Of a stretch of 38,490 bases of DNA, positions 1-38,490 are shown one piece after another. Location of the stretch: positions 1 to 38,490 of the forward strand of contig CADBML010000210.1 in the NCBI GenBank assembly GCA_902795825.1, read 5' to 3'. Numbering within the stretch: the first letter of the stretch is position 1; every line of letters begins with the position of its first letter. The translations under genes and the position numbers were made by a program. The notes beneath the pieces were generated by a model. It was not told the origin of the DNA, ran no database searches, and saw only the letters and a list, made by a program, of their open reading frames with translations. Origin of the DNA: an uncultured Bacteroidales bacterium (GTDB lineage Bacteria > Bacteroidota > Bacteroidia > Bacteroidales > Muribaculaceae).

Positions 1-1
1 A

Positions 2-82
2 GCCGACTACCGCCGCCTCTACGACGCAATGCAGACCCTCAACCGCAAGCTAATCGCCGACATCAACAAAGGCAAACGCTAA
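2..82 (+). CDS. C-terminal end of an unidentified protein (cut by window start)
   Basis: The reading frame beginning at base 2 is open and ends at a TAA at 80-82. It gives a 26-residue, basic, helical-looking tail that starts ADYRRLYDAM and ends INKGKR. A strong rho-independent terminator follows directly, which supports this being a genuine gene end. It is too short to assign. The neighbouring decayed phage head gene makes a phage origin possible, but nothing in the tail proves it. The rest of the gene lies outside the window. Confidence 0.5.
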   Translation, partial: ADYRRLYDAMQTLNRKLIADINKGKR

Positions 83-94
83 CGACACTTACCG

Positions 95-145
95 ACAGGG
101 CGGGGTAAATTTTGACCGCCCTGTTATTTTTATTTGTATTTTTTT
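95..145 (+). terminator. Rho-independent terminator after the partial left-edge gene
   Basis: A perfect 9-bp GC-rich stem (ACAGGGCGG at 95-103 pairing with CCGCCCTGT at 116-124) encloses a 12-nt loop. A long T-rich tail follows on the plus strand (125-147). It begins 12 nt after the TAA of the partial gene and would end that transcript. Confidence 0.85.
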
Positions 146-147
146 AT

Positions 148-155
148 TAACTTTG
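148..155 (+). promoter_or_regulatory. Possible Bacteroidetes-type -7 element (TAACTTTG)
   Basis: TAACTTTG matches the Bacteroidetes -7 consensus TAnnTTTG and lies just after the terminator, in front of the small ORF that starts at 215 or 269. The only upstream TTTG (133-136) is too close for the usual spacing of about 19-20 nt, so only half of the promoter is convincing. If used, it would give a leader of roughly 50-110 nt before the ORF. That leader carries no other feature I recognise. Confidence 0.35.
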
Positions 156-268
156 CAAATGCTCCTACAGCGGACAAGGCTTTTTCTTGAAGAAATGGCG
201 CATGAAACAAGGCGGTGGGATGCGAGTGGCTGACCAAGGAGCATTTTTTATTTTTACTCAATCGAATT

Positions 269-517
269 ATGAAATACTTTGCCAATTATGAAGCGGATGC
301 CGTTATCCGCGAAGATGATAACGGACAGAGATTTATTAAATACATTGACAGCCTTGACGAAGGTGGTCCTATGCCAAGAGACCATGAAGAGACTTGGGGA
401 ATACCCACTTTCGGTATCTTTAATGAGCTTAAACCGATAACGAAGCAAGAGTATGACGGGTTCGGATATACTTGGGATTGGTCGCCAACAACTGGAGAAA
501 AAAGAAAACTCAGGTAG
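269..517 (+). CDS. Small hypothetical protein (82 aa), next to phage remnant
   Basis: The ATG at 269 gives an 82-residue acidic, aromatic-rich protein starting MKYFANYEAD and ending PTTGEKRKLR. The frame is open upstream to a GTG at 215 (100 aa), but the ATG with the hydrophilic start looks better. I recognise no domain, signal peptide or membrane segment. Its stop (TAG 515-517) overlaps by a few bases the 3' end of the convergent decayed head gene. Composition (many D, E, G and W) recalls small immunity or accessory proteins found beside toxin domains, but that is only a suggestion. It may also be an orphan phage gene. Confidence 0.45.
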   Translation: MKYFANYEADAVIREDDNGQRFIKYIDSLDEGGPMPRDHEETWGIPTFGIFNELKPITKQEYDGFGYTWDWSPTTGEKRKLR

Positions 518-1704
518 TAAAATGCTTGTAGTATTCCCTTGACAATCTCATAATCTCCTTTGCCCTAAGGCTATTGGGGTCAAGTACTCGGTATTCCTTA
601 TAATATTTGTGGCCTAATCCTCCGGGTAGCCTACTTTCTTTTTGTATCTTATTCCATAAGCCTTCGCCCAATATTTTTTTTTGCGACTTCGGGTATTTCT
701 TTCGCATAAATCATATTTGCGGTATTTACCTGTATCTCTCCAGTGAGGCCATTTTGTGCCTCTATGTTGATTATGTTGCCCGTATATCCTAATTCCGTTT
801 TTTGAGGCTTGTGTCTGATAAATCCTTTCACTGTACTTTACTCATCGTAAATATTTTTAATGTCATCATCATTTGCGATAATGGTTGTTCTAACCATATC
901 TTTCAGCTTACCAGGCGAGAACAACGGTGTTTTTTCTCGTTCCTTAAACACTTTTCTTTTTGTTGAATCAAAACTTTTGAAGTTTACCGGCGTCACGGAT
1001 GCCCCATATTTCTCTGCGATCCTTTCAGCCAACCCTTGAATCTCATTTACCGCATTTTTCGCTTGCACCATGACATCTTTTATTGCCCTATCTAAATAAA
1101 CGCCATCAAGCATTCCTTGATTATCCCGCAAAAAATAAGGCAACGTGCCACGTTCGGCGGCACGGTCGATGCGGTCGGCATTGGCGGCGCACCAATCCTT
1201 GAACGCCTGTGGCACGTCATCAACCGTGTTCACGCTGCCACCGTCAATCGGCTCGCCGTTGAGAATTTTCTGCGTTTCAGCGTCCATTTCCTCCTGTGTT
1301 TTGAGGATTGAAATGGCGATGCAACGGCATTGCGGATGCCACCCTGTAAACTTGAACGTCTTCGGGTATTTTCCCGCCAGCTCGTCGCAGATGTCGGTAA
1401 ATTCGTGGGGCTTTCCGTCACCGCCGAGGCACGTGTGGTTGCCGCTTAACTTGACTTCGATACCGACAACGAAATCCAACTGTTGCCAACGCTCGTAATC
1501 GGAAGTTTCGTAAGCCATATTCGTTTCGGTTGCGGTCAAGCGGCGGGCGTTCTTGTATGATGACCGGTAAACGCCCTGCCCAGGGTGGTAAGCCGCCGCC
1601 CGCTTCGACAGGTGGAGCTGACCGTGTTCGTCACGCACACGACGGAACAGTTCATTCGGCTTGCGAAGATATTGGCGAATGTCACGGCATCGTTGTGCTG
1701 ACAA
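510..1704 (-). pseudogene. Decayed Mu gpF-like phage head morphogenesis protein with C-terminal RelA/SpoT-like domain
   Basis: Three minus-strand segments read as one protein. Segment 838-1704 has the phage minor-head (gpF/SPP1 gp7-type) region, with RSSYKNARRLTATETN, FVVGIEVKLSGNHTC and the Cys/His motif GWHPQCRC. It then gives KLKDMVRTTIIA and stops at TAA 838-840. The same frame continues as KGFIRHKPQ, GYTGNIINIE and GLTGEIQVNTANMIYAKE (to 649), and a one-base shift in the A9 run near 673-681 restores KKILGEGLWNKIQKE through GHKYYKEYRVL to TGA 510-512. The EIQVNT motif and flanks resemble RelA/SpoT nucleotidyltransferases (compare EIQIRT), although the usual GYxSLH is GYTGN here. The 5' end is missing: only a TTG fits as a start, and it lies in the arm of the next gene's terminator. 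The lesions are a stop (perhaps TTA to TAA), a slip and a truncation, so it is probably non-functional. Confidence 0.8.
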
Positions 1705-1736
1705 AAAAAGACAGCACGAATGCTGTCTTTTTTTGT
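1701..1736 (-). terminator. Strong terminator of the nfo-MFS-lipoprotein unit
   Basis: A perfect 16-bp stem (1701-1716 with 1721-1736) has a CGAA loop, a GACAGCA core and A7/T7 arms. It lies 28 nt after the stop of the RsiV-like lipoprotein gene and should work in both directions. The phage-head remnant is fused directly to its distal arm, so this hairpin marks the junction between chromosome and phage debris. Confidence 0.9.
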
Positions 1737-1764
1737 TATAAGGGCTAATGGTGAGAATTGCGAA

Positions 1765-2676
1765 CTATTGAGACGAGAGGAACGTCTCTCCAAGCGGGGT
1801 GAGATACTCCTTTAGTGATGAAAGCCGGACCCCTAATGTGACGTTGCCGTCAGCGCCACAGGCAATTTCGTATTTTGGGAAGGTGAAATAAAGCACGCCC
1901 TTTTCAATGAAGAAATTGTCGGGCAATTCTTCTATTGGGGTACCGTTCAGACATCCATAATCGTCGATATTGATGGGACTGGAATTCAGACGGCGAAGTA
2001 AGCTCTTTTTGGCTTGAGGTGTGACCACGTCGAAAACGGTCATCATGCGCTGTTCGTCGTAAAGATAGTAAGCAATCTGGTTGAAATAAAGGATGCCGGC
2101 ACCGACGCCGCTACCAGTATAGGCATATAACGATACGGCAAAACGGGCTAAATGGCGTTCGGCATCAACCCCAAGGAATTCAATATCCATTTTATGCTCC
2201 GGTTCACCCCAGAAGAAACGGTCGCCTTCTTCGGCGGGTTCTAATGTCTCGCCACGGGTTTCTACCTTTGTCCAAGTCAATTCGTCGCCGCCACAGCTGC
2301 AAAAAAAGTCGTAGCCACACGTGTTGATAAGGGACTGGATGCCTGTGCCCTGGCGTCCGCCAAGCAATGCGATGAGATCGCGTTGAAGTGGCGCGATGTC
2401 GAAGCCTGGGGCTTCGACGGGCCAATCGAAGTCATATTTAGCTGTAGCGTAAACGACTTGTTTGCACGACGCCTTATAATATAGCTCCTTATTGATTTTT
2501 TGTATTTTTGGCTTGAACACGTTCACCGCTTCAATTTCCGGCTCTGATGAGGGAATGACGGCATCAACTTCAGCGCTGTCGCGTACAATGGCGGCAGGCT
2601 TGTCGTTGGCGTTATTGTGGGCGCAAGCCGTTAGTGAGAGCAGTGCGGCGATAGAAATGCCATAAAAACTATTCAT
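1765..2676 (-). CDS. RsiV-like (DUF3298-type) lipoprotein
   Basis: This 303-aa protein has a lipoprotein signal peptide with the lipobox LTAC at residues 15-18, so it should be an acylated envelope protein exposed to the periplasm. After a Pro/Glu-rich spacer, the body has the layout of DUF4163/DUF3298 proteins: a Cys-containing N-terminal half and a C-terminal beta-rich part with GAGILYFNQIAYYLYDE, FIEKGVLYFTFPKYEIACG and a final SLKEYLTP. The best-known member of that family is the anti-sigma factor RsiV, which binds lysozyme, but most Bacteroidales members are stand-alone lipoproteins of unknown role. It starts 6 nt after the MFS transporter gene and ends the operon at the hairpin 1701-1736. 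Assignment rests on overall pattern; no catalytic residue can be named. Confidence 0.7.
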   Translation of the reverse strand: MNSFYGISIAALLSLTACAHNNANDKPAAIVRDSAEVDAVIPSSEPEIEAVNVFKPKIQKINKELYYKASCKQVVYATAKYDFDWPVEAPGFDIAPLQRDLIALLGGRQGTGIQSLINTCGYDFFCSCGGDELTWTKVETRGETLEPAEEGDRFFWGEPEHKMDIEFLGVDAERHLARFAVSLYAYTGSGVGAGILYFNQIAYYLYDEQRMMTVFDVVTPQAKKSLLRRLNSSPINIDDYGCLNGTPIEELPDNFFIEKGVLYFTFPKYEIACGADGNVTLGVRLSSLKEYLTPLGETFLSSQ

Positions 2677-2682
2677 AATAAT

Positions 2683-4059
2683 TTATGCTTTCGATTTGCG
2701 ACGTTCGGAAATCACAAACACACAGGCGGCACCAATGGCAAGAAGCACTCCTGCCAAGATGAGCATATTGCCTTGAGAGCTACCGAGAGCGGAAAGAATC
2801 ACGCCTCCGAGCGCGGCGGCGATAATCTGCGGCAGACAGATAGTGCAGTTAAACAGACCGAGATAAGTGCCCATTTTCGAACTGCCTTCGAGCGCATTGG
2901 TGACAAGCGTGAATGGCATGGCAAGCATGGCTGCCCAAGCAAACCCAATGAGGAAGTAAGGCACGAAGAGGAGATATTGATTGGAGATGAAAGGCACCAT
3001 GGCAAATCCAACGCCACCGATTAGAAGCGACAAAGAATAACCCACCTTAAGATTCTTGAAATAGGGGAGCACCAATGCCCAAAGCACACTGCCGATGGCT
3101 TGAACGGCAAACAGGATTCCCACCCAGTCGCCTGCGGCTTGGTATTCGGCCGTCGATGCATGATGAGGGTCGCTCATATCAACGCCAAAGGCGGTTTCGG
3201 CAATAGAGCCGTTGGTGTATGTCCACATATACATGAAAGCAGCCCAGCAGAAAAACTGCACGAGTCCCACTTGGAAGAACACTTTAATGGCATATTTATT
3301 GTCAAATTTGGCGGGCGAAGCCGAGTCGGCAGATTTGCCAGAAGCGGCGGCAGCTTCGCGTTGAGCGGCTTCTTGGAATGCCCTCATCTGAGCTGGATTG
3401 TATTCCCTCACCTTTAACGTGGTGTAGAACACGCAAAGGATGAGAATAATGGCTCCCACATAGAACGACCATTTCACCGAATCGGGTATGATGCCAGGCG
3501 CGGCCACACTTGCGATGCCTATAGCTGTGAACAGATACGGGAATACGTATCCGGCAAGCGAACCCGCATTGCAGAGGAAACTTTGGAGCGAATAGGCTTT
3601 GGCTTTCTGCTGTTCGTTAACCATGTCGCCCACCATCATCTTGAAAGGCTGCATGGCCATATTGATGCTCGTGTCGAGGAACATGAGCGAGATAAGTCCG
3701 AAAGTCATTGCCGACATGATTGTGAACTCGAGATTGCCCGCATTAGGCAAAAGACACATCACAGCCACGGCGATAGCGGCACCCACAAACAAATAGGGGA
3801 TTCGTCGGCCAAATCGGGTCCAGGTCTTATCGGAAAGGAGTCCTACAATAGGCTGCACTACCATTCCCATCAGAGGCGGGAGAATCCAGAAATAACTCAG
3901 GGTGTGGGGGTCGGCGCCGAGTGTGGCGAAAATACGTGAACAGTTGGCGCTTTGAAGCGCATAAGCGATTTGAACACCAAAAAAACCGAAACTAATGTTC
4001 CAAAGTTGCCAGAAACTAAGGTTCGGCTTGGTTTTCATTAAGGTTGCATCGTTATTCAT
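2683..4059 (-). CDS. MFS sugar transporter, SLC45/GPH-like (458 aa)
   Basis: This is an inner-membrane secondary transporter with about 12 hydrophobic segments. The N-terminal region starts SFWQLWNISFGFFGVQIAYA and carries the family loop GLLSDKTWTRFGRRIPY between helices 2 and 3 (about residues 77-93). A hydrophilic Ala/Ser-rich loop lies mid-protein (about 230-255). The combination of FFGVQIAYALQ, the FGRRIPY loop and the overall length fits the SLC45-like group, which in Bacteroidetes usually sits near glucoside or maltose metabolism genes. The substrate is therefore probably a sugar or disaccharide by proton symport, but the neighbours (nfo and a lipoprotein) do not help. An internal Met at residue 8 is an alternative start. 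It follows nfo by 21 nt and is probably co-transcribed. Confidence 0.82.
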   Translation of the reverse strand: MNNDATLMKTKPNLSFWQLWNISFGFFGVQIAYALQSANCSRIFATLGADPHTLSYFWILPPLMGMVVQPIVGLLSDKTWTRFGRRIPYLFVGAAIAVAVMCLLPNAGNLEFTIMSAMTFGLISLMFLDTSINMAMQPFKMMVGDMVNEQQKAKAYSLQSFLCNAGSLAGYVFPYLFTAIGIASVAAPGIIPDSVKWSFYVGAIILILCVFYTTLKVREYNPAQMRAFQEAAQREAAAASGKSADSASPAKFDNKYAIKVFFQVGLVQFFCWAAFMYMWTYTNGSIAETAFGVDMSDPHHASTAEYQAAGDWVGILFAVQAIGSVLWALVLPYFKNLKVGYSLSLLIGGVGFAMVPFISNQYLLFVPYFLIGFAWAAMLAMPFTLVTNALEGSSKMGTYLGLFNCTICLPQIIAAALGGVILSALGSSQGNMLILAGVLLAIGAACVFVISERRKSKA

Positions 4060-4080
4060 TTCTTGAATATGTTTTGGTTG

Positions 4081-4926
4081 TTATTTGTTTTCGATTGAAT
4101 ATAGCCATTCGATTTCTTCGGCCCAAATGTCGGGATTGATTGTTTCGAGGATTAAAGGAATGTTGTCAATTCGAGGGTCGTTCATAATCATTCTGAAACA
4201 ATCCGCGCCAAGGACACCATTGCCCAACGATTCATGTCGATCGACATGGGATGCCAAACCCTTCTTTGTGTCGTTAAGGTGCATTCCGGCAAGATATTTC
4301 ATGCCGATAATTTCGTCGAATTCACGCCACGTTGCTTCATATCCCTCAGGGGTGGACAGGTCGTAGCCTGCGGCGAAAGCATGGCAGGTGTCGATGCAAA
4401 CTCCAACACGCGATTTGTCGTCAACACGATCGATTATGTGTGCGATTTGTTCGAAGCGGTGCCCAAGATTCGACCCCTGTCCGGCAGTGTTCTCAATGAC
4501 GGCGGTGACGCCTTCGGTCATTTCGAGAGTGATATTGATGGAATCGGCAATGCGATCGAGGCAGTCATCTATAGGAATGGCGTTAAGATGGCTTCCGGGA
4601 TGGAAATTCAACAACGAAATGCCTAATTGCTCGCAACGGCGAAACTCGTCGAGGAATGCCTCGCGCGATTGCTCGAGCTTATAGTCGTCGGGTTGGCCGA
4701 GATTTATCAAGTAACCGTCGTGGGCAAGAATCTGGGCGGGAGAAAATCCGTACTCGTCACATCTCGCCTTGAACGTCGATATGTCGGATTCGGTCAGCGG
4801 CTTGCTGACCCATCGCGAAGGATTTCGCGTGAAAAGGGCGAATGCTTTCGCATTAATTTCTTTGGCATTGACAGGCGCCTGTGCCACTCCAGGGCTTGCC
4901 GCCACATGGGCTCCTACGTATTTCAT
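4081..4926 (-). CDS. nfo: Endonuclease IV (apurinic/apyrimidinic endonuclease)
   Basis: Nfo is a zinc-dependent AP endonuclease that incises 5' of abasic sites and trims blocked 3' ends in base-excision repair. The protein from the ATG at 4926 is 281 aa, usual for the family, and begins [14 protein letters not shown]. The open frame extends 19 residues further, but that part is Asn/Lys-rich and unlike the family. Metal-binding motifs appear in order: [67 protein letters not shown] and a C-terminal LETI. It is the first gene of a minus-strand unit with the MFS transporter and lipoprotein, and has a good promoter at 4972-5003. Confidence 0.95.
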
Positions 4927-4971
4927 GAGCAAAAATAATGATGTATTGCTATTATTTTTATTTTCATCATT

Positions 4972-5003
4972 CAAAATTAGCAATCAGTTTTGTCAAAAAC
5001 AAA
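4972..5003 (-). promoter_or_regulatory. Promoter of nfo (TTTG-N20-TAATTTTG)
   Basis: On the minus strand, TTTG (5000-5003) lies 20 nt before TAATTTTG (4972-4979), close to the Bacteroidetes consensus TTTG-N19-TAnnTTTG. Transcription would start near 4966, leaving about 40 nt of leader before the chosen nfo ATG. This also argues for the start at 4926, because the longer reading frame would begin upstream of the expected transcript start. Confidence 0.65.
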
Positions 5004-5022
5004 AAATGTGGCAATTTTTTTG

Positions 5023-5030
5023 TAATTTCG
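5023..5030 (+). promoter_or_regulatory. Possible -7 element of tcdA (TAATTTCG)
   Basis: TAATTTCG differs by one base from TAnnTTTG and ends 4 nt before the tcdA ATG at 5035. A transcript from it would be nearly leaderless. No convincing upstream TTG element is present at the usual spacing, so this is a weak call. Confidence 0.3.
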
Positions 5031-5034
5031 CAAT

Positions 5035-5790
5035 ATGAATGATGTTGACGACAACGCTTTCTTCCATCGCACAGAGATGATTCTTGGCGAACCGACAATG
5101 CGTAGGCTTGCTGAGGCAAGGGTGATTTTGTTTGGTTGCGGCGGTGTCGGGAGTTGGGCTGCGGAAGCATTGATCCGTTCAGGCCTTAAACGGCTTACCA
5201 TTGTTGACCCTGACGTAGTCGCCCCCTCCAATATAAATCGCCAGCGAGTGGCTTCGGTTTCGACAATTGGACGCTCAAAGGTTGAGGCTTTGAAAGAGAT
5301 ACTTTATGACATTAATCCCGCGGCCGAGATTGTGGGTATATGCGAAGCCTTTACGGCTGAATCGGCCGAATCTTTCCGGCTCGAAGAATATGACTATATA
5401 ATTGATGCCATCGATTCGCTAAAACACAAGGCAGAACTTATCATAACGGCGACTTCTACGCAAGCCACATTAATATCTTCAATGGGGGCGGCTCTTCGCG
5501 TTGACCCCATGATGGTCGGTCATGCCGAATTTTGGAAGGTCAGCGGATGTCGGCTTGCCGCTACTCTTCGACGGCGATTCAAACGCGACGGGCGCTTTCC
5601 GCAAAAACGTTTTGAATGTGTATATAGCAAAGAACCGCCCATAAGCACACCGACATCGAGCGAAACATCGGCCGACGACATAGCGGGAAGCCGCCGTATG
5701 CGCGATAATGGGAGCTGTGTGTTAGTTACAGCTGCGTTCGGTCTTGCCATAGCCTCTCTCGTGGTTCGCGACATATCCTCAAAAAAATAA
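5035..5790 (+). CDS. tcdA: tRNA threonylcarbamoyladenosine dehydratase (TcdA/CsdL-type E1-like)
   Basis: TcdA uses ATP to cyclise the t6A base at position 37 of ANN-decoding tRNAs to ct6A. The 251-aa protein has the E1/ThiF/MoeB Rossmann ATP-binding motif FGCGGVGS (residues 33-40), then IVDPDVVAPSNINRQ (56-70) with the Asn-x-Asn-Arg-Gln nucleotide contacts, an IIDAIDS segment, and the RFECVYSKEPP motif typical of the TcdA branch rather than ThiF or MoeB. The hydrophobic C-terminus (GSCVLVTAAFGLAIASLVVRD) is also usual. It is monocistronic, transcribed away from nfo and followed by a hairpin at about 5792-5820. Confidence 0.92.
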   Translation: MNDVDDNAFFHRTEMILGEPTMRRLAEARVILFGCGGVGSWAAEALIRSGLKRLTIVDPDVVAPSNINRQRVASVSTIGRSKVEALKEILYDINPAAEIVGICEAFTAESAESFRLEEYDYIIDAIDSLKHKAELIITATSTQATLISSMGAALRVDPMMVGHAEFWKVSGCRLAATLRRRFKRDGRFPQKRFECVYSKEPPISTPTSSETSADDIAGSRRMRDNGSCVLVTAAFGLAIASLVVRDISSKK

Positions 5791-5791
5791 A

Positions 5792-5820
5792 ACGGCGCCA
5801 TGTGAAAACAGACGCCGCTT
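5792..5820. terminator. Weak bidirectional terminator between tcdA and the HTH gene
   Basis: CGGCG (5793-5797) pairs with CGCCG (5813-5817), extended by partial pairing on either side. On the minus strand the stem is followed by a T-rich stretch from the A7 run at 5781-5787. Its place between two convergent genes supports the call, but the loop is large and the stem short. Confidence 0.45.
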
Positions 5821-5847
5821 TGGAATTTGTCGGAATGATAGAATCAG

Positions 5848-6105
5848 TTATTTGCTGCCCTGTTCCTCCAAAATTTCAATCGCCATGTCGTAGATGGTCG
5901 TATCGTCAAGCACTACGATTCCTCCGTTTGGCCCGGGTTCAATGTGCATGCCACAGTTTTGCCCCAATGAATAGTTTGAGCCACCGAAATAATTTCGGAC
6001 GGTTTGGTCAGTTAAATTCAATTTGTCGGCAATACGATGGATTGAACCATCGGGCAAACTGTCTTTGATGCGACGCAGATCATTGAAAGTGATTGTTTTA
6101 GTCAT
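5848..6105 (-). CDS. Small HTH DNA-binding protein (85 aa)
   Basis: This is a probable DNA-binding protein of a kind often found in Bacteroidales genomes. Residues 8-41 (NDLRRIKDSLPDGSIHRIAD, then LNLTDQTVRNYF) look like a helix-turn-helix in which IADKLNLTDQTVRNYF supplies the turn and recognition helix. The rest has a glycine-rich beta stretch (EPGPNGGIVVLDD) and a short helical tail with EILEEQ. It stands alone between tcdA and the bat operon. An 11-bp inverted repeat (6138-6181) lies just upstream and could be its own operator. No partner or ligand domain is visible, so its target is unknown. Confidence 0.75.
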   Translation of the reverse strand: MTKTITFNDLRRIKDSLPDGSIHRIADKLNLTDQTVRNYFGGSNYSLGQNCGMHIEPGPNGGIVVLDDTTIYDMAIEILEEQGSK

Positions 6106-6137
6106 GATGTTATGGATTAGAAAATTATTACGAGGTG

Positions 6138-6181
6138 AATTTTGGCATAAATTTACACAGAATTTTTATAATGCCAAAATT
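6138..6181. repeat. 11-bp perfect inverted repeat upstream of the HTH gene
   Basis: AATTTTGGCAT (6138-6148) and ATGCCAAAATT (6171-6181) are perfect reverse complements with centres 33 bp apart, about three helical turns. The left arm falls between a weak -7 element (TAATTTTC, minus strand 6120-6127) and the expected -33 position of the HTH gene promoter. That position suits an operator. As a terminator for batE it would be poor, because no T tract follows on the minus strand. Confidence 0.6.
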
Positions 6182-6212
6182 TTTTGTCTTAAAAGGTGAA
6201 AAATAGTCGAAT

Positions 6213-6992
6213 TTAGATTACTTCAACGTCGGATGCTTTAATCCACGCGCGATTGTCGTCGTCGGTAGCGGCGTTGAACCAGAGAACGGTGACGGAGTCG
6301 GTGCTGACTTTTAGCGAGTCAATTATCCGAAGTTTGCATCCGTCGTGGATTGTCATGGCCTCTTCGCGCTTGCTTTTAGGCTCGCGGGGAGATGTTGACA
6401 TCACAGCCGCAGGCACGACTACAATTGCCTCTGATCGTGATTTCGCCATTGTTTTTGCTTTTATGGCAAAGTAGCCCATCAATAGGGAAATGATGAACAA
6501 AAATATCGACGCGAAAAAACCGGCCTTTCTGACTGCTACCGATTCTGAAAAAAAATAGGCGGCAAGGCCAACCACGAGCAGAATGAAGGCTGCGAGGGAA
6601 ATGACGGCCCAAGTGTCGGATGATTTGCCACCAATGAACTTCGACAGCGCATTTGAAAAATAACTGTTGTTTTGAGCCGACTTGTCCTGAAGACGACCAG
6701 TGACAAATTCAATGTTCGCCTTGATGTCGTTGTCGGTGGGGTCAAGACGAAGAGCGCGTTCGTAGTTTACGAGGGCTTTCCCATTTTTTCCGACGCGATA
6801 ATATGCGTTGCCCAAATTGAAATATACGTTTGGCGACGTGCCTTCCGAAGCGATAACGTCCTCATAAAGGGCGATGGCTTGAGCAAAGTTGTCGGCATTG
6901 TAAGCGGAATCAGCCATAATAAACTTAACCGATTCGGCTTTAGCAAATAAACAGCTTAAAGTTAAAGCGATTGTTAAATATAGATATTTCAT
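6213..6992 (-). CDS. batE: BatE: TPR and SH3-like membrane protein of the Bat operon
   Basis: This 259-aa protein has a signal peptide or first membrane segment (MKYLYLTIALTLSCLFAKAE). Two to three TPR-like repeats follow (about 25-105, with FNLGNAYYRVGKNGKALVNY and YERALRLDPTDNDIKANIEF), then two membrane helices (about 133-151 and 158-176). The periplasmic C-terminal part (about 195-259) is SH3-like with GCKLRIIDSL and AWIKASDVEVI. This layout is the BatE type. It overlaps batD by 4 nt (ATGA) and ends the operon. BatE is thought to act as a scaffold for the BatA/B/D complex; its biochemical role is unknown. Downstream there is only the 107-nt gap with the inverted repeat. Confidence 0.85.
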   Translation of the reverse strand: MKYLYLTIALTLSCLFAKAESVKFIMADSAYNADNFAQAIALYEDVIASEGTSPNVYFNLGNAYYRVGKNGKALVNYERALRLDPTDNDIKANIEFVTGRLQDKSAQNNSYFSNALSKFIGGKSSDTWAVISLAAFILLVVGLAAYFFSESVAVRKAGFFASIFLFIISLLMGYFAIKAKTMAKSRSEAIVVVPAAVMSTSPREPKSKREEAMTIHDGCKLRIIDSLKVSTDSVTVLWFNAATDDDNRAWIKASDVEVI

Positions 6993-8812
6993 TTTTCTTT
7001 GCGCTTTATCGTTTCAAGATTATTGATGGCTTGGGCAGCCTTGTTATAGAGATCTTCGACTTTAGAGTCGGAATTTGACGGAGTGTAGCGCGACATTTCA
7101 CATTCATCGAGTACATAAATCACGTTATTGATAGTGTCGATGTCGGCACCGATGTCGGTCAGCCTTGCCGACACGTTGTCGCGAGTGAGGTCGGACACGG
7201 GCATAGCCATTTTGTCGCTGAGATAACCCCAAACGGCACGGAGCAATTCTTCATAGAATTTGTCGAATTTATGGGATTGCATAAGTGTCCGAGCCTCCTT
7301 CAGCCGTTTACGAGCCACCTTATTCGCCTTTGACATTTTCATCTTAGTCACATCGGCATTGCGGATTGCCGACTTGCGGGAAAGCACGACTGCCGCCAGC
7401 AAACCTAAAGCGAATACGATATATATCATCCAAAACCAAGGTCTTTCGACTAAGAGGGTGTGATTACGGCTGACAGAATGATTGTCGGTTTTTATATGAA
7501 GAATATCCGTGTTCTTCTTCTCAACAGACTCAGCTGACGCTCCTCCCGCACCTTTGGCAACGTTAGCATTAATTGGTGTTGTGGTTAATGTGACGTAAGA
7601 TTTGCTCGTCGGGTCGAAATAAACAAAAGGAATAGATGGAATCACAAACTTGCCAATCTGCTGAGGGGCGAATGTGAATTCGTGGGATATCGTACCCGTC
7701 ATATCGTCGCCTGTTGACGAAGCGTTCACATCGGTTTTGGGAGTATAAAGGTCGAACGACTCGGGGAAATTCACCTTCGGCTCTTTGAGGTACTTGATAT
7801 TGCCAGTCCCTTTAACGGTGAAAATGAGCGAGGATGTCTCATTTGTGCGGAGCACGTCGTCCGACAAGTGGGCTTCAACGGTGAAATGACCGACTGCTCC
7901 ATTGAAACCATCAGGTTGAGGCTGGGGCAGGGGCATAACGTTTAAGGAACCAGTGTTTGAGTTGATTTTCATCTCCTTAGGCACCGGTCGGACGTCGCGG
8001 AACGGACCTATTGAGTATTCCTCCAATTGCTCAACCGTCAAATCATATTTGCCCGAAGTGATGGTTAATTTGCCTGATTTTTGAGGGTATAGGATGCATC
8101 GTTTTAACACGGCCGTGTAATAATTGCGGCCATTCACCTGCTCCTGCATAGAGCCTTGTGGAACTTCAAGCTCCTCAACGAGGAATCCGTCGAATGCCGG
8201 TTGTTGAGTTGCCATGAACGACTGTATGCCATATTTGGTGAACAGCTTGATTGTGCAGACAATCGCCTCCTGTTCATAGCAAGTGTTTTTCGACATTATT
8301 ATCCTGACGAAAACATCGCTTCCGGTCACCGGTTTGTCGGCAGACAGGGAAGACACCTCATCGTCGAAGGTGTTGATGTTGCCTTTAGAGGGAGAAGTGT
8401 TTGCCGATTTGCCGTTGCCCGGATGAATTGTGAATGATGTCGCTTTTGATGTGTAAGATTTTCCGCCAATCACAAAAGTCACAGGCGGGACATTGACCTT
8501 GCCTGCTTTATTTGCCTTGTAAGTGAACGAGTAATCGTTCATCGAAACCGAAGTGGATTGGCCATTGACATAAGAGTAGCTGTGCATTTGCGATACCGAG
8601 GGCCCGAACAAGAGCGTGCAGCCGGTCAATTCTGGCGCGTTGACATCTTTACATTCGCCGTTTTTCACGCTGAATGTAAGAGTGAATTTATTGCCCTCCA
8701 TCACACTTGATGGAGCCTTTACTTGCACCGAGACCTGTGCCGTGACATTCAAAGGCGACAGCATCAGCAATGATAAAATGGTGGCGAATAAAAATTTGAC
8801 TCCTATTTTCAT
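6989..8812 (-). CDS. batD: BatD: large periplasmic membrane-anchored protein
   Basis: BatD is a beta-sandwich-rich exported protein of the Bat complex. The ATG at 8812 gives 607 aa with a good signal peptide (MKIGVKFLFATILSLLMLSP, then LNVTAQ). An upstream ATG at 8878, overlapping the batC stop, would add 22 unlike residues (629 aa), though it would couple translation; the choice is uncertain. The periplasmic body has repeated Ig-like stretches (KAPSSVMEGNKFTLTFSVKN, FVRIIMSKNTCYEQEAIVCT, GNIKYLKEPKVNFPESFDLY). One membrane helix (PWFWMIYIVFALGLLAAVVL) precedes a cytosolic helical domain of about 125 residues. batE follows with a 4-nt overlap. In other bacteria the operon is linked to aerotolerance and virulence. 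Confidence 0.87.
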   Translation of the reverse strand: MKIGVKFLFATILSLLMLSPLNVTAQVSVQVKAPSSVMEGNKFTLTFSVKNGECKDVNAPELTGCTLLFGPSVSQMHSYSYVNGQSTSVSMNDYSFTYKANKAGKVNVPPVTFVIGGKSYTSKATSFTIHPGNGKSANTSPSKGNINTFDDEVSSLSADKPVTGSDVFVRIIMSKNTCYEQEAIVCTIKLFTKYGIQSFMATQQPAFDGFLVEELEVPQGSMQEQVNGRNYYTAVLKRCILYPQKSGKLTITSGKYDLTVEQLEEYSIGPFRDVRPVPKEMKINSNTGSLNVMPLPQPQPDGFNGAVGHFTVEAHLSDDVLRTNETSSLIFTVKGTGNIKYLKEPKVNFPESFDLYTPKTDVNASSTGDDMTGTISHEFTFAPQQIGKFVIPSIPFVYFDPTSKSYVTLTTTPINANVAKGAGGASAESVEKKNTDILHIKTDNHSVSRNHTLLVERPWFWMIYIVFALGLLAAVVLSRKSAIRNADVTKMKMSKANKVARKRLKEARTLMQSHKFDKFYEELLRAVWGYLSDKMAMPVSDLTRDNVSARLTDIGADIDTINNVIYVLDECEMSRYTPSNSDSKVEDLYNKAAQAINNLETIKRKEK

Positions 8813-8871
8813 CTTATTCTTTATCTTGGGGGTGGGGGTAAAAGAGAATTGAGGAAACGATAATGCAGAAT

Positions 8872-9669
8872 TTACCATTTGTGCCTTGACCTGCTGCGTG
8901 ACGATTGTTCAGCTTTTTTCATCTGAGCATTGACGCGCTGGCGAGTCGCATTCTCTTGGTTGTCAAGGGCCTTTAGAATCTGTTCGGCATTTTGCTCGGA
9001 AATGCCGTTCTGATTCTGCTGCTGACGTTGTTTGTCGTCATCCTTTTTTTCCTGAGGCTGGTTTTGCTCTTGGTCCTGCTTCTGCTCGTCTTTTTTATCC
9101 TTATTTTGGTCCTTATTGTCTTTGTTCTTGTCCTTGTTGTCTTGTTGGTCCTTATTATCCTTATCCTTGTTTTTGTCCTTGTCTTTGTCTTGTTGTTGTT
9201 CTTTCAAACGAAGCTGAGCGAGGCGCAAGTTTTGGCGCGTTTTATCATTGTCGGGATTGACACGCAATGCGTTCTTATAAAGCTCGATGCTCTGCTGATA
9301 GTCTTGAGCGTTGAATGCGAGATTCCCAAGATTATAGAATGACAATTCTTTTACTTGAGGATTTTGGGCACCCTGCGATAAATTTGTCATGATTCGTTTC
9401 GCTTCATCGACAGGGTTGTTCCCTTTATTCGGGTCGGCGGCTCCAGACTGGCGAAGGAGCGACGAAGCGAGATTAAACAGACCCACTTCCGATGCGGGAT
9501 TTTCCTCTAAGGCTTTTCGATATTGTATCTCAGCGTCGGCATAATGCTTTGAATTATAAAGCGAATTACCGTGTCGGATAAAATTCCGCTCTTTTTTTGT
9601 CGATTCTTGTGCAAAAGAAGAGATGGCGGCGAGAGCCATTATTGCAATAAGAAAGAATAACCGTTTCAT
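8872..9669 (-). CDS. batC: BatC: TPR protein with a charged Lys/Asp/Gln-rich tail
   Basis: This 265-aa exported protein begins with a signal peptide (MKRLFFLIAIMALAAISSFA). Three TPR-like units (about 30-160) follow, with FIRHGNSLYNSKHYADAEIQ, YRKALEENPASEVGLFNLAS and FYNLGNLAFNAQDYQQSIEL. Residues of about 160-225 are an extreme low-complexity run of Asp-Lys, Asn-Lys and Gln repeats, then a helical basic end (QRVNAQMKKAEQSSRSRSRH). TPRs suggest protein docking. The charged segment is common in BatC homologues and varies in length. It overlaps batB upstream by 4 nt, and its stop overlaps the alternative batD start. The antisense strand of the Lys/Asp run encodes a false hydrophobic ORF. Confidence 0.86.
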   Translation of the reverse strand: MKRLFFLIAIMALAAISSFAQESTKKERNFIRHGNSLYNSKHYADAEIQYRKALEENPASEVGLFNLASSLLRQSGAADPNKGNNPVDEAKRIMTNLSQGAQNPQVKELSFYNLGNLAFNAQDYQQSIELYKNALRVNPDNDKTRQNLRLAQLRLKEQQQDKDKDKNKDKDNKDQQDNKDKNKDNKDQNKDKKDEQKQDQEQNQPQEKKDDDKQRQQQNQNGISEQNAEQILKALDNQENATRQRVNAQMKKAEQSSRSRSRHKW

Positions 9670-10721
9670 TTTGATGCCCCTTTCTTTTCTTTAGTGAAGA
9701 AATTTATTTTATCGAGCCAAGAGTTCTTTTTGTCGAGAATGAAAAGGTCGATAAGGAGGAATACAATGGCTAAGAACGCGAATATCGGGAACTGTTCGGC
9801 GCTTTGCGAGAAAACCACTTTTTCAAAATCAGATGTGGCAAGTTTTTTCAGGTGGTTGTTCAAGTCAGACACGACCGAAGAACTTTCACCCGACAGATAA
9901 AGGCCACCACATTCGTCGGCCAACGAACGGGCGAGATCCTCATTAAGGCGGGTGACAACAGGCACGCCTTTTTCATCGACGAAGAAGCTTTGGTTAGTGC
10001 GGTCGAGCGGAATCATATTGCCTTTGGTTGTACCAAGCCCAACGACATCGATTTGTATGCCATTCTTATGGGCCTCTTTTGCCATTTCGAGGGCATTGTC
10101 GCCAAAATCCTCACAGTCAGTCAGGATGATAATCGCTTTCTGAACCGTCTCATCGGGAGAAAAAGATTTCATCGACATTCCAATAGCGGCTCCAATAGCG
10201 GTGCCTTGAGTCGGCACCATCTCTGTCGATATGCTGTTGAGAAACATCTTTGCCGAACTGAAATCGGTAGTGATAGGCATTTGAGTATATGCTTCACCGG
10301 CGAAGACGACAAGACCCACTTTGTCGTTACGCATCTTGTCGATTATTTTCTCAAGAATCTGTTTTGCTCGGTCGAGACGGCTGATTCCTCGTGGGTCGTC
10401 GTTATATGAAGCCAACATGGAGTTTGACACGTCAATCGCGATAACAGCCTCAATGCCCTGAACGTTTGTTACCTCTTCTTTGGCTCCGGCACGTGGACGC
10501 GCTAGTGCAATTATGATAAAAGCAAGAGCAAGCATTTCGATGGTGAGTTTTACCCCATGCTTGTAGGCCGAAACTTCGGGCATGAGCGATTCGGTGTTGA
10601 GTGACTTGCCGAATTTTTTAAGTCGTCGATTGCGCGCATGGCGCACGATGAAATGGACTCCAATTATGAATGGAATAAGAAGGAGAAGATATAGGACGTT
10701 GGGATGAGCGAAACTGAACAT
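9666..10721 (-). CDS. batB: BatB: von Willebrand factor A membrane protein
   Basis: This 351-aa protein has an aerotolerance-regulator-type N-terminus: two membrane helices at about 8-25 and 57-75 around a short loop. A VWA domain (about 90-290) follows with a complete MIDAS, namely DVSNS (D97, S99, S101), the threonine of a TQGTAIG stretch and ILTDCEDFGDN. A third helix (FPIFAFLAIVFLLIDLFIL) lies near the C-terminus. VWA domains with a MIDAS bind partner proteins through a divalent metal. Two consecutive VWA proteins (BatA, BatB) are diagnostic of the operon. It starts 14 nt after batA and overlaps batC by 4 nt. Confidence 0.92.
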   Translation of the reverse strand: MFSFAHPNVLYLLLLIPFIIGVHFIVRHARNRRLKKFGKSLNTESLMPEVSAYKHGVKLTIEMLALAFIIIALARPRAGAKEEVTNVQGIEAVIAIDVSNSMLASYNDDPRGISRLDRAKQILEKIIDKMRNDKVGLVVFAGEAYTQMPITTDFSSAKMFLNSISTEMVPTQGTAIGAAIGMSMKSFSPDETVQKAIIILTDCEDFGDNALEMAKEAHKNGIQIDVVGLGTTKGNMIPLDRTNQSFFVDEKGVPVVTRLNEDLARSLADECGGLYLSGESSSVVSDLNNHLKKLATSDFEKVVFSQSAEQFPIFAFLAIVFLLIDLFILDKKNSWLDKINFFTKEKKGASK

Positions 10722-10735
10722 TTGTAAGTGGCGCG

Positions 10736-11722
10736 TTACGGAAGACGACGTAGAATTATTTTTCGGATGAATATTTCAAGGAGAAGAAACGCAAGAGCGG
10801 CCCAAGCCCATTTCTCGTAATCATCTTGGGCGTGGGAGAAGTTCTTGACATCCATCTCAGTCTTTTCGAGTTTGTCGATTTCGGAGAAAATCTCCTTTAA
10901 TACGGAATTGCTTGTGGCGCGGAAGTATTTTCCCCCAGTTGTCGATGCGATTTTTTTGAGCGACTCTTCATCGATGACAACTGGTTGATTGGTGTAAACA
11001 AGGCGGCCAAAAATATCAATCGACGGAGACGGAGCCATACCGTTACGTCCGACACCGACGGTGTAAACCTTTATGCCGAGATTTTTGGCGATTTCGGCCG
11101 CAGTGTTGGGCGCGACAATGCCGGTGTTGTTAGATCCGTCGGTCAGCAGGATGATGCTTTTCGACTTGGCCTTTCCATCACGGATGCGGTTGATGGCTGT
11201 GGCAAGACCGTCGCCAATGGCAGTGCCGTCCTCAATCATTCCGATTTTAATGTCCTTAATGTAGTTAGCGACCGCCGCATGATTAACTGTCATAGGCACA
11301 GCAGTGAAACTCTCGCCTGCGAATATGACTACACCGATGTTGTCGTATTCACGGGAGAGGGCAAACTGCGTGGCCACATTCTTTGCCGCTTCAAAGCGGT
11401 TGGGCTTGAAGTCCTGCGAAAGCATACTTGTGGATATGTCGAGCGAAATGATGATGTCGGTTCCCTCGGTGCGTTGAGTCGACCAATGGTCGGTGGTTTG
11501 GGGGCGTGCAATCACTACCACCAAACAGGCGAAAGCCGCCATGCGAAGAAGGAAAAGAGCATGATTTAGGTACTCTTTCCACGAGCGGGGAACACGCTCA
11601 AATTGACGCGTGGTAGAGAGCGACAAAGATGGGTACGACTTGACAATCTTCCAAATATAGAAAGCAGTGAATGGGATTATCAGAAGTAACAGCCAAAGAT
11701 ATGATGGGTGAACAAATTCCAT
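10736..11722 (-). CDS. batA: BatA: von Willebrand factor A membrane protein
   Basis: This 328-aa paralogue of BatB begins with the aerotolerance N-terminal module (MEFVHPSYLWLLLLIIPFTA) and a second helix at about 57-73. The VWA domain at about 88-285 has the MIDAS residues D95, S97 and S99 (DISTSM), the DGTAIGDGLATAINRI loop and LLTDGSNNTG. A C-terminal helix (WAWAALAFLLLEIFI) follows. It probably sits in the inner membrane with the VWA domain available for metal-dependent partner binding, perhaps regulated by the MoxR ATPase of the same operon. It starts 2 nt after the DUF4381-like gene. Confidence 0.92.
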   Translation of the reverse strand: MEFVHPSYLWLLLLIIPFTAFYIWKIVKSYPSLSLSTTRQFERVPRSWKEYLNHALFLLRMAAFACLVVVIARPQTTDHWSTQRTEGTDIIISLDISTSMLSQDFKPNRFEAAKNVATQFALSREYDNIGVVIFAGESFTAVPMTVNHAAVANYIKDIKIGMIEDGTAIGDGLATAINRIRDGKAKSKSIILLTDGSNNTGIVAPNTAAEIAKNLGIKVYTVGVGRNGMAPSPSIDIFGRLVYTNQPVVIDEESLKKIASTTGGKYFRATSNSVLKEIFSEIDKLEKTEMDVKNFSHAQDDYEKWAWAALAFLLLEIFIRKIILRRLP

Positions 11723-11724
11723 TG

Positions 11725-12702
11725 TCAGGGTAGTTTAGGGGAGTTTTGTTGGTCGTCAGTCTCGGCTGCGACAGGAATTGGCTTTGTCGTTTCAACAAAC
11801 GATAGGGCATTTTCGAAAGCCTTGTTATTGTCGTCGGGCAATGGCCGCACTTTGGCGAATTTGACAAAGTCGGCGATGTGGAGCACCGATTCCATAGTTG
11901 TCGAAGCGTCGCGCGTGTCGTTATTGTTGCTGAGGCTTTCGACTATTTGAGTTGTGGTCATTTCCATGGCATTAATGCCAAAACGGCCGTCGAGATAAAT
12001 ACGCAAGATTTCAGTGAGACGAGTATAGAATTCTTTTTCCCGTCCATTCTCACAGAGATTCTCGGCGCGTAATTTTTCGAGGCTGGAAATCGCAAGCTCA
12101 TAGGGCGGCACTTCTTTCTTTTTGAAAATTTGAGGAAGCTCTTTCTTGCGGAAATATTTGAAATAGAAATATACCAGCAGACCAAGAAGGATAGCAAACA
12201 AAAAAGCCCACCAATAGTCGGTGACGACATCGGGGAGGTAATCAAAAAACCGTGTGTCAGGCTCAACTACAGGGGCGTAGTCATGAACAGTCTGAAGTGT
12301 ATCGACGGGAACCGGCAACACTTTAAGCGCCATTTCCTCTGTGAAAAAAGAATCTTTACCCACGAGATAAAGAATCGGAGGAAGTGTGTAAAGTCCAGAG
12401 TCGAATGATTGCAGAATAAGGTCAAAACGAATTTGCCGACGGTCGTTTCCAAGATCGATAGTGTCGGCCTTCGTAATGCCCGCAACTTCTACCGCCGATG
12501 TCAGCGTGTCATTTTTTGTTTGGGGCATATATCCCATATCGTTAACGCCTTGAAGAATTTCGATATGCATGGGAGTGGTTTTGCCCATTACGATGTAAGC
12601 GGAATCCATCGAGGCTTTGACGACAACATTTGCTGCCACACAATATCCCGACGTGGATGCGCAGAATAACGATATAAGTAGTATTTTGAATGAGAGTCGC
12701 AT
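11725..12702 (-). CDS. Bat-operon membrane protein of unknown role (DUF4381-like)
   Basis: This 325-aa protein lies between the DUF58 and batA genes, the place where Bacteroidetes bat operons normally carry a BatD-like/DUF4381-like membrane protein. A signal peptide (MRLSFKILLISLFCASTSGY) is followed by a periplasmic beta-rich region of about 135 residues (VVVKASMDSAYIVMGKTTPM). One membrane helix (about 163-183, WWAFLFAILLGLLVYFYFKY) precedes a basic stretch and a cytosolic helical domain with PYELAISSLEKLRAENL, REKEFYTRLTEILRIYLDGR and FGINAMEMTTTQIVESL. This last part resembles the cytosolic tails of BatD and DUF4381 proteins. The biochemical role is unknown; a link between periplasm and the MoxR/DUF58 module is inferred. 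Confidence 0.75.
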   Translation of the reverse strand: MRLSFKILLISLFCASTSGYCVAANVVVKASMDSAYIVMGKTTPMHIEILQGVNDMGYMPQTKNDTLTSAVEVAGITKADTIDLGNDRRQIRFDLILQSFDSGLYTLPPILYLVGKDSFFTEEMALKVLPVPVDTLQTVHDYAPVVEPDTRFFDYLPDVVTDYWWAFLFAILLGLLVYFYFKYFRKKELPQIFKKKEVPPYELAISSLEKLRAENLCENGREKEFYTRLTEILRIYLDGRFGINAMEMTTTQIVESLSNNNDTRDASTTMESVLHIADFVKFAKVRPLPDDNNKAFENALSFVETTKPIPVAAETDDQQNSPKLP

Positions 12703-12713
12703 TGTTAAGTAGT

Positions 12714-13589
12714 TTATCTTACGCCACGTCTGCTGAATAGGGCGAGAAGGGCTTTAACATAATCCTCATCTGTTGCCACTGAAATAGAATCTACGCCGCA
12801 GCGGTTGAACGTCGCATTCAGGCGTTGTTGATTGTCATACCACCAACGGCTATAAGCCTTTCTTACTCTTCGCGAAGAAGTGTCGATCCACCTGTCGGTG
12901 CCCGTTTCCATATCGTGGAATTTCACGAAGCCCACGTTTTCCATTTCCGCGTCGCGTTTGTCAAAGACTTGAATTGCCACAACATCGTGCTTCTTGTTTG
13001 CTATCGTCAACGACTGAGAGAAATCGTGCGAATCGATGTAATCGGAAATGAGGAAAGTGGTGCAGCGTTTTTTTATGGCATCTGTTATGAAAATCAGGGG
13101 CGAATTAATATCAGTCAGCTTATTCTCGGGAGTATAATATAGGATTTCTCTGATAATGTAGAGAATATGTTTTCTGCCTTTGCGCGGCGGGATAAACTTC
13201 TCGGTTCTATCAGTGAAGAAGATTACCCCGATTTTGTCGTTGTTTTGAATCGCAGAAAAGGCGAGAGTGGCCGCAACTTCGGCGATGTACTCACGTTTTT
13301 CCGAGCCGACCGCACCAAAACCACGGCTTTCCGACACGTCGATGAGCAACATCACCGTCAGTTCACGTTCCTCCTCATAGACTTTGACATAGGGGCGGTT
13401 ATGTCGGGCGGTGACATTCCAGTCGATGTCGCGGATGTCGTCGCCGTATTGGTATTCACGCACTTCCGAGAATGTCATTCCGCGACCTTTAAATGCGGAA
13501 TGATATTCACCCGCGAATATATTCTGCGACAATCCTCGGGTTTTAATCTCAATCTTTCGAACTTTTTTCAGAAGTTCAAGGGTTTCCAT
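12714..13589 (-). CDS. DUF58 family protein with degenerate VWA domain
   Basis: This 291-aa soluble protein is the usual partner of MoxR ATPases. It carries the DUF58 signature VREYQYGDDIRDIDWNVTAR (residues 43-62), then a VWA-like domain with LLIDVSESRGFG (D84, S86, S88) and a later FLISDYID strand. Unlike BatA and BatB it has no membrane helices. The family is thought to present a client or partner to the MoxR AAA+ ring, but the substrate is unknown. It starts 24 nt after moxR and precedes the DUF4381-like gene by 11 nt, so it is part of the same transcript. Confidence 0.9.
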   Translation of the reverse strand: METLELLKKVRKIEIKTRGLSQNIFAGEYHSAFKGRGMTFSEVREYQYGDDIRDIDWNVTARHNRPYVKVYEEERELTVMLLIDVSESRGFGAVGSEKREYIAEVAATLAFSAIQNNDKIGVIFFTDRTEKFIPPRKGRKHILYIIREILYYTPENKLTDINSPLIFITDAIKKRCTTFLISDYIDSHDFSQSLTIANKKHDVVAIQVFDKRDAEMENVGFVKFHDMETGTDRWIDTSSRRVRKAYSRWWYDNQQRLNATFNRCGVDSISVATDEDYVKALLALFSRRGVR

Positions 13590-13613
13590 AATCGAAGATG
13601 AACAATATTGTGA

Positions 13614-14609
13614 TTAGGGCACTTCGACTTTGTCGAGAATGTTGGAAATGATTTCGTCGGCTGTAATGTTGTTTGCCTCAGCCTCATACGACAGACCGAG
13701 ACGATGACGCATCACGTCGTGACAGACGGCGCGGACATCCTCGGGAATTACGTAACCTCTGCCGCGAAGGAAAGCGTATGCTTTCGCTGTCTTTGCGAGA
13801 TTGATTGATGCGCGGGGTGACGAGCCAAACGAGATTATTCCATTCAGGTCGGTCAATCCATAGTCGGCCGGGTATCTCGTGGCAAAGACGATATCGACGA
13901 TATACTGTTCAATCTTTTCGTCAATGTAAATTTTTTCGACCACTTTTTGAGCATCGATTATGTCGGAAGGACGAAGCAGGGGAGTGACGGGTGATTGTTC
14001 ACGGCTGAGATTTTGGCGGATAATCACCTTTTCCTCTTCTTTGCGAGGATATGAAATGATGACTTTCATTAAGAAACGGTCAACTTGGGCTTCGGGCAAT
14101 GGATATGTGCCTTCCTGCTCGATTGGGTTTTGTGTGGCCATGACAAGGAATGGATCATCGAGGGCGAAAGTGTTGTCGCCGATGGTCACTTGGCGTTCTT
14201 GCATAGCCTCAAGAAGCGCACTCTGAACTTTTGCCGGAGCGCGGTTAATCTCGTCGGCAAGAATAAAGTTTGCGAAAATCGGGCCTTTCTTCACTTGGAA
14301 CTGCTCTTTTTGAACGCTGTAAACCATTGTGCCCACGACATCGGCAGGCAGCAAATCGGGCGTGAATTGGATACGGCTGTATTTCGCGTCGATAATTTGG
14401 GCCAGCGTTTTAATGGCTAAAGTTTTTGCCAGTCCAGGAACGCCTTCAAGAAGAATATGCCCATTAGAAAGCAGTGCTATAAGCAATGAATCAACCAAAT
14501 GCGCCTGACCGACTATGCGCTGGTCCATGCCTTTTTTGACAAGATTTATAAAGTCGCTTTTTGAGCTTACAAGCTCGTTCAACTCGCGGATATTTACTAT
14601 ATCACTCAT
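13614..14609 (-). CDS. MoxR-family AAA+ ATPase, first gene of the Bat operon
   Basis: MoxR proteins are AAA+ chaperone-like ATPases that activate or assemble VWA-domain partners. The 331-aa sequence has Walker A GVPGLAKT (56-63), Walker B with LADEINRAPAKVQSALLEAM (117-136), sensor 1 in VMATQNPIEQEGTYPLPEAQ and the following DRFLMKV arginine region, and the C-terminal lid with FGSSPRASINLAKTAKAYAF. Its place ahead of DUF58, BatA and BatB matches the classic operon. The gene follows a terminator of the HU-LysM gene and a TAATTTTG element (14660-14667), so it probably begins a new transcript. Confidence 0.93.
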   Translation of the reverse strand: MSDIVNIRELNELVSSKSDFINLVKKGMDQRIVGQAHLVDSLLIALLSNGHILLEGVPGLAKTLAIKTLAQIIDAKYSRIQFTPDLLPADVVGTMVYSVQKEQFQVKKGPIFANFILADEINRAPAKVQSALLEAMQERQVTIGDNTFALDDPFLVMATQNPIEQEGTYPLPEAQVDRFLMKVIISYPRKEEEKVIIRQNLSREQSPVTPLLRPSDIIDAQKVVEKIYIDEKIEQYIVDIVFATRYPADYGLTDLNGIISFGSSPRASINLAKTAKAYAFLRGRGYVIPEDVRAVCHDVMRHRLGLSYEAEANNITADEIISNILDKVEVP

Positions 14610-14659
14610 TGTTTTGACTATAATTATAAGTTATGTTATTTTGTTGATTTTTCTGATTA

Positions 14660-14667
14660 CAAAATTA
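14660..14667 (-). promoter_or_regulatory. Possible -7 element of the moxR-bat operon (TAATTTTG)
   Basis: TAATTTTG on the minus strand matches TAnnTTTG and lies about 43 nt before the moxR ATG, overlapping the tail of the preceding terminator. No TTTG is visible at the ideal upstream distance, so support is limited to one element and the position. Confidence 0.45.
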
Positions 14668-14671
14668 ATAA

Positions 14672-14696
14672 ATTCCCACGCTTTTGGCGAGGGAAT
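14672..14696 (-). terminator. Terminator after the HU-LysM gene
   Basis: ATTCCC (14672-14677) pairs with GGGAAT (14691-14696), with an inner CGC/GCG pair across one mismatch. On the minus strand a T-rich stretch (TTTATTAATTTT) follows. It lies 45-70 nt past the HU-LysM stop and separates that transcript from moxR. Confidence 0.7.
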
Positions 14697-14740
14697 AAAT
14701 GTTAAATTTGACTATAATAAGTTTAGTTCTATTAACAAAA

Positions 14741-15937
14741 TCACTTTTTCTTTATTTCTTGCGCTTTTTCCTTCGCACGAGCCACACTGGAGGGGTCGGA
14801 AGCGTCGATTTCATATTTCTCGGCGGGAGGGATTACGACGGATGTGCCCGGTTTGATGCGGTTTGGATCCGGACCGACTTTCGCCTTGTTCTCCTCGAAT
14901 ATATACACCCAGAATGCTGCATCACCATAGTGCTCTCGAGCCATAGTGGCAAGGAAACGTCTACTCGTAATTGTGTCAACAATCGGTGAATCGATTGTTG
15001 CGGAAGCGACAGTGTCGTCGGGCGCGATGGCAATGGTGTCAACTAATTCGGGCTTAATGACATCGATTGATTCGTTATCGGAGTTAATGGCTGTTTTGGG
15101 CGGAAACACCCATAAGAATAGAACTGACGCGACAAGTCCGCCAGTCAACAATCCGAAGAAGAACGACATCCATGAGAAATGCTTGGTCGGGCGTTCATCA
15201 TAGCCATAATCATTATCCGAAGACATTGCGCGGTCTTCGCCAATAGTGATGTTAGGCACTAATTGAGGCAGCGGTTGTGGGCTAGCTTGTGAGGCTTGAT
15301 TGCTTTTAACTAATGAATCGGTGTCATTGTTGTCGGGAGCGTTTTCGGGCGCATTTTCGCCTTCGACATCGGTTGGTAGATTCTGTTCTTGTCGCAGAGT
15401 CAGAGTCTGCTCCTGAGCCGGTTCCTGTTCTGGTGCGGGTTCTGTGTCTGTTTCCACTTGTGACAAACCGGGGAAAACGGCAGGCGGAGCGGGCATATCA
15501 TCGGGATATTCAAATCCGTCGTCGGTTTTATCGGATTCTGTCAACAAGTCATCGAAATTGTCATTGTTCGTGTCATCCGATGATTCTACCGAGGGCTTAT
15601 TAAGGTCGATAATTTCATCGATTGCCTCTTCATGACTATCTTCGAGAGTCGATGCGTCGAAATTTGAATCGATTTCGACCGGCTCAAACTGCGAGAATGG
15701 CGCGTTTACGGTGTCGGAGAATGATTTGTCGGGGATGAAGACCACGTCATAACCGGATGATGTTTTTACGGGCTTAAATTCGCCTACGCCTGTAAGCGAA
15801 ACAGACACGCCTTTCAGCAAGGAGTCGGAGCATACGGCAAACAATTCACGGACAAAATCAGTGGCAACAGCGGTTGATGTGTTCGCCTTGTTCGCCAGCT
15901 CGGCAATTACTTGCGGAAGTATAATGACGTCGTTCAT
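14741..15937 (-). CDS. Membrane-anchored HU-domain protein with C-terminal LysM-like domain
   Basis: This 398-aa fusion has residues 1 to about 75 as an HU/IHF-like domain (VIAELANKANTSTAVATDFV, LKGVSVSLTGVGEFKPVKTS). An acidic, Pro/Gln-rich linker of about 170 residues follows (many D and E, with EPAPEQEPAQEQTLTLRQEQ), then one membrane helix (about 252-277, FSWMSFFFGLLTGGLVASVL). A periplasmic tail with a LysM-like fold has FLATMAREHYGDAAFWVYIF, then a NRIKPGTSVVIPPAE turn. With the HU part inside and LysM outside, it could tether DNA, or a protein, to peptidoglycan. It overlaps the preceding single-domain HU gene by 4 nt. Topology is inferred from the single helix; DNA binding is not shown. 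Confidence 0.82.
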   Translation of the reverse strand: MNDVIILPQVIAELANKANTSTAVATDFVRELFAVCSDSLLKGVSVSLTGVGEFKPVKTSSGYDVVFIPDKSFSDTVNAPFSQFEPVEIDSNFDASTLEDSHEEAIDEIIDLNKPSVESSDDTNNDNFDDLLTESDKTDDGFEYPDDMPAPPAVFPGLSQVETDTEPAPEQEPAQEQTLTLRQEQNLPTDVEGENAPENAPDNNDTDSLVKSNQASQASPQPLPQLVPNITIGEDRAMSSDNDYGYDERPTKHFSWMSFFFGLLTGGLVASVLFLWVFPPKTAINSDNESIDVIKPELVDTIAIAPDDTVASATIDSPIVDTITSRRFLATMAREHYGDAAFWVYIFEENKAKVGPDPNRIKPGTSVVIPPAEKYEIDASDPSSVARAKEKAQEIKKK

Positions 15938-16212
15938 GAGTTGGCTTCCTTGATTTTATTACACAATATTGTGCTTGCCACGAAATTCACACTGATAGCC
16001 GGAGGGAAAAGAAGTTTTTTCCCATTACTCTCTCCGATATATTCCGGTACAAGTGTGGCGTTGATGTTCCCGAAGCGTGGTATTGCCACACTGTCACTAT
16101 TTGAACAAGCGTCGGTAACCACTTCGGCGAAAGCGGAAAAGAGGTTTTCAATATCTTGCTGGCTGCGATTCAATTTTTCAGAAAGAATCTTTGTTAATTG
16201 AGCTGACGTCAT
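15934..16212 (-). CDS. HU-family DNA-binding protein (92 aa)
   Basis: This single-domain HU/IHF-like protein begins MTSAQLTKILSEKLNRSQQD, then IENLFSAFAEVVTDAC for the dimer helices, with SVAIPRFGNINATLVPEYIG for the first strands. The usual DNA-binding arm (a Gly-rich RNPxTG hairpin) is replaced by SNGKKLLFPPAISVNFVAST, so it belongs to a divergent Bacteroidetes HU group rather than the abundant nucleoid HU. It overlaps the HU-LysM gene (ATGA at 15934-15937), so both are made together and may dimerise with each other. It starts 38 nt after rimO. Confidence 0.85.
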   Translation of the reverse strand: MTSAQLTKILSEKLNRSQQDIENLFSAFAEVVTDACSNSDSVAIPRFGNINATLVPEYIGESNGKKLLFPPAISVNFVASTILCNKIKEANS

Positions 16213-16250
16213 AATGGAGGATTATTTGATTGCTAAATTACAAAAACAAA

Positions 16251-17552
16251 TCACACGTTTGCCAATTCTCCTAAAAGTTCAAATGGCATGGCGGAAGTGA
16301 TTTTAATGGGGTAGAATACTCCGTTTTTAAGCGGAGAATTAGACTTTACCAAAACCACGGGGTCAACCTCCGGCGAATCGTATTCGGAGCGTCCCACATA
16401 GTAATCGCCTTCTTTGCCTTCGATAAGCACTTCTATTATAGAGCCGACTTTTTGTTGGTTCAACTCCATGGAAATTTCTTCCTGAAGAGCCATCAGTTTG
16501 TCGAGGCGTGCGCTTTTGACATCTTCGGGGATGCTGTCGATAAAGTTTTTTTGAGCCGAAGTGCCGTCTTCTTCGCAATAAGCGAAAGCGCCCATACGTT
16601 CGAACCGCATTTCTTGAGTAAAATCGAGCAGTTCATCAAACGCGGCTTCGTCTTCGCCCGGGAAGCCGACCATAAGAGTAGTGCGTAAATGGATGTTCGG
16701 AACGCTCTTGCGGATTCGTTCAATTAAACGACGTGTTTCGGATGTTGTAATATGCCGATTCATATTTGCCAATACATGGTCGTTTATGTGCTGTAGAGCA
16801 ATGTCGAGATAGTTACAGACGTTTTTCCGCCGAGCCATCACGTCGAGCACATCATAGGGAAACTCCGTAGGGTACGCATAGTGAAGGCGAATCCATTTGA
16901 CACCATCCACTTCGGCCATCTTATCAATCAACTCGGCCAATTTTAGGCATCCATATATGTCTTTTCCATAACTTGAGAGGTCTTGTGCAATGACATTAAA
17001 TTCGACCACACCGCGGCTGGCAAGCAATTTCACCTCGGAAAGGATTTCCTCAATTGGACGTGATTTAAATCGACCTGTTATAATCGGGATGGCACAAAAG
17101 GCACAGAACCGATTGCAACCTTCGGCAATTTTTATGTAGGCTGAATAGGGTGGGGTGGTGAGCTTCCTGTCGTATTCAAGTGTATTTGACTTGATGTCGG
17201 ACAATGTGCTGATTATTTTGTTCCAATTGAACTTGCCATACCAACCATCAACTTCGTCAATTTCACTCGTCAATTCGTCGAGATACCTTTCCGAAAGGCA
17301 TCCCATAACGAATATTTTGTCGATTTGGCGGCGGCGTTTTGCCTCCACACATTCCAGAATGGTATTGATGGACTCTTCTTTTGCATCACCGATGAAGCCG
17401 CAGGTGTTTACGATTACGATGTCGCCATGGCGAGTTTTTTTGTCGGAAACAGCATCAAAACCCACATCTTCAAGACGTTTCAATAGGCGCTCGGTATCCA
17501 CTAAATTCTTTGAGCATCCTAAAGAAATAATATTAACGCGCTTGCTAGCCAT
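16251..17552 (-). CDS. rimO: Ribosomal protein S12 methylthiotransferase RimO
   Basis: RimO is a radical-SAM enzyme that adds a methylthio group to the beta carbon of an aspartate in ribosomal protein S12. The 433-aa protein has the N-terminal UPF0004 cluster cysteines (C13 in SLGCSKNLVDTE, C51 in VNTCGFIG, C85 in VMGCLSERY), the radical-SAM CxxxCxxC at C146, C150 and C153 (EGCNRFCAFCAIP), and a C-terminal TRAM-like region (about 370-433). SLGCSKNLVDTE and the length distinguish RimO from MiaB. It follows ftsY with only 2 nt between stop and start, so it is co-transcribed with it, and precedes the HU pair. Confidence 0.95.
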   Translation of the reverse strand: MASKRVNIISLGCSKNLVDTERLLKRLEDVGFDAVSDKKTRHGDIVIVNTCGFIGDAKEESINTILECVEAKRRRQIDKIFVMGCLSERYLDELTSEIDEVDGWYGKFNWNKIISTLSDIKSNTLEYDRKLTTPPYSAYIKIAEGCNRFCAFCAIPIITGRFKSRPIEEILSEVKLLASRGVVEFNVIAQDLSSYGKDIYGCLKLAELIDKMAEVDGVKWIRLHYAYPTEFPYDVLDVMARRKNVCNYLDIALQHINDHVLANMNRHITTSETRRLIERIRKSVPNIHLRTTLMVGFPGEDEAAFDELLDFTQEMRFERMGAFAYCEEDGTSAQKNFIDSIPEDVKSARLDKLMALQEEISMELNQQKVGSIIEVLIEGKEGDYYVGRSEYDSPEVDPVVLVKSNSPLKNGVFYPIKITSAMPFELLGELANV

Positions 17553-17554
17553 GT

Positions 17555-18520
17555 CTATTCTGCGACATTGCCAAATAAAGATTCGACAAATTCGCGCTTG
17601 TGGAACACTTGGAGGTCGGTCATGCCTTCGCCCAAGCCGATATATTTTACGGGAATTTTGAATTGGTCGCTGATGCCTATTACAACGCCGCCTTTTGCCG
17701 TGCCGTCGAGTTTAGTTATTGCAAGTTCGTTCACATTTGTTGCCGCAACGAATTGCTTGGCTTGTTCAAAGGCGTTCTGACCTGTAGAGCCGTCAAGAAC
17801 CAAAAGCACCTCGTGTGGTGCCCCAGGCACGACTTTTTGCATCACGTTGCAGATTCGGGAAAGCTCATCCATGAGCCCCTTTTTGTTATGAAGCCGACCG
17901 GCTGTGTCAATAATAACGACATCAACATCGTTGGCAACAGCCGATTTCAGAGTGTCAAACGCGACGGCGGCGGGGTCGGACCCTTGACCTTGTTTCACAA
18001 CTGGCACACCGGCACGTTCTCCCCAAATGACAAGCTGCTCTACAGCGGCCGCACGGAAAGTGTCGGCTGCGCCGAGCATTACTTTGTTGCCAGCTTGACG
18101 GAATTGATAAGCTAATTTTCCTATTGTCGTGGTTTTTCCCACTCCGTTAACTCCCACAACCATAATGACGTGAGGATGATGCCCATCTGGTAAAGAGAAG
18201 TCCTCGGCTGATGACTCGTTGTCGTTTTCGGCAAGCATATCTGAGATTTCTTCGCATAGCAAACTGTTAAGTTCTGCCGTTGACGTGTATTTGTCGCGTG
18301 CCACACGGGCTTTTATGCGGTCGATTATGCGAAGGGTGGTGTCAACACCAACATCAGACGTGATGAAAACCTCTTCGAGTTCGTCAAGTAGGTCTTCGTC
18401 AATTTTCGACTTTCCAGCAATGGCACGTGCCAATTTAGCGAAAACTCCCTGTTTAGTGCGCTCAAGTCCCTTGTCGAGAGTCTCTTTTTTTTCTTTTGAA
18501 AAGAATTTAAATAATCCCAT
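17555..18520 (-). CDS. ftsY: Signal recognition particle receptor FtsY
   Basis: FtsY is the SRP-receptor GTPase that docks Ffh-ribosome complexes at the membrane for co-translational insertion. The 321-aa protein has a short N-terminal amphipathic part (MGLFKFFSKEKKETLDKGLE) in place of the long acidic A domain of E. coli. The helical N domain with LLDELEEVFITSDVG follows, then the G domain: VGVNGVGKTT (122-131), DTFRAAAVEQL (153-163), DTAGRLHNKKGLMDEL (205-220) and TKLDGTAKGG (269-278). The length is normal for Bacteroidetes. It probably has its own promoter at 18549-18556 and leads the ftsY-rimO-HU transcript. Confidence 0.96.
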   Translation of the reverse strand: MGLFKFFSKEKKETLDKGLERTKQGVFAKLARAIAGKSKIDEDLLDELEEVFITSDVGVDTTLRIIDRIKARVARDKYTSTAELNSLLCEEISDMLAENDNESSAEDFSLPDGHHPHVIMVVGVNGVGKTTTIGKLAYQFRQAGNKVMLGAADTFRAAAVEQLVIWGERAGVPVVKQGQGSDPAAVAFDTLKSAVANDVDVVIIDTAGRLHNKKGLMDELSRICNVMQKVVPGAPHEVLLVLDGSTGQNAFEQAKQFVAATNVNELAITKLDGTAKGGVVIGISDQFKIPVKYIGLGEGMTDLQVFHKREFVESLFGNVAE

Positions 18521-18548
18521 GTGAATAAAAGTCTGTCAATAAGATGTG

Positions 18549-18556
18549 CAAATATA
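18549..18556 (-). promoter_or_regulatory. -7 element upstream of ftsY (TATATTTG)
   Basis: TATATTTG on the minus strand fits TAnnTTTG and is 28 nt upstream of the ftsY ATG. It lies in the 54-nt gap after the TrmH-family gene, an AT-rich stretch. No TTG is found at the standard upstream distance, so strength is unclear. Confidence 0.5.
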
Positions 18557-18574
18557 CAATAATTTTGGGAATAA

Positions 18575-19114
18575 TCAGCCTCGGAATGGCATCAATTTGT
18601 TGTAAAATTCCCAAATAAGAAGCCCAGCGGAAACCGACACATTTAGCGAATGTTTTGTGCCGTGTTGTGGCAGTTCGAGCGACACGTCGGCCATATCGAC
18701 AACCGATTGAAGCACGCCGTCAACTTCGTTGCCGAGCACGAGGGCATATCGTTTGCCTTCCTCTACCATAAAATCACGCGGGTTGACGCTGCCATGGACT
18801 TGTTCGATGGCGCAGATGACATGTCCGCTATCCTTCAACATCCTAACACAATCGACTGTTGACCCGAAATACTCCCAACAGACGGAATCTTCCGCTCCAA
18901 GTGCCGTTTTATGGATTTCGGGAGATGGGGGCGTAGCTGAAATGCCGCACAAATATATCTTATCCACAAGAAAAGCGTCGGATGTGCGAAAAATTGCCCC
19001 AATATTATTGAGGCTTCTGACATTGTCAACCACAATAACAAAGGGCAATTTTCTTGTGTTTTGGTAATCTTGACAGTCTAATCTGTCGAGTTCCCAAACA
19101 AACTTCTTCTTCAT
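18575..19114 (-). CDS. TrmH/SpoU family RNA methyltransferase
   Basis: This 179-aa SPOUT-fold enzyme should 2'-O-methylate a ribose in tRNA or rRNA using S-adenosylmethionine. The family motifs are present: motif 1 FVIVVDNVRSLNNIGAIFRT with the catalytic Arg, motif 2 YALVLGNEVDGV, and motif 3 ELPQHGTKHSLNVSVSAGLL. It lacks the N-terminal substrate-binding extension of RlmB-type enzymes, so it is a minimal SpoU with its RNA target unknown (TrmL- or TrmH-like). It begins 9 nt after htpG and is probably the last gene of the clpC-htpG transcript. Confidence 0.9.
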   Translation of the reverse strand: MKKKFVWELDRLDCQDYQNTRKLPFVIVVDNVRSLNNIGAIFRTSDAFLVDKIYLCGISATPPSPEIHKTALGAEDSVCWEYFGSTVDCVRMLKDSGHVICAIEQVHGSVNPRDFMVEEGKRYALVLGNEVDGVLQSVVDMADVSLELPQHGTKHSLNVSVSAGLLIWEFYNKLMPFRG

Positions 19115-19123
19115 TTGTAGAAA

Positions 19124-21166
19124 TTACAGCAACGAAATAGATCTGTCGATAAATGCAGTTAAACTTTCACCTTTAAGAAGTCCGTTCGACAGTAATGCAA
19201 GGTCAATAACTTGACCGATAAGAGGCTCGGTTTTTGCGTATTCAGCTAAAGCAGCTTCTTTGTCGGTTCGTGCTTGACGCATGGCATCTTCAAGTGTCTT
19301 AATCTCGTCCTTAACAGATTGGTCGAGGTCGTCGTCTTTTTTGTCACCGCGGAGCTTTTTGATGGCGGCATCGTTGTTCGAAATCGTTTTGTCAAATTCA
19401 GCCACTTTTTGACCGATAGTTTTGTCGCATGCTTCGAACACTCGTTTGATGATGGGGTTGTTCACATTTACAACGAGGTTGTAGCTGTCGGGCATATCGC
19501 CATAGAAATTCATTCCAGGCTGGAGAGCCGACATCTCTTTCATTCGTCGCATAAATTCATTTTGTGTAATGACCACAGGCGGTTCGCTTTCACTTAACGC
19601 CTCGAGTTGAGCATAAAATTCCGTTTTGTCTATTTTAGGCAACGACGAAGAGAATAGGGTGGTATAGGCTTCGCGCTTTTCTGCCGACAAATCAACCGCG
19701 GCTTTATCCTCCTTGCGGATAAGATTGTCGATTGTGTCGCTATCAACACGCAAGAATCTCGATTTTTCAATCTTCTGTTCCAAAAGGCCGACGAAATGGC
19801 TGTCGAGTTGTCCGTCCATCAATAACACACTATATCCTTTGTCGTTAGCGGCTTTGATATAGGAATATTGATTGATCACATCTTGTGCGTAAAGATAAAC
19901 CACATTGCCGTCTTTGTCGGTTTGTGACGATTCGATGAGTTTTCTGTAATCTTCGAAAGTGAAATGCTTCTTTTCCGTGTCGGTGAAAAGGGCAAATTTC
20001 AAGGCCGAATCACAGAATTTCTCGTCAGTCAACATTCCGTAAACTATAAAGATTTTAATGTCGTCCCACTTGCTTTCATAATCTTCTCTGCTGTTCTTGA
20101 ATATTTCCTCAAGCCGAGAGGCCACTTTCTTTGTGATGTATCCGGAAATTTTCTTTACCGACGCATCGCTTTGGAGATATGAACGCGAAACGTTTAATGG
20201 AATGTCGGGAGAGTCGATTACTCCTTGTAAAAGCATCATAAAATCGGGAACCACGCCTTCGACGGAATCCGTGACAAACACTTGATTACAATAGAGTTGA
20301 ATCCTATTTTTTGTGATCTCAAGATTGTTCTTGATTTTCGGGAAATAGAGTATGCCGGTTAAATTGAAAGGATAATCCACATTGAGATGAATCCAGAATA
20401 ACGGATCATCCTGAGCAGGATAAAGCTCGTGGTAGAATTTGAGATAATCTTCGTCTTTAAGCGACGAGGGCGACTTCATCCATGCGGGGTCGTTGTCGTT
20501 GATGATGTTGTCGGCATCGGTATCGACCTGTTTCCCGTCTTTCCACTCTTTTTTCTTGCCAAAAATCACTTTTACCGGCAGGAAGCGACAATATTTTTTA
20601 AGGAGGGCTGAGATTTTGTCTTCCTCAAGAAATTCTTTTGCGTCGTCGGAGATGTGGAGGACGATGTCGGTGCCTCTTTCTGCTTTGTCAGTCTCAGTCA
20701 TCTCAAACTCAGGAGAACCGTCGCAAGTCCAGCAAACGCCCTTTGCTCCCTCTTTGTACGACAGAGTCCGGATTTCCACTTTGTCAGCGACCATGAAAGC
20801 CGAGTAGAAACCTAGCCCGAAATGGCCGATTATTGCATTATTGCCCTCTTTGTATTTCGCCAGGAACTCTTCAGCGCCTGAAAACGCTATTTGATTTATG
20901 TATTTATCCACATCCTCCTCAGTCATTCCAATGCCGGAGTCGCTAACGGTAAGGGTCTTGTTGTCCTTGTCAATGGATATTTTGACTGTAAGATCATTGA
21001 CTTCACCGCTGAAATCGCCATGAGAGGCCAATGTGCGAAGCTTTTGAGTTGCATCGACGGCATTTGAAACGAGCTCGCGAAGAAATATCTCGTGGTCGCT
21101 GTAAAGAAACTTTTTAATTACGGGGAAAATGTTGTCGGTTGTTACCCCAATTTTACCTTTTGCCAT
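19124..21166 (-). CDS. htpG: Chaperone HtpG (bacterial Hsp90)
   Basis: HtpG is the ATP-dependent Hsp90 chaperone, a cytosolic homodimer. The 680-aa sequence has the GHL ATPase motifs: FLRELVSNAVDA (28-39) with the catalytic Glu and Asn, VSDSGIGM (74-81) and GHFGLGFYSAFMV (114-126). The middle domain has LNVSRSYLQSD with the conserved Arg. The C-terminal dimerisation domain ends in GESLTAFIDRSISLL. It starts 17 nt after clpC and ends 9 nt before the SpoU methyltransferase. The pairing of Hsp90 with a Clp ATPase points to joint control under protein stress. An extra lysine- and aspartate-rich stretch near residues 590-615 is common in this phylum. Confidence 0.97.
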   Translation of the reverse strand: MAKGKIGVTTDNIFPVIKKFLYSDHEIFLRELVSNAVDATQKLRTLASHGDFSGEVNDLTVKISIDKDNKTLTVSDSGIGMTEEDVDKYINQIAFSGAEEFLAKYKEGNNAIIGHFGLGFYSAFMVADKVEIRTLSYKEGAKGVCWTCDGSPEFEMTETDKAERGTDIVLHISDDAKEFLEEDKISALLKKYCRFLPVKVIFGKKKEWKDGKQVDTDADNIINDNDPAWMKSPSSLKDEDYLKFYHELYPAQDDPLFWIHLNVDYPFNLTGILYFPKIKNNLEITKNRIQLYCNQVFVTDSVEGVVPDFMMLLQGVIDSPDIPLNVSRSYLQSDASVKKISGYITKKVASRLEEIFKNSREDYESKWDDIKIFIVYGMLTDEKFCDSALKFALFTDTEKKHFTFEDYRKLIESSQTDKDGNVVYLYAQDVINQYSYIKAANDKGYSVLLMDGQLDSHFVGLLEQKIEKSRFLRVDSDTIDNLIRKEDKAAVDLSAEKREAYTTLFSSSLPKIDKTEFYAQLEALSESEPPVVITQNEFMRRMKEMSALQPGMNFYGDMPDSYNLVVNVNNPIIKRVFEACDKTIGQKVAEFDKTISNNDAAIKKLRGDKKDDDLDQSVKDEIKTLEDAMRQARTDKEAALAEYAKTEPLIGQVIDLALLSNGLLKGESLTAFIDRSISLL

Positions 21167-21183
21167 AATTGTTACGTTTTATA

Positions 21184-23721
21184 TTATTTTTTTGATTTTC
21201 TCGATTTAATGATTTTCGAAATGATTTTATCTGATTCTTTGTCATAATCAATCCCAATGGTGTCACCCTCTTTGATAGGCTTTTCTATCATCACGGCGGC
21301 GAGTTCGTCCTCAAGATATTTTTGAATGGCCCGCTTTAGTGGACGTGCGCCATATTGAGGGTCGTAACCTTTCTCGGCAATGAAGTTTTTGGCTTCTTCT
21401 GATATTTTAAGTTTATAACCGAGATCTTCCACTCTGCTGAGAAATCCCTTCAGTTCAATGTCGATGATTTTGAAAATATGCTCTTTTGACAGGGAATCGA
21501 ACATGACAATGTCATCAACACGGTTTAAGAATTCGGGCGAGAATGCCTTGTTGAGGGCCTTCATGATGACGCTATGAGAGTATTCGTTATCTACTGATTT
21601 GGTGGTAAAACCTATACCTGAGCCAAATTCTTTGAGTTGACGCGAGCCAATGTTTGAAGTCATAATCACAATGGTGTTTTTAAAGTCAACTTTGCGGCCA
21701 AGGCTGTCGGTAAGGTGTCCTTCGTCCAACAACTGGAGTAGAATGTTGAAAACATCGGGATGTGCCTTTTCGATCTCATCAAGAAGGACGATAGAGTAGG
21801 GGCGACGGCGCACTTTCTCTGTTAGCTGTCCGCCCTCTTCGTAACCAATATATCCCGGAGGCGCACCGACAAGACGCGACACGGAGAATTTTTCCATATA
21901 TTCGCTCATGTCAATGCGTATCAGTGTATCGGCAGAATCGAAAAGGAACTCGGCGAGTTTCTTCGCGATGTGGGTTTTACCGACCCCTGTCGGTCCGAGG
22001 AACATGAACGTTCCGATAGGGCGGTTGGGATCCTTAAGTCCGACCCGATTTCGTTGGATAGCCTTTACTATTTTATTTATGGCTTCATCTTGGCCGATAA
22101 TTTGTGAGCGTAGAATTTCGGCCATTTCTGAGAGACGTTTATTCTCTGATGTGGCTATTCGCTGTACGGGCACGCCCGTCATCATCGCCACAACTTCGGC
22201 CACTTTGTCGGCATCGACAACTACACGGTTGTCGCTTATTTGTTGCTGCCACTCATTGTTTGCCCTTTCAAGTTCGGCTTTGAATTGATGCTCGGCATCG
22301 CGATAAGAGGCGGCCTGCTCGAAATTCTGATTTGCTGCCGCTTTCAGCTTCAGCGATTTTATATCTTCAATGTTTTTTTCGAGATTCTTTATTTTTTCAG
22401 GCACTTGAATGTCGCGAATGTGAACCCTCGAACCGGCCTCGTCCATAGCGTCGATGGCTTTGTCGGGGAATGTTCGGTCGCTGATGTATCTTTCTGTCAG
22501 CTTCACGCAAGCGATGAGAGCATCGTCGGTGTAAGTGACATTATGGTGTTCCTCGTAGTTTGCCTTGATGTTTTGAAGAATCGTAAGGGTTTCTTCAGGC
22601 GTTGTGGCATTGACGAGAACTTTCTGGAATCGGCGTTCAAGCGCTGCGTCGTTTTCGATGTTTTTGCGATATTCATCAAGTGTGGTCGCACCAATACATT
22701 GCAATTCGCCACGAGCTAGAGCGGGTTTGAGCAAGTTGGCGGCATCCATTGTCCCTTGCGCATTGCCAGCACCGACTATAGTGTGAATCTCGTCAATAAA
22801 TAGGATGATGTCGTCGTTACGCGATAATTCGTTAAGAAGAGCTTTGATTCTCTCTTCGAATTGTCCGCGATATTTAGTTCCCGCCACGATTGATGCCATA
22901 TCGAGCGATATTAGCTTCTTTCCGAATAGCACTCGCGATACTTTTTTCTGCACTATCCGAAGAGCCAGGCCTTCGACAATGGCTGACTTTCCTACACCAG
23001 GGTCGCCGATTAACACAGGATTGTTTTTCTTCCTGCGACATAGAATTTGCGCCAAGCGCTCAATTTCGACCTCGCGGCCGACAACGGGGTCAAGCTTGCC
23101 GTCGGAAGCGGCTTTTGTCATGTCAATTCCGTATTTGTCGAGCATTGGAGTGTCGGTGTCGCTTGAAGATGTGGATTTTGATGATTTGTTCGGTTTGAAT
23201 GGGTTGTCGTCCGACATTTCATCGTCATCGTCAAAATCATCATATTCATCTGTAACTTGAGGAATGACCGATTTTTCTTTGGTTAAATAATCTTCCTCGA
23301 TGTCAAATTTCTTAAGTTGGTTCATAATATCATAGTAATTACTCAATTTCAAAATTTCAGGAATGAGATTAAGCGCATTGACATGAGATTCTTTATTGTC
23401 GTTCGCGATTTTTTGGCAATGAAAGAAAAGTCGCTGCAAATCTTCAGCCAGTATTGTGGCTGTTCCCTGCGAACTAATGCTGGCTTTGGGAGCTTCTGGT
23501 TGGTTATTGCGTATGTAATTTTCGAGAAGTGATATAACCTTGTCTTTGCTTTCATTAAAACTGGGGCAGATAAAATACGTGGGAAGAGATTTGCCCTGGT
23601 TGATAACAATAGCAAGGATAAGATGTAACGGACAAATGGCCGGGGATGAAAGCCTTTTGGCCTCTTCTCTGGCAAGAAGAAGAATTTGACTCACATCGGA
23701 ATTTAGACGAATAATAAACAT
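21184..23721 (-). CDS. clpC: ClpC-type AAA+ unfoldase (Clp protease ATPase)
   Basis: This Hsp100 unfoldase should feed proteins to the ClpP peptidase. The frame opens at an ATG at 23742 (852 aa), but the second ATG at 23721 (845 aa) places the start at the usual Clp_N beginning ([19 protein letters not shown]). Features, in numbering from the longer start: Clp_N repeats (about 12-150), an acidic linker (about 164-182), AAA1 with Walker A GDPGVGKS (246-253) and FIDEIH (315-320), a central UVR-like coiled coil ([14 protein letters not shown], 471-484), and AAA2 with Walker A GPTGVGKT (583-590). The middle domain is the short ClpC type, not ClpB. The N-terminal domain looks more divergent than usual. 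uvrA lies just upstream and htpG follows by 17 nt. Confidence 0.93.
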
Positions 23722-23761
23722 ACGTCTGATGAATTGCAACATTTATGCCAAAAAAAGGCAA

Positions 23762-26572
23762 TCAGAGGAATTGTGAGGTGGGGGAAGACGACATTGCCAC
23801 TTGTCGCGGTGTGCCTTCGGCTAATATCAATCCACCGTTCAATCCCCCACGAGGTCCCATGTCGATTATATGGTCGGCATTGCGGATAAAGTCGATGTTG
23901 TGCTCAATGACTATGACAGTGTTGCCTTTATCGACAAGTATGTTGAGGATTTGAAGTAGTGTGTTGATGTCGTGGAAATGAAGGCCTGTGGTCGGCTCGT
24001 CAAGAATGAACAAAGTTTTACCGGTGTCTTTTTTTGCGAGTTGTGCAGCAAGTTTTATCCTTTGGTTTTCGCCACCCGACAACGTCGATGAAGGTTGACC
24101 CAGTTTGAGGTATCCTAGGCCAATATCGTCGAGGGTCTTGATTTTCTTGAGAATACGTGGCACATTAGCGAAAAATTTGACGGCATCGGATATAGACATA
24201 TCGAGAATGTCGGCAATCGACTTGCCTTTGAATCTGACTTCCATAGTCTCTCTATTGTACCGTTTGCCGCCGCACACTTCGCAAGTCACCAGCACATCAG
24301 GAAGGAAATTCATGTGAATCGTTCGATAGCCGTTTCCGCCACAAGCCTCGCAACGACCGCCACTGACATTAAATGAAAATCTTCCAGGCTTATATCCTCG
24401 AATTTTTGCCTCTGGCAAGGACACGAAAAGGGCGCGAATGTCGGAGAAAACGTCGGTGTAAGTCGCAGGGTTCGAACGTGGTGACTTTCCAATTGGCGAT
24501 TGATCCACAGTAATGACTTTGTCGATGTTTTCAATCCCCTCGATGGTGTCGTACTTCAGCGGCTCCTGAAGCGAGCGATAAAACTTTTGGCTTAAAATTG
24601 GCTGTAGCGTTTGGTTTATCAGTGTTGACTTTCCGCTTCCAGAGGGGCCTGTCACACATATCAACTTTCCCAAAGGGATTGTCACGTCAACATTTTTCAG
24701 GTTGTTGCCTCTACACCCTTTTAATATGATGCTTTTTCCGTTCCCTTGACGAATTTGGCGGTTGACATCACCGATTTGCAACTCGTCGTTAAGATATTTA
24801 GCCGTCAGGGTGCCGGAGGAAAGCAACTTGTCGGGTGTGCCCTCGAAGAGAACATTACCGCCGTATAGGCCTCCACGAGGCCCGACATCGACTATGTAGT
24901 CGGAGCGGAGCATAATGTCCTTGTCGTGTTCAACAACGATTATCGTGTTTTGTTGCTTCTTTAGCTCTTGAAGAGTGTCGATTAGGAGGTTATTGTCCCT
25001 CTGATGCAGACCGATTGAAGGTTCGTCAAGAATATATGTGACGTTAACGAGACGTGAGCCTAATTGTGTTGCCAATCTAATTCGCTGTGATTCACCTCCT
25101 GAGAGAGTGGCCGACGGACGGTTAAGAGAGAGATAGTCAAGACCGACACGAATCATAAAGTCAAGTCGCGAACGAATTTCCTTCAGGATTTGCGAAGCGA
25201 CAATATTTTGTGTGGGGGAGAGGCTTTTCTCAATTGTCAAGGACCATTCATAGAGTTGCTGAATGTCGAGCGAAGCGAGTTGGCTGATGTTGTTATTGCC
25301 GATAAAGAAATGTAGCGCTTCTTTATTTAGCCGTTGACCATTACATTCCGGACAGACGGCACGAGAGTAGAATTGTTGCGACCACCGTTGCTCTTTCACA
25401 CCAGCCTCTTCGTCCTGGTGCATTTCAATATATTTGATAATGCCGTTATAGGATGTAAAATAATTCGTCAGCGATTTTGTGGCATTTTCAATCACGAGAT
25501 GGTCGGTGGTGCCATTGAGGATGTCGTTTATGCAATCTTCCGGGAGCGATGAAATAGAGTCGGATGTCGAGCATCCGTATTTTCGGCAGATAGCGTCGAT
25601 TTGCCAAAAAATCAATGATTCTTTCCGTTTTCCTAAAGGGACAATCCCTCCCGCGGCAATTGACAGCTTGGGATTTGGAATAATTTTGTCCCTATCGATA
25701 AGGTTCACCTCGCCAAGTCCTTTACAACACGGGCATGCTCCCTGGGGCGAGTTGAACGAGAAGGAGTGGGGCGAAGGGTCACGATAAGACAAACCCGATT
25801 CGGGGTCGATGAGCATTTGGCTGAAATGATGGATAGTGTCTGTCTCAACATCAAGAAGCGATAACTGTTTGTCGCCTTGACGAAGCGCGTTGCCCACTGA
25901 CGCCTCAAGCCGTTGCCGATCCTTTTGAGCCACTTTCAGCCGGTCAACGACCAGTTCGATAGAGTGGTTTTTGTATCGGTCGAGTTTCATCCCATATCGG
26001 ATCTCCTGCAGTATTCCATCGACACGCACATTTAAATAGCCTTTTCGCAAAAGTTGGTCGAACAATTCGCGATAATGACCTTTTCGGTTTTTAACGATAG
26101 GAGCTAAAAGGCAGATTTTTTTTTCTTCGAATTGAGAGAGGATAAGTTCCACAATCTTCTCCTCGGAGTACTTGATCATTTCTTTGCCATTGACATAACT
26201 GCGTGCGATGGCCACTTTTGAGAAAAGCAGTCGCAGATAGTCATAGACTTCTGTGGTGGTTCCAATTGTGCTTCGAGGATTCCGGTTCGTTGTCTTCTGT
26301 TCAATAGAAATGACAGGCGTAAGGCCAGAAATGTCATCGACATCGGGCCGGCTGAAAGAGCCTATCATATTTCGTGCGTAGGATGAGAATGTGTCGATAT
26401 ATCTTCGCTGACCCTCTGCGTAAATAGTGTCGAACGCCAATGAGGATTTCCCGCTTCCGCTCAGTCCGGTTATGACCGTGAGTTTATTGTGGGGAATCTT
26501 GACATCAATGTTTTTGAGGTTGTTGACTCTTGCGCCGACAACTTCGATGTATTCTTCGGGCTTCTTTGCCAT
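23762..26572 (-). CDS. uvrA: Excinuclease ABC subunit A
   Basis: UvrA is the damage-sensing ATPase of nucleotide-excision repair. At 936 aa it is typical. It has Walker [10 protein letters not shown] (36-44) and GPSGSGKST (about 640-648), two ABC signatures [19 protein letters not shown] and [19 protein letters not shown], and Walker B regions [14 protein letters not shown] and [14 protein letters not shown]. Zinc-binding cysteine pairs lie in [30 protein letters not shown] and [12 protein letters not shown]. It is intact, with no insertion. It follows the lytic transglycosylase gene by 35 nt and precedes clpC by about 20 nt, so DNA repair, envelope and protein quality-control genes share one strand and perhaps one message. 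Confidence 0.96.
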
Positions 26573-26607
26573 TTAACTGCTTTTTAGGGAATTTATTGAA
26601 AGCCCCT

Positions 26608-27522
26608 TTAATCGATTACCCATCTTTTGTCGAAAACGGGCGTTGTTGATTGCCGGAAAAGTCCTTTTTCCGTGGGGATTTTCACACGATACGTCTTGCC
26701 CGTTTTGTTAGGTAGCGACTTAGCGACAATCCATGGGTTGTATTCGCGCAATTGAGAATATGTTATGCCGTGGCCTTTAGCCCACTTCTGCCAATCATCA
26801 ACCGAAGATGAAATCTCAATAATATTATAGTCGAGGGGCTGATATAATTGACTAGATGAGATTCTGTAACCAAACGATTTGAGATTCTCGAATAGGACTT
26901 TTGTGGCAAGAATCCGATAAATATAGCGTGCCGTTTCCTTCGGGAGATGAAGGTCGTAGGCAGTGGTCACCATTTGCGCCTCAAGTTCTGTCGTTATTCT
27001 TCCGGTTCCGGCATTATATGAAGCAGCCACAGACTCCCAATTGCCATATTTCGCATACGCATTCTTGAAATATTTACATGCTGCGACGGCCTCTTTTTCT
27101 ATGTCGTAGCGTTCATCGACGTAGTCGGAAACTTCAAGTCCATATTGCCGTGCTGTTCCTGGAATGAACTGCCATATTCCGGCGGCTTTTGCCGAGGAAT
27201 AAGCTCGAGTGTCCAAAAGAGATTCCACGCATGCAAGATACAAAAAATCTTGTGGCACATTGTTGTCCTCCAACACTTTTGACAGTATGGGGAAATAGCG
27301 ATTGGCTCTTTTGACGGTGAGAAGTGTAGAGCCGTGGGAATAAATAAGCGAGGTCAGTTCCCGTTCAAACCGTTCATACATGTCATTTCGGGCAAGTGAA
27401 ATCTCTTGATCGGCGAATTTGACCTTATCAGGTATTTTGGGCGATTCGATTGCCGCGAATGATTGGGCTTGTAGATTTGAGAATATTATTGCCATTACGG
27501 CAACAGCCATGAGTTTTTTCAT
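26608..27522 (-). CDS. Membrane-bound lytic murein transglycosylase (Slt/MltD-type) with LysM-like end
   Basis: This 304-aa exported enzyme cleaves glycan strands of peptidoglycan, forming 1,6-anhydromuramic ends. A signal peptide (MKKLMAVAVMAIIFSNLQAQ) precedes the SLT domain: catalytic Glu100 in LYLACVESLLDTRAYSSAKA, GIWQFIPGTARQYGLE (115-130), the YFKNAYAKYGNWESVAASYN stretch and NAGTGRI. A C-terminal module (about 230-295, VDDWQKWAKGHGITYSQLRE, TYRVKIP) looks like a LysM peptidoglycan-binding fold. Its start overlaps the stop of the CHU_C-domain gene (TAATG), so the two are translationally coupled. It is probably involved in wall remodelling near a surface apparatus. Confidence 0.9.
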   Translation of the reverse strand: MKKLMAVAVMAIIFSNLQAQSFAAIESPKIPDKVKFADQEISLARNDMYERFERELTSLIYSHGSTLLTVKRANRYFPILSKVLEDNNVPQDFLYLACVESLLDTRAYSSAKAAGIWQFIPGTARQYGLEVSDYVDERYDIEKEAVAACKYFKNAYAKYGNWESVAASYNAGTGRITTELEAQMVTTAYDLHLPKETARYIYRILATKVLFENLKSFGYRISSSQLYQPLDYNIIEISSSVDDWQKWAKGHGITYSQLREYNPWIVAKSLPNKTGKTYRVKIPTEKGLFRQSTTPVFDKRWVID

Positions 27523-28856
27523 TATTCGGTGTCAGTTTCTCCTGAATTTGTACCTATTGGTTTATAATTGATAATATTAATGTCGCCTTTTAATTTGTAA
27601 ACACGTCCATCAGAGCCTTTGGCGTTAATCACATAAAAGTAAACGCCCGATTTGACAAGCTTGCCGCGGTATTTGCCATCCCAACCCTGCGAAGGGTCGG
27701 TAAACGAGCATACTTCCACACCCCAGCGGTTGAAAATATGACATTCGAAATCGATGATTGACTTATAGCTTACTTTCCAAATGTCGTTAATTCCTTCGGT
27801 TGCGCCAGGGGAAAACGCATTCGGACACTCGAGAATTGATTCGCCAATCGTGACCTCGTAAGTGTCGCCATAGTAATCACACGTTCCTGCAGCGTTTGAA
27901 GCGAAGAAACGAATGTATGTGGTGCCTTGTTCGTTGAAAGTGCGTGTAAATTCCAGGTCGCTCATGCGTAATGTTATGTTTTCAAACTCGTTATCGTCGG
28001 AAAATTGCCATTCACTGAAGGCAACAGCATCGGTAACCACGGCCTTAAAGTTGATAACGGCCGGAGCCGAGCCTCCCAACGACGAAGAGTCGTCATGGCG
28101 TTCGTTGTCGTGTGTACTCTCTTCCTGTTCTGCCGACGTTTGTGCCGATATGGCATTGGTTTGGAACATCGGAGAATCGATAGTGATTTCTTCACCCCAT
28201 TGACGCAAGTATTTGTCGGCTGAAAGCGAAAAGGATGTGTCGGTCAATGGGGCAGGTGTGTGAATGTTTTCAGTGAGGTACTCAAATTTTGTTTGGGTTG
28301 AAATTTGATTGTAAACCATCGATGATGAGTCATATTCCAAAGTGTTGTAAGCGAGAACAATCTCTCGGTTAAGGGTTTTAGGCTGCCCATTAATGGTGTA
28401 ATATGCTATTCGATCGCAACTGCCAGAGAATACAATATTCGTCACATCGCAGTCCTGTTCGGCAGACGGTGTTATTGAGCCAAGATGGGGGTAGTGAGAC
28501 GAATAATCGACAACCCAAAAATAATAGCGTCGGTTATTGTCTTCGATATAATAACCCATATCGCCTTCGAATTTCGATAATGTGTATTTATTGCCCATAC
28601 GAGTAACTCCCGTCAATTTTTCGGCATATGCTCCTCCAAGGCTACTGAACATATACCACTCGACATTGTCAGAGCTTGCGGTGTAGGACATCGAAAGCCC
28701 ATTAGCTGAATACACGACGAATATATCGTCGAGCCCTGTTGACGCTTCGGGCTTTTCGTTGATAACAGCATGGCTTCCGCCACTAAACTCAACCGCGGCT
28801 GAGCATAACAGCGAATTAACCATTATAAGGATTGGCAAAATCGTTTTTTTCATCAT
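27522..28856 (-). CDS. Surface protein with gliding-motility/T9SS type B C-terminal domain
   Basis: This 444-aa exported protein has a signal peptide (MMKKTILPILIMVNSLLCSA). A beta-rich body includes two or three Ig/PKD-like stretches (FVVYSANGLSMSYTASSDNV, INFKAVVTDAVAFSEWQFSD). The C-terminal 95 residues match the gliding-motility-associated/CHU_C domain: ECPNAFSPGATEGINDIW, FECHIFNRWGVEVCSF, GWDGKYRGKLVKSGVYFYVI. That domain directs secretion by the type IX system (type B signal), though the organism need not glide. Substrate or ligand is unknown. It leads the transcript with the lytic transglycosylase and has a TATCTTTG promoter element just upstream. Confidence 0.85.
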   Translation of the reverse strand: MMKKTILPILIMVNSLLCSAAVEFSGGSHAVINEKPEASTGLDDIFVVYSANGLSMSYTASSDNVEWYMFSSLGGAYAEKLTGVTRMGNKYTLSKFEGDMGYYIEDNNRRYYFWVVDYSSHYPHLGSITPSAEQDCDVTNIVFSGSCDRIAYYTINGQPKTLNREIVLAYNTLEYDSSSMVYNQISTQTKFEYLTENIHTPAPLTDTSFSLSADKYLRQWGEEITIDSPMFQTNAISAQTSAEQEESTHDNERHDDSSSLGGSAPAVINFKAVVTDAVAFSEWQFSDDNEFENITLRMSDLEFTRTFNEQGTTYIRFFASNAAGTCDYYGDTYEVTIGESILECPNAFSPGATEGINDIWKVSYKSIIDFECHIFNRWGVEVCSFTDPSQGWDGKYRGKLVKSGVYFYVINAKGSDGRVYKLKGDINIINYKPIGTNSGETDTE

Positions 28857-28870
28857 GTGTTGAATTTCTG

Positions 28871-28878
28871 CAAAGATA
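28871..28878 (-). promoter_or_regulatory. -7 element of the CHU_C-LT-uvrA-clpC-htpG run (TATCTTTG)
   Basis: TATCTTTG on the minus strand is a perfect TAnnTTTG match, 15-22 nt upstream of the start codon, and is preceded by a T-rich run. It shares a 96-nt divergent intergenic region with the promoter for the glycosyltransferase on the other strand. Confidence 0.6.
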
Positions 28879-28908
28879 CAAATAAAAAACGAACTATCTT
28901 CATAATTG

Positions 28909-28939
28909 TTGCAATTTCAGGTTTAATTTTATAATTTTG
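28909..28939 (+). promoter_or_regulatory. Promoter of the GT4 glycosyltransferase (TTG-N20-TAATTTTG)
   Basis: TTG (28909-28911) lies 20 nt before TAATTTTG (28932-28939) on the plus strand, close to the Bacteroidetes consensus. The ATG at 28953 is only 13 nt beyond the -7 element, so the transcript leader would be just a few nucleotides long. Confidence 0.6.
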
Positions 28940-28952
28940 AAAAAAAATAGCG

Positions 28953-30074
28953 ATGAAGGTATATTTCATAAACACGTCGGAAGACCTGTCGAATGCCACG
29001 GCGAAAATAATGCTGTCGATTGCGTCGGCTGTAAAGTCGAAAGGTGGGCTGTATAAAATATATTCTTCAAAGGGCAGAAGCAGAGTCGGTCATGCTTTTT
29101 TAAGCCGACTGACCGACAGGGAAGGCACTTTTTCAAGCAGGTCAACCCGTGCCCTGCTACGCGACATTGCGAAGTTTTCGCCCGACATCGTGCACCTGTC
29201 GAATCTTCATGGCCACTACCTTAATTATAAATTGCTGTTTGAGGGTCTGCGCAGCATTGGAGTGCCGGTGGTTTGGTCAGTACATGACCTTTGGCCTGTT
29301 ACGGGTCATTGCGCTGTGCCTTTCGATTGTGATTTGTGGAAGAACGGGTGCCAAAAATGTCATCACATTGACTACTATCCCCGCAGTTGGTGGGCAAATA
29401 AGTCGGCGCAAAATTTTGCGGATAAAAACATGGCATTCGGTCTTATAAGGCCTACCATTGTCGTTGCGTCGGAGTATATGAAATCTTCGCTTGCCTCGTC
29501 TTTCTTGTCGTCGTGTAATTGTCAAGTGATTCCGAATGGAGTTGACACGGAGACGTTCCATCCAGTAGGCAAGCCCAAAAACGACGGCAAAGTGAAAATA
29601 CTTGGCGTGGCACGCAATTGGGAATCGGGAAAGAATCAGAAATTTTTCGATTCGTTGGCTTATGCACGGCCCGACTGGGAAATCACGCTTGTGGGTCGCG
29701 TTAATCATAATAAATATCGCAGTATTAAGGCTTTGAACTATGTATATGATTCGTCAGAACTCACAAGGATTTATTCGTCGGCTGATGTATTTGTGAATCC
29801 GTCTGAGTTTGAATCATTCGGAATGGTTGTGTTCGAGGCCATGGCGTGCGGTGTGCCAGTTGTTGTTAATGACAAAACCGCGACTAAAGAATTTATTAAT
29901 GACAGGGTGGGGCGAATCGTTGACTTTGGCAATTTGGAAGAAGCGATTTTGGCTATAAAAGAAGCTGTTAAACTAAACCGAAAAGAGTGTGCCGGCTATG
30001 TGTCGAAACATTTTAGTTCCGCTGATGTCGCTATGCGTTATTTCGACTTGTTCTGTAGTGTGATTGAAAAATAA
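28953..30074 (+). CDS. GT4-family glycosyltransferase (WcaC-like)
   Basis: This 373-aa retaining glycosyltransferase with the GT-B fold transfers a sugar onto a lipid-linked glycan at the inner face of the membrane. The segment WSVHDLWPVTGHCAVPFDCD, then a WKNGCQKCHHIDYYPRSWW cysteine-rich stretch, is typical of WcaC/PssC-like exopolysaccharide transferases. The C-terminal donor-binding part has GVARNWESGKNQKFFDSLAY and the E-x7-E-type motif SEFESFGMVVFEAMACGVPV (about residue 285). It is transcribed alone on the plus strand, facing away from the T9SS-protein transcript, and stops at a hairpin shared with the WecA-like gene. Donor sugar unknown. Confidence 0.88.
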   Translation: MKVYFINTSEDLSNATAKIMLSIASAVKSKGGLYKIYSSKGRSRVGHAFLSRLTDREGTFSSRSTRALLRDIAKFSPDIVHLSNLHGHYLNYKLLFEGLRSIGVPVVWSVHDLWPVTGHCAVPFDCDLWKNGCQKCHHIDYYPRSWWANKSAQNFADKNMAFGLIRPTIVVASEYMKSSLASSFLSSCNCQVIPNGVDTETFHPVGKPKNDGKVKILGVARNWESGKNQKFFDSLAYARPDWEITLVGRVNHNKYRSIKALNYVYDSSELTRIYSSADVFVNPSEFESFGMVVFEAMACGVPVVVNDKTATKEFINDRVGRIVDFGNLEEAILAIKEAVKLNRKECAGYVSKHFSSADVAMRYFDLFCSVIEK

Positions 30075-30093
30075 GAGCCACTGTTAGTGGCTC
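30075..30093. terminator. Hairpin between convergent glycosyltransferase and WecA-like genes
   Basis: A perfect 8-bp stem (GAGCCACT 30075-30082, AGTGGCTC 30086-30093) has a GTT loop and starts directly after the plus-strand TAA. On the minus strand a T-rich tail follows (TTATTTTTC), so it is a canonical terminator for the aminotransferase-gmd-fcl-wecA run; it may also stop the plus-strand gene. Confidence 0.75.
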
Positions 30094-30134
30094 AAAATCA
30101 AAAAGTCAGACGATAAAAAGATGCGATAGGAATG

Positions 30135-31109
30135 TTAGTCGCCGAGTTGGCTTTGTTTTGAGCGTTTGACTACAAAATATATTGTGGGAAGTATTATCGC
30201 CAGTGAAATCAGATACGTCCAATGATAGGATGTGGGGATCATAAAGTAAGCTAAGTTAATGGCAAACTGTGTGGCTGAATAAATAGTCGAAACCATGGCG
30301 TGAGAGAATCCCCATTGATTAACAAGAATTTGATATAGATGAAGCCTGTGGGGTTGCATAATATCGTCACCCTTGAATATTCGTTGCAATATTGTCAGCG
30401 ATGTGTCGATACCGTAAACAATGAATAGTGTGATGGCTGTCGGATCGTGTGTGATGAAAATCAGATTAACCATTAGATAAGTTAACATGAATCCCATCGT
30501 AATGGCTCCCACATCGCCACAAAACAGCATCGAACGTCGTTGAAAGTTAAAAATACAGAACACTATAGCAGCGACGACCAGAGTCATGGTCAGTGTTAAG
30601 TACGGGCCTCCCGCTGGGTGTTGCGAGAAAGAATAATATAATGAAATAAGTGCTACGATGGAATAACTTCCCGTTATGCCACTTATGCCATCCATGAAAT
30701 TAAAAGCATTCACAAAACCAATCCCAAAGAGCATTATCAGGATGAAAATGTCGTAATTCCCATTAAAAAGATATTGATGGAATGTGGCGCCCACTACCGC
30801 AATTTGCACTATTAGTCGGAATGAAGGCGAAATATTGTGAATGTCATCGATAAAACTCACAATCGCAAGCAGAATTGCGCCTATGATGAAAACTGAATGA
30901 TGCCCAAATAGTTTTGGGTAAAAACAGACACAAGCTATTAACGCTATAATAAAAACAATGCCGCCGCCAGTCAACTGAAACCCAGTGTGAGATGACCTGT
31001 AGTTGGCGTCAACGCCAATTTTAAGAGTCTTTGCCAAAGCATAATAAACAGCTTCAGCCAAAAGCAGAATCAAAAACAGGTAGATATAGTATCGTATGTT
31101 TTCTATCAT
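30135..31109 (-). CDS. Polyprenyl-phosphate GlcNAc-1-phosphate transferase-like (WecA/TagO/MraY family)
   Basis: This integral membrane enzyme of about 10 helices and 324 aa probably starts surface-glycan synthesis by moving a sugar 1-phosphate from a UDP-sugar to undecaprenyl phosphate. The catalytic and family motifs are clear: the DD pair in SFIDDIHNIS (residues 85-94), NAFNFMDGISGITG (134-147), and the third-loop motif MQPHRLHLYQ (about 250-260), which marks WecA/TagO-type enzymes and not MraY. The DANYRSSH-GFQLTGGG segment at 34-50 is also typical. It overlaps fcl by 4 nt (ATGA) and ends the four-gene unit at the hairpin 30075-30093. The exact sugar is not decided by the sequence. Confidence 0.88.
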   Translation of the reverse strand: MIENIRYYIYLFLILLLAEAVYYALAKTLKIGVDANYRSSHTGFQLTGGGIVFIIALIACVCFYPKLFGHHSVFIIGAILLAIVSFIDDIHNISPSFRLIVQIAVVGATFHQYLFNGNYDIFILIMLFGIGFVNAFNFMDGISGITGSYSIVALISLYYSFSQHPAGGPYLTLTMTLVVAAIVFCIFNFQRRSMLFCGDVGAITMGFMLTYLMVNLIFITHDPTAITLFIVYGIDTSLTILQRIFKGDDIMQPHRLHLYQILVNQWGFSHAMVSTIYSATQFAINLAYFMIPTSYHWTYLISLAIILPTIYFVVKRSKQSQLGD

Positions 31110-32182
31110 TCGTTCAAGTACCAGTCATATATCATTCTGATGCCATCAGTCAGTTCGATGCGGTGATGCCACCCCAATGAATGAAGTTTGCTCACGTCGC
31201 ATAACTTACGCATCGTGCCATTCGGTTTTGTCGGATTCCATTTAATGTCGCCTTCATATTGAACAACGTTTTTTATAATGTTGGCGACATCGGATATGCT
31301 GTGCTCTATTCCTGTTCCAATGTTGATATGGCAGTTCCTTACTTCTGAATTGGAGCCTTTGATGTCGGCAAAGTCAACATTTTCAAGAATAAAGACCGAA
31401 GCGTCGGCCATGTCCTCGCTCCATAAAAATTCCCTTAATGGTTCGCCTGTTCCCCAAAGAGTCAATGACGACCTTGAAATGCCGAAATCTGACAGTCTAC
31501 TGGTGATTTCTTCATCAGATGATTCAGCGGTTATGCCCGCTAATGGCCGACGGGCAAAGTCTTTGCGAATGGAGGTGAAATCGCCATCGTTCAGGAGTTT
31601 TGCGAGATGGATTTTCCTGATCATGGCCGGTAAAACATGGCTTTTTTCGAGGTCGAAATTGTCGTTCGGACCATACAGGTTTGTGGGCATGACCGCAATG
31701 TAATTTGTGCCATATTGCAGGTTGAAACTCTCACACAATTTCAAACCGGCTATTTTCGCAATGGCGTATGGCTCGTTTGTGTATTCCAATGTCGAGGTTA
31801 GGAGGGCATTTTCTGGAATAGGCTGTGGCGCATTCTTGGGATAGATACACGTGCTCCCTAAAAAAAGAAGCTTTTTCACGCCATGTCTGAAACTCTCCCC
31901 GATTACGTTTTGCTGAATTTGAAGGTTTTTGTAAATGAAGTCAGCACGGTAGATGTTGTTGGCCATAATACCACCGACAAATGCGGCAGCCAAAATGACA
32001 TATTCGGGCCTTTCTTTGTCGAAGAATTGTCGGGTAGCTTCTCCGTCGAGTAAGTCTAGTTCAGAATGCGTACGCCCGACAAGATTTGTGTATCCTTTTG
32101 ACACAAGGTTGCCCCAGATAGCCGAACCGACAAGCCCGCGGTGTCCCGCCACATAAATCTTAGCGTCTTTATTGATTGACAT
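31106..32182 (-). CDS. fcl: GDP-L-fucose synthase
   Basis: Fcl epimerises GDP-4-keto-6-deoxy-D-mannose at C3 and C5 and reduces it to GDP-L-fucose with NADPH. The 358-aa short-chain dehydrogenase has the nucleotide motif VAGHRGLVGSAIW (11-23), the family marker LGSTCIYPKNAPQPIPE (108-124) and catalytic YAIAK (Y139, K143). GPNDNFDLEKSHVLPAMIRK follows, as in E. coli WcaG. It is longer than usual (about 310-320) owing to an insert of about 40 residues, near 205-240 (NDGDFTSIRKDFARRPLAGI). It is next to gmd and overlaps the WecA-like gene, so the pathway enzymes are produced together. Confidence 0.94.
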   Translation of the reverse strand: MSINKDAKIYVAGHRGLVGSAIWGNLVSKGYTNLVGRTHSELDLLDGEATRQFFDKERPEYVILAAAFVGGIMANNIYRADFIYKNLQIQQNVIGESFRHGVKKLLFLGSTCIYPKNAPQPIPENALLTSTLEYTNEPYAIAKIAGLKLCESFNLQYGTNYIAVMPTNLYGPNDNFDLEKSHVLPAMIRKIHLAKLLNDGDFTSIRKDFARRPLAGITAESSDEEITSRLSDFGISRSSLTLWGTGEPLREFLWSEDMADASVFILENVDFADIKGSNSEVRNCHINIGTGIEHSISDVANIIKNVVQYEGDIKWNPTKPNGTMRKLCDVSKLHSLGWHHRIELTDGIRMIYDWYLNE

Positions 32183-33247
32183 TTATTTGTTCGTAACTAG
32201 TTTGAGATCGGAATCAACCATAATGTTAATTAATTGCTCGAAAGAAGTTCGTCGTGGGTTCCATCCAAGTTGTTGCTTGGCTTTTGTCGGGTCACCGAGC
32301 AATTGTTCCACTTCCGCAGGACGGAAAAATCGTGGGTCAACTTCAATGAGCACCCTGCCTGTGGATTTTTCAACGCCCTTTTCCTCTAGACCATTTCCAT
32401 GCCATTCGATTTCAATGCCCGCACGCGAGAAAGCGATTGTCGCAAATTCACGCACTGTGTGGTATTCTCCTGTTGCGATAACAAAATCGTCGGGTTCGGG
32501 CTGTTGCATAATAAGCCACATACACTCGACATAATCTTTTGCGTAACCCCAGTCTCTCAAGGCGTTGAGGTTTCCGAGATATAGTTTGTCTTGAAGTCCT
32601 CTGGCGATGCGCGCCGCAGCCAGGGTTATTTTACGGGTCACGAATGTCTCGCCACGGCGCTCACTTTCGTGATTGAAAAGTATGCCATTTACGGCATACA
32701 TTCCATAGCTTTCACGATAGTTCTTCATTATCCAAAAAGAATAAAGCTTTGCGCAAGCATATGGGCTACGTGGATAGAATGGTGTCTTTTCATTTTGAGG
32801 CACTTCCTGCACCTTGCCGTAAAGCTCACTCGTCGAAGCTTGATAAATCCGACAAGATTTCTCCATCCCGAGTATTCTGATGGCCTCCAACAGGCGCAAC
32901 GTGCCGATGGCATCGGTTTCGGCGGTATATTCGGGAACATCAAACGATACTTTCACGTGGCTTTGGGCGGCAAGATTATATATCTCGGTAGGCTTGACTT
33001 CTTGGATTATGCGGATTAGAGAACTCGAGTCGGTCATGTCGCCGTAGTGAAGGTTGATGAGCCTTCGACGGCGCATATCGCGCACCCATTCATCTAAATA
33101 TAGATGTTCGATTCTTCCTGTATTGAATGTTGAACTGCGCCGGATTATTCCGTGCACCTCATAGCCTTTGTCAAGGAGGAATTCAGCCAGAAATGAGCCG
33201 TCCTGTCCGGTTATGCCGGTTATCAAAGCAATTCTTGCTGTACTCAT
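32183..33247 (-). CDS. gmd: GDP-mannose 4,6-dehydratase
   Basis: Gmd converts GDP-D-mannose to GDP-4-keto-6-deoxy-D-mannose, the precursor of GDP-fucose and of GDP-perosamine. The 354-aa protein has the NAD(P) motif [19 protein letters not shown] (7-25), [14 protein letters not shown] (90-103), the catalytic Thr/Glu region [20 protein letters not shown] (136-155) and YACAK (Y163, K167). Lengths and motifs match intact family members. The start is 1 nt after the aminotransferase stop, and fcl begins right at the stop, so this is the second gene of a compact operon. Confidence 0.95.
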
Positions 33248-33248
33248 G

Positions 33249-34382
33249 TTATTTCTTGATAGATTTGATTAACGATTCGCACACACGATAAATATCCTCA
33301 TCTCTTAAGCTGGAGCCGCTTGGGAGGCACAATCCTCTGTCGAATAAGTTTTCAGCAACGGTTGAGCCATAGAAAGGAGCCGATTCATAGATGGGCTGCA
33401 AATGCATTGGACGCCAAAGCAAACGGCTTTCGATGTTGTCGGCCTCTAATGACAATCTAATATCGTTGGGCGAGGCTCCGCATTGTGGCGAAATGAGAAC
33501 CGTGGATAGCCAGAAATTGGAATTGAAATCGCCGTCGGGATTGTCCATGACTTCAATGCCGTCGATTTGAGAGAGTTCGCGCTTGTATATGCCATGAATT
33601 TCGCGACGACGAGCTATATGATTCTCAAGGACATCCATCTGTCCACAACCGATGCCGGCCGAAACATTCGACAGACGGTAATTATAGCCGATAGTGGTGT
33701 GATAATAATATGGGCGATTCTCCCGGGCTTGGGTCGCGTAGAAAAGGACACGCTTAGCCGAATCGGCATCAGGACACACAAGCGCGCCGCCGCCAGATGT
33801 GGTTATGATTTTATTGCCATTGAAGCTCAGCGCGCCGTATTTGCCGAGAGTGCCGCAAGGCCGACCTTTGTAGGTTGAACCAAGGGCTTCGGCAGCATCC
33901 TCTAAAACGGGAATCCCGTATTTTTTAGCGATGGCAAGAATCTCGTCCATTTTAGCTGGCATCCCATAGAGATGAACAGGGATGATGGCTTTTGGTAGTT
34001 TGCCAGTTTTTTGTTTGCGGTCGATAATTGCCTCCTCAAGGCAAACGGGCGACATATTCCATGTGTCGGGCTCGCTATCAACGAAAATCGGTTTGGCTCC
34101 TTGATAGAGAATTGGATTGGCACTTGCAGAGAAAGTGAACGACTGGCAAATCACCTCGTCGCCAGCTTTCACGTCAAGCATCACAAGACCCAAGTGAATT
34201 GCCGCCGTTCCGGCACTAAGTGCCACAACATTGCCTTTGCCGAGAAAATTGGCTAAACGATTCTCAAATTCAGTGACATTCGGCCCCAACGGGACAATCC
34301 AATTAGTGCGAAAGGCCTCCTCAACCCATTCGCGTTCTGTCCCTCCCATGTGGGCAAGCGAAAGTAATATTCTATTGTTCAT
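33249..34382 (-). CDS. DegT/DnrJ/EryC1-type sugar aminotransferase
   Basis: This PLP-dependent aminotransferase of 377 aa converts a nucleotide-linked 4-keto (or 3-keto) sugar to an amino sugar, using glutamate. It has the substrate-lid start [15 protein letters not shown] (26-40), [12 protein letters not shown] (55-66), [15 protein letters not shown] (159-173) and the PLP lysine K191 in [16 protein letters not shown]. The closest pattern I recall is the PglE/EpsN group (UDP-4-keto-6-deoxyHexNAc aminotransferases), but with gmd next door a GDP-perosamine synthase role is a real alternative. It is the first gene of the four-gene unit and has a TAAATTTG element (34405-34412) upstream. Confidence 0.88.
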
Positions 34383-34404
34383 AATCTATTGGTGTATGAT
34401 TGTG

Positions 34405-34412
34405 CAAATTTA
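34405..34412 (-). promoter_or_regulatory. -7 element of the aminotransferase-gmd-fcl-wecA unit (TAAATTTG)
   Basis: TAAATTTG on the minus strand matches TAnnTTTG and lies 23-30 nt before the aminotransferase ATG, in the 103-nt gap after the second glycosyltransferase. An upstream TTTTC at the right distance is a poor -33 element. This suggests that the gmd unit is transcribed separately from the AT-rich genes to its right. Confidence 0.5.
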
Positions 34413-34485
34413 GTGAAAAAATGTCGTTTTGAAAAGTGTGGTGTCCTTTTGATGGTTTGGTGGCGGCAAAAAAAATCCATAGGAA

Positions 34486-35667
34486 TTACTCAATCAACTT
34501 ATAAAACTTTTCAATTTCTTCAGTATTTCCTTTTTTTTCAGTGCGTTGGTAGGCGGAAATCGCTTCGCGCTTTTCGGGATGAAGAATCAAATCCTCAATA
34601 GCATCCGCGACGGCAGTGGCATCAATCGGAACAACTATTCCATTCTTCCCCTGAACCATCTGACTCCAAACGCCGACATATTCAGTCGTAACTACAGGAC
34701 AGTTAAGCAATCGTGCTTCAGCGATAGACAATCCAAAGCCCTCACGACGCGAAGTCTGGACATACAAGTCGCACATTCTGTAATATGGATATGGATTGGG
34801 CACAGAACCAAGCAAATGAACACAATTCAGAAGATTGTGCTCAATTATATACTTTTCCATCTCGCTTCTGTATGTTCCTTCCCCAAGAATGTACCAATCA
34901 AATATAAGATTCCGTTTTTTTAATATCGTACACACATTAAGCAATATGTCATATCCTTTAGTGTCTTCTATCAATCGGGCGACCGTCAATATTTTAATTT
35001 TTGAGTTTGATAATTTGTTTTGTGTGGGCAAAATAGACAATTTTCGTACAAAGTCGGGGTAAACGATATCTTTAACCAATATAAATTTATCAATTAATTC
35101 AGGGAATAACCTTTTGAAATGGTTTGTGGCTTCATCTGAGACGATATTAATGGAATCAAGTTTTTCATAATAAGAACGGTTAAATAAGAGGGCTTCTCCA
35201 GACAAATTCCACACACAATTTACCCACCCAATCTTTTTAGAGGCTTTTACCTTATCTACGACATAAAATGTCGGCAGACCTTGAGAGTAGGCGATAGCGA
35301 CATCGTAATGCTTTTCTGTCTCGGAATAGCATCGAGAGCATTTTTGCCAATAGGTCATCGCTTTTTCAGCGTGGTTTAATTTGTTTGTGTTAATCGAGTA
35401 AGAATAAGCTAAACGGGCTGACATTTTTTTTAGATCAAATGAACAAAATGATGCAATAAGGTTTTTCCTTAAGAAACGATTGTAAGGCAATTCAGGCAAG
35501 ATGTTTACTTTTGGATGTAGAAATTGCTGAAATGCACCGCCATACGCGAAAAGTTGTAAATCTACATCATAGTGATCGTAATCTATCAACGATAAGAAAG
35601 TGACAAGACTTTTTTCTCCGCCACCGATCCCCAACGAATCCATCACAAAAAACAACTGTTTTTTCAT
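34486..35667 (-). CDS. GT4-family glycosyltransferase
   Basis: This 393-aa GT-B glycosyltransferase has an N-terminal acceptor part with MDSLGIGGGEKSLVTFLSLI, the family pattern in which a Gly-rich loop faces the donor. A donor domain follows with KILTVARLIEDTKGYDILLN, ILGEGTYRSEMEKYI and the E-x7-E motif SRREGFGLSIAEARLLNCPV. It probably adds a hexose in assembly of the surface glycan; donor and linkage are unknown. The start overlaps the preceding gene by 4 nt (ATGA at 35664-35667). Its base composition is markedly richer in A and T than the gmd unit, suggesting a separate origin from the genes to its left. Confidence 0.88.
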   Translation of the reverse strand: MKKQLFFVMDSLGIGGGEKSLVTFLSLIDYDHYDVDLQLFAYGGAFQQFLHPKVNILPELPYNRFLRKNLIASFCSFDLKKMSARLAYSYSINTNKLNHAEKAMTYWQKCSRCYSETEKHYDVAIAYSQGLPTFYVVDKVKASKKIGWVNCVWNLSGEALLFNRSYYEKLDSINIVSDEATNHFKRLFPELIDKFILVKDIVYPDFVRKLSILPTQNKLSNSKIKILTVARLIEDTKGYDILLNVCTILKKRNLIFDWYILGEGTYRSEMEKYIIEHNLLNCVHLLGSVPNPYPYYRMCDLYVQTSRREGFGLSIAEARLLNCPVVTTEYVGVWSQMVQGKNGIVVPIDATAVADAIEDLILHPEKREAISAYQRTEKKGNTEEIEKFYKLIE

Positions 35668-36719
35668 TTTGTGAAAAGATGCTTTATTTTTGACAAATAT
35701 TTATATATAATTATTTTCATTTTTAATAGGTGAATGTTTTTTAATCTAAACATTTTCTCTCTAATGTTTTCTTTATTCAAAATTGAATCCTGCCAAAGAG
35801 ATTTCCCTTCAAATGAAAAAAATAGCGAGACTATTTCTTTAGTTTCTTTAAAGGAATCGGAGATGTGAATAGAATGTTTTCCAACACCATAAATCTCACG
35901 TATAATATCTTTTAGTAATAAAATCTTATCTAATACATCATTTGTTTGAAATAGAACCAAGTCTAATGCTTTCCGTTTCCCCCAGACCCAACTGGTTTTA
36001 TTGTCAACATCTCGATCAGAATTGGTCCATTCTTGGTGTTTATATATCTCATAGACAATCTTATTCAATGCTTTGTAATTGACATCTATTCTTCGATAAA
36101 AAAAACAATTGTAACAATTTTTAATTTTGCCAATGCCTAATTCTGGTGATTTTATTCTTGGCCATAATAAGGCGCAATAAACATTGTCAATCCAATTAAG
36201 CGATTCGAGTAAAATTTTATCACAAATTGACCATGACAGGCCCCTGTTTATAAAATATGCGTAATCAAAATCGCATTTGGCGCTAATGCTATTAAATCTA
36301 ATGATGGTTAATGTCTTATTATAGTATGCCAATGTTGCGACCCTATGAGCCCCATCCAAAATAACACCATTTAAATCAACTGGTATTAATGAAATATTGT
36401 CATTAAAATCAGTTTCCTTAAATGCATCTATCATACCGTTAAAAGTATCAATAAAAGAATCAATGCCAATTTTATCATCACGCCCAGGTTCTTTCAAATC
36501 AGGATTAAACGAAATGATATGCTGGACATAAACATTTTTTGCATCTTCAAAATTATTGTGTCTATTATGAATATAGTATAATTTTGCAAATAAATCAAAT
36601 CGTTTATAATTAAGCAACTCTCTAGCTTTTATCTTAAGAATTGAATAATCCTCAATTGAATCTAACCCGTATATATGGATTGTGTGTGGCTGTAGCTTGC
36701 TTAAAAAAGAGTTTTGCAT
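35664..36719 (-). CDS. Unknown protein with a ParB/Srx-like DG-x-HR motif (351 aa)
   Basis: I do not recognise a named family. Residues 110-143 (SLIPVDLNGVILDGAHRVAT, then LAYYNKTLTIIRF) have the DG-x-HR-x-A pattern of ParB/sulfiredoxin-fold domains, which in free-serine kinases such as SerK and SbnI forms the nucleotide and phosphate pocket. The N-terminal 100 residues (KARELLNYKRFDLFAKLYYI, then VYVQHIISFNPDLKEPGR) are helical. The C-terminal half has CYNCFF, SWVWGKRKALDL and REIYGVGKHSIHISDSFKET, which also look conserved. There is no signal peptide, and only a basic amphipathic end. It overlaps the nucleotidyltransferase-like gene by 19 nt and the next glycosyltransferase by 4 nt, so it should act in the same pathway. 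A kinase-like role on a glycan substituent is inferred. Confidence 0.6.
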   Translation of the reverse strand: MQNSFLSKLQPHTIHIYGLDSIEDYSILKIKARELLNYKRFDLFAKLYYIHNRHNNFEDAKNVYVQHIISFNPDLKEPGRDDKIGIDSFIDTFNGMIDAFKETDFNDNISLIPVDLNGVILDGAHRVATLAYYNKTLTIIRFNSISAKCDFDYAYFINRGLSWSICDKILLESLNWIDNVYCALLWPRIKSPELGIGKIKNCYNCFFYRRIDVNYKALNKIVYEIYKHQEWTNSDRDVDNKTSWVWGKRKALDLVLFQTNDVLDKILLLKDIIREIYGVGKHSIHISDSFKETKEIVSLFFSFEGKSLWQDSILNKENIREKMFRLKNIHLLKMKIIIYKYLSKIKHLFTK

Positions 36720-37399
36720 TTAATACAACGTTTAAAATGAACAAGTAATTGGATGATATTAATTTTTGACCAATAGATTATGCGATATAACTTTTTATTA
36801 CCAGCAATAAGTTTTTTATTAATGTTATTTGTATAAAGTGGAACATGTTTGTCAGACGGATATGTATAGACATATTTGTTCTCAATCATATATGACTCCA
36901 TTAATTTTATTAATTCTTTTCTATCATACGACTTGATTGATACATCGTTTATTTTTGCCAACAATGACAATATACGCTTATAATCATCTGATAATTGAGG
37001 TTTTTGAATAATAGAATGATAAATTAATGAATAAAAAAGATGTCTGTCATTGGGCCGAAAAAAAAGAGACGATTCATTTTTTTTTGACAACAACATGTCT
37101 TTTTGCCATTTTTCGCAATAATACCCATCTCCCACCGTTCTGATGTCAATGCTAATGTCACGCCCTGAGACATTTATTTTGGCATGGGTTTTATCCCACT
37201 TTTTATTGTTCCCTTTCCATGCAACACAATTTGAAACTTTTATAAACTCATCCCTGTCATCACATAAAATATCAATATCTGGGTGGTCGTCCAAAAGGAA
37301 AGATTCGCTATTGAAATTCGAAAAATTCCTTAAAACCAGATAATTAACATTACTCCGATTCAGCACGTCAAAAAAACATGTGATATTCTGAAAATCCAT
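36701..37399 (-). CDS. Nucleotidyltransferase-fold protein in the glycan locus (232 aa)
   Basis: The pattern LNRSNVNYLVLRNFSNF, then DDHPDIDILCDD (D41, D43), then SGRDISIDIRTVGDGYY (D85) looks like a Pol-beta-type nucleotidyltransferase. A shortened first motif is followed by an Asp-x-Asp pair and a third acidic strand. The usual GS signature is not obvious, so it could be a non-canonical or inactive member. The C-terminal half is helical and basic and lacks known domains. It is the likely first gene of an overlapping trio (with the DG-x-HR protein and GT4), with a plausible promoter at 37423-37455. Codons are strongly AT-rich. Role probably in adding or activating a non-sugar decoration, unproven. 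Confidence 0.6.
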   Translation of the reverse strand: MDFQNITCFFDVLNRSNVNYLVLRNFSNFNSESFLLDDHPDIDILCDDRDEFIKVSNCVAWKGNNKKWDKTHAKINVSGRDISIDIRTVGDGYYCEKWQKDMLLSKKNESSLFFRPNDRHLFYSLIYHSIIQKPQLSDDYKRILSLLAKINDVSIKSYDRKELIKLMESYMIENKYVYTYPSDKHVPLYTNNINKKLIAGNKKLYRIIYWSKINIIQLLVHFKRCIKCKTLF

Positions 37400-37422
37400 A
37401 TACTTTATTAAGGAGGTTTATG

Positions 37423-37455
37423 CAAAAGTTAAAGAATGATTGGCTTGACGACAAA
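37423..37455 (-). promoter_or_regulatory. Possible promoter of the AT-rich glycan trio
   Basis: TTTG (37452-37455) lies 20 nt before TAACTTTTG (37423-37431) on the minus strand, a TAnnTTTG-like element with one extra T. It is 24-32 nt before the ATG of the nucleotidyltransferase-like gene in the 112-nt gap, which holds nothing else recognisable. The partial membrane-protein gene upstream could also read through, because no terminator is clear. Confidence 0.45.
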
Positions 37456-37511
37456 ATGTGACTCTACTACAACTGAAAATAGGAATATCCGAATAGTACG
37501 ATGGTATGACA

Positions 37512-38490
37512 CTAATTGATGGAGACTGAGTCGATGCCAACGAACATCATTTGGTCGAATACGGAATAAGCAGCAAGAGAGTCAGTAGAGAAATCAGGAG
37601 ATGCCAATGCGGGTCTTATCACATAGTCGCGCCATTTGAAGATGCCTGCTATTGAGCGATGTACAATTATTTCAACAGGTGGATTGCTTTTCCTCGTAAT
37701 TATATGATAATTGCCCGGAACAGACTCAATTACTTGATTGGAGTCTGGCAAGCAATATATTGCCTTTGAAATAGGCGTTGAAAATTTTAATTGCTTATTT
37801 GAACCAAATTCATGGTTCAAGGTTTTTTGAAATGTTTGGATTATGTACCGGTCATGCTCACAGGTTAGTTCGTGTGGATTCATATTTGGCGGACTGTATG
37901 GGAAAATAAAGCTTCGAAAGAATCTTTGTATATAATCTTTCCCGTAAGGGAATTCATATAACACTTCTCCCGTTTTACTATTTACGTACAATTCCTTGAT
38001 TTGTTTATAAGAGTCTATTCGCTTATACATTGAGGACGCATATATTATCGACTGAAAAAGTACCACAAAAGATACCAAAACTAATGAGAAATATATTGTA
38101 TGTTTCTTTATTTGACCGCTCCAAATTGATATAATTAGTGCGAGCGAAAGCACCTCTGCCCCATAATATGCGCGACATATTGGTATTCGTAAGAGGAAGC
38201 AAAACAACAAACAACCTAACAAAGCGTCAATAAACAACGAGTGTTTATTATAGAACATTTTTAACGTAGTGCGATTGGATTTAATCGTAATCAATAAAAG
38301 CGCTATTAGCAAAAGCGTTGCTTTTATGGACAAAAACAATGTAAAAATAAAACTAAACGAAAAACCGATTTCATCAACTTTGTTTTGCGAACCAGGGCTA
38401 AGAACAATTAGGACAACACCAATTGCAAATCCAATGAGCATCGCATAGTCGTTTAGTGACAATCGCGTTATATTTCTGATGCCATAAATA
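37512..38490 (-). CDS. C-terminal part of a multispan membrane protein (DUF6056-like), cut by window end
   Basis: The minus-strand frame is open to the right window edge, so the true start lies outside; a TTG at 38462 is not a convincing start. The visible portion of about 325 aa has four or five membrane helices (NDYAMLIGFAIGVVLIVLSP, FSFIFTLFLSIKATLLLIAL, LFIDALLGCLLFCFLLRIPI, HTIYFSLVLVSFVVLFQSII). A soluble domain of about 170 residues (YKQIKELYVNSKTGEVLYEF) follows. The pattern, with LSPGSQNK after the first helix, fits the DUF6056/ArnT-like polytopic proteins that accompany glycan loci, often thought to be sugar or lipid transferases. The family name is tentative. It is AT-rich like its neighbours. 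Confidence 0.6.
   Translation of the reverse strand, partial: IYGIRNITRLSLNDYAMLIGFAIGVVLIVLSPGSQNKVDEIGFSFSFIFTLFLSIKATLLLIALLLITIKSNRTTLKMFYNKHSLFIDALLGCLLFCFLLRIPICRAYYGAEVLSLALIISIWSGQIKKHTIYFSLVLVSFVVLFQSIIYASSMYKRIDSYKQIKELYVNSKTGEVLYEFPYGKDYIQRFFRSFIFPYSPPNMNPHELTCEHDRYIIQTFQKTLNHEFGSNKQLKFSTPISKAIYCLPDSNQVIESVPGNYHIITRKSNPPVEIIVHRSIAGIFKWRDYVIRPALASPDFSTDSLAAYSVFDQMMFVGIDSVSIN

Follow-up and report, generated by a model that had tools for sequence, protein, structure and literature searches.

A conserved pair of nucleotidyltransferase-like and ParB/sulfiredoxin-NDPK-like proteins in a surface-glycan locus of Muribaculaceae

The window analysed here is a stretch of 38,490 nucleotides from an uncultured bacterium of the Muribaculaceae (contig CADBML010000210.1), and near its right end four genes follow one another on the reverse strand. 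The first encodes a DUF6056 membrane protein (37512..38489 (-); PF19528, 4.6e-09) and is truncated at the contig edge, which leaves the beginning of the locus out of view. It is followed by P1 (36701..37399 (-)), an ORF of 232 aa for a nucleotidyltransferase-like protein, by P2 (35664..36719 (-)), an ORF of 351 aa for a two-domain protein with a ParB/sulfiredoxin (Srx)-like and an NDPK-like part, and by a GT4 glycosyltransferase of 393 aa (34486..35667 (-); PF00534, 8.9e-28). By ORF coordinates, P1 and P2 overlap by 19 nt (36701-36719), and P2 and the GT4 gene by 4 nt (35664-35667). An earlier sequence-only reading of this DNA had reported the last three of these ORFs, both overlaps, the D41/D43/D85 pattern and the LDGAHRVA motif, and all of them were found as given there. 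It had also placed the genes in a glycan locus, which is confirmed by the flanks of the window. These are ordinary glycan genes, including GDP-mannose-dehydratase-like and GDP-fucose-synthase-like genes recognised by sequence, and a LegC-type aminotransferase, a WecA-like transferase and GT4s recognised by profile. GC-content between 35000 and 37000 is about 0.29-0.33, with the lowest value of 0.29 at 36-37 kb, versus about 0.44 further left, and this low local GC suggests horizontal import of the P1/P2 stretch.

P1 is probably a member of a diverged nucleotidyltransferase family, and the earlier reading had already called it nucleotidyltransferase-like. Profile searches with P1 gave no Pfam or NCBIfam match. 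The D-x-D with a third Asp that marks Pol-beta-type nucleotidyltransferases is present: D41 and D43, a putative metal-binding pair (37271..37279 (-)), stand inside 'HPDIDIL', and D85, the putative third catalytic Asp (37145..37147 (-)), stands inside 'SIDIR'. These three residues are invariant in 8/8 aligned P1 relatives at identities down to 24%. The Pol-beta-type G-[GS] motif before the D-x-D is absent from P1, which has 'LVLRNF' there instead; this motif appears solely in P2 relatives, within the cis C-terminal domain described below. PF14907 (NTP_transf_5), a family of uncharacterised nucleotidyltransferases, is matched by two of the eight P1 relatives (best 8.4e-4) and is not reached by P1 itself. 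A P1 profile aligned with NTP_transf_5 with the D-x-D in register, and scored 26.9 where the best of 150 shuffles scored 22.7, the NTP_transf_5 profile in this comparison being made of two usable sequences. The AF2 model of P1 is weak (pLDDT 41) and puts D85 within a predicted strand at residues 80-88. Foldseek matches of this weak model had E >= 0.3, and their list, which includes Rel, ANT(4'), PolX and a nucleotidyltransferase-like protein, may be taken as suggestive. A further candidate match to P1, in G149, was dropped: it sits within a glycosyltransferase-like ORF.

Profile searches with P2 likewise gave no Pfam or NCBIfam match, and PHROGs and PDB sequence searches yielded nothing useful. 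By sequence, P2 is not recognisably near a solved structure. Residues ~27-142 (36294..36641 (-)) are assigned to a ParB/sulfiredoxin-like domain from a Box-II-like LDGAHR, the order of predicted elements and BFVD matches. The LDGAHR box occupies residues 121-126 (36342..36359 (-)) within 'LDGAHRVA' at residues 121-128. It has the form of box II, G-x-[HR]-R with an invariant Arg, and G123, H125 and R126 are kept in 18/18 aligned P2 relatives, so the ParB/Srx-like box of the earlier reading stands. As in the ParB/sulfiredoxin superfamily, which includes SerK and SbnI, the box is flanked by two predicted strands on one side and a helix on the other, the element order of this half being helix-strand-strand-box-helix-strand in the AF2 prediction. 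Several viral ParB/Sulfiredoxin proteins are among its BFVD structural matches (prob ~0.15-0.9). A ParB_N profile aligned to P2 with the box in register, yet 10/300 and 6/200 shuffles scored equally high. P2 differs from the superfamily in giving no significant profile match and in its domain content, as no HTH, ParB-type DNA-binding or dimerisation domain was found in P2.

For the second half of P2 (residues ~178-302, 35814..36188 (-)), an NDPK-like nature was proposed before the structure result, from the likeness of 'KHSIHISD' to the 'NxIHGSD' of NDPK. The AF2 model of P2 (mean pLDDT 64.5, four input sequences) shows the NDPK element order b-a-b-a-a-b-a-b-a at residues 180-300, and in Foldseek searches of the PDB with this model nearly all of the top matches were NDPKs (prob 1.00, best TM ~0.64, 136 columns). 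P2 and NDPK align colinearly by profile, R274 falling on R105 and H285 (35865..35867 (-)) on the phospho-histidine H118. This alignment is statistically marginal, with scores of 22.3, 18.6 and 13.9 for P2 sets of 8, 14 and 17 sequences, and its register was unchanged throughout. At the positions taken from it, R274 and H285 are kept in 17/18 aligned P2 relatives, and the one exception, from Paracoccus (L024), has lost both. This half of P2 resembles NDPK (PF00334) in predicted fold and topology and in this His and Arg. However, K12 of NDPK is absent from P2 and its relatives ('KPD' is replaced by 'WPR/WPK/FPS'), N115 is not kept and is H or S instead, and neither P2 nor its C-terminal half gave a Pfam match to PF00334. 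Ordinary NDPK activity of P2 is unlikely because K12 is not kept. P2 is also unlike NDPK in that this part is fused to a ParB/Srx-like domain and encoded in a glycan locus.

P2 was found in 5/397 genomes of the window's family, distributed over three genera, and P1 lies directly upstream in all five. Outside the window, the adjacency therefore recurs in four other genomes and in two further genera. The earlier reading had treated the two genes as a unit and had named unrelated folds, or a lack of co-occurrence elsewhere, as grounds for giving that up; neither came true. Among the five pairs, P2 identity is 41-73% and neighbouring genes differ, and in four of them the order is a flippase-like gene, GT2, P1, P2 and a hexapeptide acyltransferase. 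Comparing the pairs gives saturated dS and a dN of 0.19-0.78, as expected under purifying selection. The five paired P2s form one clade (support 100), and hence the pairing reflects one origin that was kept and not five events. A scan of 16 further P2 loci found no P1-type gene nearby. In G866 (L078 7259-8585), the pair is followed by a GT4 gene that is split in two ORFs, possibly by a frameshift.

Distant relatives of P2, at 22-32% identity, came from phylum-wide and plasmid searches; a genome contig scan gave three more (a Bacteroidetes MAG, Smithella and Neobacillus), and phage contigs also yielded some. The resulting census is incomplete. The weak matches L006-L021 (E >= 3e-4, short, several with stops) were left out. 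Outside the window's clade, twelve of the 13 P2 homologues carry at their C-terminus a domain with the pattern 'GSxxLxLYGLRExxDLDYL...KxxRgExKDxxD', which by its motif appears to be nucleotidyltransferase-like. The thirteenth, the Paracoccus relative (L024 8902-9807), is truncated, has no C-terminal domain and may be degenerate. This domain is also missing from the five P2s of the window's family, in which P1 lies alongside as a separate gene. Homology between P1 and the cis domain was considered and found no profile support, and hence we speak of replacement in trans, not of fission. That P1 replaces the missing cis domain is what we infer from this one exchange, together with the independent joining of P1-type domains to kinase and NDPK-like domains elsewhere.

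Such joined forms were found among the P1 relatives. One protein (L028) combines a nucleotidyltransferase, a kinase and TPRs, and another (L029) combines a nucleotidyltransferase, an NDPK-like stretch and a kinase. In a phage relative (L037 3140-4543), the N-terminus is kinase-like and is joined to an NDPK-like stretch and a P1-type nucleotidyltransferase. The NDPK-like stretches of L029 and L037 read 'NGIHSSD' and 'YRIHATD'. The recurring theme is a kinase or nucleotide-binding domain with an NDPK-like domain and a nucleotidyltransferase, in glycosyltransferases or fused to them; members of NTP_transf_5 differ from P1-type domains in this company of kinase and NDPK-like domains. The neighbours of L037 3140-4543 are GT2-like genes and a terminase-like gene. 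L034 2268-10679 is a giant single ORF in which a P1-type domain occurs with a kinase and TPRs, and the giant single ORFs L025, L026 and L034 encode 2,100-2,800 aa.

Most P2 relatives lie inside glycan machinery or are fused to it. Those of Ilyobacter and Jannaschia lie within glycan gene clusters, giant proteins join P2 relatives with GT2, GT10-like or FkbM domains, phages carry P2 relatives as GT2 fusions, and FkbM methyltransferases adjoin several relatives. The best BFVD matches of P2 are giant-virus proteins, two of which are annotated 'Glycosyltransferase'. Related modules fused to sugar transferases thus exist in other bacteria and in phages, and apparently in giant viruses too. The ORFs L025 4957-12309 and L026 4579-10923 contain glycosyltransferases and other glycan domains beside the P2 relative. 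In phage L072, the genes that come after the module match PEP mutase (3.4e-73), halves of phosphonopyruvate decarboxylase, and AEP aminotransferase (5.1e-48), with all these matches under curated cut-offs; in L074, and partly in L073, the phosphonate set beside the module was judged by gene order. A near-complete PEP-to-2-aminoethylphosphonate gene set adjoins the P2 relative at L072 7233-11514 and L074 7224-11878, and the L074 cluster also holds a TagD/HldE-type cytidylyltransferase-like gene. No phosphonate genes were seen beside the window pair, and the set occurs in one phage group only. Their position beside the phage module fits a phospho-substituent role.

The reading that we prefer, tentatively, is that P1 and P2 are subunits of one phosphotransfer or nucleotide-transfer module, which takes part in surface-glycan assembly by making a phosphate-linked substituent or attaching it. 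Its likely role is to activate a phospho-substituent or to transfer it onto the glycan. The analysis shows the gene anatomy, the predicted domain make-up, the conserved active-site positions, the conserved pairing and the glycan context; every chemical step proposed below, and the substrate, we infer. A hydroxylated substituent would first be phosphorylated, and the ParB/sulfiredoxin-like domain of P2 is probably a nucleotide-binding site or a small-molecule kinase. The NDPK-like domain, which probably carries phosphate on H285, would then provide phosphate or add it, for instance through regeneration of nucleotide triphosphate. Finally, the group would be activated or transferred next to the glycosyltransferase. 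P1, as a nucleotidyltransferase of the Pol-beta superfamily, would probably transfer a nucleotidyl or phosphoryl group with D41/D43/D85 and two metals, and would stand in trans for the cis C-terminal nucleotidyltransferase-like domain in the window's clade. The overall logic proposed here is the same as in PntC- or LicC-type nucleotidyl activation of glycan phospho-substituents (PMC6697681), whereas the protein families differ.

A related but rather unlikely alternative is that P2 is a glycan kinase whose target is a hydroxyl group of a sugar, and that P1 is a LicD-like phosphotransferase that directly caps, or transfers a phosphodiester on, a lipid-linked glycan, with no free nucleotide-activated molecule. 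The fusion of P1 relatives to protein-kinase-like domains would agree with this, and the tails of P1 and P2, which are basic and partly amphipathic, would suit membrane work. FkbM methyltransferases beside several relatives also recall WbdD, in which a kinase and a methyltransferase perform O-antigen capping. However, such a scheme explains the NDPK-like domain poorly, no LicD profile match was obtained, and the surroundings of the window pair showed no FkbM gene. P2 might instead be mainly a regulatory nucleotide switch of the ParB-CTPase kind, acting on the neighbouring glycosyltransferase or on P1, in which case its NDPK-like domain would be catalytically silent. Proteins of the ParB-CTPase fold frequently serve as switches and accept a variety of NTPs (PMC12704722), and the NDPK K12 is lost in P2. 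This is improbable in our view, as H285 and R274 in 17/18 and GxHR in 18/18 persist across very divergent sequences, P2 is tightly paired with a nucleotidyltransferase, and a ParB-type DNA-binding or dimerisation domain was not found in it. Somewhat more improbable still is that P2 works like SerK/SbnI, with a small free amino acid or an alcohol as the molecule to be phosphorylated, and that P1 converts the product into its CDP- or UDP-activated form. The G-x-H-R box is in its favour, as is SerK, a ParB-annotated free-serine kinase (PMC5120207), but P2 is not recognisably near any solved structure by sequence, and the NDPK-like domain is ignored. The interpretation in the sequence-only reading, one protein phosphorylating a group and the other activating or transferring it, was right about the nucleotidyltransferase type of P1, the box, the pairing and the glycan setting, and it missed the NDPK-like domain, the kinase fusions and the cis C-terminal domain. 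That P1 and P2 are chance neighbours without joint function is already disfavoured and very improbable. In its favour, mosaic glycan loci are common and the stretch is low in GC and probably imported; against it, the 5/5 pairing spans three genera, 41-73% P2 identity and differing neighbours, and nearly all other P2 relatives have cis nucleotidyltransferase-like domains.

The P1-P2 pair is real and conserved and, as far as our limited literature check reached, undescribed, in agreement with the earlier statement that no system with this pair had been described. Full-text searches, with supplements and most subscription papers outside their scope, gave no description of the domain combination, and neither NDPK nor nucleotidyltransferase is among the fusions named in the main text of a 2025 survey of the ParB-CTPase fold (PMC12704722). 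A wider and more doubtful view is that these proteins represent an undescribed class of glycan-tailoring machine common to bacteria, phages and giant viruses. In such a class, a ParB/Srx- or protein-kinase-type domain, an NDPK-like phospho-histidine domain and a nucleotidyltransferase would cooperate in cis or in trans, and a phospho-histidine relay would equip surface glycans with phosphate- or phosphonate-linked groups.

Phosphate-linked decorations of glycans influence how hosts, phages and antibodies recognise them, and a large share of the responsible enzymes is unknown. In glycan loci, a recurrent three-part module that includes an NDPK-like domain would offer a testable route to such phosphate-linked groups, and would add a role to the ParB/sulfiredoxin fold. 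Moreover, several unannotated families, without a Pfam or NCBIfam match, would become named candidates in bacteria and phages.
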